Below, in pieces: positions 1-64,000 of a DNA stretch of 64,000 nucleotides. The notes beneath the pieces were generated by a model. That model worked only from the letters and a program-made list of their open reading frames with translations, did no database searches and had not been told where the DNA came from. The stretch lies in NCBI RefSeq assembly GCF_900104895.1, contig NZ_LT629742.1, forward strand, positions 3,720,001-3,784,000. Reading direction: 5' to 3'. This DNA comes from Microterricola viridarii. GTDB taxonomy: Bacteria > Actinomycetota > Actinomycetes > Actinomycetales > Microbacteriaceae. How positions within the stretch are numbered: the stretch's first letter is position 1; each line of letters starts with the position of its first letter. The position numbers and the translations under genes are program-made.

Positions 1-34
1 GCACCAGCAGGCACCCAGCAGGGAGGACATCGCC

Positions 35-646
35 ATGGCAGCCGAACTCACCCCCGCACCGGAGAAGCGCCGACGGGGCCGCCCCGTTGACACGGCACTC
101 GGCCAGCGCATCCTGAGCGTCACGCTGCAGCAGCTCTCCGCACTCGGCTACACCAAGCTCGAGATCGAGTCCGTGGCGGCCGCCGCCGCCTGCTCGAAGA
201 CCACGATCTACCGCCGCTGGGGCTCCAAGGGCCAGCTGGTGGCCGCGGCCATCGCAAGCGGGTACCAGGATGGCCCAGCCATCGACACCGGCAACCTGCT
301 CGACGACCTCGTCGAGCACACCTCCGGCGGGCACTCCCTGCTCGCACTCGGCAATCTCCCCGCGGTGGCGTGGGCGGCCACGTTCGAGCCAGAGGTGGCC
401 GGCGTTCTGCGGGAGAGCGTGCTGAAGGCCCAGGACACGGCGGCCGACGCCCTGATCGCGCGCGCCGTCGCGCGCGGCGAACTCCCGGCGGATGCCGACG
501 GTCGCGCGATCCTGCACGCGGCGCTCGGACTCGGTCTCTACCGCCGGTACGTCTCAGAGGATGAGGGCCTGCCGGAGCAGACGCTGCGCCAGGTGCTGGC
601 CGCGCTGATCGAGTCGCCGCCCCGCGTCGTCCCGGCGGGACCCTAG
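35..646 (+). CDS. TetR/AcrR family transcriptional regulator
   Basis: A 203-residue regulator with a TetR-type N-terminal helix-turn-helix at about residues 24-70; the recognition helix region reads SKTTIYRRWGSKGQL, which is typical. The rest is a helical ligand-binding and dimerisation domain that cannot be assigned to a ligand. The ATG at 35 has a good ribosome site (GGGAGG at 21-26). The gene lies 89 bp upstream of the promoter region of an MFS exporter on the same strand, so it could control that exporter, but a MarR gene inside the exporter operon is an equally good candidate. The family assignment is firm; the target is unknown. Confidence 0.9.
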   Translation: MAAELTPAPEKRRRGRPVDTALGQRILSVTLQQLSALGYTKLEIESVAAAAACSKTTIYRRWGSKGQLVAAAIASGYQDGPAIDTGNLLDDLVEHTSGGHSLLALGNLPAVAWAATFEPEVAGVLRESVLKAQDTAADALIARAVARGELPADADGRAILHAALGLGLYRRYVSEDEGLPEQTLRQVLAALIESPPRVVPAGP

Positions 647-673
647 CCGCCGCGGCATCCGCGACCCGGGCGG

Positions 674-721
674 TAGTTGACAACGGTCAACTAGAATTAT
701 ATAGTTGACCGTTGTCAATTA
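674..721 (+). promoter_or_regulatory. Promoter with twin palindromic operators for the MFS/MarR operon
   Basis: TTGACA (677-682) and TATAGT (700-705) are separated by 17 bp, a near-consensus housekeeping promoter. TAGTTGACAACGGTCAACTA (674-693) covers the -35 and TAGTTGACCGTTGTCAATTA (702-721) covers the -10 and expected start site. The second is the reverse complement of the first with one mismatch, and each is itself a TTGAC-N4-GTCAA palindrome. Such sites are typical of MarR regulators, so autorepression by the downstream MarR protein is the simplest reading; the upstream TetR protein is the alternative. Confidence 0.8.
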
Positions 722-735
722 GATCATGGAGCCCG

Positions 736-2547
736 ATGTCACAGAGCACCACCGGCGTAGCGAAGAAAGCGTCGAAGAAAGCACGTCCCCCCAAGCAGAG
801 CAAGCAGGAGCGAAACGCTGAGCTCAGCGAGAACGGCATGACCCACCGCGAGGTGATGCAGGCACTGAGCGGCCTCCTCCTCGGCATGTTCGTCTCGATG
901 ATCGCCAGCACCGTCGTCGGCACCTCGATGCCCCTCATCATCGGTGAGCTCAAGGGCGACCAGGCCGCATTCACCTGGGTCATCACCGCCACCCTGCTCG
1001 CCACCACCGTGTCGACGCCCATCTGGGGCAAGTTCGCCGACCTGTTCAACCGCAAGCTGCTGCTGCAGCTCTCCATGGTCATCTTCGTGCTGGCCTCGGC
1101 GATCGCCGGGTTCTCGCAGGACCCCAGCATGCTCATCACGATGCGCGTGTTCCAGGGCCTCGGCGCCGGCGGCATGGCGGCACTCAGCCAGATCGTCATG
1201 GCCGACATCATCAGCCCGCGTGAGCGCGGCAAGTACGCCGGCCTGTTCGGCGCGGTGATGGCCATCGGCACCATCGGCGGCCCGCTGCTCGGCGGCGTGA
1301 TCACCGACACCCTCGGCTGGCGCTGGAACTTCTTCGTCGCCCTGCCGTTCGCGTTTGTGGCGATCATCCTGCTGCAGCGCACCCTGCACCTGCCCAAGCG
1401 CCCCGCGCGCAAGGTGTCGATCGACTACCTCGGCATGGTCCTGATCTCCGGCGGCGTCTCGCTCCTGCTGGTCTGGGTGAGCCTCGGCGGCTCGCAGTTC
1501 GAGTGGGACTCGTTCACCAGCATCGCCCTCGTCGCGGCATCCGTGCTGCTGCTCATCATCGCCGTGTTCGTCGAGCTCAAGGCCAAGGAGCCGATGATCC
1601 CGCTGGACCTCTTCAAGAGCCGCACCTTCACGCTCTCGGTCGTCGCCAGCATCTCCGTCGGCGTCGCGATGTTCGGCACCTCGGTGTTCCTCAGCCAGTA
1701 CATGCAGCTGGCCCGCGGCGCGACCCCGACCGAGTCGGGCCTGCTCACGATCCCCATGATGGGTGGACTGCTCATCTCCTCGACCGTGGTCGGTGGCCTC
1801 ATCAGCCGCCACGGCAAGTGGAAGGGCTTCATGATCGCCGGCAGCGCGCTCAGCGTCATCGGCAGCTACATGCTCACCTTCCTGCACTACGACACCAACT
1901 TCTGGTACGTCGGCGTCTCGATGTTCCTGCTGGGTGCCGGCGTCGGCATGGTCATGCAGAACCTGGTGCTCGTCGTGCAGAACCAGACCGCGGCCAAGAA
2001 CATGGGTGTCGCGACCAGCGCGGTCACCTTCTTCCGCAGCCTCGGCGGCACCATCGGCGTCACGGTGATGGGCTCGCTGCTCGGCACCGTGGTGGCCAGC
2101 AACATCAAGGACCACGTGATGAAGCTCTCGCCCGCGAAGCAGGCTGAGGCGATGCAGGCGCTCGGTGATGGCCGCATCCCGCAGGTGAACCTGCTGCCCG
2201 ACTTCCTGCGCGAGATCGTGGAGAGCGCGTACGGCACCGGTGTCGGCACGATCTTCATGCTCGCCGTGCCGCTCGCGATCGTCACGCTGATCGCCGTGAT
2301 CTTCCTGCCGAACGCGCAGCTCAGCACGCTGACCTCGATTCAGCGCGCCAAGGCCGAGTCGAAGGGCCAGCCGGATGCCCCCGGTACGCTGAAGCGCGAG
2401 ATCGAGGATGCCGAAGACGCACTCATCGATGCGGGCGCGGCGACCGCGGCACTGCCGGCGGTCGGACTCGCCCACCCGGCGGACGTGGAGTCCGAGCGGG
2501 TGGATGCGGGAGCCGTCGGCTCCGGTCAGAGCAAGACAACCGAATAG
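736..2547 (+). CDS. MFS drug exporter, DHA2 (14-TM) family
   Basis: A 603-residue major facilitator protein of the DHA2 proton-antiport multidrug class. After a Lys-rich cytoplasmic N-terminus (about 30 residues) come many hydrophobic segments consistent with 14 helices. The loop RGERGKYAGLFG-type region (here ISPRERGKYAGLFG) and the antiporter motif C region TIGGPLLGGVITD are visible, and the segment WRWNFFVALPF is characteristic of the family. The last 60 or so residues are hydrophilic and charged. The ATG at 736 follows GGAG and lies just downstream of a strong promoter with two operators; a TTG further upstream in frame sits inside the operator and was not used. It is co-transcribed with the MarR gene that follows. 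The substrate is unknown. Confidence 0.9.
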   Translation: MSQSTTGVAKKASKKARPPKQSKQERNAELSENGMTHREVMQALSGLLLGMFVSMIASTVVGTSMPLIIGELKGDQAAFTWVITATLLATTVSTPIWGKFADLFNRKLLLQLSMVIFVLASAIAGFSQDPSMLITMRVFQGLGAGGMAALSQIVMADIISPRERGKYAGLFGAVMAIGTIGGPLLGGVITDTLGWRWNFFVALPFAFVAIILLQRTLHLPKRPARKVSIDYLGMVLISGGVSLLLVWVSLGGSQFEWDSFTSIALVAASVLLLIIAVFVELKAKEPMIPLDLFKSRTFTLSVVASISVGVAMFGTSVFLSQYMQLARGATPTESGLLTIPMMGGLLISSTVVGGLISRHGKWKGFMIAGSALSVIGSYMLTFLHYDTNFWYVGVSMFLLGAGVGMVMQNLVLVVQNQTAAKNMGVATSAVTFFRSLGGTIGVTVMGSLLGTVVASNIKDHVMKLSPAKQAEAMQALGDGRIPQVNLLPDFLREIVESAYGTGVGTIFMLAVPLAIVTLIAVIFLPNAQLSTLTSIQRAKAESKGQPDAPGTLKREIEDAEDALIDAGAATAALPAVGLAHPADVESERVDAGAVGSGQSKTTE

Positions 2548-2558
2548 GAATGCAGCAG

Positions 2559-3017
2559 ATGAGCCCCGACCACTCCCCGGACACCGACGCGGCGATCGCC
2601 GAGGTGGAGGCGCAATTGGGCGTGCTGTTCACGCGCGTTCGCACGATGTGGAAGGTCGGGGCTCAGCGCGTGCATCCCGAGCTGCAGCCGGTGGGCTACA
2701 AGCTGTTGGCGTCTCTGGTGCGGTCGGGCCCGTGCCACGCCGGCGCCCTCGCCGAGCAGCTCATGACCGACAAGAGCGTCATCAGCCGTCAGGTGAAGCT
2801 GATGGAGGAGCTCGGCCTCCTCGTGAGCGCCCCTGACCCGGCCGACGGCCGGGCCCGCATCCTCACGGCGACGCCGGAGGCCGTGCTGAAGATCAACGCC
2901 GTCCGCGACAGCAACAAGGCGCTGCTGCGCTCGCGCCTGGCCGACTGGACCGGCGAGGACCTCGACCGCTTCGCCTCGCTGCTCAGCCGCCTCGCCGAGG
3001 TGCCGCTCGGAGAGTAG
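2559..3017 (+). CDS. MarR family transcriptional regulator
   Basis: A winged-helix regulator of about 152 residues. The DNA-binding part includes LVRSGPCHAGALAEQL, then MTDKSVISRQVKLMEELGLL (recognition helix) and the wing SAPDPADGRARI, all standard for MarR. It starts just after the exporter stop codon, so the two form one operon. AGGA at 2546-2549 is 9 nt before the ATG at 2559; an in-frame ATG at 2550 is possible but leaves no room for that ribosome site. It probably represses its own operon through the paired TTGAC-N4-GTCAA palindromes at 674-721; this is inference from position and operator type. Confidence 0.88.
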   Translation: MSPDHSPDTDAAIAEVEAQLGVLFTRVRTMWKVGAQRVHPELQPVGYKLLASLVRSGPCHAGALAEQLMTDKSVISRQVKLMEELGLLVSAPDPADGRARILTATPEAVLKINAVRDSNKALLRSRLADWTGEDLDRFASLLSRLAEVPLGE

Positions 3018-3045
3018 GCGTCTCGCCGATTACACGCCGCACAGA

Positions 3046-3077
3046 CTGAGCGTCTCGCCGATGGGCGGGGCGCTCAG
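3046..3077. terminator. Possible bidirectional hairpin between convergent genes
   Basis: CTGAGCG (3046-3052) pairs perfectly with CGCTCAG (3071-3077) around an 18-nt loop, between the MarR gene and the convergent secreted-protein gene whose stop codon it overlaps. A 13-bp direct repeat GCGTCTCGCCGAT (3018-3030 and 3050-3062) is also here. There is no U-tract, so terminator function is uncertain. Confidence 0.35.
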
Positions 3078-3913
3078 TTCTCGTTGCGGCCGAACACCAG
3101 GAGCCCTGCCATCACGGCGAGCGCCCCGAGCCCGCCGATCAGCAACACGTCGTCGGAGACGTTGATGTTGACGACGGGGCCGGATGCCGCGGCCGGCGCC
3201 TCGGCAACGAGCTGCTCCTCCGGCTCCTGCACGTCGGCCTCCTGCTGCCCGGCCCAGCCGTCTGTCCCGTCGTCTGTGAGGGCCGCCGTGGGTGGCTCCG
3301 GCAACGGCACCAACGGCACCAGCGGCGGCACGAGGGGCGGGGTGACCCCGCCCTGATCGGGCGCTCCCCCGGCGAGGACGATTGCGCTTGGCGCGCTCAG
3401 GCAGCCGAGTGCGGGGGCGGCGTCATCCGGGCCCCTGGTGAGGGCCAGCACCCGGATCGTCTGGCCGAGGTCTGCGCCGCGCACGATGTACTCGCCGCGC
3501 GGCGGAGCAGGGGGCGAGGTCGGGGCTGGGGTCGCGGTCGGAGCCGGGGACGGGGTCGCGGACGGCGATGCGGTCGGGGACGGCGACGGAGTCGGCGTCG
3601 CGTCCGGCTCCCCCGCGCCCGGCGCGGCCGGCTGAACGATCCACTCGAAGCGCACCCGCGCGCCGTCGAACAGCCCGCCGACGGCCGTCGCGGTGAGCGT
3701 CGAGGCGACAACCGGCTCCCCGCTCACCTGCACGTCGACGAGCGCGCAGCGCGGATCCGGGTCCTGCGGCGAGATCGCGGCGGGCTCGGCGCCGCCCGGG
3801 GTCGCGGATGTCGCCAGCGCCGGCACGGGAGCCGTGAGCGCGAGGGCCGACGCCACGACGAACGCGCCGGCGGCGAGCGCGCAGAACGCTCGTCGACTGC
3901 GCGGCTTCTGCAC
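3074..3913 (-). CDS. Secreted, C-terminally membrane-anchored protein with Pro/Ser/Thr-rich region
   Basis: A 279-residue exported protein of unknown function. The N-terminus has basic residues (KPRSRRAF) then a hydrophobic signal segment ending near ALATSA. A roughly 80-residue folded part follows (GEPVVASTLTATAVGG, FDGARVRFEWIV), resembling the Ig-like repeats in which actinobacterial surface proteins describe a signal passing through a system. It is interrupted by a run of about 35 residues of alternating Pro, Ser, Thr and Ala. The C-terminus has one hydrophobic helix (VLLIGGLGALAVMAGLLVFG) and a short charged end (RNEN), but no clear LPXTG sortase motif. The GTG at 3913 follows AGGAG by 6 nt; the open frame upstream is not expected to be translated. 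Probably a surface protein. Confidence 0.7.
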   Translation of the reverse strand: MQKPRSRRAFCALAAGAFVVASALALTAPVPALATSATPGGAEPAAISPQDPDPRCALVDVQVSGEPVVASTLTATAVGGLFDGARVRFEWIVQPAAPGAGEPDATPTPSPSPTASPSATPSPAPTATPAPTSPPAPPRGEYIVRGADLGQTIRVLALTRGPDDAAPALGCLSAPSAIVLAGGAPDQGGVTPPLVPPLVPLVPLPEPPTAALTDDGTDGWAGQQEADVQEPEEQLVAEAPAAASGPVVNINVSDDVLLIGGLGALAVMAGLLVFGRNEN

Positions 3914-4091
3914 CTGAATCTCCTGGTTGACCCGGGGAGGCACACCGGTCCGGCGCCCGCGAGTGCGGGCCCAACCCCGCGACAAGGCTAATAGACAGCC
4001 GCCGGGTCGCTCGCCGGGACACGGCCCGGCCGGCATCCGCCCCACAGGGCGTCGGCAGATCGGTCCGCGAGCAGATCGGCACGTCGGCGAA

Positions 4092-5639
4092 TCAGGGCGC
4101 GAGCGGCACCGTCACGGTGAACACGGTGCGGCCCGGCTCGCTCTGCAGCGCCACCGTGCCGCCGTGCGCCGCGACCACGGCGCGCACCGTCGCCAGGCCC
4201 AGCCCGGTGCCGGGCGCCGCGACGGCCTCCGGGCCGTCCTGCCCCGCCCGGAACCGGGACGGGTCGCCGCGCACGAAGCGCTCGAACACACTGCCCTGCA
4301 CCTCGGGGTCGATGCCCGGGCCGTCATCGCTCACGGTGAGCACAGCCTTGTCGCCGACCCGGTGCAGGCCGAGCTCCACCGTCGTGCCCGGCGGCGTGTG
4401 CACGCGGGCGTTGGCGAGCAGGTTCACCACGACCATCTGCAGCCGGCTGGCGTCGCCCTGCACGACGACGGGCTCCTCGTCGAGGTCTGCGCCCCACTCG
4501 TGGTCTGGTCCCGTCACCTGGGCGTCACCGAGGGCATCGACCGCAAGCTCGGTCAAGTCAACGGGCAGCGACTCGAGCGCGCGGCCCTCGTCGAGCCGGG
4601 CGAGCAGCAGCAGGTCCTCGACGAGCGCGCCCATCCGCCGCGACTCGGACTCGATCCGGGCCAGGGCGTGCGCGGCATCCGGCGGCAGCGCCTCTGGGCT
4701 GCGACGGGTGAGCTCGGCGTAGCCCCGGATGGCGGCGAGGGGCGTGCGCAGCTCATGGCTGGCGTCGGCGACGAAGTGGCGCACCTTGCGCTCGCTGGCC
4801 TCGCGGGCGGTGAGGGCGGATGCCACGTGCCCGAGCATCCGGTTGAATGCGGCGCCCAGCTGCCCGACCTCTGTGCGCTCGTCGGCGTCCCCGCTCGGCA
4901 CGCGCTCGGCCAGAGCCACCTCGCCGCGGTCCAGTGGCAGCTCGGAGACGCGGCTGGCCAGCTGCGTCACCCGCTCGAGTGGGGCGAGTGCGGAGTCGAT
5001 GAGGCGCCGGCCGGCGAGCACGGCGATCGCGACGCCGAAGAGGGCGACGATCGCGATGATCAGCCCGAGCTGGGCCGAGGTGCCCTCCACCGTGGCGAGC
5101 GGCAGGGCGATGACGAAGCCGATCGCTGGGCCCTGCGGGCTGACGATGGCGCGGTAGTCGCCGAGCCCGGGCAGGTCGACTGTGTGCGGTGTGCCGTCGG
5201 CGGCGACGGTGAGCAGCGCGGCCCGCTGGTCGTCGCTGACGTCGAGCACGCCGCCGGTCTCTGAGATGCGGCCGGCCGACTGCACCGAGTCGCCGAGCAG
5301 CACGGCGCCGATCGTGCCGACCGGCTGGCCGGGCACGCTCAACACGAGGCTGGCGTCGTTGCGGCCGGGCAGCGTTCCGCCGGGCGGCGGCCCACCGCTG
5401 ATACCGATGCGGCCGCGGTCGGCCGCCGAGAACAGCTGGGCGTCCAGGCGGTCCAGCAGGGAGCCGTGCAGGGCAGCGACGCTCACGAGCCCGACGATCA
5501 TGGTGATCAGCACGAACAGTGCGATGACCCCGAGCAGCAGGCGCCGCCGCAGGGTCAGCGGGGCGCGCAGTGCGTCGAGGGGCGAGGGCCCGGCCGCCGG
5601 CCGGGCGGGAGCCCCGGCGGTGGCTGGAGCCTGCGTCAT
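4092..5639 (-). CDS. Sensor histidine kinase (two-component system, HAMP type)
   Basis: A 515-residue membrane kinase. An N-terminal cytoplasmic stretch is followed by helix 1 (RRRLLLGVIALFVLITMIVG), an extracytoplasmic domain of about 120 residues, helix 2 (GLIIAIVALFGVAIAVLAG), a HAMP linker, a dimerisation domain with the phospho-acceptor His at about residue 295 (DASHELRTPLAAIRGY), and an ATP-binding domain with N box (VVNLLANARVHT), G1 (VSDDGPGI), F box (FERFVRG) and G2 (GTGLGLATV). Its ATG overlaps the regulator stop codon by 4 nt, so the two are translationally coupled. Together they lie divergent from an FtsX-type ABC exporter, the usual arrangement for sensing of cell-envelope stress or an antimicrobial. 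The signal is unknown. Confidence 0.92.
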   Translation of the reverse strand: MTQAPATAGAPARPAAGPSPLDALRAPLTLRRRLLLGVIALFVLITMIVGLVSVAALHGSLLDRLDAQLFSAADRGRIGISGGPPPGGTLPGRNDASLVLSVPGQPVGTIGAVLLGDSVQSAGRISETGGVLDVSDDQRAALLTVAADGTPHTVDLPGLGDYRAIVSPQGPAIGFVIALPLATVEGTSAQLGLIIAIVALFGVAIAVLAGRRLIDSALAPLERVTQLASRVSELPLDRGEVALAERVPSGDADERTEVGQLGAAFNRMLGHVASALTAREASERKVRHFVADASHELRTPLAAIRGYAELTRRSPEALPPDAAHALARIESESRRMGALVEDLLLLARLDEGRALESLPVDLTELAVDALGDAQVTGPDHEWGADLDEEPVVVQGDASRLQMVVVNLLANARVHTPPGTTVELGLHRVGDKAVLTVSDDGPGIDPEVQGSVFERFVRGDPSRFRAGQDGPEAVAAPGTGLGLATVRAVVAAHGGTVALQSEPGRTVFTVTVPLAP

Positions 5640-6388
5640 CCGGCCGCCTTGATCATGTAGCCCGCCCCGCGCACCGTGTGGATCATGGGCTCGCGGCCGG
5701 CGTCGATCTTCTTGCGCAGGTAGGAGATGTAGATCTCGACGACGCTCTGCCGGCCCTCGTAGTCGTAGCTCCACACTCGGTCGAGGATCTGGGACTTGCT
5801 GAGCACCCGGCGCGGGTTGCGCATCAGGAAGCGCAGCAGCTCGAACTCGGTGGCGGTGAGCTCGATCGGCTCGCCAGCCCGACTCACCTCGTAGCTGTCC
5901 TCATTCAAGACGAGGTCGCCGACCCGGATCACCGGCTCGCTGCTCTGGCCGAGCGTCGAGCGCCGGATCAGCGCGCGCAGGCGCGCGATCACCTCCTCGA
6001 GGCTGAACGGCTTGGTCACGTAGTCGTCGCCGCCCGCCGTGAGGCCGGCGATGCGGTCGTCGAGCGAGTCCTTGGCGGTGAGGAAGAGCACGGGCACCTC
6101 GCTGCCGTCGGCGCGCACCCGGCGCAACACCTCCAGCCCGTCGAAGTCGGGCAACATGATGTCGAGCACGATCGCGTCGGGGCGGAACTCGCGTGCCGCC
6201 GCCACCGCGCCGCGCCCGTCGCCGGCCGTGCGCACGTCCCAGCCCTCATAGCGCAGCGACATCTTCAGCAGGTCGGTGAGCGAGCGCTCGTCGTCGACGA
6301 CCAACACGCGCACAGGGCTTCCATCGGCGCGCAGCGGGGCTGCGGCCTGGGCGGCGGCGGTTCTGGTGTCGAAGTTGGGGCTGGTCAC
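5636..6388 (-). CDS. OmpR/PhoB-type response regulator
   Basis: A 250-residue response regulator. The receiver domain has the acidic pair D32/D33, the phosphorylated Asp at about residue 76 (AIVLDIMLP), Thr at about 104 (LFLTAK) and the conserved Lys at about 126 (VTKPF). The C-terminal winged helix includes LTATEFELLRFLMRNPRRVL and VEIYISYLRKKID, with the usual HTVRGAGYMIK ending. It is the first gene of the operon, with the kinase overlapping its 3' end. An 11-bp-spaced direct repeat 23 bp upstream of the start (6411-6427) could be its binding site and would place autoregulation and control of the divergent ABC exporter in the same region. Confidence 0.93.
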   Translation of the reverse strand: MTSPNFDTRTAAAQAAAPLRADGSPVRVLVVDDERSLTDLLKMSLRYEGWDVRTAGDGRGAVAAAREFRPDAIVLDIMLPDFDGLEVLRRVRADGSEVPVLFLTAKDSLDDRIAGLTAGGDDYVTKPFSLEEVIARLRALIRRSTLGQSSEPVIRVGDLVLNEDSYEVSRAGEPIELTATEFELLRFLMRNPRRVLSKSQILDRVWSYDYEGRQSVVEIYISYLRKKIDAGREPMIHTVRGAGYMIKAAG

Positions 6389-6410
6389 GGATCGAGTATG
6401 TGCCGTCGAG

Positions 6411-6427
6411 CTATGAGAATTCTATGA
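6411..6427. promoter_or_regulatory. Candidate response-regulator direct-repeat site
   Basis: CTATGA occurs at 6411-6416 and again at 6422-6427, an 11-bp period. OmpR/PhoB-type regulators bind such head-to-tail half sites one helical turn apart. The site is between the regulator operon and the divergent ABC exporter. Assignment is by position and spacing only. Confidence 0.45.
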
Positions 6428-6572
6428 ACCAGCTCAGTGGATGCCGCATGGACCCGTCATAGGGTTCTGCCAGCTTCGCCATAGCCACCCGATAGTCGCC
6501 CTCCCTAACTTCGGAATCGTGCCGAGGCCGCCCCGCGCCCTCGTTCCCCGCACGATCGACTTTAGGAGCCCC

Positions 6573-8069
6573 ATGTTCTTCACACTTCTCCGGCGCGAGC
6601 TCGCCGGGCGACGCAAGCAGACGGTGATCATCGCCGTCGGAATGGGCCTCGCGATCGCGCTGGTGATCGTGGTGAATGCCTTCTCCGCCGGCGTCAAAGA
6701 CGCGCAGGCGTCGGTGCTGTCCTCCATCTACGGCGTCGGCACCGACGTGACCGTGACCCAGTCGCCCACTCCGCCGAGTGCCGGCGATGCCTCCGGCGGC
6801 CCCGGACGCTTCGACTTCGGGGCGGGCGCCGGGGCCACCTCCGACGGCACGACGGCGATCAGCACCTCGCGGCTGGAGGCCTCGCGCGGCACGAGCACCT
6901 TCGACGCGGCGACGCTGACCACGGTCGCCGGCATCGACAATGTCGCCGCGGCGTCCGGCACCCTCGCGCTGAACAACACCACGTTCAGCGGCGAGCTGCC
7001 CGACATGTCGCAGATGCAGCAGGGCGCGGCGCCCGGCGACGGCGTCACCCCGCCGCAGGGCGGGCCGGACGGCGCGGGCGGCAGCTCCTTCGACGTCGAC
7101 TCGTTCAGCGTGCTCGGCCTCGACCCGAGCGCGGCAGCGGTCGGCCCGCTCTCCTCCGTGACGCTCAGCGACGGCCGCACCCTCACCGCCGCCGACTCCG
7201 ACGCCTCGGTCGCGGTGCTCGACGCGGACTACGCCACCACCGCCGGCCTCGCCGTCGGCGACACCATCGCGGTCGGCGACAGCAGCCTCGAGGTCGTCGG
7301 CATCGTCAGCTCGAACTCGGCGGATGCCGCGACCGCCGCGAACGTCTACATCCCGCTGGCCGTTGCCCAGCAGCTCTCGGGCCTCGACGGCCAGCTGAGC
7401 ACCGTCTACGTGCAGGCCGCGTCGTCGAACGACATCGCCCAGGTGCAGAGCGAGCTGGAGGCGGCGCTGCCCGACGCGACCGTCAGCACGCAGGCCGAGC
7501 TGGCCTCGAGCGTCTCCGGATCGCTCGCCACGGCGTCCAGCCTCGTCACGAGCCTCGGCCTCTGGCTCTCCGTCGCCGTGCTGTTGGCGGCCTTCCTGCT
7601 CGCCATCCTCTTCACGATCTCCGGCGTCAACCGCCGCACCCGCGAGTTCGGCACGCTCAAGGCCATCGGCTGGTCGAACCGGCGCATCGTCGGCCAGGTC
7701 GCCGGGGAGTCGACGGTGCAGGGCCTGATCGGTGGGGCCGTCGGCGTCGTGGTCGGCCTGATCGGGGTGCTCGTCATCAACCTCGTCTCCCCCACCCTGA
7801 GCGGCGGCGTGGGCGGCACCGGCGGCGGCAACAGTCAGCTGGCGGCCGGCCCCGGCGGTGCAGGCGGCCCCGGCGGGATGCCGGGCGGCTTCGGGCAGGC
7901 GGCCTCCGCCGCTGCGTCGACCGACATCACCCTGCAGGCCCCGGTCGCCCTCGGCGTCGTGCTCGTGGCCGTCGGGCTCGCGGTGCTCGGCGGGCTCATC
8001 GCGGGGGCGTTCGGCGGCTGGCGGGCCGCGCGGCTGCGCCCCGCCGAGGCGCTCCGCAGCATCGGCTGA
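6573..8069 (+). CDS. FtsX/MacB-type ABC transporter permease
   Basis: A 498-residue permease. There is a helix at about residues 16-36 (VIIAVGMGLAIALVIVVNAF), a large extracytoplasmic domain of about 300 residues with MacB_PCD character, and three C-terminal helices forming the FtsX domain; the cytoplasmic motif RRTREFGTLKAIGWSNRRIVGQ is diagnostic. A Gly-rich loop of about 40 residues lies between the last two helices. The ATG at 6573 has AGGAG at 6564-6568; the open frame extends upstream but has no comparable site. The ATPase gene follows 84 bp downstream. Divergent from a two-component system, it probably exports or releases an envelope-active compound rather than importing a solute, because no binding protein is encoded nearby. 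Confidence 0.88.
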   Translation: MFFTLLRRELAGRRKQTVIIAVGMGLAIALVIVVNAFSAGVKDAQASVLSSIYGVGTDVTVTQSPTPPSAGDASGGPGRFDFGAGAGATSDGTTAISTSRLEASRGTSTFDAATLTTVAGIDNVAAASGTLALNNTTFSGELPDMSQMQQGAAPGDGVTPPQGGPDGAGGSSFDVDSFSVLGLDPSAAAVGPLSSVTLSDGRTLTAADSDASVAVLDADYATTAGLAVGDTIAVGDSSLEVVGIVSSNSADAATAANVYIPLAVAQQLSGLDGQLSTVYVQAASSNDIAQVQSELEAALPDATVSTQAELASSVSGSLATASSLVTSLGLWLSVAVLLAAFLLAILFTISGVNRRTREFGTLKAIGWSNRRIVGQVAGESTVQGLIGGAVGVVVGLIGVLVINLVSPTLSGGVGGTGGGNSQLAAGPGGAGGPGGMPGGFGQAASAAASTDITLQAPVALGVVLVAVGLAVLGGLIAGAFGGWRAARLRPAEALRSIG

Positions 8070-8097
8070 CCGCTCTCGCCGGCAGGCTCCTCCCGCT

Positions 8098-8116
8098 GGT
8101 TGAGCCTGCCGAAACC
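8098..8116 (+). repeat. Dispersed repeat copy (core TGAGCCTG)
   Basis: GGTTGAGCCTGCCGAAACC lies between the permease and ATPase genes of the ABC exporter. The same 19-mer with one change recurs at 40809-40827, and related arms recur at 41797-41836 and 58537-58585. This copy is single, with no partner arm, and so is not a hairpin. Confidence 0.7.
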
Positions 8117-8153
8117 CCACCCCCTCCATCGCACACCCCTAAAGGACCCCCAC

Positions 8154-8822
<669 letters not shown>

Positions 8823-8828
8823 GCCGGC

Positions 8829-10871
8829 CTATCGCACCGCGTAGATGTGTAGCTCGCGCCCCTCGGAGTCGTGCACGGTGGAGATCGGGCTCAGGCACTC
8901 AGCCTCGAGCGGCTGGTCTGCCACCGCCCACGCGGGGTCGACCTGCTCGTCGATCACCGCGTTGCACGGGTCGATGGTCATGCTCATCAGGCTCCCGACG
9001 ACTCGTTCGATCTCCGTGGCGGCCCCCGCCGGCGCGGGGATCCACGCGTATTGGGCGTAGTTGTTCCACAGCTCCTCCTGCTCCGGAGCAAGCTGCCGCA
9101 TCAGATCGGCATCCGGGTAGGGCGTGGTTCCCGAGATGCTCTGCAAGCCGGCGGCGCGCACCTTCGCCACGACGGCGAAGTCGCCGAACACCATGACCCG
9201 CGGGTTCCGTCCGTCGAGTGTGCTCTCCTGCATCTCCTGCACGAATGGGTCGTTGCTGTACGGGCCGATCCCCTGTTGCAGGGGGTTGATCGCCGCCCAG
9301 CTCGCGAAGGCGTAGAGGCCGAGCAGTACGGATGCCGCCGCAGCGCTCCGCCGATCCATCACCGCAGCGAACAGCACTGCAAGCAGCAGCCCGCTGACGA
9401 GCACCAGCCGCAGCGACACCAGCGCGGTGTTCCACGGCATCGCCTGCGCAGACCAGAGCGTCGTCGCGGCGGAGGCGAGGACGGCGAGCAGCAGCCACGG
9501 CCAGGCCCATGCCCGCGGGCGCGCACGCACCGTGCTCGCGAGCGCGACCAGGATCAGGGCAGCGAACCCGAGCGCGAGCGCCGTCCTCGACGGCTGCACG
9601 CGTTGCAGCTGGGTGATCACGCCCACCCAGTCTGGCAGCGGCAACAGCGTCCAGGCCAGCAGGAGCAGCACGGCGGCCGAGACGCAGACGAGCATCCAGA
9701 CGGGTTCGCGTTGCTCGCGCACGCCGGACTCGGGTGCACCGGGCCCCACCACCGCACCGCGCCGCCGCAGTTGTCGCACCAGCATCATCACGGCGCCAAC
9801 CACGAGCAGCAGCACCAGCGGCAGGGGGAACCAGCTCGAGGCCGACTCAGACAGGTTGGCGTACGGCCCAACCCTCCCCTCGGTGCCGAGCGTTGCCCCG
9901 GCGTCACCGGTCATCCAGAAGTTGAGCGGCGCCCCCAGCAGCACCTCCAGGGATCCGGTCCCCGCGTGCACGCGGCGCTGTCCCGGGTAATAGGTGCCGG
10001 CGACGGCCTGGGTGGCGGCCGAGTGCTGAAGCAGCCAGACAACGGAGATCGTTCCCGCGACGGCAAGCGCGAGCCCCGTCGTCGCGATGAAGCGGCGCCA
10101 CGGAATCCGCCGGTCGAGGGCGAAGCCGGCCCCGAGAGCCACGATCACCCAGATCAACGAGACCTGCCAGGGCGGGTAGAGGGTCAGCGCGAAGGCCGCC
10201 CCGATGAGCCCGGCCGCGGCCGCGAGGACGGCGGCAACGCCACGACGCCGCACAATCCACGAGCCGAGCACCGCCGCTGCGGCAAGCGCTGCGTAGCCGA
10301 GGGTGAGCGAGGGCGCGAACCACCAGCCGCTGTACGGGGTGAACGTCGCCGCGACCGCGAAGCCCGCGGAGAGAACGGGGCGCCGCGTCAGCACTCCGAA
10401 GAGTGCGAAAGCGCCCCAGAGGCTGAACGCGAAGGACGCCCACCAGATCACGGCGAGACCTCGGCTCGCCCCCAAGAGCACATAGCCCCAGTCCTGCGGC
10501 TTGAACAGCGTGCCCCAGTCGAGCGTCGGGCCGCCACCGGCCGCGACGGCCTGGTCGATCTCGGCCAGGCCGATCCAGGCGGTCGTGGGGAGCCCCTGCC
10601 CGACCGAGGAGATCGCGTTCGGCGTGCGCAGGATGTATTCATCGCTGCGGATCTCACGCGGAGTGCCCGCGATGAGCCCGTCGGCCTGCGGCGTCGGCGA
10701 CACGACTCCGATCGATGAACCACTGAGATCGAGGCCGACAAGCGTGCAGAACACCACGAGCACGACAACGGGAAAGAGGCCCCAGCGCAGGAGGCGACGC
10801 CACGTCGGCCCGACCTCGGGAACCCTCGGTTGTGAAGCAGCGCCGACTGCTGACGTCAGGTCCTGGGGCAC
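8829..10871 (-). CDS. Large polytopic membrane protein, GT-C-like
   Basis: A 680-residue protein with about 12 predicted membrane helices and a C-terminal soluble part of about 140 residues. The first extracytoplasmic loop (SPTPQADGLIAGTPREIRSD then EYILRTPNAISS) resembles actinobacterial membrane proteins annotated as domains of unknown function next to polysaccharide loci; the layout resembles GT-C glycosyltransferases, which use polyprenyl-linked sugars outside the membrane. I do not see an unambiguous catalytic motif, so enzyme function is inference. The GTG at 10871 follows AAGGAT. It is convergent with the ABC exporter and at the border of the exopolysaccharide locus; its base composition matches the backbone rather than the island. 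Confidence 0.6.
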   Translation of the reverse strand: MPQDLTSAVGAASQPRVPEVGPTWRRLLRWGLFPVVVLVVFCTLVGLDLSGSSIGVVSPTPQADGLIAGTPREIRSDEYILRTPNAISSVGQGLPTTAWIGLAEIDQAVAAGGGPTLDWGTLFKPQDWGYVLLGASRGLAVIWWASFAFSLWGAFALFGVLTRRPVLSAGFAVAATFTPYSGWWFAPSLTLGYAALAAAAVLGSWIVRRRGVAAVLAAAAGLIGAAFALTLYPPWQVSLIWVIVALGAGFALDRRIPWRRFIATTGLALAVAGTISVVWLLQHSAATQAVAGTYYPGQRRVHAGTGSLEVLLGAPLNFWMTGDAGATLGTEGRVGPYANLSESASSWFPLPLVLLLVVGAVMMLVRQLRRRGAVVGPGAPESGVREQREPVWMLVCVSAAVLLLLAWTLLPLPDWVGVITQLQRVQPSRTALALGFAALILVALASTVRARPRAWAWPWLLLAVLASAATTLWSAQAMPWNTALVSLRLVLVSGLLLAVLFAAVMDRRSAAAASVLLGLYAFASWAAINPLQQGIGPYSNDPFVQEMQESTLDGRNPRVMVFGDFAVVAKVRAAGLQSISGTTPYPDADLMRQLAPEQEELWNNYAQYAWIPAPAGAATEIERVVGSLMSMTIDPCNAVIDEQVDPAWAVADQPLEAECLSPISTVHDSEGRELHIYAVR

Positions 10872-11209
10872 TGAAAGATCCTTCGCTCGTGGCCGCCCTG
10901 GTGCTGGCGTTCAGCGTTCGGGCCCATGGACGAGATTACCCGTGCCGGTGCTGACGTCGGCCCGGAGGCGCCGGAGTGCAGCGCCTGCGGCCAACCTACG
11001 AAGTCAAGAGTGTCACAGGGTCGTTCAGGAAGATCTGAGCAACCGTGCAGTAGCGCCTTACGAGTGACTGACTTCTCTGCTGACCCCTCGCGGCAGCCAC
11101 GGACGCGCCGCGAGCGTCAAGCATTTGCTCAGGCGGAGGCAGCGCGCCAGGACGCCATCCGTCACGCGTGCCGCAAATCAGGATCGGGCCAGCGCTGCGG
11201 ACTTCTGAT
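10872..11209. other. Non-coding stretch at the edge of the polysaccharide locus
   Basis: This 338-bp stretch upstream of the membrane protein gene shows no open frame with a ribosome site or recognisable protein sequence. It probably holds the promoter of the minus-strand gene ending at 8829 and decayed sequence from the neighbouring ATPase pseudogene. Confidence 0.4.
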
Positions 11210-11395
11210 AGTGCACCCACCGTACTGCTCGTCGGCCAACCGAACGGCAACCTTGACGAACGACCTCGCGACGAGATTGTGGAGTTGCTCGAGGAACTCT
11301 GGCGTGACCGAGGCGCGACACTCGTGCTCGTGACATACGGCTCCCATGCTCCACCCACACCGAGCGCCGACCGCCGCATCAGGGCGACAGCGTAG
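11210..11395 (+). pseudogene. Remnant of an ABC exporter ATPase (C-terminal part)
   Basis: Translation gives PTVLLVGQPNGNLDERPRDE, followed by IVELLEELWRDRGATLVLVT. This aligns residue for residue with the Walker B to switch-loop part of the intact ATPase at 8154-8822 (AVLLADEPTGNLDEQTRDE and LWRDRGLTLVLVT). The Walker B DE is replaced by GQ and the switch His by Tyr (TYGS for THDS), both inactivating. No Walker A or signature motif lies in front. It is a decayed fragment of a paralogue. Confidence 0.75.
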
Positions 11396-11595
11396 GCAAG
11401 CAGAAGAGCGCCTACAAACGAACCTCGCAGAGAGTACGGCGCGCAGCCCCAGAGATACGCAGTGCGACCGCGGATGTCGCCGTGATCCTGCCTCCTTCTG
11501 GACTGTGCATTGGGTGCCGCCTTATCGCGACCTAGCAGGTTCGAAACAGGCGCGGTGCCGGCCCCGCCCTTTGAGCCAACATTTCGGCCGCCGAC

Positions 11596-12500
11596 CTAGC
11601 TGAGTACCGCCAGCCCGACGGCGCAGACCACCCGCTTCTCCCCGGCGATCTTCCGATTCCAGCTTGCCAGCAGCTCGAACAGTACACGCGCGGGAGTTCG
11701 CTTGAGCAGACCGTGGAGGAGCACGATCGCGAGCGAGGCGACCCCCGTGCCGAGTATCGGCGCGAACATGGATATGCCCGGCACACTCGTGAGCGCGGCC
11801 CAGCCGAGAACGAAAAACAGCACCCAGAACGCAGGGACATGCAGCACATATGTAGGAAGTGTGCGCTGGCCCTTCCCGACCAGTTCGCCCGCTGGCAGAG
11901 CAGCATCACGATGGAGACCCCGCGGTCCTCGACAAAGGCATCTATAACCAGAGGGAGCAGCTCATTCACAAGCGACTCCTTCGAACTTGCGAAAGCACGA
12001 CCCTGACGAGCGCCAGGACGCCGAGGGCGGCCGTCATCCTCCGCCAGAGGACACCGCGAACGAGAGCGTGACAGCCGGTGCACCCTTCTCATTGCAGCAC
12101 ATAGCGGTGTCCAAAATGCCAACGCCAGGATGAGCCAGGGCAACGTCCTGGGCACGATGAGCTGGGCGATATAGCTGTTGAGCGTATACACGCCACCGGG
12201 CCCACCGCCTGCCCGGAGCCATGTGGCGAGTGCGTAGACGCTCAACCGGACCAAGTAGAGATAGTCAGAGTTCGCCGTCGAGACGAAATTGCGGCGATCA
12301 CGCCGCCCCGCCCTGATCCTGCGCGACAGTAGGAAGCCGCTCATCGCGAAAAGCAAAGGCATCCGAATTGGCATGAGCCGGCCGTTGAATTTGTCCCCCA
12401 TTGTTGACGCCAATCCCGCACCGACGAAGGGGTCCTACATCCACCCGACGAAGTGCGTGATTGCGACCGCGAGGACGCACTGCCCTCTGGCAGCGTCAAT
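11596..12500 (-). pseudogene. Broken acyltransferase-3 family membrane protein
   Basis: Several reading frames on the minus strand together resemble an OafA-type O-acyltransferase, a polytopic enzyme that acetylates cell-surface sugars. In order from the N-terminal side: CVLAVAITHFVGWM, an in-frame TAG, then LMPIRMPLLFAMSGFLLSRR (the family's typical second helix), further hydrophobic segments, LPLVIDAFVEDRGVSIVMLL, and in another frame VLHVPAFWVLFFVLGWAALT and a C-terminal tail ending at 11596. At least one nonsense change and one frameshift separate the parts, so no full-length protein can be made. It probably once modified the polysaccharide made by this locus. Confidence 0.65.
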
Positions 12501-12510
12501 CTAAGCGAGG

Positions 12511-12970
12511 CGGGTGGTGTGGGATTTGGGTTGTAAGAATCGCGGTGACCGGGGAGGCACGACTGTTCCATCCTTCGGGAAGAGGGAAGTCCGCCGGCAA
12601 AAGCCTTGGGCAACGAAACGACAGGAACCCTGGGACCTAGTGAAGGAGACGGGGACGCAGCGTTCGAAGCGGCCCGTGCGCGATGACGTGTCGGCCACTC
12701 ACCCCCGCGGACTATTCTTGCGCCGACGAGACCTTTCACGCGCTGATCGGCGTGGTCAAGTATCTTCACTTGAAACACCTGACCGAGAAGTTCTTGCGGT
12801 CGCTGTCCCCGATTTTCGCAGAGGTGCTCTACGAAGCGCTTAGCGTCAGGCGTGCGACCCGCTTCAAGCTTTCACGTGAGCACGGCGCAGCACAGCTCCA
12901 TGCACCGTATTGGTTCAGAGTCGTGAGGCGTTCAGCCATATCCAAGCCGCCGTGGACTAGCGTTCTCCGA
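12511..12970. other. Non-coding stretch before the DUF4012 gene
   Basis: The frame of the DUF4012 protein is open through 12683-12970, but the 96 residues it would add have no signal or domain character and the codon use is unlike a gene. I see no other coding signal here. The stretch probably contains the promoter for the plus-strand polysaccharide genes. Confidence 0.4.
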
Positions 12971-14854
12971 GTGACTGATAATTTTGGTGCCAGTGCGCCG
13001 CACCCGCGCACACGCGCCGAGCATCGAGCGATGCAGCAGGCCGGCGAGATTGACCTCGCAGCGGCCCGGCATGCGCAACGGAAGCCGCAAGCGACTCGCA
13101 AGCGAGCCTTGTGGACGGTTGGCGGCGTCCTTATCGTCGCGCTCGCTGCCACCGGATGGGTCGGCTACCGTGCCCTCAGCGCGAAGGACTCCCTCGAAGC
13201 CGCGCAGTCCCTCATCGGCACCGTCAAGGATCAGGCGGCCTCCGCAGATTTCGCAGGGATCGCGCAGACGGCAGCGCTTCTAGCCACGCATACGTCCGAC
13301 GCCGTCACGGCCACTCACGATCCGGTATGGCGCGTGGGCGAGTTCGTGCCTATCCTCGGCAAGAACCTCACCGCCGTGCGCGAGATGTCCGAAGTTGTTG
13401 ACGCGATTGCGAATGACACAGTCACGCCTCTTGCAGCTGTTGCGGGCGGACTCGGACCGGAATCACTCAAGCCCATAGACGGCCGCATCAACATCGACCC
13501 CATAGTTCAACTGAGCGCGGCGATGGACCCAGCTGCGGCGGCCTTTCACGAAGCTGCCACCCGCGGAATGGCCATCGATGTGAGCGGAACGATCGGGCCC
13601 GTGAGCGAAGCTGGGGCCTTGCTCTCCGGCATGCTCGGCTCTGCCGATGCCCTCGTTGGCGACGCCGCTTCAATTCTCCAGATCGCTCCCGACCTCCTGG
13701 GTGCCAACGGGCCTCGAACCTATGTGCTTGTCTTCCAGAACTTGGCAGAGTCGACGGCTCTCGGCGGCACAGCCGCAGCGCTCACCGAGCTCAAGGTCGA
13801 TGACGGCGCCATCGAGATTGGCCGACAGGCCTCCAGCGGCGACTTCCCCTGGCGCGATGGGAGCCCGGTGGTCGCACCTGATCCCAACGTCGAGGCAATC
13901 TTCGAGCCACTCATGTACACGAGACTGAACCTTTCGACTAGCCGTCCGGACTTCCCCACTGCGGCCGAGATCGCACAGGCGTTCTGGCAGGAGCACATCG
14001 GCGGTGATGTCGACGCAGTCATCTCAATCGACCCAGTGGCGCTGTCGCATCTCCTCGGCGCAACCGGACCGATCGCCATGAGCACGGGCGACCAGTTGTC
14101 CAAGGAGAACGCCGTCCAGCTGCTCCTCAACGAGATTTACTTCCGTTACCCGCTTGAGGAAATTTCGCGCACCGACGACTTCTTCGAGGAGGCTGCCAAG
14201 AGCGTGTTCAATGCGCTGATGAGCCCCGCGACGGATGCCCCAAAGCTCGTATCTGCGCTAGCACAAGGTATTTCTGAGCATCGAATCCTGGCGTGGAGCT
14301 CCGACCCGGCGCAGCAGGAAGTCCTCGCGAACTCGCCCATGAGTGGAATCTTGCCTGCCAACAACGATGCCGCGACGACGACCGGGGTCTTTTTCCGGGA
14401 CATGTCTGCTTCAAAGATGGATTTCTACCTGAAGACCGCGGCGAAACTGAATACCGATGTGTGCACGAGCGCGACGCCGACCTTCACCACAACTGTTGAC
14501 CTGGCGTCGACCATCACACAGGAGAAGGCCGACGCGCTTCCGGCTTACGTCGCCAGCGGGCTCTGGGGATCCGAGCATTTCCGGACCCAGGTCTTCATCT
14601 ACGGCCCTCCCGGCACGACGTTGGCCTCCACGGAGATCAACTCGCAAGGCCGACTCACGACCTTCGACTTGGGGGCCGAGGATCTCGGCCGCCCGGTGGC
14701 TTCGTTCATGGTCTGGCTCGCGCCGGGGCAGACAAGTCAGGTCACTGCCACGTTTGTCGGTGGAGCAGGCGCCTACGCGACGCCCGAGCTGCGCGCTACG
14801 CCAATGCTTCATGCGACCAAACTCGCGGTCGAAGCTGGAGGTTGCGCTCCGTAG
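12971..14854 (+). CDS. DUF4012 domain-containing membrane-anchored protein
   Basis: A protein of about 627 residues. A short charged cytoplasmic N-terminus is followed by one helix (about residues 47-66, WTVGGVLIVALAATGWVGYR), then a large extracytoplasmic domain. Conserved parts of the DUF4012 family are visible: PVWRVGEFVPILGKNL, RTYVLVFQNLAESTALGG, and DAVISIDPVALSHLLGATGP. The family is common in actinobacterial exopolysaccharide loci; its biochemical role is not established, though regions resembling LytR-type ligase neighbours have led to proposals of wall attachment. The GTG at 12971 is chosen because upstream sequence looks non-coding; its ribosome site is weak and ATG 13031 is an alternative. 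It is the first plus-strand gene of the cluster. Confidence 0.8.
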   Translation: MTDNFGASAPHPRTRAEHRAMQQAGEIDLAAARHAQRKPQATRKRALWTVGGVLIVALAATGWVGYRALSAKDSLEAAQSLIGTVKDQAASADFAGIAQTAALLATHTSDAVTATHDPVWRVGEFVPILGKNLTAVREMSEVVDAIANDTVTPLAAVAGGLGPESLKPIDGRINIDPIVQLSAAMDPAAAAFHEAATRGMAIDVSGTIGPVSEAGALLSGMLGSADALVGDAASILQIAPDLLGANGPRTYVLVFQNLAESTALGGTAAALTELKVDDGAIEIGRQASSGDFPWRDGSPVVAPDPNVEAIFEPLMYTRLNLSTSRPDFPTAAEIAQAFWQEHIGGDVDAVISIDPVALSHLLGATGPIAMSTGDQLSKENAVQLLLNEIYFRYPLEEISRTDDFFEEAAKSVFNALMSPATDAPKLVSALAQGISEHRILAWSSDPAQQEVLANSPMSGILPANNDAATTTGVFFRDMSASKMDFYLKTAAKLNTDVCTSATPTFTTTVDLASTITQEKADALPAYVASGLWGSEHFRTQVFIYGPPGTTLASTEINSQGRLTTFDLGAEDLGRPVASFMVWLAPGQTSQVTATFVGGAGAYATPELRATPMLHATKLAVEAGGCAP

Positions 14855-15003
14855 GCTCGTTCCGTCAGAACGGCGTCGCGGCGAACGCGCGCGTCCCCTC
14901 GTATGAGTGCCCGGACGTAGTAGCGTAGGCCCGGGTAACCATGGGGGAAGATGAACATCGGAACGACCGACGCCGCATCGTTGACGAGATCGAATGAGCA
15001 AGC

Positions 15004-16410
15004 ATGAATGGTAAGGCGGGCTCGAGTTTCTCGAAGCTTGTTGGCGCTGGCGTATGGGTTGCAGTTGCGGTCGCGGCCCTCGCCCTCAGCGGGATCCTCG
15101 ATTCCGGCGACTTCTCGATCATTGCCTCTGTGCCTGTCGTGCTGGCGGCTCTCGCCTATGTGCTCAAAAGCAGCCAATCCGTCATGGTCTCGGCACTCAT
15201 TGCATCGCTAGTTCTGCTTGCCATTTCCCGATCAGTCCTTACCCCCCAATCGTTGACCACTGCCACTCCAGTTCTGGTTGTCGCTCTCCTTGGACTCGCG
15301 TTGGCGATGAGCTGGCGTCGATTGTCAATGCCGCGAAGCACAATCTTCGTCATTGGCCTAGTCGTCCTTCTTATCCTGCCGACAGTCGTGGGCGCCGACT
15401 TGGCGACCACCGCCAAAGCGCTCGGGATCGGGACAATGTGGTTTCTCGTCTTCGTGACCGCCGCAAACCTTGGGGTCGACGAGCGCCAATACCTACTCCG
15501 TGCCTTCATCGGACTCGCGTGCATCACTGCCGTGATCGCACTGTGCGAGACGCTCACCGAATGGCAGTTTGTGCGAGACTTCGTGGCTGGAAGCGCAACA
15601 ACCGACTCCTACACGGTTCGCAAGAACCGACTTCTGGGAGACTGGACAAACCGGGCACAGGCTACCTTTGGGTACCCGATCCCCTTTGCGGCCTTCCTCT
15701 GCGTCGCACTACTGACGGCGCTTCTCTCGAAGGCGATCCAGCGCCCTGCTGCGCGAGCGGCGATTATTGCGCTTCTTGCATCCGCGATCCTCCTTACCGG
15801 CACTCGGTCAGCGATTGCAGCTCTCGCGGCGGGCCTCGCTGTCTACTGCATTTCCCAGCTCATTGCCTCACGCTCCACCGGTGAGCCGCTCCGCAAGCTT
15901 GCCGTGCCCCTCGCCGGCACGTCCCTCCTCGTCCTGGCGGGGGTCGCTTTCTTGCTGCGGTCGATTGCAACACAGGATTTCTCGCTTCTGCACCGCAGCA
16001 GCATCGTTGAGGCCGCGATCGGGTTGTTCGCTCTTCCGCCCCTGCCCCTGCTTTTCGGCTCGGGGTATAACTCGGCAGCAGAGCTATTTGAGGCCGGCAT
16101 TCTGCACTCCGACGGTTTGCAGACCATTGACAATGCCTTGATTTCCCTTGTCATCGTTTCTGGGCTCGTCGGCTTGGCCGTCTTCGTGGTGCTGGCGCTC
16201 TACTCACTGCGCAATTCGGGGCCGACCGGGCGCGCCGTCATCGCTTCGCTCATCGCATGCTTCCTCTTCTTCGATGTTATGAGCTGGCACGCAATCACCT
16301 TCTTGCTTTTCGTGGCCTTCGGGTTTGCCACGCCGACCAGCCCAGCTCCTGCGCGGCCGACGGGGTTCAAGCAACTAGCTCGGGATCTCGTGTCGCCGAG
16401 AAGCTTTTAG
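15004..16410 (+). CDS. O-antigen ligase/Wzy-like polysaccharide polymerase
   Basis: A 468-residue protein with about 11-12 membrane helices and one larger extracytoplasmic loop in the C-terminal half (about residues 325-375), the layout of Wzy polymerases and WaaL ligases. The segment SAILLTGTRSAIAALAAGLA corresponds to the conserved helix start with the essential Arg in this superfamily. It would join undecaprenyl-linked repeat units outside the membrane. It lies between the DUF4012 gene (149 bp upstream) and a glycosyltransferase run (10 bp downstream). Sequence in this family is poorly conserved, so polymerase versus ligase cannot be settled, but a flippase and an initiating transferase in the same locus favour polymerase. 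Confidence 0.78.
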   Translation: MNGKAGSSFSKLVGAGVWVAVAVAALALSGILDSGDFSIIASVPVVLAALAYVLKSSQSVMVSALIASLVLLAISRSVLTPQSLTTATPVLVVALLGLALAMSWRRLSMPRSTIFVIGLVVLLILPTVVGADLATTAKALGIGTMWFLVFVTAANLGVDERQYLLRAFIGLACITAVIALCETLTEWQFVRDFVAGSATTDSYTVRKNRLLGDWTNRAQATFGYPIPFAAFLCVALLTALLSKAIQRPAARAAIIALLASAILLTGTRSAIAALAAGLAVYCISQLIASRSTGEPLRKLAVPLAGTSLLVLAGVAFLLRSIATQDFSLLHRSSIVEAAIGLFALPPLPLLFGSGYNSAAELFEAGILHSDGLQTIDNALISLVIVSGLVGLAVFVVLALYSLRNSGPTGRAVIASLIACFLFFDVMSWHAITFLLFVAFGFATPTSPAPARPTGFKQLARDLVSPRSF

Positions 16411-16419
16411 AGAGATTTG

Positions 16420-17328
16420 ATGCAGACCGAGCCTTCCTCTTCCACCGCACAGCTCACTTCAGCCGTCGTCCTCAACTGGCACGACACTGAGCAGACACTG
16501 GATTGTGTCCGTTCATTGCTCGCCGAGCCGCTCGTCGACCATGTCTTTGCCGTCGACAACGACGCAGACGGCGATCTCGGCCGCGCCTTGAGTCGGCTCT
16601 CAACCGACAAGATCACACTGATCGAGTCGGTCGAGAACCGCGGTTATTCCGCAGGCGTGAACCTCGGCCTCCGGGCCGCCCTGAGCAATGGGTACTCGAA
16701 TTTCTTGATGCTCAACAACGATGCGCTCTTGCACCCAGACGCCCTGACCCACCTTTTGCGGGTGCTCCATTCCGCGGAGGACATCGCGATCGTCGCCCCG
16801 AAGATCGTGAATCCTGACGGGACGACGCAATCATCAGGATCCCGCCTCAACCGCGTCACCTTCTCGATCGACTCCCTCGCTGCGCCCGGCCAGGCGGATT
16901 ACCTCACCTGGGCATGCGTGCTCGTCCCACGATCGACCCTCGAGCGCGTCGGACTGCTCGATGAGCGTTACTTCATGTACTGGGAAGATGTCGACTACGG
17001 CTTCCGGATTCAGGCCCACGGCGGCCGTCAGGTCGTGGTGCCTGAGGCCGTTGTCTCCCACAACGTCTCGTCGTCGCACAGCAGCGCCGGGGACAAGATT
17101 CTCGGCTACTCGGCGCTGGGGCTCTCGACGTTCGGCCAGTCTCACGGTGCCGGGATCAAAGCAGCCGCCTTCATTCGTCTTTGCCTTCGTGCGGCGAAAC
17201 TGGTCGGGCAGGGTAAAGGCCCCCTCGCCCGCAAGGTGCTGGGCACATGGAGGCTCGCGCGGACGAACTCGGCGCCGGCATATCTCCTCTTTACCGGAAG
17301 CTCCAGCGTGAGCGGAGAGGCCTCATGA
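16420..17328 (+). CDS. Family 2 glycosyltransferase, rhamnosyltransferase-like
   Basis: A 302-residue GT-A enzyme, cytoplasmic. The N-terminal nucleotide-binding part reads SAVVLNWHDTEQTLDCVRSL, followed by VENRGYSAGVNLGLRAAL, the metal/nucleotide motif region FLMLNNDALLHPDAL, and the acceptor-side motif RYFMYWEDVDYGFRIQAHGG with the conserved ED pair. This pattern is typical of rhamnosyl- and related transferases of polysaccharide loci. ATG 16420 is preferred to TTG 16417. The stop codon overlaps the next gene's ATG by 4 nt, so translation is coupled. The donor sugar cannot be told from the sequence. Confidence 0.85.
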   Translation: MQTEPSSSTAQLTSAVVLNWHDTEQTLDCVRSLLAEPLVDHVFAVDNDADGDLGRALSRLSTDKITLIESVENRGYSAGVNLGLRAALSNGYSNFLMLNNDALLHPDALTHLLRVLHSAEDIAIVAPKIVNPDGTTQSSGSRLNRVTFSIDSLAAPGQADYLTWACVLVPRSTLERVGLLDERYFMYWEDVDYGFRIQAHGGRQVVVPEAVVSHNVSSSHSSAGDKILGYSALGLSTFGQSHGAGIKAAAFIRLCLRAAKLVGQGKGPLARKVLGTWRLARTNSAPAYLLFTGSSSVSGEAS

Positions 17329-18446
17329 CCCTCAAGCACGATCTCCCCACCACAATCGCAAGGTATTACCGCGGTGCGCGGACCGTCCACATCGAACGCC
17401 TGGCGCATTTCACCCCCGGAGACTTCCTTTACTACAAGCCGATGTATGACTTTGACGACGAGCTCGCCCGACGCACTCCCGGCGTGCGGCGCGTCACCTT
17501 CGCCCATGTATTCAGTTGTGTTCTTCGTCGGCGCTACGAAGTACTGGAGCTGGCTGAGCCGTTTACGCCCAGCGCGCTGCCTCAGAATCTTGCGCTTGCA
17601 TTGGCTTCCCGCCTCTCAGCCATCGGCGGGAAGACCCCGACTCGATTCGTCACGTATGCAATCGAGAATGCCGATCTGTCTGCGAAGATCGCTCGCAAGT
17701 TTCGAGTTCCGGGCTCGCTTATCACCCCCATCGTCAGCAACCTTGTCTATTTCTGCTATTCGCGCTTCGATCGAATCGCCTTTGGCACGGCTGCAGCCGA
17801 GCACAACTACAAGGCACTCCTCGGCACGCGTCGCTTCAACCGCAGTCGACCTGCACACACTCTGATTTGGGGGCTTCCCGCCTCGCAATTGACCGCGTCT
17901 CGCACTCGGCCCCAACGCCTCCTTTTCCTGGGAGCACTCGACGACCGCAAAGGCATCTTGCAGCTGATGGACGCGTGGGACGCCGTGTCCCGGCTCGTCC
18001 CACAGGCGACGCTCACCATTCTTGGCAAGGGCAAATACGCCTCCCGTGTGGAGCAATGGGCTGAACAGCGCGATGAGGTGAGCTTAATCGTCAACCCGAG
18101 CCGTGAGACCATAGGCGAGGAGCTTCTCGCGGGTAAAGCGTTGTTCCTGTTGTCGCAACCATCCGCGCTCTGGAAGGAGCAGATTGGGCTTCCGATCCTT
18201 GAGGGGCTCGAGACCGGGCTGGAAATCGTGGCCAGCACTGAAACCGGCGTGGCCGGATGGTTGGCCGATAATGGACATCAGGTACTCGACCCGGATTGCG
18301 ACACGAAAACAGTGGCCTTAGCGATAGAACGCGCTTTGTCCAGCTCGCGAACTCCCGCTGAAGTAGCAGGCGACCTCCCGAATGTCGATGGGCGATTTGC
18401 CGCAGACTGTTGGCTCTTCGAATCCCATACCCTTGCAAGAAATTGA
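17325..18446 (+). CDS. Glycosyltransferase family 1/4 (GT-B)
   Basis: A 373-residue GT-B type enzyme. The C-terminal half carries the family pattern: RLLFLGALDDRKGILQLMDA (donor-domain start), ATLTILGKG, and GEELLAGKALFLLSQPSALW with EQIGLPILEGLETGLEIVAS, corresponding to the EX7E region that contacts the nucleotide sugar. The N-terminal half is unlike well-known members. The start overlaps the upstream gene by 4 nt, which fixes the ATG at 17325. It acts in assembly of the lipid-linked repeat unit; the sugar is unknown. Confidence 0.8.
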   Translation: MTLKHDLPTTIARYYRGARTVHIERLAHFTPGDFLYYKPMYDFDDELARRTPGVRRVTFAHVFSCVLRRRYEVLELAEPFTPSALPQNLALALASRLSAIGGKTPTRFVTYAIENADLSAKIARKFRVPGSLITPIVSNLVYFCYSRFDRIAFGTAAAEHNYKALLGTRRFNRSRPAHTLIWGLPASQLTASRTRPQRLLFLGALDDRKGILQLMDAWDAVSRLVPQATLTILGKGKYASRVEQWAEQRDEVSLIVNPSRETIGEELLAGKALFLLSQPSALWKEQIGLPILEGLETGLEIVASTETGVAGWLADNGHQVLDPDCDTKTVALAIERALSSSRTPAEVAGDLPNVDGRFAADCWLFESHTLARN

Positions 18447-18530
18447 GGGCTGACAGTCATGTGATACCCAAGCTGCACCCACGGCAGATCCAAGGATTTG
18501 CGCTCGAACCCGACTCGTAGAATCGTGCCA

Positions 18531-19448
18531 GTGAACTCCGAAATTCGTTACCCGCTGATTGCCATCGCCTCCTACCGGCGTCCAGATGGACTCCGGGCCC
18601 TCCTCCGCTCCTTGGAAAGCGCCTCGAAGGGAACGAATTTTTCGGTAGTGGTTGTCGACAACGATCCTGCTGGGTCCGCGTGCGATGTGTCGCAAGATAC
18701 TTGCCTTGACCTCGTTTATGTGGTTGAACCCGCACCTGGGATCGCGGCTGCACGAAACCGGGCCCTGACGTTGTTCGGCGCACCCGAGTGCACCGCCGAC
18801 TCCATAGTGTTCGTAGACGACGATGAACATGTCATACAGGGTTGGCTCGACATACTCACCGATCACGCGAACTCCACTGGAGCTGCAGTTGTAACCGGGC
18901 CCGTTGAGTCAGTTTTCCCTCCGCACGCCCCCCGGTGGGTCGTGAAGGGCGGCTTCATTCAGCGGCCCGAATGGCCGAACCGCGCGAAGTTGCGCGCGGG
19001 AGCGACTAACAACACCCTCGTCAAGAAGGAGAGCTGGCGGAGCGCGGGCTCACCCCGTTTTGACGATTCGTTCTCACTCACAGGGGGGAGCGATGCGAAG
19101 TTCTTCTCCGTGTTCCTCAACTCCGGACTCGAGATTGAGTACTCACAAGCGGCGCGAGTATTCGAACCGGTCCCTGATGAACGCATGACCCTTAAATGGT
19201 TGTCGCGGCGCGCATTCCGCAACGGCGTAGTTCTGGGCCGCTTGGGAAAGGCGAAACGGGGCGTATTGCTCACGCTCGGCCAAGGCGGATACTACGTGCT
19301 TACAGGAACCGTGCGCGCTGCCGCGGACGCGCTCCGAGGTCGTGGGCTCCAATCCTCATCGTTCAACAAGACCATTAATGGAGTGGGCGTTATCTCCTCA
19401 CTCTTTGGATTTCACGTCCATGAGTACCGCCGCAAGTCGGGCGACTGA
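18531..19448 (+). CDS. Family 2 glycosyltransferase, ExoM-like
   Basis: A GT-A enzyme of about 305 residues. The start of the catalytic domain is YPLIAIASYRRPDGLRALLR; then VVVDNDPAGSA, the motif PAPGIAAARNRAL shared with ExoM-type succinoglycan glucosyltransferases, and the DXD-type metal site IVFVDDDEHV. A C-terminal segment TLGQGGYYVLTGTVRAAADA may associate with the membrane. The start is uncertain: GTG 18531 begins right at the conserved domain, but GTG 18525 and TTG 18498 are in frame and none has a strong ribosome site. It lies 84 bp after the preceding transferase and ends 54 bp before a convergent gene. Confidence 0.8.
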   Translation: MNSEIRYPLIAIASYRRPDGLRALLRSLESASKGTNFSVVVVDNDPAGSACDVSQDTCLDLVYVVEPAPGIAAARNRALTLFGAPECTADSIVFVDDDEHVIQGWLDILTDHANSTGAAVVTGPVESVFPPHAPRWVVKGGFIQRPEWPNRAKLRAGATNNTLVKKESWRSAGSPRFDDSFSLTGGSDAKFFSVFLNSGLEIEYSQAARVFEPVPDERMTLKWLSRRAFRNGVVLGRLGKAKRGVLLTLGQGGYYVLTGTVRAAADALRGRGLQSSSFNKTINGVGVISSLFGFHVHEYRRKSGD

Positions 19449-19502
19449 CCACGCGCATTCGAAGGCCAAACGCCTTGTGCCCACAGTGACCAATCGTGGG
19501 CG

Positions 19503-20504
19503 TCAAGACTTCGATTTGAGGGATTTGTACTGCTCCGAGTAAGCGCCACCAATCAATCGCCAGTCCCGATCCTGGAAAATAGGATATTGACTGCGAGTCC
19601 GAGCGCGCAGCTCTGAAACCGCACCCATTAGAGAAGAAGTCGTGAGCTCGCCCTCAAGGCAGTACACCCATTCGGGACCCACCTCCTGCTGAAGCTCGAG
19701 CATTGTGGCCGAAGTAGCACAAATGATCGGACGACCCAGCGTCAGCGCAAGAATCGCGGCCCCGGAGTTGTAGATCCTCTTGTAGGAGAGAACAACGAAC
19801 TCCGACTGCTGGATTTCGCAGACGAGCTCTGCGTCGGAAAGACGTCCGTAGGAGAACTCAATGTTGGGGTGGCCAGAGGCCTGCGCTCGCAGCTCCTCGC
19901 CATAGCTCTCAGGCTGGGGCCTGCCTACTACGCGCAATGCAAACGGTTCGATCCCGACTGCAGCTCCCTGTGTTGCGCTGATGAGAGAGCCAATGCCTTT
20001 ATAGGGACGAAGGAGCCCAAATGCAAGCATCCGGCCCGGGACTACTTCAGAAGGATTGCTTGCGTTCTCTGCAGCGACTTTGGCGTAATCCCCGTGCTTA
20101 ATGACCACTGAACTCGCCGAGTCGGTGTCGACCTGTGCCGCCTCCGAGAGGAACACACGAAGGTCACAAGATCGGGCCCAAACACGGAGCGCTGCCGCGC
20201 GCGCGCGTCCTCCCCTCTCGTGTGGATCTAAATTGTGCACAGTCCAAACGTGCCGTATTCGGCGCACCTTGTTCCAAGCGATCAACATGCGCAATTCCAG
20301 GATCTTCAGCGCGCGGCGGCTTGGCGTTGGCGCTAGAAGGAGTGCATCTGGCCAGTGCACGTGAAGCAGATCGTACGAAGACAGGAATGCACGCCTCCAC
20401 GTGAACTCCCGAACTTCGATATCACCATCGAGATTCTCGATCAGCACCGAAATGAACGGATTCGAGATTCTTGGTCCAGGCGACATGAGCACTCGTACAA
20501 CCAC
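19503..20504 (-). CDS. Glycosyltransferase, GT-B fold
   Basis: A 333-residue enzyme. The N-terminal domain contains LLHVHWPDALLL and RIRHVWTVHNLDPHE, the WTxHN pattern seen in a subset of GT-B transferases from exopolysaccharide clusters. The C-terminal domain shows PGRMLAFGLLRPYKGIGSLI, FALRVVGRPQPE and FVVLSYKRIYNSGAAILALT for donor binding. The GTG at 20504 follows AGGAGG by 5 nt. It runs opposite to the preceding transferases and is 70 bp downstream of a pyruvyl transferase gene on the same strand, so those two form a minus-strand operon. Confidence 0.8.
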   Translation of the reverse strand: MVVRVLMSPGPRISNPFISVLIENLDGDIEVREFTWRRAFLSSYDLLHVHWPDALLLAPTPSRRALKILELRMLIAWNKVRRIRHVWTVHNLDPHERGGRARAAALRVWARSCDLRVFLSEAAQVDTDSASSVVIKHGDYAKVAAENASNPSEVVPGRMLAFGLLRPYKGIGSLISATQGAAVGIEPFALRVVGRPQPESYGEELRAQASGHPNIEFSYGRLSDAELVCEIQQSEFVVLSYKRIYNSGAAILALTLGRPIICATSATMLELQQEVGPEWVYCLEGELTTSSLMGAVSELRARTRSQYPIFQDRDWRLIGGAYSEQYKSLKSKS

Positions 20505-20574
20505 TTCGCCCTCCTAATGTCAATGAATTACAGCAGTCCGGTCGCCGTACGGGTCGTGGCCCAGCCACACCGAG

Positions 20575-21366
20575 TCACGCCGTCGTCGTGCCCCAGAGGT
20601 CGAAGGGAAACGCATCTCGAAGGGGAGTCGGATCCCACTCGGGCAATGGTTCTCCGCCGAGCTGCAACGCTTCCGCAATCGAGTTTGCTGGCGTGAAAGC
20701 GGTGCGGCCTGTTCCCTGGTAGTAGTCCTGGTATTTGAAAAGTGGCTCGGTGTTCGACAAAACGAGTCGAGCAGGAATCCCAAGACTCTCCGCAATCACG
20801 ATTCCGTGAAGCGATGAGCCCACCACCAGGTCACTAGCGGCGATCTTGCCGATGACGTCCCACAGCTGCCCCCTAGGATCAACCGTTTGAGCATCCTGCG
20901 AAGAAAGATGGAAGTCATGGAAGTTGGGTACTACTGAGAACCTGCACTGTCCGTGCGTCGCAGCCAACTCATTCCTGCTCCAGAGCTGGCCGACCAACAG
21001 GCCAGGATCGCCGAAGACAGACGGAACGGCGATCCCGCTATCCTCCAAGATGCGTTGCGTGAGCGGGCCCCTGACAGCCCTGACGTCAAGCTTGTCGAAG
21101 GAGTACTCGGATGTCAGCTTCTTGCCGTTGACGCCTGCGCCCCAAATGCTGTCGCCCTCGTTCGCTAGGTGCAAGATTGAGCCGACTGCAAGTAGCCGGT
21201 GTGATGCACCCGTCTTCTGCTGCGCGACGCCCGCTCTCTTGAGCATTTCCTTGACAATGACGGGACCGAGCAAATCGCCGAAGTTGTTCAATCGCGGCCC
21301 AAAGCGCGCCAACCGCCCTCTATAGAGGGGGCGCCGAGGGTTCCAGTGCACTACTTCGACTGACAA
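20575..21366 (-). CDS. Polysaccharide pyruvyl transferase family protein
   Basis: A 263-residue protein of the family that adds ketal-linked pyruvate from phosphoenolpyruvate to a sugar of an exopolysaccharide. Family features are RLNNFGDLLGPVIVKEML near the N-terminus, IWGAGVNG, VRAVRGPLTQRILE, and SDLVVGSSLHGIVIAESLG towards the C-terminus. The TTG at 21366 follows GAGGGAG. Its gene is first in a two-gene minus-strand operon with a glycosyltransferase and is divergent from a second, quite different pyruvyl transferase gene. The specific sugar modified is unknown. Confidence 0.85.
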   Translation of the reverse strand: MSVEVVHWNPRRPLYRGRLARFGPRLNNFGDLLGPVIVKEMLKRAGVAQQKTGASHRLLAVGSILHLANEGDSIWGAGVNGKKLTSEYSFDKLDVRAVRGPLTQRILEDSGIAVPSVFGDPGLLVGQLWSRNELAATHGQCRFSVVPNFHDFHLSSQDAQTVDPRGQLWDVIGKIAASDLVVGSSLHGIVIAESLGIPARLVLSNTEPLFKYQDYYQGTGRTAFTPANSIAEALQLGGEPLPEWDPTPLRDAFPFDLWGTTTA

Positions 21367-21780
21367 CGTACTCCCTCAATAAACAGCAATCGCTGCTCTA
21401 GCCTAGCGTTGAGGCGGTGCTGACCTGATTGCCCCCGCTTCGTGGCCCACCGCGCACAGCGGTCCTGGCCTCGACGGGAGAGTGATCGCCGCGCTCTGCA
21501 CGACAGCCGGAGCGTTCCGCGCAAGGGAAGCTTGCGTGTACCGCACCGCCCGAGGGACCCGATCTCGATCTGCACCGGAATGCAGGGTGCCCCAGCAGCG
21601 GAGCCTTCAGGAAGCGGGAAGGAAAGCCGGGAGGCCTCAAGCGATAGGATGAATGCTGCGGCCACGCTTCACAGCACGTGGAATGCCCATCTTCGATGAG
21701 GCCGCATGGGGCACGCTGGCTCCGGTCGGTGGCGTTGTGGCGAATGACGGTCGACAGCGTTGCGCATATGAGAGGAAAGT
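21367..21780. other. 414-bp intergenic region between divergent pyruvyl transferase genes
   Basis: The region should hold promoters for both directions. I see no convincing -35/-10 pair and no open frame with protein character. GAGAGGAAA near its right end is the ribosome site of the plus-strand gene. Confidence 0.4.
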
Positions 21781-22833
21781 GTGCTTCTAAGCGAGAGTGA
21801 TTCGCAATACCTGCACGGACTGAGGGACGCAACGGAGCAGACGCTGCGCAGGGCAATTGGCAATGCGGTCGACGTCGCCCTCCTCGACGCACCGAACCAG
21901 ACAAATGTGGGCGATTCTCTCATCTGGGCGGGCGAGATGGCGTACCTGCGCCGTATGGGCTTCCGCCTGCGATACGTCGCCGACATGAGAACCTATGATC
22001 CAGCGGAACTTCGTCGGGCGATGCCGTCGGGCGTGGTCTTGCTTCACGGTGGCGGTAATTTCGGAGATCTCTGGCTCGGACACCAGAACCACCGTGAGCG
22101 CATTGCCAAGGATCTTCCCGACTATCGGCTGGTTCAGCTTCCCCAGTCCATCTACTTCGGATCCCCGGAACGCGCAGTTCAGGCAGATGCGATCATCGGC
22201 GCGCACCCGGACTTTCACCTTCTCCTGCGTGATTCGCTCTCTATTGAACGCGCAAGCAATCTTCTGCCGAGCCTCACACCCATTTTCTGTCATGACATGG
22301 CCCTCGGCTATGAGCCGCCCGCAACCACCCGGACTCCTTCACGTCCGTCGCTTCTGATCATCGCCCGCCAGGACAAGGAAGCGATGTCAGGGCTCCATGA
22401 AGTAGGCGACGATTGGATTCCTCGCCTATCGGTCACGAGCACGGACTGGCACAGTAAAGGCTGGCTCGCAATCCGATGGCAGATTGCTCGGCGGGCGATG
22501 AAGCTTCAGCACCGGCTTGTCCGATATCGTCGGCGGCTGAAGTTCGTTCCGACGCTCCCACAATGGTTCGTGCAGTCCTTGATTGCCTCCCTCAACGACA
22601 TCAATATCGCGGGGGCGCTGCGGCTCTACTCTTCTGCGCAGGTCGTGGTGGTCGACCGGCTCCACGCCCATGTGCTCGCAGTGCTGCTGGGCATGAATCA
22701 CGTGGCGCTCGACAACAACTACCGGAAGATCGGGGCAGTGTTCGAGGACTACACCGGTAGGTTCACGACCGCGAGGTACGCGACTGATACTGAATCCGCT
22801 CGCCAGTACGTCGAGGAGCTGACGGCAATCTGA
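21781..22833 (+). CDS. Polysaccharide pyruvyl transferase family protein, ExoV/PssK-like
   Basis: A 350-residue protein. NQTNVGDSLIWAGEMAYLRR and VVLLHGGGNFGDLWLGHQNH are hallmark segments of the longer pyruvyl transferases of exopolysaccharide clusters, followed by RLVQLPQSIYFGS and, near the end, VVVDRLHAHVLAVLLGMNHV with the conserved Arg-Leu-His. It probably transfers pyruvate from phosphoenolpyruvate onto a sugar of the repeat unit. The GTG at 21781 follows GAGAGGAAA. Its stop overlaps the ATG of the next transferase by 1 nt (TGATG). It is clearly different from the other pyruvyl transferase at 20575-21366, so two different modifications are possible. Confidence 0.87.
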   Translation: MLLSESDSQYLHGLRDATEQTLRRAIGNAVDVALLDAPNQTNVGDSLIWAGEMAYLRRMGFRLRYVADMRTYDPAELRRAMPSGVVLLHGGGNFGDLWLGHQNHRERIAKDLPDYRLVQLPQSIYFGSPERAVQADAIIGAHPDFHLLLRDSLSIERASNLLPSLTPIFCHDMALGYEPPATTRTPSRPSLLIIARQDKEAMSGLHEVGDDWIPRLSVTSTDWHSKGWLAIRWQIARRAMKLQHRLVRYRRRLKFVPTLPQWFVQSLIASLNDINIAGALRLYSSAQVVVVDRLHAHVLAVLLGMNHVALDNNYRKIGAVFEDYTGRFTTARYATDTESARQYVEELTAI

Positions 22834-23711
22834 TGTTGGCTTTTGTTACCACACTTCGACACCCGCAGAATTCCGTGAGTTATGGCCGCGTCGAGGAACT
22901 GCTCCAGAACACGCTGAAGTCAGTCGCTCAACAATCATCTGATGATTACGTCATCGTAGTTGTCGGGAATAAGCGCCCCGCTTTTGAGCTGCCCCCACGC
23001 ACTCATTTCGTCGAGGTGGACTTTCCGCCGCCGGCCCCGCCAACCGGCGCGCAGACCGCCCGAGCACCGTTCGTCTGGGACAAGGGGACAAAACTGGGCA
23101 TCGGTCTCATTGCTGCTCGACAATTCGCACCGACCCACGTGATGAGTTTTGACGCGGATGATTTCGTCCACCGCGGCCTGGCCGCCACCGTTCGCGACCA
23201 ACCGGATCATACTGGTTGGGTGGTTCGAGACGGATGGATGTATTCGCGCGCGCGCAACTCGTACGTACCGCAATCTGACTTCAATCGCGCCTGTGGAACC
23301 TCGTTCATCGTTCCCTTCGAAGCTTTTGGCGTGCCAGACAACCTCGACACGAGCGCTTCGCAGGAACAGGTGGCGGCAGGTTTCGGCGAGCGTCTCTCGG
23401 CGATAATGGGTGCTCATCGGGACGCTGATGCTTGGTATCGCGAGCATGGTCGAACGCTTGAGGCATTCCCGTACCCGGCAGCCGTTTACCACGTCGATAC
23501 CGGAGAAAATCACTCAGGAAAGTCGCTCGCTGCAGGCATCGCGCGCCCGCTCGATGCTCGCATAGAGCGGGACTTCGGCATCCGCCCGTCCCGCGGACGC
23601 ATGTCGACGATCTGGGCGGCCACCGGCCCTCGCGCTCTGTGGGAAGAAGTTGTGAAGAAGAGTCGTCCGCTCCGCAAACGGCTGGCTGCGTTTAGATCGA
23701 AGGCCGCGTGA
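22833..23711 (+). CDS. Putative GT-A glycosyltransferase
   Basis: A 292-residue protein. LAFVTTLRHPQNSVSYGRVE at the start and LLQNTLKSVAQQSSDDYVIV resemble the nucleotide-binding half of a GT-A transferase, and HVMSFDADDFVHRGL supplies a DXD-type metal site. The rest does not match a common family; a relation to bacterial rhamnosyltransferase-like families with the same start is possible. Translation is coupled to the pyruvyl transferase gene (TGATG), and the flippase gene follows 34 bp downstream, so it is part of a three-gene operon for making and exporting the repeat unit. Confidence 0.7.
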   Translation: MLAFVTTLRHPQNSVSYGRVEELLQNTLKSVAQQSSDDYVIVVVGNKRPAFELPPRTHFVEVDFPPPAPPTGAQTARAPFVWDKGTKLGIGLIAARQFAPTHVMSFDADDFVHRGLAATVRDQPDHTGWVVRDGWMYSRARNSYVPQSDFNRACGTSFIVPFEAFGVPDNLDTSASQEQVAAGFGERLSAIMGAHRDADAWYREHGRTLEAFPYPAAVYHVDTGENHSGKSLAAGIARPLDARIERDFGIRPSRGRMSTIWAATGPRALWEEVVKKSRPLRKRLAAFRSKAA

Positions 23712-23745
23712 GCAGCATAGTTCCCGGCGTACGCAAATTCGAACG

Positions 23746-25251
23746 ATGACTGAGAGCGACAGCCTCCGCAGCAAGGCTACCCACTCCATCGGTTGGATTA
23801 TTCTCGAGCGCTGGACATCCCGGCTGCTGGCGCTGGTCGTGATCGCCGTTCTCACACGGCTGATCTCACCAGAAGATTTCGGGCTAGTCGCAATGGCGAC
23901 AGTCGTGATTGCTCTGCTCCAAGTCTTTGTGGAAGCGGGTTTCGTTACCGTCCTGGTCCAGAAAAAGGAGCTCTCTCCCAAGGACTCGTCGACGGCATTC
24001 TGGACTTCCGTCTCGCTCAGCATTCTGATCTACGCCGCATTGTTCTTGACCGCACCGCTCCTGGCTGGGCTGTTTGGCGAACCGGATCTGACCGCGGTAC
24101 TTCAAGTCATGGGGCTCAGCCTTCCGATATCTGCGTTCGCCCAGGTGCCCGCAGCGTTGTTGGAGAGGTCCTTCGGGTTTAGGTCGCTGGCCATTCGGCA
24201 AGTCATCGGCGCCATGTGCGGTGCAGCTTTCGCAATTCCGATTGCGTTCAGCGGCGGCGGAGTCTGGGCACTGGTCGTGCAGGCGATTGCAACGAACACC
24301 GCGTCCGTTATCGTGCTCTGGGCAGCAACATCGTGGCGTCCCAAATGGGAATACTCGATCTCGTCCCTGAAGTCAATGTGGTCCATGGGCATGCGGATCA
24401 TGGCGATTGGGCTTCTGGACGCGCTCCAGCAGAACATTGACAAGCTCCTCGTGGGAGCATTTTTCAGTGCTCAGGAACTCGGCTTCTACTACCTTGCACA
24501 GCGAATCGGCACTATCCTGATCGAGCTCGTCACCACGGTGATGTCCAAGGTCACACTCACCACATTCTCTAAGGTTCAAGATGACCTGCCCAGGCTGAGT
24601 CGCATTTTCCTCCAGATGACATTTGCGTCCGCGGCGATTGGCGTGCCGATTTTTGGCCTTGTTGCGGTGCTTGCCCCTCAACTCGTCCCGTTCGCGTTCG
24701 GAGATGGATGGGACCAGACAGTGCCGATACTGTGGATCCTCGCTGGCGGCTGGGCCTTCGGCGCTGTGATGTACTTCGACCGAAACGCATTCATTGCAAT
24801 TGGTCGAGCGAATGTTGCACTTTGGGTGGCAATTCTTCAGAACATCGTTGGTGTACTCCTCGTATTTGCTCTGTTGCCTTTTGGGGTGTTTGGCGTGGCA
24901 TTCTCGCGCTGGTCCAGAATCGTGACGTGGCCGGTTCGGATCTGGGCGCTTCACCGACTGATCGAGCTTCCAGTGGCAAAGTATCTGGCGCAGGTGTTCC
25001 GCTGCATCTTGGCGATCATCCCTGTGGTCGTCGCGATCGCTTTCCTGCAAACAACAGCATGGGCCGGCTCAGAGCATGCATTCTGGACCTTTGCCGTGCC
25101 GCTCGCAGTCGCGGGTCTTGCGAGCTACGGCGCGTTGTTGTGGGTTGTCGCTGGGCGCGAGAATCGACTTGTCCTTCGTCAGATTTCCACAGATGTCCGC
25201 ACGCGAATCGCTCGGAAGAAGAGTGCTGCTGCAGCTTCGATTGACGCTTGA
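23746..25251 (+). CDS. Wzx-type polysaccharide flippase (MOP superfamily)
   Basis: A 501-residue protein with about 14 membrane helices. The N-terminal segment TSRLLALVVIAVLTRLISPE then DFGLVAMATVVIAL is typical of the lipopolysaccharide/teichuronic-type exporters; DALQQNIDKLLVGAFFSAQE and LGFYYLAQRIG mark the middle of the fold. It moves undecaprenyl-pyrophosphate-linked repeat units across the membrane. This is the only intact flippase in the locus; two decayed genes from another branch of the superfamily lie at 33.5-35.7 kb. It ends the plus-strand operon begun at 21781. Confidence 0.88.
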   Translation: MTESDSLRSKATHSIGWIILERWTSRLLALVVIAVLTRLISPEDFGLVAMATVVIALLQVFVEAGFVTVLVQKKELSPKDSSTAFWTSVSLSILIYAALFLTAPLLAGLFGEPDLTAVLQVMGLSLPISAFAQVPAALLERSFGFRSLAIRQVIGAMCGAAFAIPIAFSGGGVWALVVQAIATNTASVIVLWAATSWRPKWEYSISSLKSMWSMGMRIMAIGLLDALQQNIDKLLVGAFFSAQELGFYYLAQRIGTILIELVTTVMSKVTLTTFSKVQDDLPRLSRIFLQMTFASAAIGVPIFGLVAVLAPQLVPFAFGDGWDQTVPILWILAGGWAFGAVMYFDRNAFIAIGRANVALWVAILQNIVGVLLVFALLPFGVFGVAFSRWSRIVTWPVRIWALHRLIELPVAKYLAQVFRCILAIIPVVVAIAFLQTTAWAGSEHAFWTFAVPLAVAGLASYGALLWVVAGRENRLVLRQISTDVRTRIARKKSAAAASIDA

Positions 25252-25742
25252 ACGGCGAAGTTGCCATGTCGAGATCGAGTGCTCGAACTGTGCGCCACCC
25301 GGCGGCGCATCGACCGGGCTCATGTCACGACCGCAATCGCGCATTTAGGCGTGTCGGCATTGGGACTCGCACGTATCCCGGCGGGACCCCGGAATGCGCC
25401 CATAGTTTCGATGCGAGTCATCGGTGCTCTCGCAGTCTCGCCACCCATCGACGGAGTCGAATTTTTTGCGCCTTTCCTCTAGCTAGGCGTTGATTCGATG
25501 GAGTTCTACCTTTAGCACTGGCCAGCGATAGTCCTCGGCACAAAGGTGCTCGCTGACGAAACCGCACTCGGTCTCTCAGAGCAGCTCGTTGCGGCGATTG
25601 CGGCTAGAACGGTCGTTCCTCTTATTCGTGCTTCTTGCCAACAGATGTGCAGCGGTGGACGCGCTCTTCTCCTGGCCCGCACAGCGTAAGAGGCGAGTTC
25701 ATGCGGAGACGCTGCAACGGAGATGAGATCAGACTCCTAAGT
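25252..25742. other. 491-bp stretch between convergent genes
   Basis: Only short open frames are present and none gives recognisable protein sequence or a ribosome site. Codon use in the plus strand (25260-25480) looks partly gene-like, so a decayed fragment is possible, but I cannot identify it. I see no hairpin convincing enough to call a terminator. Confidence 0.35.
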
Positions 25743-26729
25743 TCAAAGCGCAGTACGCAGGGCTGACTCAACTGAACTCGCAACTGCGTCCCACCCAAAG
25801 CGCGTGCGCCATTGTTCCGCAGGCGCGAGCATGAGCGTGGAGTGGTTGTTGACCGCATTGTCCATGGCGGACGCCCACGCCTCAGCGTCGGAGTCACTCT
25901 CCACAGCCACACCACTGCCGTCGCTAATACCGGCGATGGAGCGGCATCCCTCCCAATAGACGACGGGGGTCCCGCACAGATAAGACTCAAGTGCCGGGAA
26001 CCCGAAGCCCTCCAATTTGGAGGGGAATAGTGTCGCCGTGGCCGCGCGATAAAGAGCAGCGAGACCCTCATCGTCAACGTGCTCTACCACTTCGATCTGC
26101 CCGGCAACCTCGAATTTTTTCGCGAGCTGACGGGCCTCCACGCTGTCCTTTACAACGAGGGTCAGCCTGTATTCGGGCCTCAGCGCGAGGGCCTGCATCA
26201 ACACGGGGACGTTCTTGTGTGGTCGTAGATTGCCCACGTACAAGAAGTGCGGCGCGGCTGACGTTTCTCGTGGAGGACCGGGGCGAAAAGCCTCCGAGCT
26301 GCCATTGCCCACAACGCGAACTTGCACGGAGTCATCATCGATCCACTCTTCGATGCGTTCCCGAGCAGCCTCGGAGACAGTGAGCGCCAGTCCGGCTCGC
26401 CGCACCACAGGCTTGACCACCAGCTCGTAATAGAGCCGTTTGGCAGCGGAGGCCTGTGCTGGGTCATCAAGGTGGATCAGGTCGTGGATTGTGACGATCG
26501 TCGTAGCCCGGCTTGGACCGCAGTTGTATCCGGGTGAGTAGATCACGTCGTTGGTGCCGAGTTTCAGCCGTGCTCTAGTGACAGCGTCGAGCGGGGAGCT
26601 CGGACGTCCACGTTCGGTGAGCGTCTCATAAGGGAGCGTGAGTCGTGCGGATACCTCGCGAGCGAACCGCCCGATTCCATGGTCGCCGCGCCAACGCGTA
26701 TCGACAAAAAGCACTCGAGTGAACCCCAA
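25743..26729 (-). CDS. Glycosyltransferase family 4 (GT-B), mannosyltransferase-like
   Basis: A 328-residue GT-B enzyme. IGRFAREVSARL, TIVTIHDLIHLDDPAQ and LALTVSEAARERIEEW mark the N-terminal domain; FLYVGNLRPHKNVPVLMQAL, YRAATATLFPSKLEGFGFPA then LESYLCGTPVVYW mark the donor domain with the EX7E catalytic region (EGFGFPALE). This pattern is common in mannosyl- and rhamnosyltransferases of polysaccharide loci. TTG 26729 is the only upstream start and has a weak ribosome site; GTG 26714 is an alternative. It is divergent from the glycoside hydrolase gene. Confidence 0.82.
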   Translation of the reverse strand: MGFTRVLFVDTRWRGDHGIGRFAREVSARLTLPYETLTERGRPSSPLDAVTRARLKLGTNDVIYSPGYNCGPSRATTIVTIHDLIHLDDPAQASAAKRLYYELVVKPVVRRAGLALTVSEAARERIEEWIDDDSVQVRVVGNGSSEAFRPGPPRETSAAPHFLYVGNLRPHKNVPVLMQALALRPEYRLTLVVKDSVEARQLAKKFEVAGQIEVVEHVDDEGLAALYRAATATLFPSKLEGFGFPALESYLCGTPVVYWEGCRSIAGISDGSGVAVESDSDAEAWASAMDNAVNNHSTLMLAPAEQWRTRFGWDAVASSVESALRTAL

Positions 26730-26927
26730 TTCAACACCGCCAGGGACGGCAATGTCGCCCTCTGCACAGCCAGCAACACGCCGGCTCCCGACGATTCTCC
26801 CATGGCCCCAAGTGCTCCCCGAATCCGCCGCGCGCTCCCGGTAGTGCGAGCGAGGCGAAGTTGAGAGGTAGCCTAAGGTGATCTTCGCACCGAGCGATCG
26901 TCGTGTGGACCCTCGCCCAGGAGAATG

Positions 26928-29039
26928 ATGAGCTTGCCTTCCAAGATCCGCGCCATGCCCCGTTGGCAGACCATTGTGATCGGTTCCTCGATCGCCTCCG
27001 TCCTCATTGCCGGAGCAGTCACCACCACAATGGTGCTCACCGCTAAGCCCGATCCAGCCGTCGGCACCGGGCCCGCTATCGCGGCTGTGCCAGAGACTCC
27101 CAAGGTGTCGCCACCGGAGACTATGAGCGTTGCCGCGACTTTCGCCGGCTGGACCCTCGAGTCCGCGATTGGCGTTCAGCCGGCTGCAGAGACGGGCAAG
27201 ATCGAAGACGGCAACATCGCGCTCCTACTCAATGCTGACATTGCCGGCGCGGCGGATGCCTCCGCCGTGCTTTCTCAGCTGGTACCCGTCATCGGCGGTC
27301 TCGAGTACGAGTTCCGGGCATTGGTGCGCCTCGATTCAGCCAGCTCCGGCACGGGCTCCGTCGCGATAATGCTCGGTGAACAACAGCTGGATCTGCCCGC
27401 TCCTGCGCCGGCGTGGACCGAAGTGACCGGGATGTACACCGCTGAGCCTGGGCAGACTGAAATGCGGTTGGCCATCGCGGCCTCTGGCGATGTCGCGGGA
27501 TTCCGCATTGACGCGATCACCCTAGCGCCAATCGGCGAGACAACAAACGCCGTGCTGAACGGCTCCTTCGAGGATTTCGCAGCTCCGACCCAAATCACCA
27601 ACCCAGAGCTGATCATGCGAACGGGCGAAGCCTACATCGGCGTCTCCTGGCGCGCCGCCACGTTGAGCTGGGAAGTACTTAGCGAGACCGGAGCTGCGCT
27701 GCTCGACGGCACGCTACCCGCGAACTCCTCACTCAACCTGATTCCGCTCGGCGATTTGGAGCAAGGCTACTATTCGGTGTCCGTGGCCCCAGAAGATGGT
27801 TCCGCCGAGCCCATCACCGCGACATTCATGGTGCTGGACCAGACTACAATCCCTGCTGGTGAACGCGATTCGCGTTTCGGTGTCGGAACACACATTGGCG
27901 AGCCCTACTACGTGGGTTCGGAGACCGTCGGGGCCCAGATCGGTTTCGCACATGCCCGCACCGACGCACGATGGAGCCACATCGAGAAGGTGAAGGGCGT
28001 CTACGACTACCCGCAGATCCTCACCGATGGAGTTCGCGATTTCGAGGCAGCGGGAATGGACATGCTTCCCATCGTTGGCTATGGCAACAAGCTCTACGAC
28101 GCCGGCGCACCGAGCACTCCTGACGGCATCGCCGCATACGTCAGCCTAGCCAGCAACGTCGTCTCGACCTTCGACGCCCACGCACTCGAGGTATTTAACG
28201 AATTCAACAACCCGCTGCTTAACACGGGTGCCTGCGGCACAACTCCTGCCTGCTATTTGCCGATCTTGCAGGCAACGGCTGATCGCATCCGTGCGGAGTA
28301 CCCCGGCATCCCGATCGTGGGCCCGGCAAACGCCCGCACAGACGACGCTTTCCTCACCGGTTTGTACCAGCTTGGCGGCCTGGACTATCTCGATGCGGTC
28401 AGCTTCCACCCCTACGACTACGACTACGGAGACAACAAGGGCGCCGAGTTCCTAGTTGACAGCCTGAAGCAGGTCGAGGATCGCATCAAGGAGTACAACG
28501 ACGGCGAGGCCAAGCCGATTTGGATCACGGAACTCGGATGGACCTCGACCCTAGTCGAATCAGACAACCAACAGGCCGACTACCTGGTCCGATCCGAAGT
28601 CATCGCCTTCGCGTCTGGAGTCGAGCGCTTCTACTGGTACGACCTCGTAAACGACCACCTGCACCCGCTCGACCATGAGGGCAACTTTGGGATGGTGCGC
28701 CAGCAAACGGAGCAGATCCCCGCGTTCGAGCCGAAACGTTCCGCGATGGCTCAGAGCATGCTGATCCGCAAGATTGGCGGCAAGGACTTCGCTGTGAGGG
28801 ACAACTTGAACGAAACGACGTATTCCTATGCGTTCGGCAGTAGCGACGACACAACGCGTGTTGCCTGGTCAACCAAGCCTGTATCGGTGAGCTTCGCCAC
28901 CAAAGTACCGGTGAAGGTGACTTCGCAGTACGGCGAAGTGACAGTCGTCAAACCTATCAATGGAACGATCACCATCGAGCTGGGCGAGCAGACCATCTAC
29001 ATCGACGGAGATCTGAGTGTGGCGCGATTGATCGGATAG
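26928..29039 (+). CDS. Membrane-anchored clan GH-A-like glycoside hydrolase
   Basis: A 703-residue protein. An N-terminal helix (residues about 14-38, IVIGSSIASVLIAGAVTTTM) without a clear cleavage site suggests an anchor. Residues about 55-310 form beta-rich carbohydrate-binding-like modules (GLEYEFRALVRLD, NAVLNGSFEDF). A TIM barrel follows, with the acid/base Glu at about residue 425 (ALEVFNEFNNP) and the nucleophile Glu at about 535 (PIWITELGWTS), the layout of clan GH-A (GH39/GH5-like). A short beta domain ends the protein. AGGAG at 26919-26923 favours ATG 26928 over 26925. Lying within the polysaccharide locus beside the initiating transferase, it may trim or release the polymer outside the cell; the substrate is unknown. 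Confidence 0.8.
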   Translation: MSLPSKIRAMPRWQTIVIGSSIASVLIAGAVTTTMVLTAKPDPAVGTGPAIAAVPETPKVSPPETMSVAATFAGWTLESAIGVQPAAETGKIEDGNIALLLNADIAGAADASAVLSQLVPVIGGLEYEFRALVRLDSASSGTGSVAIMLGEQQLDLPAPAPAWTEVTGMYTAEPGQTEMRLAIAASGDVAGFRIDAITLAPIGETTNAVLNGSFEDFAAPTQITNPELIMRTGEAYIGVSWRAATLSWEVLSETGAALLDGTLPANSSLNLIPLGDLEQGYYSVSVAPEDGSAEPITATFMVLDQTTIPAGERDSRFGVGTHIGEPYYVGSETVGAQIGFAHARTDARWSHIEKVKGVYDYPQILTDGVRDFEAAGMDMLPIVGYGNKLYDAGAPSTPDGIAAYVSLASNVVSTFDAHALEVFNEFNNPLLNTGACGTTPACYLPILQATADRIRAEYPGIPIVGPANARTDDAFLTGLYQLGGLDYLDAVSFHPYDYDYGDNKGAEFLVDSLKQVEDRIKEYNDGEAKPIWITELGWTSTLVESDNQQADYLVRSEVIAFASGVERFYWYDLVNDHLHPLDHEGNFGMVRQQTEQIPAFEPKRSAMAQSMLIRKIGGKDFAVRDNLNETTYSYAFGSSDDTTRVAWSTKPVSVSFATKVPVKVTSQYGEVTVVKPINGTITIELGEQTIYIDGDLSVARLIG

Positions 29040-29109
29040 TGCGCTGAGGTTCTCCTAGCGGCTCGGATCACGAGCGGCTGGAGCGAGAATGAACTGGCAC
29101 GGTCGTCCT

Positions 29110-29133
29110 CACGGGCTCAGTCTCAGGCCCGTG
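29110..29133 (+). terminator. Possible terminator after the glycoside hydrolase gene
   Basis: CACGGGC (29110-29116) pairs with GCCCGTG (29127-29133) over a 10-nt loop, 70 bp after the hydrolase stop codon. No U-tract follows, so function is uncertain. Confidence 0.4.
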
Positions 29134-29256
29134 TAATGTTGATCGCGATGACCTGCCCTGTTCAGCTGGCAAGTTCGCACCAAGTTAGACGGCCTAAAGG
29201 GGATCCGCGTGTTGACCACTTGCAACGTTGAGCGCGTGTGGCGGGTATTGCAATAG

Positions 29257-30720
29257 ATGACGCGAACAGAATCAGCAGTATCGACACCGGTCCGGACATG
29301 GAAGCGCTCGTATGCCGTCCGACTCTTTTTCACTGATGCACTGAGCATTGTCGTAGCAGTCGCATTTTCGCAGCTCGTGTGGCTCAAAGACGGTCAATCG
29401 CTTGCGATCTCGCGCAGCCTGGGAAGCAACTTCACTCCGACCTACACACTCGTGTCGATTCTCATCGCCCTGCTGTGGCTTTTCTTCCTCGACTTCTTTG
29501 GCGCCCGCGAACACAAGAACATTGGCGCGGGCACGATTGAATACCGCCGCGTCGCCGACGCAACTCTTCGGCTGTTCGGGCTTCTCGCGATCGTAGCCTT
29601 TCTCCTCGGGGTGGAGCTAGGCCGGGGATATTTCCTCACGGCGCTCCCACTCGGACTGTTTCTGCTCTTGGTCAGCCGATGGCTCTGGCGTCAATGGCTG
29701 CGCAACCAACAGCGTGAAGGTAACTATCTTTCCCGAGCGCTCCTAATCGGCCAGCGCCTAAAGTCCGAACACGTCGCCCGCACCGTGAGCGAGCGACGTG
29801 AATCCGGCATCATAGCCATCGGCGCTCTCACGAAGCTTGGTCACACCGAGGACGACATCATGCCCGGCGTACCCGTGCTCGGAACATACAAGGAGCTGCT
29901 CCCCGTGATCGACCGGTTGTGTGTCGACATGGTGATGATCACCGGAGCGGATGACCTCGGCCCGAAGCACATGAGGCAACTCGGTTGGGACCTCGAGGCC
30001 CGCAATGTTGAACTCATTGTCGCTCCAGCCCTAACCGATGTCGCCGGTCCTCGCATTCACGCGCGCCCCGTCGCCGGTTTGCCGCTGATCCACGTGGAGT
30101 TCCCTCAGTTCGAGGGACGCAAACAGTGGACCAAACGGCTCTTCGACATCGTGGGATCTTCCATTCTCCTGCTTCTCACCTCGCCATTGCTGCTCGGTGT
30201 CGCGATCGCCGTGCGGGCTTCCAGCCCCGGACCGATCTTCTACACCCAGGAGCGTGTCGGGTTGCGCGGGCGGCGATTCGGGATGCTGAAGTTCCGCTCT
30301 ATGGTGCAAGGAGCGGACGACCAGTTGGCGAGTCTGCTCGACGCGCAGGGCACCTCAGACACACCGCTCTTCAAAGTCATCAATGATCCCCGCATCACTC
30401 CGGTCGGTCGCTTCATCCGCAAGTACTCGCTCGACGAGTTCCCGCAACTTCTCAATGTGCTTCTGGGGCAGATGAGTCTGGTGGGCCCCCGTCCACAGCG
30501 TGAAGCTGAGGTCGCACTCTACGACGACGCCGCGCACCGCCGACTCTTCATGAAACCGGGGATGAGCGGGCTCTGGCAAGTGAGCGGCCGCTCAAAGCTC
30601 TCGTGGGAGGACGCGATCCGGCTCGACCTCTACTACGTTGAGAATTGGTCGATCACAGGCGACATGATCATTCTGTGGCGAACTATCTCAGCCGTAGCTG
30701 CCGCCGACGGGGCGCACTAG
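29257..30720 (+). CDS. Undecaprenyl-phosphate sugar phosphotransferase, WbaP/PglC superfamily
   Basis: A 487-residue initiating enzyme that transfers a sugar-1-phosphate from a nucleotide sugar to undecaprenyl phosphate. Four or five N-terminal helices and a Rossmann-like middle part (CVDMVMITGADDL) precede the catalytic domain: KRLFDIVGSSILLLLTSPLL, GPIFYTQERVGLRGRRFGML then KFRSM, SLDEFPQLLNVLLGQMSLVG with PRP, and KPGMSGLWQVSGRS. These are the conserved blocks of polyprenyl phosphosugar transferases. The ATG at 29257 has a poor ribosome site. The stop codon TAG (30718-30720) lies inside the 6-bp target duplication of an IS481-type insertion, so the coding sequence was spared. It should start synthesis of the polysaccharide repeat. 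Confidence 0.92.
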   Translation: MTRTESAVSTPVRTWKRSYAVRLFFTDALSIVVAVAFSQLVWLKDGQSLAISRSLGSNFTPTYTLVSILIALLWLFFLDFFGAREHKNIGAGTIEYRRVADATLRLFGLLAIVAFLLGVELGRGYFLTALPLGLFLLLVSRWLWRQWLRNQQREGNYLSRALLIGQRLKSEHVARTVSERRESGIIAIGALTKLGHTEDDIMPGVPVLGTYKELLPVIDRLCVDMVMITGADDLGPKHMRQLGWDLEARNVELIVAPALTDVAGPRIHARPVAGLPLIHVEFPQFEGRKQWTKRLFDIVGSSILLLLTSPLLLGVAIAVRASSPGPIFYTQERVGLRGRRFGMLKFRSMVQGADDQLASLLDAQGTSDTPLFKVINDPRITPVGRFIRKYSLDEFPQLLNVLLGQMSLVGPRPQREAEVALYDDAAHRRLFMKPGMSGLWQVSGRSKLSWEDAIRLDLYYVENWSITGDMIILWRTISAVAAADGAH

Positions 30721-31655
30721 CTGTTTTTCCCGTGGACGTTGTGTACACGTTCGATCGGTGACTTGCCCTCGATGCCGGTGTGGGGCCCGTCGTGTTGCAG
30801 TGATGGATCCACGTAGGAAGGCTGCCGGCGCGGGCGTCGTCAAAGTTGTAGCGGTGGGCTCAGCCCCCACTCCGCGGCAAAGACGTGCTGTAAGCGCTCG
30901 ATCTTGCCATTGGTTTGCTGCCGGCCGGAAGGGGCGGGTGAAGCGGTGTCGGACTTCGCCGAGCGACTTGTGGAACAGGCCGAGCGGTAGCAGGAGCCAT
31001 TCCCGGTCATGACCCGGGTCACGGTGATGCCGTGGCTGGCGCAGAACGCGTTCGCTCGGGCCCAGGCCCCGGCCGCCATCTCTTTCTTCACATCCGTGAG
31101 GATCTCGGAGTAGGCGGGTCGGGAGCGGTCGTCGATCGTGGAGTGCAGGAAGCTATGCCCGACGCCCGACCTGCTGTTGCGTTTGCCGTTTTACCGGCCC
31201 AGGGCGCGGCGCCCGCAACAGTCCGGGATGCGGCCGAGTTTCTTCCCGTCCACGTGTACCAGCTCGGCCGGGCTCTCCCATTCGACCGGCAGCCCGGTGT
31301 TCAAGTCCAGGTGCCCTCGTAGGGGCCTCCGGTACCGGTTCAGCACCTTGCTCACCCAGGACTGTTGCAGGCCGAAGTGGTCGCCGATGCGAGGTGAGCC
31401 CATCGGCGGGTGAAGAGCAACACGATGAGGCGCCGCTCTGTGCGCCGCGGCAGCCGGATCCGCGAGGAGCGCGGCCGGACCGACTGATCGGCCGGCCCGG
31501 CACCCATTCCGAATCCGTGGCGAGCCACCCATTTGGCGATGGTGGCCCGGTGAATTGAAAGCGTTCCGCGACCCGGGACTGCGCCCGACCGCCCTGCACA
31601 ACGAGCAGAATAAGCTGCAGACGGCCCGACGGGGTGAGCTTGGCGTCGGCATCGG
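30717..31655 (-). pseudogene. IS481-family transposase, multiply disrupted
   Basis: Pieces in different frames read KLTPSGRLQLILLVVQGG, HRATIAKWVARHGFGMG, WVSKVLNRYRRPLRGHLD, PAELVHVDGKKLGRIPD (first catalytic Asp), HSFLHSTIDDRSRPAYSEIL, GITVTRVMTGNGSCYRS, QTNGKIERL (catalytic Glu) and PHTGIEGKSPIERVHNV. There is an in-frame TAA at 31191-31193 and several frameshifts, near 31.55, 31.4 and 30.8 kb. In addition the second catalytic Asp, in the usual TDNGSCY block, is Gly here. The final TAG (30717-30719) is supplied by the target duplication. Confidence 0.85.
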
Positions 31656-31773
31656 TAGCGCAGGAAGCGAGAACCTCCGCGGATCGTTTTGAGTGTGGTA
31701 TCCCCTATTGATACCGGAGGTTCTCGCTTGAGGCCCTCCTGCAACGCTGCTCACAACCTGTGTTGAAAGAGCA
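30722..31773 (-). mobile_element. IS481-family insertion sequence, inactive
   Basis: A 1052-bp element flanked by ACTAGC on both sides (30716-30721 and 31774-31779). That matches the NCTAGN target duplication known for IS481, and the size matches as well. The outer ends are TGTTTTTC (30722-30729) and, read inward on the other strand, TGCTCTTTC (31773-31765); further in, GTTGTG-type sequence occurs in both (30738-30751 and the complement of 31743-31757), giving imperfect inverted repeats of about 30 bp. The transposase is on the minus strand and is broken. The element sits between the WbaP-type gene and a glycosyltransferase gene. Confidence 0.85.
31665..31729. repeat. 15-bp perfect inverted repeat inside the IS, nested hairpin
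   Basis: AAGCGAGAACCTCCG (31665-31679) is repeated as its exact reverse complement at 31715-31729. Within the 35-nt spacer, GGTATC and GATACC form a second, smaller stem. It lies between the outer inverted repeat and the start of the transposase frame; it may be a regulatory hairpin of the element or the trace of another small element. Confidence 0.6.
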
Positions 31774-31798
31774 ACTAGCCACGACCACGACCACGGTT

Positions 31799-33028
31799 TC
31801 ACCCTCCCGCGTGCGACCGCTGGACTGATCCGAACTGCGTCTTGGGTCGCATCGAAGCAGTTGGATCAGGGTTGGGTCGAAGTTGCACCCGCGCCTCGAC
31901 AAGGGTTGTCCTAGCTAGGGATGCATCGACCCAGCTCGTGAAGCGAGCGTTGAACGCCTCGCGTGAGAACTTGGCGCTCTCCGCCCGGCAGGCTTCGGTG
32001 TCCAGCGCGGCTGCCGCAGCAATGGCACGAGCGAGACTGTCAGCATCCGGCGCTTCAAAATGAACCCCGGAGACGCCCTCGGTGATCGTCTCCGCGGATC
32101 CGCCTATCCAGCTGCCCACGACCGGGGTGCCGACGGCGATCGCCTCAATTGGCATGATCCCGAAGTCTTCGACCGGTGGAAAAACGTAGACCGTCGCGGC
32201 CTGGTAGAGCGCGTAGAGCAGCGCGCTCGATGGACTGTCGACGAAGTGGACGGGAACCGCGGCCTCGGCTGCGAGCGCCCGGAGCCGCGCATTCTCGGGC
32301 CCGCCGCCAGCCAAAACCACCGGAAGTCCCGCCTTGGAACCGGCCGCAATCACGAGATCAAGCCGCTTGTAGGGGATGAATCGGGAAGCGCCGAGAACGA
32401 ACTCGCGTGGCAAGCCTGCGAGCATTCCCTGTTCTTCTGGCGTTGTCAGCGCAGCCCATTCCAGTACCGACTGGAGCTTGGCGACCTCGACAGGCGGGTG
32501 GATCACTGTGGCCTCCACACCCCATGCATCACGAATTCGATCGGCAACATAGGCACTGTTGCCGGCGATAGCGGTCGCCTCAGCGGCGCGATGTCGGTCG
32601 ATCCTGCGGAGAGCGGGCGAAAGCAGGCGGGCCGGGAGACTATTGCCCCGTTCGTCGAGCTCAGGAGTCCAGATGTAGCGGGCCGGGGTATGCGCGTAGA
32701 CCAGCTTGGGCACACCCTCGCTGCGCCCGCGCGGGAGCACATGATGAGAGAAGAGATGGGAACTTGAGATCACCCAGTCGTAGTCGAGGTGTTTGGGGAC
32801 AGCGCTGCGCCATGCCATCGTGAGGAACGGCACGGAATGCGCTTTCTTCCCTCGCAGCGGCGATTTTGCCAGCCACAGCTCGTGCACGTCCCGGTCGGGA
32901 AAGCGGTGTGGCGCGTTGTTCCACGGAGTGACAATGTCGGCGTCCGGGTAAAGGGAGGCAATCGCCTCGAGAACATTCTCAGAGCCGCCGTGCGCCTCGA
33001 TCCATTCGTGCGCGATCAAGCCTGCCAC
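31799..33028 (-). CDS. Glycosyltransferase family 4 (GT-B), WbaZ-like
   Basis: A 409-residue GT-B enzyme. Early residues MAGLIAHEWIEAHGGSENVL are typical of the start of this family's acceptor domain. PKLVYAHTPARYIWTPELDE is a hallmark of WbaZ-type mannosyltransferases. The donor domain has FVLGASRFIPYKRLDLVIAA, LPVVLAGGGPENARLRALAA and VYVFPPVEDFGIMPIEAIAV with the EX7E pattern (EDFGIMPIE). The last 45 or so residues are a low-complexity tail ending near the insertion sequence; they may be an extension left after DNA rearrangement. The GTG at 33028 has GGGGAA 8 nt before it. Confidence 0.83.
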   Translation of the reverse strand: MAGLIAHEWIEAHGGSENVLEAIASLYPDADIVTPWNNAPHRFPDRDVHELWLAKSPLRGKKAHSVPFLTMAWRSAVPKHLDYDWVISSSHLFSHHVLPRGRSEGVPKLVYAHTPARYIWTPELDERGNSLPARLLSPALRRIDRHRAAEATAIAGNSAYVADRIRDAWGVEATVIHPPVEVAKLQSVLEWAALTTPEEQGMLAGLPREFVLGASRFIPYKRLDLVIAAGSKAGLPVVLAGGGPENARLRALAAEAAVPVHFVDSPSSALLYALYQAATVYVFPPVEDFGIMPIEAIAVGTPVVGSWIGGSAETITEGVSGVHFEAPDADSLARAIAAAAALDTEACRAESAKFSREAFNARFTSWVDASLARTTLVEARVQLRPNPDPTASMRPKTQFGSVQRSHAGG

Positions 33029-33474
33029 GTGTCGTTCCCCCTAGCGGATTTCGGCCGCGTCGCCGTGCTCTCAAGCCACGGCACAACTTCGCTCCGGAGC
33101 GAAGGCACCGTCACCATTCTAATCATTCAAGACGCCGCCCCAACCGCCCGGAGCATGACTCGAAGTCGTTTGGGGCTGAAGCGCGTGCTCACTACCGGCT
33201 GGCGGTCCACCAACGACCTCCTTGCCGACGTCGATGACGATCGACGCCCATGGCCAGTGACAGCAACAGGCCTTCCCCCACTGACCGATGCGCAACATCG
33301 GCCGTCTCACCGCTTGGGTGGGCCAGATGAGCACATACGGTTAGCGAGCGACTACCGAGTGGACTACCTCACTGCTCGCAGCTCGTTCGGCATCAGGTGA
33401 GCTGGTTCGCCGACATCGCAATTCCTCCCGTCGGCACTGGTGTGGCCCCGTCGCACCATGGATGCTAAGTAGTT
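33029..33474. other. 446-bp stretch without a gene
   Basis: This lies upstream of the minus-strand glycosyltransferase and downstream of a decayed flippase. I see no convincing coding sequence on either strand; it should contain the promoter of the transferase gene. Confidence 0.4.
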
Positions 33475-33965
<491 letters not shown>

Positions 33966-34533
33966 CTCGTGACGGAATTCGTTACCGCTGCCCGGCATTA
34001 GCACCCTCCGCCAACAGCAGTCCATCTCAAAGCACCGCCCCTAGGTTCCAAGACGTCAGCGGCGCGAGCTTTGCAATGAAGCCTTCGAGCGCCGAAGCTC
34101 CGAAACTCCGAGCTTGAAGGCGCGCGCGTTGCCGTAGCGCCCGCACGAGGATCCACGCAGGCCCCCCGATGTGATTCCGAGGCTGGCAATGTTCAGCAGT
34201 TCAGCAGCACCACTCGGACGGCAAACACGGGGGTAATCACACCAAAACTCGCCACCGTTCGGAGACGCGTAGGGAGAGATAGGGCCCGCGGACGCTGCGG
34301 CGAGCGCGAGTGCACTCAGCTGCCGTCACAGTGGCGCGCTCAAGAGCAGAACCCATCAAGATTCGCGAATGTGCAGTTCCCTTAGGCTCCCACCCGTGTC
34401 ATTAGTGATGCAACGCGGCCATGCTCGCACCGTGGGAGTAGCACAACGAATCCAGAACTTCAGACTGCGGCGAACATTCCGGCGGACACTCTCCACCAGG
34501 CGGGCTGCTGCGAAACGCAGAACCGCCCCCCGC
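33966..34533. other. 568-bp stretch between the two flippase pseudogenes
   Basis: No complete gene is visible. The left end may continue the decayed flippase in another frame (LRWTAVGGG near 34.0 kb), but matches are too weak to extend the pseudogene with confidence. The rest shows short frames with no protein character. Confidence 0.35.
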
Positions 34534-35715
34534 TCAGCTACGAACCAGCCCGCCCGTCCCGCCAAGAAGGCGAATCGCGCGGAGCCAGGTCATAGTGGCG
34601 AAGCTCAGTCCGGCCCCGGTAGCTCCAAATGCAATCGCACCAATGGCCGTCGCGAGCAGGGCCGCCGGGGTGATTGTCGCGGAGTTCACAAAGACGAAGC
34701 GGTCAGGATTCTGTGATTGAAGCACCGTCGAGATCAAGGGCGAGGCTCCCGCTGCAGGAATGCTCATTTATATCCAGGCAAACGCGCCAGCACCGTCAGC
34801 AAACGCACTGCCGAAAAGCAGCGACATCGCCGGCTCGCTGAAGAAGGTAAAGGGGATCAAACTCACGGTCGCGATACCGGCCTACTTTGCGATCTTCCAT
34901 GCTCGGCGTCGGGCTTCTGGGCCGGACATCACTGCCGAGGTGGGCATCAGGACCGCACTCAATGCGCTGGCCGCGAAGCCGAACGGCGCAAGACTCTTCG
35001 ACGCGGCTGCGTAGAGCCCGGCCGCCGTCGCGCCACTGACCGCTGTCACGATGACGGTATCCAGAGAACGGAGTGCCGCGAGCGAGTTATTGGCGGCCAA
35101 CGGCCACAACACCCTCATGAGTTCGATCTGGCTCACGCGCGAGCCCGTTTGAGGAACGAAAGTGACGTCGAGGAAATGCACCAAACCGATCATCGCAGCC
35201 GCTGCTTTTCCAATGCTGAAGGCGAGGACCGGGTTCGTGTCTGTGGGGACGAGCCCCAAAAAGATAGCGAGAGCCGCAACCGCTCGCAGGAGGATTGACG
35301 TTCCCGGGGTTCGGCTGATGCCGCATGCGATGGAAATTCCGACCTGCGCCTCAACGTTCTTGTCCACGCTCACAACAAATGCCAAGAGCACAGCTGTCAG
35401 CGTCTTCATCGGATGGTCCCCAATGACCAGCAAAGGCAAGGTCGCGGCCAGCACACCACCGACGACTGAGGAACTGATACTCAGTTTGAGCGCGGCTCGC
35501 ACAGCAGCGTAGTTCTCTCGTGAGTACTCGCACAGGATGAGCGTTGTGATGCCAAGACTCGCGATGCCCAACAGAGTCGTCTGCAATGAGATGGTCGTTA
35601 GGGTCAGGCCGAGGTCAGCGCCTGCAACAAGGCGCGCCAACAGCACAATTCCGAGCGCCTCTATCGTTGTTGCGGTGAGTCGAGCAAGGGCAAGTGTGCC
35701 GAATTGACGGCGCAC
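34534..35715 (-). pseudogene. Flippase-like MOP superfamily gene with two nonsense codons
   Basis: A single minus-strand frame of 394 codons is interrupted by TAG after RRRAWKIAK (34882-34884) and TAA after GAGAFAWI (34768-34770). Otherwise the frame and the protein continue: ATTIEALGIVLLARLVAGAD, LRSLDTVIVTAVSGATAAGL, SLIPFTFFSEPAMSLLFGSA and PLISTVLQSQNPDRFVFVNS are all typical of polysaccharide flippases of about 400-430 residues. The first 277 residues alone would lack the last helices and are unlikely to work. The start of the frame is a GTG at 35715 with no strong ribosome site, so the N-terminus may also be shortened. Readthrough is possible in principle but not supported. Confidence 0.8.
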
Positions 35716-36099
35716 TATGTGGTCTCAACGCAGAACTCATCGCAGCGCACGACAGTGTTGTTCCTCTTGAGTAGCTCCAACGACTCACACAGGGCTTCAC
35801 ATCAAGTGGCTTGCGTACCCGGGCACCCGGAACCACGGACTGCAAACACGGTTTGAGGCTGCCGAGCCTCACAAGCGTAAGCAGCTCACGATAGTGAACC
35901 CGCCCACAGCGAGCTACCCCGAGTTTGGGGGCGCGACCGTGCAGTGTGGGGTCGTGCGCTGCGCCCCGCGCTGTTGAGGCGCAGCCAGCTCAAGCGTCGA
36001 CCCGCGGGCTCGGCGAAGGCCAACTTGAGAACAACTCCTTGAAAAGCGAAGCGGCGGCCGTCCAAGGGAGGAAGCCCGACGCGATCTGCTGCGTGAGAT
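35716..36099. other. 384-bp stretch between the flippase pseudogene and UDP-glucose dehydrogenase
   Basis: No coding signal was found on either strand. This is where base composition changes from the lower-GC polysaccharide locus to the backbone, so it is a likely island border. Confidence 0.4.
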
Positions 36100-37401
36100 T
36101 CAGGGACGCCCCATGCCCCGGTACGTCCATCCCGCGGCGCGCCAAACGGCGGCGTCCAGGGCGTTGCGGCCGTCGATCACGCTCGCGCCCGCGACCAGGG
36201 TCGCAGAGCGCACCGGGTCGAGCTCGCGGAACTGCTTCCACTCGGTGGCGAGCACCACCAGGTCGGCTCCGGCGAGCGCTTCGTCGGCCGTGCCCGCGTA
36301 GTCCAGCTGCGGGTGGCGGATCCGGGCATTCTCGATGCCCTGCGGGTCGGTGGAGACGACCCGGGCGCCGAGACCCTTCAGCTGCACGGCGACGTCAAGG
36401 GCCGGGGAGTCGCGCACGTCGTCGGAGTCCGGTTTGAAGGTGACCCCGAGCACGGCGATGCGCTTGTCGTAGACCGATCCGCCGAGGGCCTCGACGGCGA
36501 GGTCAACGACACGCTGCCGGCGGCGCAGGTTGATGGCGTCGACCTCCTTGAGGAAGGCGACGGACTCGCCGCGGCCGAGCTCCTCGGCGCGTGCCGTGAA
36601 GGCGCGGATGTCCTTGGGCAGGCAACCGCCGCCGAAGCCGACGCCGGCGTTGAGGAAGCGTCGCCCGATGCGCGCGTCGTGGCCGATGGCATCGGCGAGC
36701 TGGCCGACATCCGCCCCGGTCACCTCGGCGATCTCGGCCATCGCGTTGATGAACGAGATCTTGGTGGCCAGGAAGGCGTTGGCCGCCACCTTGACCAGCT
36801 CGGCGGTGGCGTAGTCGGTGATGATGCGCGGGGTGCCGGTGCCCAGTGCGGTGGCGTAGACCTCGTCCAGCACGGATGCCGCGCGCTCGTCGGCCACGCC
36901 GTAGACCAGGCGGTCCGGCTCGATCGTGTCTTTCACAGCGAAGCCCTCGCGCAGGAACTCCGGGTTCCAGGCCAACGTCGCACCGCTGCCGCTCTCGGCG
37001 AGCTTCTGGGCCAGCCGGGCGGCCGTGCCCACCGGCACCGTGCTCTTTCCAACGACGAGGTCGCCCGCCTTCAGGTACGGGATCAAGGCGTCGATCGCGG
37101 CGTCGACGTAACGCATGTCGGCGGCATAGCTACCCTGCATCTGCGGGGTGCCGACGGCGACGAAGTGCACCGTCGCCTCGGAGACTTCGGCCATGTCGGT
37201 GCTGAAGCGCAGGCGACCACTCGCGCCGGCCGAGGTGAGGATCTCGGGCAGGCCAGGCTCGAAGAACGGAGGGCGGCCGGCGGCCAACTGCTCGATCTTG
37301 GCCTGGTCGACGTCGATGCCGACGACCTCGTGGCCGAGTTCGGCCATCGCCGAGGCGTGCACGGCACCCAGGTAGCCACAGCCGATAACGGATAGCTTCA
37401 C
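36100..37401 (-). CDS. ugd: UDP-glucose 6-dehydrogenase
   Basis: A 433-residue enzyme that oxidises UDP-glucose to UDP-glucuronate with two NAD+. The N-terminal Rossmann motif is IGCGYLGAVHASAMAELGHE; GKSTVPVGTA and NPEFLREGFAVKD are family blocks. The catalytic Cys is at about residue 260 (GFGGGCLPKDI), followed by KRIAVLGVTFKPDSDDVRDS for the C-terminal NAD/UDP domain. The GTG at 37401 follows GGGAGAG. It provides UDP-glucuronate, probably for an acidic residue in the polysaccharide. Codon use is like the backbone rather than the adjacent island, so it may predate it. Confidence 0.93.
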   Translation of the reverse strand: MKLSVIGCGYLGAVHASAMAELGHEVVGIDVDQAKIEQLAAGRPPFFEPGLPEILTSAGASGRLRFSTDMAEVSEATVHFVAVGTPQMQGSYAADMRYVDAAIDALIPYLKAGDLVVGKSTVPVGTAARLAQKLAESGSGATLAWNPEFLREGFAVKDTIEPDRLVYGVADERAASVLDEVYATALGTGTPRIITDYATAELVKVAANAFLATKISFINAMAEIAEVTGADVGQLADAIGHDARIGRRFLNAGVGFGGGCLPKDIRAFTARAEELGRGESVAFLKEVDAINLRRRQRVVDLAVEALGGSVYDKRIAVLGVTFKPDSDDVRDSPALDVAVQLKGLGARVVSTDPQGIENARIRHPQLDYAGTADEALAGADLVVLATEWKQFRELDPVRSATLVAGASVIDGRNALDAAVWRAAGWTYRGMGRP

Positions 37402-37726
37402 GAAGCCACTCTCCCAAGTTCATGTCTGGGTAGACGAGCCACCCGTTGTGCCGTCACTCCGACAAAGTCGGTTCAATCATCCCCTGCCGTGGGCGACGGA
37501 GTGAAATCCTGCAGTGCCGCTCACCGGTTCGCGCGCAAATCAGTCGAGTTTTGACACCAAGACCATTGATTCCATCGCGCGGGCACCGCCGCACAACTGA
37601 ATGCATTGCGGCGCTCGTTTTGCGCTCTCATCTGCAGAAATGAGTGTCAGAGGGTGGTGGGAGTCTGGTTTCAGGCCGGAACGCCAGACGATTGCCGGCC
37701 TCGAAGATGCACGAGGAGGTGCAGCG
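37402..37726. other. 325-bp divergent intergenic region
   Basis: Lies between ugd and the DUF222/HNH gene. The HNH frame is open back to 37601, but GAGGAGG at 37713-37719 marks ATG 37727 as the start. I see no clear promoter or operator. Confidence 0.4.
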
Positions 37727-39121
37727 ATGAACGAAGCTTTGGAAACCCTTGCCGACTCGGTCGATGCTCTGGCATCCGCGTGGGAGCAGGCATCACCCGC
37801 ATCCTTTGCCGGCCCGCTCTCCGAGGCCCTTGGCCGGCAGGTCGAGGCGGACTTCGAGGGCATGACGGATTCCACGCTGATCAGCACCGTCGAGCGGCTG
37901 CAGAATGTCGTGCGCGCCGCCGACGCCCTGCGAATGCGGGCCGCAGCCGAGGTCGGGCGCCGCTCCCGCCCCGAGCTCGGGCCGGAGCGCTTGTGCACCC
38001 GGCAAGGGAGCAACTCCGCTCCCGGGTTTCTCTCCGAGGTGATGCGTGTGCCGATCGGCGAGGCCGCGAAACTGCAGCGGCTCGGCGAGCGCACCGCCAG
38101 CGGGCTGAGCTTCAGCGGGGCCGTCATCCCTCCCCCGTTCCCCGCCGTCGCCGCCGCACTGACGGCAGGCACGATCGGCACGGATGCCGCGGCCCACATT
38201 GTGCGGATGCTCGAGTCCGTTGCACCCCGCGCCGACCGCGAGCATATGGCCAGAGCCGAGGAGTCCTTGGTCCACGCCGCTGAAACGCTGACCGTCGCCA
38301 CCATCCTGCAGCTCTGTCAGGCTTGGCGGGATCGCCTCGATCAAGACGGCGTGCGCCCGCGCGAGGACGAGTTGCGCAGCCGGCGCGCCTTGACTCGGCG
38401 CACAACGGCCGACGGGATGACGGAATTGCACGTCGTGCTGGACCCCGAGAGCGCCGCCATCGTCGTGACGGCAGTCGACGGCATCGTCAGCGCCCAGTTG
38501 CACGCCAACCGTGAGAACGACGACCCGGCCCTCGCCGACGGGCGCGAACTGCCCGCGCTGCGCCTGGACGCGCTGGTCGACATCGCCCGCCACGCGCTCG
38601 GCTGCGAGAAGACCATGCCGGCGCTGCGCAGCACCACCGTCGTGGTGCGCACGACGCTCGAGGAGCTCACCAGCGGGCTGGGCACCGCCGAGATCGACGG
38701 CGTCGCAGACGGCCTGTCCGCTGCCAGCGCCCGTCGGTTGGCGGCGAGCGCAGAGATCATCCCGATCGTCCTCGGCGGCAGGAGCGAGGTGCTGGACCTC
38801 GGCAGGGCCCGCCGCAGCTTCACCCGGGCCCAGCGGATCGCCCTGGCCGAACGCGACGGCGGCTGCGCCTGGCCCGGCTGCCCGCATCCACCGGGCTATA
38901 CCGAGGCCCACCATCTCGAATGGTGGGAGCGGGACGACGGGCCCACCGACCTCTGCAACGGGATCCTGCTCTGCAGCGGCTGCCACCACCGAATACACGA
39001 CAATGGCTGGCAGGTGGAGATCATCGACAACGTGCCGTGGTTCATCCCGCCGGCCAGCGTGGACCCCGACCGGACGCCCCGACGCGGAGGCCGGATCAGC
39101 ATCGACACCATCGCCTGCTGA
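37727..39121 (+). CDS. DUF222/HNH endonuclease signature protein
   Basis: A 464-residue protein with an N-terminal DUF222 helical domain (about residues 45-330; LQNVVRAADALRMRAAAEVG is typical) and a C-terminal HNH nuclease motif: CAWPGCPHPPGYTEAHHLE, then WWERDDGPTDLCNGILLC and SGCHHRIHDNGW. Two Cys pairs and the HH/H residues for metal binding are intact. Such proteins are found in many copies in actinobacterial genomes; a role in DNA cleavage is presumed but the biological function is not established. GAGGAGG at 37713-37719 fixes the ATG at 37727. It is monocistronic. Confidence 0.88.
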   Translation: MNEALETLADSVDALASAWEQASPASFAGPLSEALGRQVEADFEGMTDSTLISTVERLQNVVRAADALRMRAAAEVGRRSRPELGPERLCTRQGSNSAPGFLSEVMRVPIGEAAKLQRLGERTASGLSFSGAVIPPPFPAVAAALTAGTIGTDAAAHIVRMLESVAPRADREHMARAEESLVHAAETLTVATILQLCQAWRDRLDQDGVRPREDELRSRRALTRRTTADGMTELHVVLDPESAAIVVTAVDGIVSAQLHANRENDDPALADGRELPALRLDALVDIARHALGCEKTMPALRSTTVVVRTTLEELTSGLGTAEIDGVADGLSAASARRLAASAEIIPIVLGGRSEVLDLGRARRSFTRAQRIALAERDGGCAWPGCPHPPGYTEAHHLEWWERDDGPTDLCNGILLCSGCHHRIHDNGWQVEIIDNVPWFIPPASVDPDRTPRRGGRISIDTIAC

Positions 39122-39154
39122 GGCGCGCGAGCAACGTGGTGCTCGCCTCGCCCG

Positions 39155-39664
39155 CTATCGGCTGCGGGCTGGCAGAGCGGTCTGATTCTGCGCTTGCCAG
39201 AGGGCTCGGGCGATCACCTTCTCGTCGCGGGCGTTCACGATGGCGCGCAGGATGATCGCCAGCAGCGTGCCGATCAGGCCGCCGATGGTGTTGGCGAAGA
39301 CATCGCTCATCGTGGCGAAGCGTGCGGTGAGCAGACCGGCCTGGGTGAGTTCAATGGCCACGGAGAGCGCCGGCGAGACCAGAACGGCGACCCACCAGAT
39401 GCGGGCGGGCAGGGCCAGGCCGAGCAGGAAGCCGAGTGGTACGAACATGAGGATGTTCGCCGTGAACTCCAGCTTGTTGTAGCCGAACCACTCAGGCACG
39501 CCGTTGCGGTGCAGCACGCCGAGGAACTTGTCGATCGCGGATTCGAAGCCCTGGTCAAGCGGGGTCGGCGAGAGCGTCATGGCGGCAACGACGCCGATGT
39601 AGGCCAGAAGCAGCAACAGGGAGGCGTTGCGGCGGGCATGGCTCGGTGGTGGCTGTTGGCTCAT
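39155..39664 (-). CDS. VanZ family membrane protein
   Basis: A 169-residue protein with four predicted helices. The extracytoplasmic or cytoplasmic loop between helices 1 and 2 contains NGVPEWFGYNKLEFTANILM followed by FVPLGFLLGLALP, the VanZ-like signature. The family is linked with teicoplanin resistance in enterococci, but most members outside that group have no defined role. It lies 33 bp from the convergent HNH gene and 139 bp downstream of the sugar isomerase gene on the same strand, and is not obviously part of that operon. Confidence 0.85.
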   Translation of the reverse strand: MSQQPPPSHARRNASLLLLLAYIGVVAAMTLSPTPLDQGFESAIDKFLGVLHRNGVPEWFGYNKLEFTANILMFVPLGFLLGLALPARIWWVAVLVSPALSVAIELTQAGLLTARFATMSDVFANTIGGLIGTLLAIILRAIVNARDEKVIARALWQAQNQTALPARSR

Positions 39665-39803
39665 TCGCTGGTGCCCCTCGGTTGCCGGTCACGTGAAAGA
39701 GCCAGCGTAGGTGACGCGCTGGGTGTTTCGCGCATCGGCGGGCGCCGCCCGCGCGTCGGCCACGCGTCGGCCGCGCCCGCCAATGCCGTCGTTGCCGCCG
39801 GCG

Positions 39804-40883
39804 CTACTGCGTGGAGAAGGCCGCGTCGAAGCTCGTCGCCGGCTGCTTCCAGAGCAGCGAGCGAATGTAGGCGAGTGCCTGCGGGCCGCCGTGCAGGCGG
39901 TCCATGCCCGCGTCCTCCCACTCGACCGAGATCGGGCCGGTGTAGCCGACCGCGTTGAGCGCCCGGAAGGCGTCCTCCCACGGCACATCACCGTGGCCGG
40001 TCGACACGAAGTCCCAGCCGCGGCGCGGGTCGCCCCACGGCAGGTGCGAGCCGAGCACCCCGGCCCGGCCGTTCTGCGGCCGCATCCGCGTGTCCTTGCA
40101 GTCGACGTGGTAGATCCGGTCCTGGAAGTCCCAGATGAAGCCGACGGGGTCGATGTTCTGCCACATCATGTGGCTGGGGTCCCAGTTGAACCCGAACGCG
40201 GGGCGGTGCCCGATGGCGTCGAGGGTGCGCACACTCGACCAGTAGTCGTAGGCGATCTCGCTCGGGTGCACCTCGTGGGCGAAACGCACGCCCTCGTCGT
40301 CGAAGACGTCGAGGATCGGGTGCCAGCGGGTGGCGAAGTCCTCGAAGCCGGCGTCGATCACGCTGGCCGGCACGGGCGGGAACATGGCGACGTACGGCCA
40401 GATCTTGGAGCCGGTGAACCCGACGACGGTGTCGACGCCGAGCTTGCGCGCCACCCGCGCCGCCCGCTTCATGTCGTCGGCCGCGCGCTGGCGGACCCCC
40501 TCCGCATCGCCGTCTCCCCAGGTGTAGTCGCGCACGATGGCCTGGTGGCGAAAGTCGATCGGGTCGTCGCAGACGGCCTGCCCGGTGAGGTGGTTGGAGA
40601 TGGCGTAGACGCTCAGGCCGTGCCTGTCGAGGGTCTCCAGCCGCGAGCGCAGGTACGCGTCGTCCTCGTCGGCGCGCTTGAGGTCGAGGTGGTCGCCGGA
40701 TGCCGCGATCTCCAGCCCGTCGTAGCCCCACTCGGCCGCCAGCCGCGCCACCTCCTCGAACGGGAGGTCGGCCCACTGCCCGGTGAAGAGCGTGACCGGA
40801 TGCGTCGGGGTTTCGACAGGCTCAACCGACGGGGTCGGCGAAACCGAAGGGGTCGGCTCCTGTGGCGCGTGCTGCTCGGTCAT
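39804..40883 (-). CDS. TIM-barrel sugar isomerase/epimerase-like enzyme (AP_endonuc_2 family)
   Basis: A 359-residue TIM-barrel protein, last in the sugar operon. VTLFTGQWADLPFEEVARLA starts the barrel. Probable metal ligands are the Glu in FAHEVHPSEIAYDYW, Asp and His in FGFNWDPSHMMWQ, His in RIYHVDCKD, and Glu in ISVEWEDAGMD. HLPWGDPRRGWDF is a strongly conserved block of this subfamily, which includes proteins often found with Gfo/Idh/MocA oxidoreductases and relatives of 3-keto-glycoside and C-glycoside lyases; the reaction here is inferred only as isomerase, epimerase or lyase chemistry on a (3-keto)sugar. The N-terminal 29 residues (SVSPTPSVEPVETPTHP) are partly encoded by a dispersed repeat. 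The start overlaps the preceding gene by 4 nt. Confidence 0.8.
   Translation of the reverse strand: MTEQHAPQEPTPSVSPTPSVEPVETPTHPVTLFTGQWADLPFEEVARLAAEWGYDGLEIAASGDHLDLKRADEDDAYLRSRLETLDRHGLSVYAISNHLTGQAVCDDPIDFRHQAIVRDYTWGDGDAEGVRQRAADDMKRAARVARKLGVDTVVGFTGSKIWPYVAMFPPVPASVIDAGFEDFATRWHPILDVFDDEGVRFAHEVHPSEIAYDYWSSVRTLDAIGHRPAFGFNWDPSHMMWQNIDPVGFIWDFQDRIYHVDCKDTRMRPQNGRAGVLGSHLPWGDPRRGWDFVSTGHGDVPWEDAFRALNAVGYTGPISVEWEDAGMDRLHGGPQALAYIRSLLWKQPATSFDAAFSTQ
40809..40827 (-). repeat. Dispersed repeat copy inside a coding sequence
   Basis: GGTTTCGACAGGCTCAACC, the exact reverse complement of the family consensus, lies within the 5' end of the sugar isomerase gene and encodes VEPVET on the minus strand. 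It lies before the conserved barrel and so seems to have lengthened the N-terminus. Confidence 0.8.
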
Positions 40884-41749
40884 CGGTGTTCCCTCTCGTT
40901 CTGCAAGGCGGTGAGGTAGGCAAAGGAGTCTGCGGCGAGCGCATCCTGGCTCTCGGCGAGGGGCCGCCAGACGGAGGCCGCGACGGCGATGGTGGCGTTG
41001 TCGCCGGTGAAGCTCTCCAGGCCGAGCGGACCGCGGTAGTCGACGTCGTCGAGCGCGTCCAGGAACGCCGCCCAGTCGATGTGGTCGTCGCCGACGGCGC
41101 CACGGTCGTTGCCGCAGACCTGCACATAGGCGAGGTGCCGGCCGGCCCGGCGGATGGCGTCGCCGATGCTCTTCTCCTCGATGTTGAGGTGGTAGCTGTC
41201 CAGCGCGAGCCCCAGGCCGCGGCCGAGCAGCGGGCCGAGGGCGGAGAGCGCCTGCTCGACGGTGTTGATGAGGCTCGTCTCATAGCGGTTGAGGGGCTCA
41301 ACGGCCAGGCGGATGCCGCTACGCTCGGCCCGGTTCACGACGGGGGCCAGCGCGGCGCGCAGTTCCTCGTGGTGCGCGGCCCTGTCGGCATCCGACATGC
41401 GCCAGGTGCGCCCGGTTGCCGCGTAGAACGGGCCGGCGACGATGCGGGAGCCGATGCGCTCGGCCACGTCGATGCAGTGCCCGAGGTAGTTCTGGGTGGC
41501 GACGATCTCGCTCGCCGGGGCGGCGACCAGGTTGCGGCCGGGGCCCATCGCGCCAACCACGATCGGCAGCAGGCGGTGCTCGGCCAGCACGTCGCGGGCG
41601 CGCTCCGGCGACCAGTCCCCCGGCGTCTCGACCGGCAGCTCGATCGCGCCGAACCCGAGGGCCGCGGCCTTGGCGGCGAGCGTCTCGAGGGTGGAGTCGG
41701 TGAGCGGGCTCGTCCACACCCACGTGTTCACGCCGAGCGTGCGTCTCAT
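40880..41749 (-). CDS. TIM-barrel sugar epimerase, D-tagatose/psicose 3-epimerase-like
   Basis: A 289-residue TIM barrel. The start RRTLGVNTWVWTSPLTDSTL, the block IAVEPLNRYETSLINT-type (IRLAVEPLNRYETSLINTVE), LALDSYHLNIEEKSI, VQVCGNDRGAVGDDHIDW and GLESFTGDN match ketose 3-epimerase and hydroxypyruvate isomerase-like enzymes. Metal-binding Glu, Asp and Glu are present; in the third block Gln stands where most relatives have His. AAGGAGG is 4 nt before the ATG at 41749, so the long open frame upstream is not used. It lies 103 bp after the binding-protein gene, with a hairpin between, and overlaps the next isomerase gene by 4 nt. Confidence 0.82.
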   Translation of the reverse strand: MRRTLGVNTWVWTSPLTDSTLETLAAKAAALGFGAIELPVETPGDWSPERARDVLAEHRLLPIVVGAMGPGRNLVAAPASEIVATQNYLGHCIDVAERIGSRIVAGPFYAATGRTWRMSDADRAAHHEELRAALAPVVNRAERSGIRLAVEPLNRYETSLINTVEQALSALGPLLGRGLGLALDSYHLNIEEKSIGDAIRRAGRHLAYVQVCGNDRGAVGDDHIDWAAFLDALDDVDYRGPLGLESFTGDNATIAVAASVWRPLAESQDALAADSFAYLTALQNEREHR

Positions 41750-41796
41750 ACTGCCTCCTTGCAGTTGTGGTGACGGCGTCACCGGGGAGAACCAGA

Positions 41797-41836
41797 TGAG
41801 CCTGTCGAAACCACCGTAGAGGTTTCGACAGGCCCA
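41797..41836 (-). terminator. Intercistronic hairpin built from the dispersed repeat
   Basis: TGAGCCTGTCGAAACC (41797-41812) and GGTTTCGACAGGCCCA (41821-41836) pair over 15 of 16 positions with an 8-nt loop. The hairpin lies in the only sizeable gap of the operon, just after the binding-protein stop codon and before the epimerase gene. It could attenuate transcription or protect the upstream mRNA, lowering enzyme relative to transporter expression. Confidence 0.6.
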
Positions 41837-41852
41837 CCGCTGGTCAGGCTCC

Positions 41853-43064
41853 TTACGGAATCTGGCGCTCCTGCCAGATCGTCGGGTAGCCGGGCAGGTC
41901 TTCTCCGCCGAACTTGGCGTAGTGACCGTCGGGCATGCCGTCGTTGGCGGCGAGGTACTGGTCAACCTCTTCGGCCGTGATCGGGCTCTGCGGCAGCACC
42001 CACTCCTGGGGGACCTGCTCGCCAGCGAAGATCATCTGGGCGGCGAGCAGCGGCGTCCGCCACTGGAAATTGGAGTAGACGGGGGCGAGGCCGGTCAGAC
42101 CGGTTTCCTTCCACTTGCGCAGGAAGCTCATCTCGTCTTCACCGGTCATGACCGGGTAGTCCACTCCGGCATCCTCGAAGGCCTCGATAGCGGCGACGGC
42201 GCCGTCACCGGCGTCCATCCAGATGCCCTTGACGTCACCCTTGGCGAGCTCATCGGAGATGATCTTCTTGATCTCGACCGGGTCGGCACCCGTGAAGTAG
42301 TCGACGGCCTCGATGCCGGCCTCATCGAAGAGCTTCTCGGCCGCTGCCCAGCGCTGCTCGAGCACGTCGACGCCCGGCAGGATGCGCAGGGCCACGACCT
42401 TGTCACCCTCCTGGAGGTTGTCGATCAGGAACTCGGCGGTGTCGATGCCCCACGCGAATCCACCGATCGGGTGGATGAACGTGACGGGGCAGTCGGTCTG
42501 CACGCCGCGGTCGAAGACGATCACCGGCAGGCCGGTGTCGCAGGCCCGCTCGACAGCCGGAGTCATGGCCGCCGTGCTGTTCGGCGAGATGACGAAGAAG
42601 TCGCAGTTGCCCTCGTTGATGAAGTAGTCGATGTCGGCGATCTGCGTGTCATCGCTGTCCTGCGCGTCACGGGTCTCGAGCTCGCTGATCGCACCGGATT
42701 CCTGCAGCGCCTTCAGCTGCTCGTTCATGGTGATCCAGCCGGTCTGGCGCCAGGGGTTGGAGATCGAGGCGTTCGCGAAGCAGCCCTTCTTGGCCCCCTC
42801 CGCCTTGTACTGGCTGGTGTCGACCATCTCTGCGTTGATGTACTGCAGGTACGGCTTGCCGTCCGGCCCCTCTGGCACGACGGAGCGCTCGGCGTCCTGC
42901 TTGTCGAAGAGTGCCTGGTCAAACCACTCCACCGATGGCGCGGCGGTCTCTTCGCTGCCGGTGGTCTCGGTCGGGGCGGTCACGCCCGGGTCGGTCGTGC
43001 AGCCGGCCAGGGTCAGCAGCGCAAAAGCTCCGACCATGGCGGACACTACGTGCATTCGTCGCAT
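41853..43064 (-). CDS. Sugar ABC transporter substrate-binding lipoprotein (RbsB-type)
   Basis: A 403-residue extracellular binding protein. The lipoprotein signal ends LLTLAGC, so it is anchored to the membrane by Cys at about residue 22. The fold is the periplasmic-binding type 1 class used for ribose, xylose, galactose and inositol: FFVISPNSTAAMTPAVERAC, LPVIVFDRGVQTDCPVTFIH, VVALRILPGVDVLEQRWAAA and IWMDAGDGAVAAIEAFEDAG are visible. It is longer than RbsB and has extra Cys residues that could form disulphides. AAGGAGG precedes the ATG by 6 nt, and the ATG overlaps the stop of the upstream permease gene (TGATG). Ligand unknown. Confidence 0.9.
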   Translation of the reverse strand: MRRMHVVSAMVGAFALLTLAGCTTDPGVTAPTETTGSEETAAPSVEWFDQALFDKQDAERSVVPEGPDGKPYLQYINAEMVDTSQYKAEGAKKGCFANASISNPWRQTGWITMNEQLKALQESGAISELETRDAQDSDDTQIADIDYFINEGNCDFFVISPNSTAAMTPAVERACDTGLPVIVFDRGVQTDCPVTFIHPIGGFAWGIDTAEFLIDNLQEGDKVVALRILPGVDVLEQRWAAAEKLFDEAGIEAVDYFTGADPVEIKKIISDELAKGDVKGIWMDAGDGAVAAIEAFEDAGVDYPVMTGEDEMSFLRKWKETGLTGLAPVYSNFQWRTPLLAAQMIFAGEQVPQEWVLPQSPITAEEVDQYLAANDGMPDGHYAKFGGEDLPGYPTIWQERQIP

Positions 43065-44164
43065 CACAAACCTCCTTGGTTGTGTGTCTTGTCGCCCTCG
43101 GGGTGCGCTGAACCAGCGTTCAGAGGGGTGTGAGTTGCAGTGCGAGTCGCGCCCTCCATCGGGCGCTCCTCCTTCTCCGGTGTGGGGGAAGCTTGTGCCG
43201 GCCGCGCGCGGCGGCGCGATCGGACGGTCGTGGCCGAGTAGGCCACGGCCGCGATGATGATGACGCCCTGGATGGCATCGCGCCAGGTCGACGGGACGTC
43301 GTAGAAGTTCAACAGCGTGAACAGGGCCTCCAGCGCGAAGGCTCCGGCGGCCGCGGCCACGACCCACCCGCGCCCGCCGCCGAGTACTACCCCGCCGAGC
43401 ACGACGGCCGTGATGGCGATGAACTCGTAGCCGCGGCCGACCGAGGGGTGCACGCCGGCGTAGCCGACCAGCAGGATGCCGGCAACCGTCGCCGAGAGCG
43501 AGGAGAGGATGAAGGTGCTCGTCTTGACCCACCAGCTGCGCGCTCCGGCGTACTTCGCGACGGTCGGGTTGTCGCCGAGCGCGATGATGGTGCGGCCGAA
43601 CGGGCGCTTCATGAACCACACGGCGAGGCCGAGCACGACGGCCAGGATGAGCACCGACCAGGGGATGAAGTCGAGCACGGGCACGTCGCGGATGCCGCCG
43701 CGCCCGATCTGGCGGAAGGAGTCGGCCGGGTTGCCCGTCGCCGCGCCGCCCGTCCAATAGAACACGGCGCCGAGCAGCGCGAGCATCATGCCGAGCGTCA
43801 CGATGAACGACGGCACCTTGAGGAACGAGACGATCACGCCGTTGATCAGTCCGATGACGGCGCCGAAGACGAACATGAAGATGAGCACGGGGATCGACCG
43901 GCTCTCGTCCTGGCCGATCAGGTTGCCGGCTATCACGACCTGCGCCGTCACGAGCGACCCCATCGACAGGTCGAACTCGCCGCCGACGATCACGAAGTAC
44001 TGGCCGATGGCCACGATCGCGACGGGGGCGACTCTCTGGATGAAGCGCATCAGCTGGCCGGGCTCGGCGAAGTCCGGGTTGCGGATCGTGATCGCCACGA
44101 GCAGCACGATCAGCAGCAGAAAGACGGCGCCGCGCGGGCTCACCAAGGTCTTCACGGCGTTCAT
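43064..44164 (-). CDS. Sugar ABC transporter permease (RbsC-type)
   Basis: A 366-residue permease with about 9-10 helices. IVAIGQYFVIVGGEFDLSMG is the conserved block with the GGxDLS motif of this family, VPSFIVTLGMMLALLGAVFY and FGRTIIALGDNPTVAKYAGA follow, and ITAVVLGGVVLGGGRGWVVA is the C-terminal block. The last 45 residues are a hydrophilic extension rich in Arg, Pro and Glu. The start overlaps the other permease by 4 nt and the stop overlaps the binding-protein start. It forms the membrane channel together with the second permease. Confidence 0.9.
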   Translation of the reverse strand: MNAVKTLVSPRGAVFLLLIVLLVAITIRNPDFAEPGQLMRFIQRVAPVAIVAIGQYFVIVGGEFDLSMGSLVTAQVVIAGNLIGQDESRSIPVLIFMFVFGAVIGLINGVIVSFLKVPSFIVTLGMMLALLGAVFYWTGGAATGNPADSFRQIGRGGIRDVPVLDFIPWSVLILAVVLGLAVWFMKRPFGRTIIALGDNPTVAKYAGARSWWVKTSTFILSSLSATVAGILLVGYAGVHPSVGRGYEFIAITAVVLGGVVLGGGRGWVVAAAAGAFALEALFTLLNFYDVPSTWRDAIQGVIIIAAVAYSATTVRSRRRARPAQASPTPEKEERPMEGATRTATHTPLNAGSAHPEGDKTHNQGGL

Positions 44165-45321
44165 GACCGGTCTCCCACGTTCGTGTCGAGCTGGGCCGAG
44201 CTGTGCTGGGCCGCGCTGTGCTTGGTCGAGTCGGGCTGGGTCGATTCGGGCTGGGCCGAGGCGGATGCCGGGGCGGGTGCCTGGGCATCCGGGCCCGCAT
44301 CGCCTTCCCTCTCCGTGGCCGATCCGCCTGGACCGAAACGTGCCCGCCGGCGCTCCACCTGGCGCCCGGTGTAGACGGCGACGGCCGCGACGATGACGAT
44401 GCCGCGCACGACGTCCTTCATGAACGGGTTCACCTGCAGCACGCTCATCACGTTGTCGAGCACTGCGAAGATCGCGACGCCGCCGATGGTGCCCCAGATC
44501 GAGCCCCGGCCGCCGGCGAGCAGGGTGCCGCCGAGCACGACCGCGGCGATCGAGAGCAGGTCGTAGCCGCCCTGGGTGCCGACGGTCGGGCTCCCGACGC
44601 CGAGGCGGCTGGCCAGCAGCAGGCCGGCCATGGCGGCCGACACCGAGCAGAGCACGTGGGCGAGGATCACCGGGTTGGCCGTGCGGATGCCGCTGAGCCT
44701 CGCGACCTGCTCGTTGCCGCCGACGGCGTAGATGTGGTTGCCGACCCTGGTCCGGTTGAGGAAGAGCGCGGCCAGCAGCGCGACGGCGAGCATGATGACG
44801 GTCGACACCGGCACGGGCCCGATGCCCGTCGCGCCGATCAGCTGGAACTCCCAGGGCACGCTGCCGCTGGTTCCCTTGTAGTTGGTGTCGAGGTAGCCCT
44901 TGATGATGAGCCCCATGCCGAGGGTCGCGATGAAGCCGTGCACCTTGAGCTTGGTGACGATCAGGCCGTTGGCCAGGCCGAGCAGCGCCGCGACGCCCAG
45001 GGCGACGGCGACCGCTGCGGCGATATTGGCAGGGTTGCCCTTCATGATGTCGGCGGCGAGCAGGCTGGAGAGGCTGATCACGTAGGGGACGGAGAGGTCG
45101 AGCGAGCCGCAGAGGATCACCAGGGTCTGCCCGATGGCCACGAAGCCGAGCACGCTCATGCCGGTCAGGATGTCGCGGATGTTGCCCGCGCTGAAGAAGC
45201 TGCGCCCGACGGTGGCGACGAGGATCGCCCCGATCGCGATCACACCGATCAGCGCCAGGTAGACGATCACCGTGGAGTCGAGGCGACGCCCAGAGCGGCG
45301 CCGTGCGGAGACCGCGTTCAT
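44161..45321 (-). CDS. Sugar ABC transporter permease (RbsC-type), second
   Basis: A 386-residue permease, paralogous to the next one. Conserved blocks are VAIGQTLVILCGSLDLSVPY (CGSLDLS in place of the GGxDLS type), VHGFIATLGMGLIIKGYLDT, VGNHIYAVGGNEQVARLSGI and IAAVVLGGTLLAGGRGSIWG. The C-terminal tail of about 60 residues is low-complexity, rich in Ala, Gln, Ser and Pro (STQPDSTKHSAAQHSSAQ). ATG overlaps the ATPase stop by 4 nt. Two permease genes suggest a heterodimeric channel. Confidence 0.9.
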   Translation of the reverse strand: MNAVSARRRSGRRLDSTVIVYLALIGVIAIGAILVATVGRSFFSAGNIRDILTGMSVLGFVAIGQTLVILCGSLDLSVPYVISLSSLLAADIMKGNPANIAAAVAVALGVAALLGLANGLIVTKLKVHGFIATLGMGLIIKGYLDTNYKGTSGSVPWEFQLIGATGIGPVPVSTVIMLAVALLAALFLNRTRVGNHIYAVGGNEQVARLSGIRTANPVILAHVLCSVSAAMAGLLLASRLGVGSPTVGTQGGYDLLSIAAVVLGGTLLAGGRGSIWGTIGGVAIFAVLDNVMSVLQVNPFMKDVVRGIVIVAAVAVYTGRQVERRRARFGPGGSATEREGDAGPDAQAPAPASASAQPESTQPDSTKHSAAQHSSAQLDTNVGDRS

Positions 45322-46853
45322 GCCCGTGTCCCTTCGTGTGCGGATGCCGCGGCACCCGTTGCCGCCGAGAGCACCTGCTCCTCGGTGGAGCCCGCGGGCA
45401 GCTCGGCCACGATGCGGCCGTCGTGCATGACGAGGATGCGGTCTGACATGCCGATCACCTCCGGCAGCTCGGACGAGATCATCAGGATCGCGACCCCCTC
45501 CCGGGCGAGCTGACGCATCAGCTGGTAGACGGCGATCTTCGCGCCGACATCGATGCCGCGGGTCGGCTCGTCGAGCAGGACGACCCTCGGCTTGGTGGCC
45601 AGCCACTTGGCGAGCACCACCTTCTGCTGGTTGCCGCCGGAGAGGAACTGCACCTCCTGACCGAGCCCCTGCGAGCTGATCTCGAGCGAGCTGAGCACGC
45701 CGGGGATCTCCTTGCGCACGGCCGCGGTGCGCCGGGCGAAGACGCCGCGGATCACCAGCAGCGCATTGTCGAGGACCGACTGGCCGAGCGCGAGGCCCTG
45801 GGCCTTGCGGTCTTCGGTAATGAGGGCGACGCCGTGCTTGACGGCGGCCCGCGGGCTGCCGATGCGCACCGGCGAGCCGTCCAGCGTGATGGTTCCCCGG
45901 TTGAAGGGTGCCGCCCCGAAGATCGCCTCGACGAGCTCGGTGCGCCCGCTGCCCTGCAGCCCGGACATCCCGACGATCTCGCCGGCGCGCAGCTCGACGT
46001 CGATGCCGTCGACGAAGGCGTTGCCGCCGTCGCTGACCGCCAAGCGGAGCTCCCCGACCGTGGTTCCCCCTACAGGGCCGGGGAAGAATGTCTCGATCGA
46101 GCGGCCGACCATGCGGCGCACCAGCTCGTTCGTGTCGAGCTCTGCGGCAGGGCCACTGCTGACGAGCGCCCCGTCCTTGAGCACCGTGATGCTGTCGCAG
46201 AGCTCGAAGATCTCCTTGAGCCGGTGGCTGACGTAGAGGATCGCGACGCCGCGCGCCTGCAGCCGGCGGATGATGCCGTACAACAGCGCGACCTCGTGAT
46301 CGGCCAGAGCCGCCGTCGGCTCGTCCATCGAGATCACCCGGGCGTCGTAGCTGAGCGCCTTGGCGATCTCGACGATCTGCTGTTCGGCCACGGTGAGCGA
46401 GCCGACGCGGGCGGTCGGGTCGATGAAGTCGATGCCGAGCTCGTCGAGCAGCGCCCGGGTCTGTCGCACCATGGCGCGCTGGCTGACGAAGCCGCGCCGG
46501 CGCGGCTCGCGGCCGAGGTACACGTTCTGGGCGACGCTGCGGTCCGGCAGCAGGTTGAACTCCTGGAACACCGTCGCCAGCCCGGCGTTCATCGCCTGCA
46601 CCGGGTGGCCGAACACCACCGGCTCGCCGCCGAGCGTGACGACACCGGCGTCCCGCTCGTAGACCCCGGCCAGGATCTTCATGAAGGTCGACTTGCCCGC
46701 GCCGTTCTCGCCGACGAGGCCGTGCACCTGGCCAGGCATCAGCTCGATGCCGACGTCGTGCAGCACCGTCACGCCGAAAAAGCTCTTGCTCAGGCCGGTG
46801 GCGGTGAGGATGGGCACGGCGGCGCCGGGCGCCATGGGGGTCTGCTCGCTCAT
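45318..46853 (-). CDS. Sugar ABC transporter ATP-binding protein (RbsA/MglA-type, two domains)
   Basis: A 511-residue protein with two fused nucleotide-binding domains. In domain 1, Walker A is GENGAGKSTFMK, the signature is degenerate (LTVAEQQIVEIAK), and Walker B is VISMDEPTAAL. In domain 2, Walker A has Arg for Lys (GLQGSGRTELVE), the signature is LSGGNQQKVVLAKWL and Walker B is VVLLDEPTRGIDVG. This asymmetry is normal for RbsA-type proteins. Start and stop each overlap neighbours by 4 nt (oxidoreductase before, permease after). It powers import of the sugar bound by the lipoprotein in this operon. Confidence 0.93.
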   Translation of the reverse strand: MSEQTPMAPGAAVPILTATGLSKSFFGVTVLHDVGIELMPGQVHGLVGENGAGKSTFMKILAGVYERDAGVVTLGGEPVVFGHPVQAMNAGLATVFQEFNLLPDRSVAQNVYLGREPRRRGFVSQRAMVRQTRALLDELGIDFIDPTARVGSLTVAEQQIVEIAKALSYDARVISMDEPTAALADHEVALLYGIIRRLQARGVAILYVSHRLKEIFELCDSITVLKDGALVSSGPAAELDTNELVRRMVGRSIETFFPGPVGGTTVGELRLAVSDGGNAFVDGIDVELRAGEIVGMSGLQGSGRTELVEAIFGAAPFNRGTITLDGSPVRIGSPRAAVKHGVALITEDRKAQGLALGQSVLDNALLVIRGVFARRTAAVRKEIPGVLSSLEISSQGLGQEVQFLSGGNQQKVVLAKWLATKPRVVLLDEPTRGIDVGAKIAVYQLMRQLAREGVAILMISSELPEVIGMSDRILVMHDGRIVAELPAGSTEEQVLSAATGAAASAHEGTRA

Positions 46854-48028
46854 TCGGTGACCTCCACCCAGCGGCCGGATGCCGCGGACTCCAGCACGGC
46901 GGCGGTCACGCGCACGGCGCGCAAGCCGTCCGCGAAGGTCGGCAGGCCCTCCGGCCGCGCCCCGTCCGGCGCGACGGCAGCTGAATAGCTGTCGGCGACG
47001 AAGGAGTTGAAGGCGTCTTGATAGCCCATCGGATGCCCGGCGGGCACGACGCTGAGCCTGGCCGCGTCCGGCGACAGCAGGCCGGGATCGCGCACCAGGT
47101 GGCGGAAGCCTGATCGGCGGCCGAGCCAGAGCTCGTCCGGCCGCTCCTGATCGAAGCGGATGCTCTCCTCTGTGCCGGAGATCTCCAGGACGAGGCTGTT
47201 CTTGCGCCCGAGCGCCACCTGCGAGATGAGCAGCGTGCCGACGGCTCCGCCGCGCATCTCGACGACGAGTGCGACGAGGTCTTCGGTGGCGATGTCGCGA
47301 TTGCTCGAGCGCTCGCCGTAGACGGTGCGCGTCGTGGCGTTCAACCGGGCGATCCGATCGCCGGTCACGAACTCCAGCAGGTCGACGAGGTGGGAGCCGA
47401 TGTCGGCGAACGCCCGCGACGGGCCGCCGAGCTCGGCGTTCACCCGCCAATCGTCCGAGAGCGGCTCGGCCAGCCAGTCCTGCAGGTATCCGCCGGTCAG
47501 GCTGAGCAGCCGGCCGGTCTCGCCGCTCAGCACGCGGGCGCGGGCCTCGCGCACCATCGGGTGGAAGCGGTAGACGAAGGGCACTGTCGCGCTGAGGCCG
47601 CTGGCCTCGGCCCGGCGGGCCAGCTCGGCCGCGTCGCCGACCGAGGTCGCCAGCGGCTTCTCGCAGATGACGTGCTTGCCGGCGTCCAGCGCCGCCAGCG
47701 CGAACGGGGCGTGCGTGGTGTTGGGGGTGCAGATGTGCACGACGTCGATGTCGCCGTCGCTGAGCAGCTCGTTCACCGAGGAGTAGGAGCGCTCGAGCCC
47801 GAGCAGCGCCGCGGCCTGTTCGGCGCTGGCGCTGGAGGAGGCCGCGGCCCCGGCGAGCGTGGCACGGGCGGCCCTGGCTGCCCGGCTGTGCACGGCGGCC
47901 ATGAAGCCGGCGCCGATGAATCCGGCCCGGAGTGCGCCGGTGCGGCCAGCGGCGGCCTCGGCGAACGCCGCACGAGCCGGGCTCGTCGCGTCCGCGGTGG
48001 CGGCAGAATCGATGACGGTCTTTGTCAT
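46850..48028 (-). CDS. Gfo/Idh/MocA family oxidoreductase
   Basis: A 392-residue NAD(P)-dependent sugar or inositol dehydrogenase-like enzyme, first in the operon. The Rossmann motif is AGFIGAGFMAAVHSRA at about residues 39-54, followed by DVVHICTPNTTHAPFALAAL, the catalytic-Lys block GKHVICEKPLATSV, and in the C-terminal domain FADIGSHLVDLLEFVTGD with the usual Asp/His pair. It probably oxidises a sugar hydroxyl, possibly at C3. The first 38 residues are Ala/Thr-rich and look dispensable. There is no Shine-Dalgarno sequence before the ATG at 48028, so a leaderless mRNA is possible. Divergent from the ROK repressor gene. Confidence 0.9.
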   Translation of the reverse strand: MTKTVIDSAATADATSPARAAFAEAAAGRTGALRAGFIGAGFMAAVHSRAARAARATLAGAAASSSASAEQAAALLGLERSYSSVNELLSDGDIDVVHICTPNTTHAPFALAALDAGKHVICEKPLATSVGDAAELARRAEASGLSATVPFVYRFHPMVREARARVLSGETGRLLSLTGGYLQDWLAEPLSDDWRVNAELGGPSRAFADIGSHLVDLLEFVTGDRIARLNATTRTVYGERSSNRDIATEDLVALVVEMRGGAVGTLLISQVALGRKNSLVLEISGTEESIRFDQERPDELWLGRRSGFRHLVRDPGLLSPDAARLSVVPAGHPMGYQDAFNSFVADSYSAAVAPDGARPEGLPTFADGLRAVRVTAAVLESAASGRWVEVTE

Positions 48029-48054
48029 GGGGAGAGTGTGACACACGTTGCGCG

Positions 48055-48112
48055 ACTTTTGCTAGTTAAAAATCAAAAGTTGTTTGTCACGATTCAGCTT
48101 CGCCTTTATCAA
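48055..48112. promoter_or_regulatory. Divergent control region with palindrome and promoter for the ROK gene
   Basis: ACTTTTG (48055-48061) and CAAAAGT (48074-48080) are perfect inverted arms with a 12-nt A/T-rich spacer, unusual in this GC-rich DNA. For the ROK gene, TTGTCA (48084-48089) and TATCAA (48107-48112) are 17 bp apart. On the other strand GTGACA (48090-48085) has a TAACTA-like -10 inside the palindrome. Repression of both directions by the ROK protein is the natural reading. Confidence 0.65.
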
Positions 48113-48137
48113 CTCCTGTAAGCCGATGTGATTTACT

Positions 48138-49334
48138 GTGCCCATGGTCGACTTAAACCGCGGTTCCGCGCTCGGGAGCTCCGGCGCCAGCGAGCTCTTT
48201 CAGCTGCTGCGCGACGGGCAGCCCCGTACGCGCGCCGAACTCGCCGCGCTCACCGGGCTGGCCCGGTCCACCATCGCGGCCAGGGTCGAGACGTTGATGG
48301 CGCTGGAGCTCATCTCCCCCGTCGGCGACGCGGCGTCCACCGGCGGCCGCCCCTCCTCGCAGTTCGCGCTCAACGCCTCGGCACGCATCGTGCTGGCCGC
48401 CGACCTCGGCGCCACCCACGCGACGCTGGCGGCGACAGACCTGGCGGGCGTCGTCCTCGGGGAGGTGCACGAGGACATCGACATCGCGAGCGGTCCAGAG
48501 GCGGTGCTCGGCTGGATGGTGTCGGCGGCCAGGCAGCTGCTCGACGAGCTCGGCCGGCCGCACCACGACCTCATCGCCATCGGGGTCGGCGTGCCCGGCC
48601 CGGTCCAACACTCCACCGGGCGGCCGGTGAACCCGCCGATCATGCCCGGCTGGGACCGCTTCGACGTTCCCGGCTGGGTGCAGCAACACCTCGAGGTGCC
48701 GGTGCTCGTCGACAACGACGTGAACATCATGGCCCTCGGCGAGCGCGCGTTCGCCTGGCCCAACACCGAGCACCTCATGTTCGTCAAGGTGGCCACGGGC
48801 ATCGGCGCCGGCGTCATCTCCGGCGGGCTGCTGCAGCGGGGCGCCCAGGGCATCGCGGGTGACATCGGGCACGTGCAGGTGGCGCGCGGCGCCGGCATCC
48901 CCTGCCACTGCGGCAATCGCGGCTGCCTGGAGGCCCTGGCCTCCGGCCCGGCCATCGCCAAGGCGCTGCGCGAGGCGGGGCTCGACGTGGCCTCGAGCCG
49001 CGACGTCATCGAGCTGGTCAAGCGCGGCAACATCGAGGCGATCCAGGCCGTGCGGCAGGCCGGCCGCGACATCGGCGAGGTGCTCACCGCCGCGGTGAGC
49101 CTCATCAACCCCTCCGTTATCGCCATCGGCGGCTCGATGGCGCGCGCGGGCGAGCACCTGATCGCCGGCGTCCGCGAGATCGTCTACACCCGCTCGATGC
49201 CGCTGGCCACCGAGCACCTGTCCATCGTGCAGAGTTCGGCCGCCGAGAACGCGGCGGTGCTGGGCGCCAGCATGCTCGCCATCCACCACGCGCTCTCCCC
49301 GGCCGGAGTCGACGCCCTCTCACCCCGCGCCTGA
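48138..49334 (+). CDS. ROK family transcriptional repressor
   Basis: A 396-398-residue regulator with an N-terminal winged helix (SELFQLLRDGQPRTRAELAA, LTGLARSTIAARVETLMALE) joined to a sugar-kinase-like ROK domain. VLAADLGATHATLAATDLAG is the phosphate-binding block, GVGVPGPVQHSTG and LVDNDVNIMALGE follow, and CHCGNRGCLEALASG is the zinc-binding ROK signature. It is divergent from the sugar operon and most likely represses it until a sugar effector binds. GTG 48138 and ATG 48144 are both possible; there is no clear ribosome site. A promoter at 48084-48112 gives a leader of about 20-25 nt. Confidence 0.9.
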   Translation: MPMVDLNRGSALGSSGASELFQLLRDGQPRTRAELAALTGLARSTIAARVETLMALELISPVGDAASTGGRPSSQFALNASARIVLAADLGATHATLAATDLAGVVLGEVHEDIDIASGPEAVLGWMVSAARQLLDELGRPHHDLIAIGVGVPGPVQHSTGRPVNPPIMPGWDRFDVPGWVQQHLEVPVLVDNDVNIMALGERAFAWPNTEHLMFVKVATGIGAGVISGGLLQRGAQGIAGDIGHVQVARGAGIPCHCGNRGCLEALASGPAIAKALREAGLDVASSRDVIELVKRGNIEAIQAVRQAGRDIGEVLTAAVSLINPSVIAIGGSMARAGEHLIAGVREIVYTRSMPLATEHLSIVQSSAAENAAVLGASMLAIHHALSPAGVDALSPRA

Positions 49335-49422
49335 GCTCCGACCGGCAGCGGCACCGCCCGGCGAGCCGACAGATTCTCCGGTCGGGTGCACACAGCGGCG
49401 CGCGCCGAGAGACAATGGAGGG

Positions 49423-50175
49423 GTGAGTGATGCTGTGCTGGGCCTGTTCGACACCGATTCTGACGGTGCTGGCTCGCTGCACGGCGAGGCCCCCGCGGCA
49501 TCCGTGGCCCCCTGCCTGACGCGCATCGTGGCCGATTCCGGTGACCGCGCCGCGTGGATGTACGCCAGGGCGCGGGGCATCACGGCGACGGATGTCGCCA
49601 AGCTCTCGACCCCGCGGTCGATCCAGTCGGCCGCCTTCGAGAAGCTCAACGGCTCGAGCTTCAGCGGAAACTCCTGGACCGACCACGGCCGCGCCCGCGA
49701 GCCCGTGATCGCCGAGTGGGTGCGCCGCGAGCACGGAATCGAGCCGAGCTCGAGCCTGTTCCACGCCGCAGAGGAGCGGCTGCACCTGGCCACACCGGAC
49801 GGCATCGCGGTGCGCACGGGCGGCCGGGTCGAGCTGGCCGAGATCAAGACCACGAGCAAGGCGTGGCGCAGCATCCCCCGCCCGTACATGCGCCAGGTGT
49901 GGTGGCAGCAGTACGTGCTCGGCGCGGAGCGCACCCTCGTCGTGTGGGAGCAGCACGACAACTTCGTGCCGATCGGCGAGGAGCCGCTCTCGCGCTGGGT
50001 CGACCGCGACGACGAGCAGATCGCGCTGCTGATCGGCCTGGCCGGGCAGCTGGTCGACGAGCTGCGCGACCGCACCGCGCGCAAGCTGGAGGCGCAGGCC
50101 GCGGCCTCCGCCCGCGCGGCCCGGGCCGCCGAGGCGCGCGAGCTCTACGGACCCGGCGCCCTCTACGTGCCCTGA
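49423..50175 (+). CDS. YqaJ-type viral recombinase/exonuclease domain protein
   Basis: A 250-residue protein of the PD-(D/E)XK nuclease superfamily, related to lambda-type exonucleases. GITATDVAKLSTPRS, DHGRAREPVIAEWVRREHGI, LHLATPDGIAV and VELAEIKTTSKAW supply the expected catalytic residues (Glu of AREP, Asp of TPDGI, Glu and Lys of AEIKT), followed by RQVWWQQYVLGAERTLVVWE. The C-terminal 40 residues are an Ala/Arg-rich helix. The GTG at 49423 follows GGAGG closely. There are no phage genes nearby; its stop overlaps the start of an alpha/beta hydrolase gene (TGATG). In this host context it may be a domesticated repair enzyme. Confidence 0.82.
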   Translation: MSDAVLGLFDTDSDGAGSLHGEAPAASVAPCLTRIVADSGDRAAWMYARARGITATDVAKLSTPRSIQSAAFEKLNGSSFSGNSWTDHGRAREPVIAEWVRREHGIEPSSSLFHAAEERLHLATPDGIAVRTGGRVELAEIKTTSKAWRSIPRPYMRQVWWQQYVLGAERTLVVWEQHDNFVPIGEEPLSRWVDRDDEQIALLIGLAGQLVDELRDRTARKLEAQAAASARAARAAEARELYGPGALYVP

Positions 50176-50942
50176 TGGCCACCCTCCTGCTGCACGGGCT
50201 CGGCGCCGACCGGCGTCAGCCGCTCGAGCTGTTCGGGCCGGTGCTGGCCGACTCCCCGGAGTCGGTGGTCGCCCTGGATGTGCGCGCCCACGGCGCCTCG
50301 CCGTTGATCGGGTCGGCGGCCGACTTCACACTGCCCGCCCTGGCCGCAGAGCTCGCGGCATCCGCCCGCGCCGCGCTGCCGCCGGGCGAACCCGTCACCC
50401 TGATCGGCATCTCGATGGGCGCCGCCCTCGCGCTGCGCATCGCCCTCGACGAGCTGCTGCCGGTGCGCCGGGCCGTGTTCGTGCGGCCGGCGTTCTCGAG
50501 CGAGGCGCTGCCCCCGAACCTGCACGCGTTCCCGGTGATCGCCGAGCTGCTCACCCGCCTGGGCCCCGCTGAGGGGGTCGAGTCCTTCCGCGAGAGCTCG
50601 CTCTACCAGGAGGTCGCCGCCGCCTCCCCGGCCGGCGGGCGCGGCCTGCTCGGCCAGTTCACCGCCCCGGATGCCGTGGCGCGGGCCGTGCGGCTGACCG
50701 AGGTTCCCCGCAATCGCGCCTATCGCGACACCGCCGAGCTCGCGGCGCTGTCTGCCCGCGGCGTGCCGGCACTCGTGGTCGCAGCGCCGCGGGACCCGGT
50801 GCACCCCGTGGCCGTGGCTGCCGAGTGGGCAGAGGGGCTCGGGGCCGAGCTGCTGACCGTGCCCGCCCGCGACGACTCGCAGCCCGCGCAGACCGCCGCG
50901 CTGCGGGCGGGCCTCGCCGAATGGCTGCGCACGGTCGACTGA
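50175..50942 (+). CDS. Alpha/beta hydrolase
   Basis: A 255-residue hydrolase. TLLLHGLGADRRQPLELFGP at the start holds the oxyanion-hole HGL; GISMGAALALRIAL is the nucleophile elbow with Ser at about residue 82; VAAPRDPVHPVAVAAEWAEG supplies the acid, and the catalytic His is near the end, though the usual GH is not obvious (VPARDDSQPAQ), so the last residue of the triad is uncertain. Translation is coupled to the YqaJ-type gene by TGATG. A shared pathway for a nuclease and a hydrolase is not apparent. The substrate is unknown. Confidence 0.82.
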   Translation: MATLLLHGLGADRRQPLELFGPVLADSPESVVALDVRAHGASPLIGSAADFTLPALAAELAASARAALPPGEPVTLIGISMGAALALRIALDELLPVRRAVFVRPAFSSEALPPNLHAFPVIAELLTRLGPAEGVESFRESSLYQEVAAASPAGGRGLLGQFTAPDAVARAVRLTEVPRNRAYRDTAELAALSARGVPALVVAAPRDPVHPVAVAAEWAEGLGAELLTVPARDDSQPAQTAALRAGLAEWLRTVD

Positions 50943-51005
50943 GCCGCGCCGCACGCAGCTCCCCCGCCCCGCGATCGACTCCCCCGCCCGCTGCCGGGCA
51001 GCCGA

Positions 51006-51041
51006 GAGGCCCGGGCCCCGCTCGCGCGGAACCCGGGCCTC
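51006..51041. terminator. Bidirectional terminator hairpin
   Basis: GAGGCCCGGG (51006-51015) and CCCGGGCCTC (51032-51041) form a perfect 10-bp G/C stem with a 16-nt loop, between the convergent hydrolase and aminopeptidase genes. No U-tract follows, which is common in high-GC actinobacteria. Confidence 0.65.
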
Positions 51042-51057
51042 GTCGTGGTGCCTCGAT

Positions 51058-52734
51058 TTAGCGGCGCAGGTGGCTGCCCGCGTAGTCGAAGCTGTCGGCC
51101 GTGATCTGCGCGCGGGCCGCCATGCGGCTGCCGTCCTCGAAGAATCCGGTCTTCATGACGGCCAGCGTCATAGTGGCGTGTGCCGCGGCGTCACCCAGCT
51201 CGCTCAGCGCTGCAGTGCTGAGGTTGTTGATGGTGTCACAGGCCTGGTGGTAGCAGGCGTCGTACGGGGCACCGGCCGTGCCTCCGAAGAGGGTGACTTC
51301 CTCCTCGGTCTTCAGGCCTTCTGCACCACTGAACAGCCCACCGGCAGGGATACCGGATTCGATGAAGGGCCCGTAGTCAGAGCGCCCGTCAAATGCCGTC
51401 GGTGCGCTGGCCAGCCCCTTCGAGGCGAAGTAGTCGGTGAACACCGTCTCGATCTGCGCCGATCCGGGAGGGCCCGAGAGTCCGTCCGGGTCGTCCGAGC
51501 CGTCTCCGTCGTACACGAATCGCACGTAGTTCGTGGATCCGAGCATGTCGAAGTTCAGGTTCGCGTAGATGGTCCCGAGCTCCGCGTCGCTGAGGTTGGC
51601 GACGTAGTGGGTGGATCCCAGGAGTCCCTCCTCCTCGGCTCCCCAGAACGCGAAGCGCAGCTTCTGCTGCGGCTTGATGTTGAGCTTCGACATCTGGAGG
51701 GCGGTCTCGAGAATGGTGGCGGTGCCGCTGCCGTTGTCGTTGATGCCCGGTCCGGCGAGCACCGAGTCGAGGTGCGCACCGACGACGACGACCTTGCCGG
51801 CGTCGCCCTTCTTCGAGTCAGCCAGGATGTTCTTGGTCGTGCGGGTCTCGGAGATCGTCGACGTGCTCAGCGAGAGCGTGACAGCACCACCTTGTGCCGC
51901 CGTGTAGAGCGCCGCTCCGTCCGCGTAGCTCAGCCCGACAACCGGCACCGCTGCCGGTGCGCCGAGGGTGACGCCGGTCAGAAGGTCGGTGCGCCCGGGG
52001 TTGCCCTCGTTGAAGATCGCGGCCGCGTCATAGCCGGCCGCAACAGCGTTGGCCACCTTCACCTCAAAGGTGCAGGTGCCGCGCTGGATGAGTGCAATCT
52101 GCGGCTCGGTTGCCGACGCCGGCGCGAAGTCCTCCGGCAGACATCCGGATGCCGAACTCGGCGTCGGGGTAGCCGGGACGACGGTGTTCAACGTCGCCAC
52201 GAGGGTGCCGGTGACGGAGCCACTGCCCGAGTAGTCCAGCGTGGCGACCTCGTAGTCCGTGGGGCTCGGCGACAGCTGGCTGAGCGCGGCCGGGCCGGTC
52301 TCCTCGTAGTAGGGGAAGTCGAACGGCTGCTCGGTGACCGTGTAGCCGGCCTTCCGCAGCTGATCGCTGACATAGGCCGCCGAGGCGTCAAAGCCCGGCG
52401 TGCCGGAGGCGCGCGTTCCGCCGTTCTGGTTCGCGATGCGCTGCAGCACCCGCGCATGCGTCAGGATGCCGTTCGCGGTCACGGCCTTGAGCAACTTGTC
52501 GGTGCTCTGGCCGCCGTTGCCGTTGCCATTGCCGTTGTTGCCGCCGCCATTCCCGTTGTTGCCGTTGTTCCCGTTATTGCCGTTGTTGCCCTTCGGGCCG
52601 TTGTTGCCCTGCTGGCTGTTGCTGTTGCCCTTGCCGTTGTTGCCATTTCCGTTGCCGTTGGCCAGCGCCGGCGCAGCGGGCACCAATAAGGCCGCCACCA
52701 CCAGACCGGTGAGAACCATTGCTTTCTTGCGCAC
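51058..52734 (-). CDS. Secreted M28 family aminopeptidase with PA domain
   Basis: A 558-residue exported zinc peptidase related to the Streptomyces griseus aminopeptidase. A signal peptide ends near PALA (about residue 25); a linker of about 50 residues is almost only Asn and Gly with some Lys, Ser and Gln. A PA insert (IALIQRGTCTFEVKVANAVA) lies at about 205-300. The M28 domain follows, with zinc ligands and catalytic Glu in VGAHLDSVLAGPGINDNGSG, AFWGAEEEGLLGS, NFDMLGS and CYHQACDT. The GTG at 52734 follows GAGGAG. It removes N-terminal residues from extracellular peptides. Monocistronic, with a strong hairpin downstream. Confidence 0.92.
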   Translation of the reverse strand: MRKKAMVLTGLVVAALLVPAAPALANGNGNGNNGKGNSNSQQGNNGPKGNNGNNGNNGNNGNGGGNNGNGNGNGGQSTDKLLKAVTANGILTHARVLQRIANQNGGTRASGTPGFDASAAYVSDQLRKAGYTVTEQPFDFPYYEETGPAALSQLSPSPTDYEVATLDYSGSGSVTGTLVATLNTVVPATPTPSSASGCLPEDFAPASATEPQIALIQRGTCTFEVKVANAVAAGYDAAAIFNEGNPGRTDLLTGVTLGAPAAVPVVGLSYADGAALYTAAQGGAVTLSLSTSTISETRTTKNILADSKKGDAGKVVVVGAHLDSVLAGPGINDNGSGTATILETALQMSKLNIKPQQKLRFAFWGAEEEGLLGSTHYVANLSDAELGTIYANLNFDMLGSTNYVRFVYDGDGSDDPDGLSGPPGSAQIETVFTDYFASKGLASAPTAFDGRSDYGPFIESGIPAGGLFSGAEGLKTEEEVTLFGGTAGAPYDACYHQACDTINNLSTAALSELGDAAAHATMTLAVMKTGFFEDGSRMAARAQITADSFDYAGSHLRR

Positions 52735-52953
52735 GATATCTCCTCATCCGCTTGTACCCCCTTTGGGGCACAATGCTCATGGCTAGTAGGGTTGCCCAGC
52801 GCGGGCGTCGGCGACCAAAATCACCCCCAAATCGTTATAAACGGAGTCCGACTGCCCCGCGCGCGGGGCGGCCAAGCGGGGCGGGAGCCAGCGAGACCCC
52901 GCGATGCGTTGCGTTAGCGTAGTCAGCGGAACAGAGCACACGAGGAGCAGCGG

Positions 52954-53934
52954 ATGTCGAAGCAGAACACCATGCGCGCGGCGGTCATCGACCGCCTCGG
53001 CGAGGCAGACGAGCTGCACCTGGCCGAGACCGCGCGGCCCCTGCGCATCAGCGACGAGGTGCTGGTGCGCGTCGTCGCCGCCGGGGTCAACCCGATCGAC
53101 GTGAAGACCCGCGCCGGCCGCGGCACGTCCGCCGCGATCGAGTCGTTCCCGACCGTGCTCGGCCTGGATTTCGCCGGCGTGGTGGAGCAGGTGCCGTATG
53201 CCGCGCACCCGCTGCAGCCCGGCGACGCCGTGTTCGGAATGGGCCGTTACCCGCGCGGCGGAGGCAGCTACGCCGAGTACATCGCGGTGTCGTCGATGAG
53301 CGTTCTGTCGAAGCCGGCCGCGCTGAGTTTCGCCGAGGCCGCCGCCCTCCCGGTCGCCGCCCTCACCGCCTGGGGCATGGTCGTCGAGCTGGGCAAGGCC
53401 CACCAGGGCCAGCGTGTGCTGGTGCACGCCGGCGCCGGCGGGGTGGGTCACTTCGCGGTGCAGTTCGCCCGCTTCTTCGGCGCCCACGTCACGGCGACCG
53501 GCTCGGCCGGCAACGCCGAGTTCCTGCGCGGGCTCGGCGCCCACGAGGTCATCGACTACCGCAGCGAGCGCTTCGAGGAGCGCGTGCGGGACATCGACGT
53601 CGTCATCGACCTGATCGGCAATGTGCACGCAGACACCGGCACCCGCTCGCTCGACGTGTTGCGCCCCGGCGGGCTGCTGGTGAACGCCCCGACCGGCAGC
53701 TGGCCGAGCATGGCCGCGGATGCCGCGGCCCGCGGCATCCGCGCAACCGGTTACAACATCGCCCCCGACGCCCGCACGCTCGGCGTGATCGGCCGGCTCA
53801 TCGAGCAGGGCCAGGTGCGCCCGCACATCGAGCGGGTGTTCCCGCTGGCCGAGGCCGCCGAGGCGCACCGGCTGCAGGAGACGGGCCACGTGCGCGGCAA
53901 GCTCGTGCTGCGCGTGGACGAGACACTCGAGTGA
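52954..53934 (+). CDS. Medium-chain NADPH:quinone oxidoreductase-like protein
   Basis: A 326-residue member of the zinc-free MDR group (quinone oxidoreductase type). VRVVAAGVNPIDVKTRAGRG and PTVLGLDFAGVVEQV mark the catalytic domain; GQRVLVHAGAGGVGHFAVQF is the nucleotide-binding AXXGXXG motif; DVVIDLIGN and LRPGGLLVNAP follow. Cys and His ligands for zinc are missing, as usual in this group. GAGGAG precedes the ATG at 52954. Its stop overlaps the start of the photolyase gene (GTGA), so the two are translated together, which may reflect a shared oxidative or light stress response. Confidence 0.88.
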   Translation: MSKQNTMRAAVIDRLGEADELHLAETARPLRISDEVLVRVVAAGVNPIDVKTRAGRGTSAAIESFPTVLGLDFAGVVEQVPYAAHPLQPGDAVFGMGRYPRGGGSYAEYIAVSSMSVLSKPAALSFAEAAALPVAALTAWGMVVELGKAHQGQRVLVHAGAGGVGHFAVQFARFFGAHVTATGSAGNAEFLRGLGAHEVIDYRSERFEERVRDIDVVIDLIGNVHADTGTRSLDVLRPGGLLVNAPTGSWPSMAADAAARGIRATGYNIAPDARTLGVIGRLIEQGQVRPHIERVFPLAEAAEAHRLQETGHVRGKLVLRVDETLE

Positions 53935-55358
53935 GCATGACGGCCGTGGTCTGGTTCCGCGACGACCTGCGGGTGGGCGACAACCCCGCGCTCACCGCGG
54001 CAATGGCCCGCGGCACCCGCGTCGTCGCGGTCTATGTGCTCGACGAGGTCTCGCCCGGGGTGCGCCCGCTCGGCGGGGCGGCCCGATGGTGGCTGCACCA
54101 GAGCCTGCAGTCGCTGCGCGCCAGCCTCGAGCGGATCGGCGTGCCGCTGGTGTTGCGCCGGGGCGCCGCCGAGGCCGTGCTCCCGGCCGTCGCGACCGAG
54201 GCCGCGGCAGACGCCGTGTTCTGGAACCGCCGCTACGGCCGCGCGGAGCGCACCGTCGACGCGGCACTGAAACTCGGCCTGCGTGCGGCAGGGCTGCACG
54301 TGCAGAGCCATGCGGCCTCGCTGCTCTACGAGCCGTGGACGCTCATGACCGGCGCGGGCCAGCCCTACTCGGTGTTCACGCCGTTCTGGCGCCGGGCCAG
54401 CTCGATGCCCGAGCCGCGCCGCCCACTGCCCGCGCCGGAGCGACCGGCCGGCTCACTGCAGAGCGCGGCCGTGCAGAGTCCGCCGGTGCAGAGCGAGCCG
54501 CTGGACAGCTGGGGCTTGCAGCCGAGCGCGCCCGATTGGGCGGGCGGGCTGCGCGCCGCCTGGCGGCCGGGCGAGCAGGGGGCCCTCGACCTGCTCGCGG
54601 AGTTCCTCGACGAGAAGCTGCCGCTCTACCCCGAGCAGCGCGACGAGCCGGCCGAGGACGTGACCTCGCGCCTGTCGCCGGCGCTGCGCTGGGGCGAGAT
54701 CAGCCCGCACACGGTGTGGCACGAGACGATGCGGGTGCGCGCCGCCGCGGCATCCGGGCGGATCGGCTCCGAGGGGGCGGCCTCGACGTTCCTACGCCAG
54801 CTGGGCTGGCGCGAGTTCGCGGCGCATGTCAGCTTCCACGCGCCGGACCTGCACCGAGTCAATTGGCGCCGAGAGTTCGACGCGTTCGAGTGGCCGCCGC
54901 TCGACCAGGGCGCGCTGACCGCCTGGCAGCGCGGCCAGACCGGGGTCCCGCTCGTGGACGCCGGCATGCGCGAGCTCTGGGCGACCGGCACCATGCACAA
55001 CCGGGTGCGCATGGTCGTGGCGTCCTATCTGAGCAAGAACCTGCTGATCGACTGGCGGCACGGCGAGGAGTGGTTCTGGCAGACGCTCGTCGACGCGGAT
55101 GCCGCGAGCAACCCGTTCAACTGGCAGTGGGTCGCCGGGTCCGGCGCGGATGCCGCCCCGTACTTCCGCGTCTTCAACCCGGTGCTGCAGCAGCAGAAGT
55201 TCGACCCGCACGGAAGCTATGTGCGCAGGCACGTGCCCGAGTGGGGAACGCCGGAGTACCCGGAGCCGCTCGTCGACCTCGGCGAGAGCCGCCGGGCCGC
55301 GCTCGCGGCCTACGACCGAGTGAAGCACGCCAAATACTCCGCGCCCGCGCCCGCCTAG
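53931..55358 (+). CDS. phr: Deoxyribodipyrimidine photolyase (CPD photolyase, class I)
   Basis: A 475-residue flavoprotein that repairs cyclobutane pyrimidine dimers with blue light. The N-terminal antenna domain begins TAVVWFRDDLRVGDNPALTA, with VFWNRRYGRAER. The FAD-binding catalytic domain contains LSPALRWGEISPHTVWHE, FLRQLGWREFAAHV, GVPLVDAGMRELWATGTMHN and RVRMVVASYLSKNLLIDWRH, and ends SNPFNWQWVAGSGADAAPYF and RVFNP. These match class I photolyases and give all expected FAD contacts and the Trp electron-transfer chain region. GTG 53931 overlaps the upstream stop by 4 nt; ATG 53937 is an alternative. Confidence 0.94.
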   Translation: MSMTAVVWFRDDLRVGDNPALTAAMARGTRVVAVYVLDEVSPGVRPLGGAARWWLHQSLQSLRASLERIGVPLVLRRGAAEAVLPAVATEAAADAVFWNRRYGRAERTVDAALKLGLRAAGLHVQSHAASLLYEPWTLMTGAGQPYSVFTPFWRRASSMPEPRRPLPAPERPAGSLQSAAVQSPPVQSEPLDSWGLQPSAPDWAGGLRAAWRPGEQGALDLLAEFLDEKLPLYPEQRDEPAEDVTSRLSPALRWGEISPHTVWHETMRVRAAAASGRIGSEGAASTFLRQLGWREFAAHVSFHAPDLHRVNWRREFDAFEWPPLDQGALTAWQRGQTGVPLVDAGMRELWATGTMHNRVRMVVASYLSKNLLIDWRHGEEWFWQTLVDADAASNPFNWQWVAGSGADAAPYFRVFNPVLQQQKFDPHGSYVRRHVPEWGTPEYPEPLVDLGESRRAALAAYDRVKHAKYSAPAPA

Positions 55359-55392
55359 TCGCGCCAGCCCGCGCCCGCGGCCCGGGCGACCC

Positions 55393-56349
55393 CTATCCCC
55401 CGGCGACGAGCGCGGAGCCGAGTGCGCTGCGCAGGTAGAGCACGCTGTGCCCGTAGCGCGTGGAGGTGAGCAGACCGGCCTCCCGCAGCACCCGCAGGTG
55501 CTGGTTCACGGCCGAGGTCGACACCCCGAAGCGGATGCCCAGCTCGGTCGAGGAGGACGGCTCGCCGAGCGCGATCAACAGCCTGGCCCGCGCCTCTCCG
55601 ACGATTGCGGCGAGCGCCGCCGGGTTCGCCGCCCGCTCCGCCTGCCACATCGCGCCCTGCCCCCTGGCCGGGTAGAACATCGTCGGCGGCTCGGTGGGGT
55701 CGATCGGCGCCGAGGCGCGGTTGGTGAACATGGTGGGCACGAGCGTGAGCCCCGCGCCGCCCGCCACGTCGCGGTCCAGCGGGTCGCGCAGCCGCACGGT
55801 GAGCACCCGGCCGTCGAAGTCGGCGGTCGGCGCCAGCCCGTTCAGCATCGTGGACAGGCCGTACTGCACCAGCTGCCGGCCCCGGTAGACGATGTCGGCC
55901 TCGAGGATGGTGCGCATCCGCGGCCAGTACTCGGCGAAGCCGGCCGCCCACAGCCCCTCCAGCGCGGTCACCATCCGTGCGATCGCCGCCCGCGGCGGGC
56001 CGTCGAGCGCGGCCGGCATCCGGCCTTGGTGCACCAGGAGCAGCTGCTCGGTGAACCGCTGGCTGGGCAGCGCGCGCAGCACGTCGAGCTCGTCGCTGAG
56101 GCGGGTCAGCGGCGAGAGTGGCCGGGGGTTCAGGAAGTCCGGGGTCCACAAGCGCTCGTCCACCAACGCCATCAGCGCGTCGAGGTCGAGGCCGGCCCGC
56201 GCCTGCTCGGTGCGCCGAAGCCAGGGCAGCTGCAGCGGGTATCTGGCGGGGTCGCGCAGCGCACGCAGCGAGAGGCCGAGCTCGCAGAGCGGGGAGAGCC
56301 CGAAGCGCACATTGCCGAGGTCGGCCTCCGTCAACGCGAATCGCAACAT
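55393..56349 (-). CDS. DUF5937/ArsR-type winged-helix regulator
   Basis: A 318-residue protein. The N-terminal 220 residues match the DUF5937 layout (MLRFALTEADLGNVRFGLSP, then SPLCELGLSLRALRDP). The C-terminus is an ArsR-type winged helix: ARARLLIALGEPSSSTELGI, RFGVSTSAVNQHLRVLREAG, LLTSTRYGHSVLYLRS. It is divergent from an MFS exporter. The start codon lies inside a perfect palindrome (56348-56366), so the mRNA is probably leaderless and the protein probably represses its own gene and the exporter. The inducer is unknown. Confidence 0.85.
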   Translation of the reverse strand: MLRFALTEADLGNVRFGLSPLCELGLSLRALRDPARYPLQLPWLRRTEQARAGLDLDALMALVDERLWTPDFLNPRPLSPLTRLSDELDVLRALPSQRFTEQLLLVHQGRMPAALDGPPRAAIARMVTALEGLWAAGFAEYWPRMRTILEADIVYRGRQLVQYGLSTMLNGLAPTADFDGRVLTVRLRDPLDRDVAGGAGLTLVPTMFTNRASAPIDPTEPPTMFYPARGQGAMWQAERAANPAALAAIVGEARARLLIALGEPSSSTELGIRFGVSTSAVNQHLRVLREAGLLTSTRYGHSVLYLRSALGSALVAGG

Positions 56350-56366
56350 GTAGCAAGACGCTACAT
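56348..56366. promoter_or_regulatory. Palindromic operator between DUF5937 regulator and MFS exporter
   Basis: ATGTAGC (56348-56354) and GCTACAT (56360-56366) are perfect 7-bp arms around AAGAC. The site begins within the regulator's start codon and lies about 40 bp before the exporter's ATG, which suits repression of both genes. Confidence 0.75.
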
Positions 56367-56405
56367 CAATACATGTGGATGTTCCGCGCGTGGGAGAAAT
56401 GCAGC

Positions 56406-57818
56406 ATGAGCACCAGCCCCGCCACCGACAGCATCGAGACCGTTCCAGCCCTCGGGGCGGATGCCGCCGGCACCTCCCCCACCCCGGAGCGGCGCCCCGG
56501 CGGCATCCGCGCGGCCCTCGCCGACCCGGTGTTGCGCGTGCTCGCCGGCGCCACGCTCGTCTCCACGCTCGGCCGCGGCATCTTTTACACGCTCACCGTT
56601 CTCTTCTTCACCCACTTCGTCGGCCTAGACGCCGGCGAGATCGCCCTGATCCTGGCGATCTCCTCCGGCGTCGGCGTCGCCACCTCCTATGCCGGCGGGC
56701 ACTTCGCCGACGTCTTCTCGGCCCGGCGCATGCTCGTTGTGCTGATCGCCCTCGAGGGACTGGCGATGGCGGCCTACCCCTTCGCGGGCGACTTCGGCAT
56801 GGCCCTGCTGCTGGCGTGCATCGCCACCGGACTGAACCGCGCCAGCAACTCCACCCGCTCGGCGATAATCGCCCGCGCCTTCGACGCGGAGCACCGGGTG
56901 TCCACGCGCGCCATCCTCCGCACGATCACGAACATCGGCATCGCGGCCGGCGGCGCCATCGGCGGCCTCGCCCTGCTCGCCGGCACGATCGACGCCTACC
57001 GCGGCCTCATGATCGCGGCCGGCGTCGTCTACCTGCTGAGCGCCGTACAGCTGCTGCGCCTGCCCGCCCGCGTCGATGCGCCCCCACGGGAGCGTCGCGC
57101 CCGGCTCGCCGTCGACGCCGACACCGCGGCGATCGCGGCCCACGAGGTCGCGACGGCCCGGCAGGCCGCCGCGACCGCCGCAGCCGCCGCGCGCTCACCG
57201 TTCCGCGACCGCCGCTACCTGGCGCTGACCGCGCTGGCCGGGGTGTTCGGAATGCAGTTCGCACTCGGCGAGATCGGCGTTCCGCTCTGGATCGTGCACA
57301 ACACTGCCGCCCCCGACGTCATGGTGTCCGCGCTGCTGATCGTCAACACGGTCATCGTGATCGCCCTCCAGATTCCGCTCTCCCGCGGCAGCGACGACAT
57401 CCGCAAGGCCGGCCGGGCCGTGCTCATCGCCGGCGCGTTCATGCTCATCGCCTGCGGGCTGTACGCGCTGGCGGCGGGCCCGGATGCCGCGGCCGCCAGC
57501 GCCGGGGTCGGAGCGGGCGTCGCGATCGTGCTGCTCCTCGGCGGCGCGCTGTTCCACGCCTTCGCCGAGATCCTCTCCGCAGCCGGAACCTGGGGGCTGA
57601 GCTTCGAGCTGGCCGAGCCGTCGCGAGCCGGCGCCTACCAGGGCATGTTCGGCATGGGGTTCTCGCTCGGCACCATGCTCGCCCCTCTCGTCATCACGGC
57701 GACGGCCCTCGAACTCGGGCTGCTGGGTTGGGCGATCCTGGCCGTGCTCTTCGTCGCCTCGGCGATCGGCATCTGGGTGATTGCGCGGCGCGCGGCACCG
57801 GTGGCAGCCTCTGCCTAG
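56406..57818 (+). CDS. MFS transporter
   Basis: A 470-residue major facilitator protein with about 12 helices. TLGRGIFYTLTVLFFTHFVG is helix 1; motif A is GGHFADVFSARRMLV; LLLACIATGLNRASNSTRSA continues the N-terminal half. A central cytoplasmic loop of about 70 residues is rich in Ala, Arg and Thr. The C-terminal half includes AFAEILSAAGTWGLSFELAE. GGGAGAAA precedes the ATG at 56406. It is divergent from a DUF5937 regulator and probably exports a toxic compound. The gene is followed by a pair of 44-bp direct repeats. Confidence 0.88.
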   Translation: MSTSPATDSIETVPALGADAAGTSPTPERRPGGIRAALADPVLRVLAGATLVSTLGRGIFYTLTVLFFTHFVGLDAGEIALILAISSGVGVATSYAGGHFADVFSARRMLVVLIALEGLAMAAYPFAGDFGMALLLACIATGLNRASNSTRSAIIARAFDAEHRVSTRAILRTITNIGIAAGGAIGGLALLAGTIDAYRGLMIAAGVVYLLSAVQLLRLPARVDAPPRERRARLAVDADTAAIAAHEVATARQAAATAAAAARSPFRDRRYLALTALAGVFGMQFALGEIGVPLWIVHNTAAPDVMVSALLIVNTVIVIALQIPLSRGSDDIRKAGRAVLIAGAFMLIACGLYALAAGPDAAAASAGVGAGVAIVLLLGGALFHAFAEILSAAGTWGLSFELAEPSRAGAYQGMFGMGFSLGTMLAPLVITATALELGLLGWAILAVLFVASAIGIWVIARRAAPVAASA

Positions 57819-57850
57819 CCAGGAGCCTCGGGCACGACGGGCGGCAGAAG

Positions 57851-57948
57851 CACGTTGGCTCGAGGGAGCCCGCGACCGAAGCCAACAACCCGGGCAGTCA
57901 GCACCACGTTGGCTCGAGGGAGCCTGCGACCGAAGCCAACAACCCGGG
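57851..57948. repeat. Two 44-bp direct repeats, each with an internal hairpin
   Basis: Units 57851-57894 and 57905-57948 start CACGTTGGCTCGAGGGAGCC, differ at one position, and have a 54-bp period. Within each, GTTGGCT pairs with AGCCAAC. They lie between the convergent MFS and GNAT genes and may work as a double bidirectional terminator. The inner GAGCC-CGA-GCCAAC pattern resembles the dispersed repeat family elsewhere in the window. Confidence 0.85.
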
Positions 57949-57958
57949 ACGTCGGCCG

Positions 57959-58492
57959 CTAGAGCGCCCGCTCCAGCACGTGGTCGTTCTCGTACACGCC
58001 GCCGAGCAGAAACCGCTTGCGGCCGACGGCGGCGAAGCCGCTCTTCTCGTAGAAGCGGATCGCCCGCGCGTTCTGCTCGTTGACGCCGAGCCAGGCGCCG
58101 GCAGCCCCGCGCTGCCGGGCGGCGTCGAGGGTGGCCGCCATCAGCGAGGCGGCGACGCCGGCCCCCTGCGCCTCGGCCAACACGTAGCACTTGCTGAGCT
58201 CGACGGTGGGGCGGATGCCGACCGCCGCGGCCACGTCGGCGTCGCTCGGGTCCCCGAAGACGAGGAGGGTGTAGCCGACGGGCCGCCCGCCCTGCTCGGC
58301 GAGCAGCACGAGCCGGGTCGGATCATCGAGGTACTCCGCGAAGCGCTCGACCGAGAGCACGTCGCGCAGAAACTCGGCGATCGCCTGCTCGGTCGTCTGG
58401 GGCGGGCAGGCCAGGCGGAACGTCGCGGCGGCCACCTCGGCGAGCGCCGCGGCATCCGTGGGATCGGCGGGGCGCACGCTCACGGCTGTCAT
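57959..58492 (-). CDS. GNAT family N-acetyltransferase
   Basis: A 177-residue acetyltransferase. The N-terminal VSVRPADPTDAAALAEVAAA, the beta4 strand and acetyl-CoA pyrophosphate loop (ELSKCYVLAEAQGAGVAASL), and ARAIRFYEKSGFAAVGRKRF for the last motif are typical of the RimI/PhnO-like group. It acetylates an unknown amine. The gene is convergent with the MFS gene and separated from the upstream malate synthase gene by a near-perfect 24-bp hairpin, so it is transcribed separately. Confidence 0.87.
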   Translation of the reverse strand: MTAVSVRPADPTDAAALAEVAAATFRLACPPQTTEQAIAEFLRDVLSVERFAEYLDDPTRLVLLAEQGGRPVGYTLLVFGDPSDADVAAAVGIRPTVELSKCYVLAEAQGAGVAASLMAATLDAARQRGAAGAWLGVNEQNARAIRFYEKSGFAAVGRKRFLLGGVYENDHVLERAL

Positions 58493-58536
58493 CGCAACAG
58501 GATAGTGCGGCCCGCACCGGAATGGGCGGGCACGGC

Positions 58537-58585
58537 CCGCTGGGTGAGCCTGTCGGAACCGGGTTTCGACAGGCTCACCCAGCGG
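58537..58585 (-). terminator. Near-perfect 24-bp hairpin downstream of malate synthase
   Basis: Arms 58537-58560 and 58562-58585 are reverse complements with one mismatch and a 1-nt loop, each containing the dispersed-repeat core TGAGCCTGTCG. It begins 7 bp after the malate synthase stop codon and lies before the GNAT gene, suiting a terminator of the glyoxylate operon. Confidence 0.75.
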
Positions 58586-58591
58586 AGCGGC

Positions 58592-60265
58592 TCAGAGGAA
58601 CCGGGCGTACGCCCCGACCGTGAGGAACGTCGGGAACTCCGCCTCCAGCGCCACCGTGGTGAAGATCTCGACGGCGTCGTCGAAGCGGTCGCCGTCGAAG
58701 CGGGTGAGCCCGCCTGCGACCTGCGCCAGCACCTCGCCGAGCCAGGCCCGGTCGATGCGGCGACCCTCGGCGGTCACGGTGTTCTCGTGCACCCACTGCC
58801 AGACCTGCGAGCGGGAGATCTCGGCGGTCGCCGCGTCCTCCATCAGGTTGTCGATGGCGGCCGCTCCGATGCCGCGCAGCCACGACTCGATGTAGCGCAG
58901 CGCGATGGCGACGTTGCCGTAGACGCCCGACTCGGTCACCTGCCCGCCGATGGAGCCGATGTCGAGCAGCTGCGCGGCGGTGACGCTCACCTCGGAACGC
59001 GTGCGGTGCAACTGGTTGTTGCGTTCCCCGAAGGCCAGGTCGAACTCGGCGCGCGCCGTCGGGATGAGGTCGGGGTGGGCGACCCAGGTGCCGTCGAAGC
59101 CGTCGGTGGCCTCGCGGCGCTTGTCGGCGGCGACCTGCTCCAGGGCGCGCTCGGTGATCTCGGGGTCGCGCCGGTTCGGGATGAACGCGCTCATGCCGCC
59201 GATCGCATAGGCGCCGCGCTTGTGGCAGGTGGCGACGAGCAGCTCGGTGTACGCCCGCATGAACGGCACCGTCATCGTGATCTGTTTGCGGTCGGGGAGC
59301 ACGAAGCGGCGCCCGCGCGAGCGGAACGTCTTGATGATGGAGAAGATGTAGTCCCAGCGGCCGGCGTTCAGCCCGGCGCAGTGCTCGCGCAGCTCGTAGA
59401 GGATCTCCTCCATCTCGAACGCGGCCTGGATCGTCTCGATCAGCACCGTCGCCCGGATGGTGCCGCGCTGGATGTGGATGTAGTCCTGCGCGAAGCCGAA
59501 GATGTCGTTCCACAGCCGCGCCTCGAGGTGCCCCTCGAGCTTGGGCAGGTAGAAGTACGGACCGCTGCCGAGCTCGATCAGCCGGGTGGCGTTGTGGAAG
59601 AAGTACAGCCCGAAGTCGACCAGGCTGCCGGAGGCGCTCATCGAGCGGCCCGCCCGGTCGTGGAAGCGCAGGTGCTTCTCGACCAGGTGCCAGCCGCGCG
59701 GCCGCATCACGATCGTCGGGGTGTCCGGCCCGCCGATGTCGTGCGTGACCGTGTATTCCTTGCCCTCCGGGCTGGTGTAGCTGAGCGTGCCGGCGAGCGC
59801 ATCGAGCAGGCTCAGCTGCCCCTCGATCACGTTCTGCCAGGTGGGACTGGTGGCGTCCTCCTGGTCGGCGAGCCAGACCTTCGCGCCCGAGTTCAGCGCG
59901 TTGATCGCCATCTTGCGGTCGGTCGGCCCGGTGATCTCGACCCGGCGGTCTTCGAGGCCGGGGCCGGGGCCGGCGACCCGCCAGCCGGGCTCGGCGCGGA
60001 TGTGCGCGGTCTCGGGCAGGAACTTCGGGTCACGGCCGTTGGCCGCGTCCACCCGGGTCTGCAGGCGGGCGGCGAGCCGGTCGTGGCGGATGCCGGCGAA
60101 GCGGTCGTGCAGCGCGGCGAGGAAGCGCAGCGCCTCCGGGGTCAGGATCTCCGCGTAGCGCGGGCCCATCTCGCCGATGACCTCGATGCGCGGGTCGTGC
60201 GCGGGGAAGGTGGGCACGGACGCGGTCGTCGGCCGGGGCTCCGTGAGTGTTGCGGTCGTGTTCAT
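58592..60265 (-). CDS. aceB: Malate synthase A
   Basis: A 557-residue enzyme that condenses glyoxylate and acetyl-CoA to malate, the second step of the glyoxylate shunt. Family blocks: LADQEDATSPTWQNVIEGQL, MRPRGWHLVEKHLRFHDRAG, GPYFYLPKLEGHLEARLWND, RATVLIETIQAAFEMEEILY (with the Mg-binding Glu), GRWDYIFSIIKTFRSRGRRF and AIGGMSAFIPNRRDPEITER. Length and motifs fit isoform A rather than the longer isoform G. AAGGAG precedes the ATG at 60265. It lies 25 bp after the isocitrate lyase gene in the same operon, allowing growth on acetate or fatty acids. Confidence 0.95.
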   Translation of the reverse strand: MNTTATLTEPRPTTASVPTFPAHDPRIEVIGEMGPRYAEILTPEALRFLAALHDRFAGIRHDRLAARLQTRVDAANGRDPKFLPETAHIRAEPGWRVAGPGPGLEDRRVEITGPTDRKMAINALNSGAKVWLADQEDATSPTWQNVIEGQLSLLDALAGTLSYTSPEGKEYTVTHDIGGPDTPTIVMRPRGWHLVEKHLRFHDRAGRSMSASGSLVDFGLYFFHNATRLIELGSGPYFYLPKLEGHLEARLWNDIFGFAQDYIHIQRGTIRATVLIETIQAAFEMEEILYELREHCAGLNAGRWDYIFSIIKTFRSRGRRFVLPDRKQITMTVPFMRAYTELLVATCHKRGAYAIGGMSAFIPNRRDPEITERALEQVAADKRREATDGFDGTWVAHPDLIPTARAEFDLAFGERNNQLHRTRSEVSVTAAQLLDIGSIGGQVTESGVYGNVAIALRYIESWLRGIGAAAIDNLMEDAATAEISRSQVWQWVHENTVTAEGRRIDRAWLGEVLAQVAGGLTRFDGDRFDDAVEIFTTVALEAEFPTFLTVGAYARFL

Positions 60266-60290
60266 GGTCTGGCTCCTTGCGTGGAAAGTG

Positions 60291-61661
60291 TTAGAACTGT
60301 TCGGCCTCGGTCGATCCGACGAGGGCAAGGGTGGCGCTGTCTGGGTTGAGCGCCGTGGCGATCCGGTCGAAGTAGCCGGTGCCGACCTCCCGCTGGTGGC
60401 GGGTTGCGGTGTAGCCGGAGGCTTCCGAGGCGAACTCGGCCTCCTGCAGCTGGACATATGCACTCATGTGCCGCGTGCCGTAGTCCTGGGCGAGCGTGAA
60501 CATGGAGTGGTTGAGCGAGTGGAACCCGGCCAGCGTGATGAACTGGAAGGCGTAGCCGAGGGCGGCGAGGTCGCGCTGGAAGGTGGCGATCTGCTCGTCG
60601 TTCAGGTGGCGCTTCCAGTTGAACGACGGCGAGCAGTTGTAGGCGAGGCGCTTGCCGGGGAACTCGGCGTGGATCGCCTCGGCGAAGCGGCGGGCGAGCT
60701 CGAGGTCCGGCTCGGCGCTCTCCACCCAGATGAGGTCGGCGTACGGTGCGTAGGCGAGGCCGCGGGCGATGACCGGCTCGATGCCGTTCTGCACGTGGTA
60801 GAAGCCCTCGGCTGTGCGCTCCCCCGTGATGAACGGCTTGTCGCGCTCGTCGTGGTCGCTGGTGATGAGCGTGGCGGCGAGCGAGTCGGTGCGGGCGATG
60901 ACGATGGACGGCACGCCGGCGACATCCGCGGCCAGGCGGGCCGCGTTGAGGGTGCGGATGTGCTGGCCGGTGGGCACGAGCACCTTGCCGCCCATGTGGC
61001 CGCACTTCTTCTCGCTGGCCAGCTGGTCCTCCCAGTGCACGCCGGCCGCCCCGGCCTCGATCATCGACGCCATCAGCTCATAGGCGTTCAGCGGTCCGCC
61101 GAAGCCGGCCTCGGCGTCGGCGACGATCGGCGCCATCCAGTCGATGGGCTCCCCGTCGGCTGAGCCTGTCGGCGTCGAGGGGTCCCCCTCGGCGAACTCG
61201 ATCTGCCCGGCACGCAGCAGCGCGTTGTTGATGCGGCGCACGACCGCCGGAACCGAGTTGGCCGGGTAGAGCGACTGGTCGGGGTAGGTCTGCCCCGAGA
61301 GGTTGGCGTCGGCAGCGACCTGCCAGCCGGAGAGGTAGATCGCCTTGAGGCCGGCCCGCACCTGCTGCACCGCCTGGTTGCCGGTCAGCGCGCCGAGGGC
61401 GGCCACCCAGCGGGGCTCGTCCGGCGTGCCGTTGTTCTGGATCTCGCCCCAGAGCTTCTCGGCGCCGCGCCGGGCGAGCGTGCGCTCCTCCCGGACCGGG
61501 CCGCGCAGCGCGATCACATCGGCGGCGGTATAGTCGCGGCGGATGCCCTCCCAGCGCGGGTCGGCCGCCCACTCGAGTTCGAGCTGTTCGGCGGTCTGCG
61601 TCTGATCCCCGGCCCGTGCCGACTGGGGGAACGCCTCGGGGCTGGTGCTGGCGTGCGTCAT
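60291..61661 (-). CDS. aceA: Isocitrate lyase
   Basis: A 456-residue enzyme that splits isocitrate into succinate and glyoxylate. The catalytic Cys block is [75 protein letters not shown] and [20 protein letters not shown] are conserved. Compared with mycobacterial Icl1 there is an insertion of about 9 residues before the metal-site loop ([20 protein letters not shown]), which coincides with a dispersed-repeat-like DNA segment. AAGGAG precedes the ATG at 61661. It is first in the operon with malate synthase and divergent from a polyamine-type transporter. Confidence 0.95.
61158..61176 (-). repeat. Dispersed-repeat-like segment inside isocitrate lyase
   Basis: GGCTGAGCCTGTCGGCGTC shares the 11-bp core TGAGCCTGTCG and most flanking bases with the family. 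It encodes part of the STPTGSADG insertion of the enzyme. Confidence 0.55.
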
Positions 61662-61940
61662 GGTGTTCTCCTTACGAACGGTGCGGGTGAGACGGGCCGT
61701 TCTGGCCGCCTCGGTTCTGGCTTGAACCCACTCTGCGCCGCCGCTGGCAGCCGCACCCGGCGAATCCGGGGGTGAACTTTCGCGATATTTCTGTGCGGCG
61801 GAACTCCTCCGCTTTCGACGGCTGAACGGCCCGATTTCGACGGTCTCAGCAAAAATCTGGCCCTCTCGCAACGGAATGCATTGTGCAAAACCACTTTCAA
61901 CGATTGAATGACCTCTACGACTGCAGCTATGGAGGTGCCG

Positions 61941-63236
61941 GTGACCGTTCTCGACGACCATGCAAATGCGAGTGCGTCACGCGCGCAGAGCCGCACCGGG
62001 GCCATCGAGCTGAGGGGCATCAGCAAGTACTACGGCGACACGGCAGCAGTCAACGATCTGAGCCTCGACATCGCGGCCGGCGAGTTCATCTCGCTGCTCG
62101 GGCCCTCCGGCTGCGGCAAGACCACGACGCTGCGCATGATCGCCGGCTTCGAGCACCCGGATGCCGGCGACATCCTCATCTCGGGCCAGAGCGTGCTCGG
62201 CGAGCCGCCGTACCGCCGCAACGTCAACACGGTCTTCCAGGCGTACGCGCTGTTCCCGCACATGAGCATCGCCGAGAACGTCGCCTACGGGTTGCAGCAG
62301 AAGCGCACCCCGAAGGCCGAGATCCGCGAGCGGGTGGCCGAGGCCCTCGACATGGTGCAGATGCGCCGCTTCGCCGACCGCAAGCCGACGCAGCTCTCTG
62401 GCGGCCAGCAGCAGCGCGTCGCGCTGGCCCGCGCCCTCGTCAACCGGCCGGCCGTGCTGCTGCTCGACGAGCCGCTCGGCGCGCTCGACCGGCAGCTGCG
62501 CGAGGAGATGCAGCTGGAGCTCAAGCTGCTGCAGTCCCGCCTCGGCATCACCTTCGTCTTCGTCACGCACGACCAGGGTGAGGCGCTCTCGATGAGCGAC
62601 CGGATCGCGATCATGCGCGACGGGCACATCGAGCAGCTCGCCGACGCCGACACCATCTACGCCGCACCGGCCACGGCCTACGTCGCCGGCTTCGTCGGCC
62701 AGCAGAACTTCCTCACCGGCACCATCGTCGGCGACGAGCCGGGCGCCACCATGCTGCAGAGCGCACACGGCCTGCTGCGGGCGGCGAGAATCGCCTCCGG
62801 CACGCCCCGGCTCCGGGTCGGTGCCGCCGCGCAGGCGGCCGTGCGCCCCGAGTTCGTGCAGATCAACGCCCGCTCGGGCGGCGCGCATGCCGCATCCACC
62901 GGCGAGGGCGTGGGCGGAGCAGACGGCTCCAACCGGGTCGCCGGCACGCTCATCGGCGTCTCCCACCTCGGCGAGACGATGCAGTACCTCGTGCAGCTCG
63001 GCGGCACCGGCACCGCGACGCAGAGCCTGCTCGCCCGCCGGCCCACCCCCGAGGCGCCGCGGCTCGCCATCGGCGACGACGTCTGGTGCTCCTGGAGCCC
63101 GGACTCCGTCATCCTCTTCGCCGCCGACGAGCTGCCAGACACTGCGCACGTCGAGCCGCCGACTCTTTCCCCCGTACTGGCAACCCCTGCACCGGCAACC
63201 CCTGCACCGGCAACCCCCTTGGAGGACCACTCATGA
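61941..63236 (+). CDS. ABC transporter ATP-binding protein, spermidine/putrescine type (PotA-like)
   Basis: A protein of about 431 residues. Walker A is [12 protein letters not shown], the Q loop is in [20 protein letters not shown], the signature is [15 protein letters not shown], Walker B is [12 protein letters not shown], and the switch His is in [18 protein letters not shown]-terminal TOBE-type beta domain follows, then a Pro/Ala/Thr tail partly encoded by a 15-bp tandem repeat. GGAGG at 61931-61935 is 5 nt before GTG 61941; ATG 61929 and ATG 61908 are in-frame alternatives. Its stop overlaps the start of the binding-protein gene by 4 nt. The permeases are expected beyond the window. Confidence 0.88.
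63179..63218 (+). repeat. 15-bp tandem repeat at the 3' end of the PotA-like gene
   Basis: The unit GGCAACCCCTGCACC occurs twice in full (63179-63193 and 63194-63208) and once in part (63209-63218), encoding repeated ATPAP just before the stop codon. Confidence 0.85.
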
Positions 63237-64000
63237 CCGCTGAACGTTCCCCCCTGCGCATTCTCGCCAGCTCATCCGCGGCCCCGATCATCGCCCGCGA
63301 GCTCAGCCGCCGGCGCTTCCTCAGCTTCGCCGCCGCCGCGGGCGGCACCCTGTTCCTGGCCGCGTGCAGCAGCCCGGGCAGCAACGCGGGCAGCAGCGCC
63401 CAGGCCTCCGGCGGCCCGCTCGAGGACAAGCTCTCCATCTACACCTGGGGCGACTACGACGCCCCGAGCGTGCTCGAGGAGTTCACGTCGACGCTCGGCC
63501 CGGCCATCACCCTGGACTCCTTCGCCTCCAACGAGGAGATGATCTCCAAGCTCGTCGCGGCCAAGGGCACCAGCGGCTACGACATCATCGTGCCGACCGG
63601 CCCGTTCATCCCGCAGATGATCGAGAACGGCCTGCTCACCAAGCTCAACCGCGACCTCATCCCGAACATCCAGTACATGGACCCGGCCTTCCTCGGCCAG
63701 GACTGGGATTCCGGCAACGTGTACACCATCTGCAAGGCCTGGGGAACGACCGGCTTCGTCTACGACAAGACCGTCATCACGCGCGAGCTCACCAGCTGGG
63801 ACGACTTCATTGACGCCGCCCAGAACGAGGCCAGCGGCAAGACCTCGCTGCTGGACGACCCGGCCCCGCTGGCCGGCATCTACTTCTGGTCCAACGGCAT
63901 CGACTGGATGACGACCGACCCCGCCGAGCTCGACGCCTGCGAGAACTTCCTCGTCAACGAGCTCGCCCCGCACGTCACCGCCTTCGACTCCTACCCCGGC
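63233..64000 (+). CDS. Polyamine-type ABC transporter substrate-binding lipoprotein, partial
   Basis: 256 codons are visible and the frame is open at the window end, so the C-terminus is missing. A twin-arginine signal (SRRRFLSFAAAAGG) leads into a lipobox (LFLAAC), indicating Tat export and lipid anchoring. The mature part, with LSIYTWGDYDAPSVLEEF, SNEEMISKLVAAKGTSGYDI and IVPTGPFIPQMIENGLLTKL, is typical of PotD/PotF proteins; usual length is about 380-400 residues. GGAGG at 63221-63225 precedes the ATG, which overlaps the ATPase stop by 4 nt. Confidence 0.9.
   Translation, partial: MTAERSPLRILASSSAAPIIARELSRRRFLSFAAAAGGTLFLAACSSPGSNAGSSAQASGGPLEDKLSIYTWGDYDAPSVLEEFTSTLGPAITLDSFASNEEMISKLVAAKGTSGYDIIVPTGPFIPQMIENGLLTKLNRDLIPNIQYMDPAFLGQDWDSGNVYTICKAWGTTGFVYDKTVITRELTSWDDFIDAAQNEASGKTSLLDDPAPLAGIYFWSNGIDWMTTDPAELDACENFLVNELAPHVTAFDSYPG

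Follow-up and report, generated by a model that had tools for sequence, protein, structure and literature searches.

A candidate Microterricola viridarii operon for glycoside import and C3-keto catabolism, containing an oxidoreductase-barrel pair that looks like a reusable module

Our analysis of a 64,000-nucleotide stretch of the Microterricola viridarii genome (the window; contig NZ_LT629742.1, positions 3,720,001 to 3,784,000) points to an operon that takes up a glycoside, or an anhydro- or otherwise modified glucose, and degrades it to glucose by way of C3-keto chemistry. We give this reading a probability of about 0.6.

Results

The cluster consists of seven minus-strand genes (39804-48028) and one divergent gene. 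They encode a Gfo/Idh/MocA oxidoreductase (GFO; 46850-48028, 392 aa), an RbsA/AraG-type double ATPase (45318-46853, 511 aa), two BPD_transp_2 permeases (permease 1, 44161-45321, 386 aa; permease 2, 43064-44164, 366 aa), a sugar-binding lipoprotein (SBP; 41853-43064, 403 aa; Peripla_BP_4, 98 bits in Pfam) and two AP_endonuc_2 barrels, TIMB (40880-41749, 289 aa, its ATG behind AGGAGG) and TIMA (39804-40883, 359 aa). A ROK-family transcriptional regulator is read from the plus strand (48138-49334, 398 aa; ROK, 205 bits), and between it and GFO lies a palindromic operator candidate, GACTTTTG-N12-CAAAAGTT (48054-48081, assigned to neither strand). The coordinates bear out the description of seven minus-strand genes with near-continuous overlaps of 1-4 nt in an earlier, sequence-only reading: TIMA/TIMB, permease 2/permease 1, permease 1/ATPase and ATPase/GFO each overlap by 4 nt and SBP/permease 2 by 1 nt, the 103-nt gap from SBP to TIMB being the sole exception. 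All eight proteins have a Pfam match above the gathering score. The complete gene order was seen in 17 of 27 TIMB-bearing genomes, this one included, among 299 genomes searched, and its recurrence in the 16 genomes other than this one puts it beyond chance. A codon-usage gene caller missed some genes, for instance GFO in L060 and L167 and all genes in L036, so counts were made by tblastn.

In Paenarthrobacter strain LG01, the second Gfo of the levoglucosan locus is 52% identical to GFO. In a tree for which the tool gave a long-branch warning, GFO, the second Gfo genes of LG loci and the Bacillus second Gfo fall on one side (support 100/97), and LgdA is separated from them (100/100). The LgdC rows of this tree are second Gfo genes at LGDH loci chosen by position, with the B. 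smithii sequence not included, and the window's group stands as sister to the LG-locus LgdC genes with support of only 93/79. Against the LgdA model NF052479, GFO scores 199 bits (cut-off 650), and it lies below the cut-off of every NCBIfam model that it matched. By the tree we assign GFO to the LgdC clade (3-ketoglucose reductase/glucose 3-dehydrogenase, levoglucosan catabolism) and not to LgdA, the first-oxidation enzyme. Since LgdC is a last-step enzyme, reduction of 3-ketoglucose would be at least as likely a role for GFO as formation of the first 3-keto sugar. LgdC has been described as catalysing NAD+-dependent C3 oxidation of glucose (PMC7676230), and in the literature consulted on LgdC we found no documentation of it performing the first oxidation of a glycoside.

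At the family level the operon also resembles one for inositol, in which GFO would be an inositol dehydrogenase, matching IolG with 106.7 bits, and TIMA an inosose dehydratase, matching IolE with 34.7 bits. Both scores are far below the cut-offs of these models (355 and 290), the tree places GFO with LgdC, and iolB, iolC and iolD are missing among the eight genes. The earlier preference for a non-inositol function is upheld by the models, and together with the GFO tree they make an inositol operon extremely improbable. The earlier observation that there is no kinase also holds among the eight genes.

TIMA is a close homologue of PDB 2zds (E 7e-157, 68% identity) and matches 8ro4, named 2-hydroxy-3-keto-glucal hydratase, over 321 residues (E 3e-37, 30% identity). 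We take 8ro4, whose database entry gives the molecule name alone, to be the Agrobacterium hydratase of the GlycDH-AtOGE-AtHYD-Gfo operon. TIMA is also 27% identical to the presumed LgdB2 of Bacillus, the barrel that neighbours the second Gfo of LGDH loci in that genus. Across 14 aligned sequences, 8ro4 and the presumed Bacillus LgdB2 included, 24 residues are invariant, among them H98, E204, D235, H238, K263, R288, E321 and E323. With full-length homology and common conserved residues, TIMA looks like a hydratase of the LgdB2/AtHYD type rather than a C-C lyase; it lies under the cut-off of every NCBIfam model matched. LgdB2 itself is described as partly bifunctional (PMC7676230), and the hydration role of AtHYD is presented as preliminary evidence (PMC10628242). 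It is possible that TIMA corresponds to LgdB3 of PMC10066097; a TIMA relative of at least 60% is absent from the 21-kb LG01 locus (L063).

The best PDB matches of TIMB are D-allulose, L-ribulose and D-tagatose 3-epimerases (115 bits alone, 197 bits as a profile). Residues E151, D184, H187, Q210, R216 and E245 are invariant in 24 aligned sequences, the window's included. The metal site of ketose 3-epimerases, which we take to be Glu/Asp/His/Glu, is retained in both Glu and the Asp, but in all 24 sequences Gln210 occupies the position of the metal-ligand His. TIMB reaches 109.5 bits against the D-psicose 3-epimerase model of NCBIfam (cut-off 300), and on both counts it departs from the ketose 3-epimerases. 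A role as 3-keto-sugar epimerase or beta-eliminase is suggested, and no structure named eliminase is among the PDB matches listed. Similarity to E. coli YcjR is weak (37 bits alone, 81 as a profile); the notion that both have Gln at this site was abandoned, as YcjR carries His.

The importer is of the RbsABC/AraFGH kind, with its double ATPase, BPD_transp_2 permeases and Peripla_BP_4 lipoprotein. The best PDB match of the lipoprotein is 4pe6 (Putative ABC transporter), and no NCBIfam equivalog scores above its cut-off. RbsA-type importers usually carry monosaccharides and this, like the leading matches of TIMB, would fit a pathway in which a rare aldose or ketose is imported, TIMB acts as a ketose 3-epimerase and keto and dehydrated forms are interconverted by GFO and TIMA, with no glycosidic cleavage. 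The low score of TIMB in the D-psicose 3-epimerase model and its Gln at the metal position argue against such a pathway, as do the families of TIMA and GFO, which point to 3-ketoglucose chemistry, and we consider it unlikely.

Relatives of GFO and TIMA are also found at levoglucosan loci. Among 80 named LGDH loci, 58 of them full length, a GFO relative (at least 43%) occurs in 49, a TIMA relative (at least 60%) in 27 and both in 24, while 31 lack an LgdC-like GFO, 53 lack a TIMA relative and 28 have neither. Some loci with both have ROK relatives and adjacent Gfo and TIMA genes, e.g. in Cryobacterium (L133, L136, L137 and L139). The operon could thus serve catabolism of levoglucosan or another anhydrosugar proper. 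However, no LGDH turned up in the genome at E<=1e-80 (of 15 candidates from a first look, 7 were scored), and the only matches that it offers to LgdB1 of LG01 are two partial ones (32-34% over some 140-170 residues), both distant from the window. Of the eight proteins, LgdB1-like genes from nine LGDH loci hit TIMA alone, at 20-24%, or none. The importer differs as well from those of the LG clusters compared (ATPase 42-45%, permease 32-35%, lipoprotein unmatched at the thresholds used). Since LgdA and a close LgdB1 were not found and the transporter is different, we regard levoglucosan proper as very unlikely.

In relatives, 35 of 38 TIMA loci have a same-strand Gfo within 7 kb (26 of 38 within 250 bp), the exceptions being L043, L044 and L049. 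In 23 of the 38 the partner is of a different, LGDH-like Gfo class and in 12 it is of the window's class, so TIMA and Gfo do not form a single invariable pair. Nor does each TIMA type keep strictly to one type of Gfo, as locus L022 joins a window-type TIMA (83%) to the other Gfo class. Elsewhere, Gfo-TIMA pairs adjoin ThuA, GMC-oxidase or C-glycoside deglycosidase genes, with CGD-beta genes beside them in L034, L045 and L046. The CGD beta subunit (PF19906) was not found in the M. viridarii genome, in a run that included no positive control match; the same search was positive in 3 of 8 other genomes, and a C-glycoside reading of this operon was rejected. In a congeneric locus (L014), DNA homology (matches >80 bits) spans 39192-40805 and 46860-50725 with none between, and a CUT1 transporter, a GMC oxidoreductase and another barrel stand in place between the kept GFO and TIMA ends. 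The placements of GFO and TIMA, their mixed neighbourhoods and this in-place replacement make the two genes look like a common "hydrate and reduce" half-pathway whose front end is exchangeable.

The operator candidate at 48054-48081 is the sole match to its pattern in the 3.84-Mb genome, and the pattern revealed no further regulon members there. A backward control pattern matched two genomic places in one search and one in another, with no genome-wide enrichment of the operator pattern over this control. As the control matches as often or more, the operator pattern cannot be called rare in itself; what gives it weight is its place and conservation. At TIMA/TIMB loci, 21 of 35 ROK genes have the motif upstream, compared with 0 of 35 at LGDH loci. 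ROK may repress the operon at this putative operator.

Discussion

In the pathway that we propose, the ABC importer would bring the substrate into the cell and its C3-keto form would be made, most simply by GFO itself. TIMB would then act on the 3-keto sugar beside the keto group, by epimerisation or beta-elimination, and TIMA, which is probably metal-dependent, would hydrate 2-hydroxy-3-keto-glucal, and may also form it, to give 3-ketoglucose. Reduction by GFO would yield glucose, the hydride being passed back to 3-ketoglucose at the end, so that a single oxidoreductase could run a redox-neutral route under local control by ROK. Sequence and tree show the gene order, the family placements, the conservation of the palindrome and the exchange of the module, while the reactions, that of TIMB among them, the two uses of GFO, repression by ROK and the nature of the substrate are inferred. 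Import, C3-keto chemistry and lyase- or hydratase-type barrels are kept from the earlier proposal; GFO as first oxidiser is less secure given its LgdC clade, TIMA resembles a hydratase more than a C-C lyase, and the nearest relatives of TIMB are ketose 3-epimerases.

As far as the descriptions go, the levoglucosan pathway LgdA-LgdB1-LgdB2-LgdC of Bacillus smithii and Paenarthrobacter (PMC7676230, PMC10066097) is alike in its LgdC-clade Gfo, LgdB2-type barrel, RbsABC-like importer and expected end product, glucose, whereas the operon described here adds a ketose-3-epimerase-like barrel and its own ROK and operator. The Agrobacterium operon is reported to place a hydratase-type barrel beside a Gfo reductase in the same logic of oxidation, elimination, hydration and reduction, but there the glycoside dehydrogenase is a separate enzyme and elimination falls to a distinct eliminase (PMC10628242). 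The C-glycoside deglycosylation clusters CarABC, DgpABC and PsG3Ox (PMC8563793, PMC10646112) differ in CGD-beta and in the GMC oxidoreductase, which this operon lacks; DgpA, a single Gfo described as working by a ping-pong mechanism with 3-oxo-glucose (PMC11239390), offers a precedent for the proposed double role of GFO. E. coli YcjQRS, by database names D-guloside/D-glucoside 3-dehydrogenases and a 3-keto 4-epimerase, likewise combines Gfo enzymes with a barrel of the epimerase type that works next to a 3-keto group.

More tentatively, the operon may be a self-contained system for glycoside cleavage by separate proteins, in which an LgdC-type Gfo performs both C3 oxidation and 3-ketoglucose reduction and TIMB is a new kind of 3-keto-glycoside barrel. 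A bolder form of this idea is uptake of sugars already C3-oxidised by other microbes, which would make the first oxidation step unneeded.

Our results suggest a job for the actinobacterial family of 2zds-type barrels, whose PDB label is putative DNA-binding protein. Within 3-keto-glycoside catabolism, the "hydrate and reduce" half appears to behave as a reusable module with its front end swapped in place, and inspecting the genes that adjoin Gfo-TIMA pairs may lead to new enzymes that cleave glycosides.

Results

Gene calls and Pfam matches bear out the existence and placement of the eight genes described in the sequence-only reading, which are seven minus-strand genes (39804-48028) and a divergent ROK gene. 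The short overlaps it reported also hold, since neighbours share 1 or 4 nt, with the exception of the lipoprotein gene and TIMB, an AP_endonuc_2 barrel (40880-41749, minus strand), which are separated by a 103-nt gap. The ROK gene is divergent from GFO, the Gfo/Idh/MocA oxidoreductase (46850-48028, minus strand), and a 109-bp gap separates the GFO start (48028) from the ROK start. A 506-aa ORF at 37601-39121 adjoins the operon and carries at its C-terminus what we take to be an HNH-like motif.

Among the NCBIfam models GFO scored best with levoglucosan dehydrogenase (LGDH, LgdA), but its 199 bits fall short of that model's cut-off of 650. This model matched 131 of 248 genomes of the order at E<=1e-80, 5 of them over the cut-off, and gave no match at that threshold in the window's own genome (7 of 15 candidates scored). 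An alignment of five LGDH was used to gather 80 named LGDH loci, the highest-ranking of 414. They include L063 from Paenarthrobacter nitroguajacolicus LG01, whose LG-induced proteins have been published (PMC10066097). GFO was 52% identical to the second Gfo of L063 vs 33% to its LGDH. In a tree of 103 rows, hand-chosen out of 190 pooled matches plus the window and three references, GFO and 22 operon orthologues formed one group (support 100/99), neighbouring a group of 28 second-Gfo genes of LGDH loci and L036 (100/95); the two joined at 93/79, L021 then joined them at 99/93, and 17 LgdA rows were separate (100/100). The Bacillus second Gfo joined the window side at 100/97; a long-branch warning applies to the Bacillus pair and to YcjS relative to the side of the window. 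In this tree, which has no B. smithii row, we equate the second Gfo of LGDH loci with LgdC on the strength of its position and of the published description. LgdC uses NAD+ to oxidise glucose at C3 (PMC7676230).

TIMA, the second barrel (39804-40883, minus strand), matched PDB 2zds, presumably Streptomyces SCO6571 and labelled there a putative DNA-binding protein, at 68% identity (E 7e-157), and 8ro4, named 2-hydroxy-3-keto-glucal hydratase, at 30% (E 3e-37). The term SCO6571 occurs once in the searched text of PMC6629963. TIMA aligned at 27% with the barrel adjoining the second Gfo in the Bacillus loci L138 and L140, taken as LgdB2 by position. Across 14 chosen sequences, 8ro4 and the presumed Bacillus LgdB2 among them, 24 residues were invariant, including H98, E204, D235, H238, K263, R288, E321 and E323. 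Among the best 80 named LGDH loci, 58 of them full-length, a TIMA relative (>=60%, >=75 aa) was found in 27 and an LgdC-like GFO (>=43%) in 49; both were present in 24 and neither in 28.

The nearest solved relatives of TIMB were ketose 3-epimerases (115 bits; 197 as profile), and the 3-keto-glucoside 4-epimerase 6wn6 ranked lower (37 bits; 81 as profile). Two glutamates, an Asp and other epimerase active-site residues are retained, with roles assigned from the epimerase literature, while Gln replaces the metal-site His in 24 aligned sequences, the window included and the near copies L165 and L179 left out; the His is present in a more distant relative, L028:6284-7123 (30%). Kept active-site residues with this substitution argue that TIMB is probably a proton-transfer enzyme, and our guess is that it acts beside a 3-keto group by epimerisation or elimination.

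Of 299 Microbacteriaceae genomes searched, 27 have TIMB relatives (E<=1e-40), counting the window's own, and the order ROK, GFO, ATPase, permease, permease, SBP, TIMB, TIMA was complete in 17 of these (window, L013, L015, L016, L019, L164-L174 and L176). The ten others comprise the hybrid L024, which has an extra barrel-Gfo pair; L175, which keeps TIMB and the importer but has a different Gfo class adjoining TIMA; seven loci where TIMB has a different setting or is reduced to a remnant (L177-L183); and G004, whose locus was left out of the comparison. In L183 a partial TIMB match, two TIMA matches and an SBP match are all that is left, which gives the impression of an operon in decay. In L178:5240-10352 and L180:9511-13700, TIMB relatives (49-51%) lie within a different cluster which, by inspection of N-termini, includes an alpha/beta hydrolase, a zinc-type dehydrogenase and further barrels; a CUT1 importer lies near by, as does a GH3-like protein. 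This cluster is a possible second route to the function of TIMB.

Strong TIMA relatives numbered 44 in 59 genomes, own included, and 38 neighbourhoods were compared (window, G004, G026, G016, G056 and G049 left out). A same-strand Gfo lay within 7 kb of TIMA in 35 of the 38 and within 250 bp in 26; by similarity this Gfo was closest to the window's class in 12 and to an LGDH-like third class in 23. The remaining gene content varies, the window-type importer with TIMB being one form. Others hold a small barrel and second Gfo (L018, tested; other such loci by inspection), ThuA (L025, tested; L042, L048 and L050 assigned by similar N-termini), or, in L034, the C-glycoside deglycosidase beta subunit accompanied by two barrels and a GMC oxidoreductase; this subunit is also found inside L045 and L046. 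By inspection, L031, L033, L035, L037 and L039 have an RbsABC-type importer, with nothing further from the protein families looked for.

A palindrome, GACTTTTG-N12-CAAAAGTT, lies at 48054-48081, inside the GFO-ROK gap. Its core pattern had no match in 100 window shuffles and this single place in the 3.84-Mb genome; however, a backward control pattern matched 2 places in one genome scan and 1 in another, so uniqueness alone is no proof and the weight of this candidate operator rests on its conservation. CTTYTG-N10-15-CARAAG occurred upstream of 21/35 ROK genes at TIMA/TIMB loci vs 0/35 at LGDH loci, with no more than 23 sites in the 143 scanned stretches, one apiece in 23. Read by eye, seven of the motif-less ROK loci (L019, L170-L174 and L176) carry a one-base variant with spacing unchanged. 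The right arm is TTGACAAAAG in several orthologues, and several have a -10-like box a few bases ahead of the GFO ATG (window 48028-48060, by eye), which together suggest local repression at the candidate operator and perhaps a leaderless GFO message. The scan of the 3.84-Mb genome with the operator pattern gave no sign of a further ROK-controlled enzyme.

Discussion

In the pathway that we propose, the substrate would be imported and oxidised at C3, TIMB would then act on it, TIMA would hydrate the product and GFO would reduce the result to glucose. One Gfo could in principle cover both redox steps, because D3dgpA works by a ping-pong mechanism, oxidising glycosides and reducing 3-oxo-glucose (PMC11239390), and LgdB2 has some eliminase activity (PMC7676230); by this analogy, we infer that GFO may perform both here. 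An unlinked dehydrogenase outside the operon is also possible, since the genome holds 15 Gfo-domain matches and one GMC oxidoreductase match. LgdB1 of LG01 gave two partial matches in the own genome (32% and 34%), both distant from the window and coinciding with sites of PF01261 barrels. Two more barrel-Gfo neighbour pairs occur in this genome, at G000:C1:705711-706974, which carries a partial LgdB1 match, and at 119662-120734.

PMC10628242 compares three operons of oxidation-to-reduction logic, and PMC10066097 covers the variety of LGDH neighbourhoods; among the open-access papers searched, none was found to describe this operon or the exchange of its front end in place. That exchange is seen in L014, from the same genus as the window, where an IolE-like barrel, a pyranose-oxidase-like GMC oxidoreductase and a CUT1 importer lie between GFO and TIMA (L014:10282-15969). 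At the DNA level, L014 matches above 80 bits cover window positions 39192-40805 and 46860-50725, with none between. Homology at the two ends only indicates that ROK, GFO, TIMA and both flanks were retained and the middle exchanged, and on this DNA comparison the front end of L014 has been swapped in place, between GFO and TIMA.
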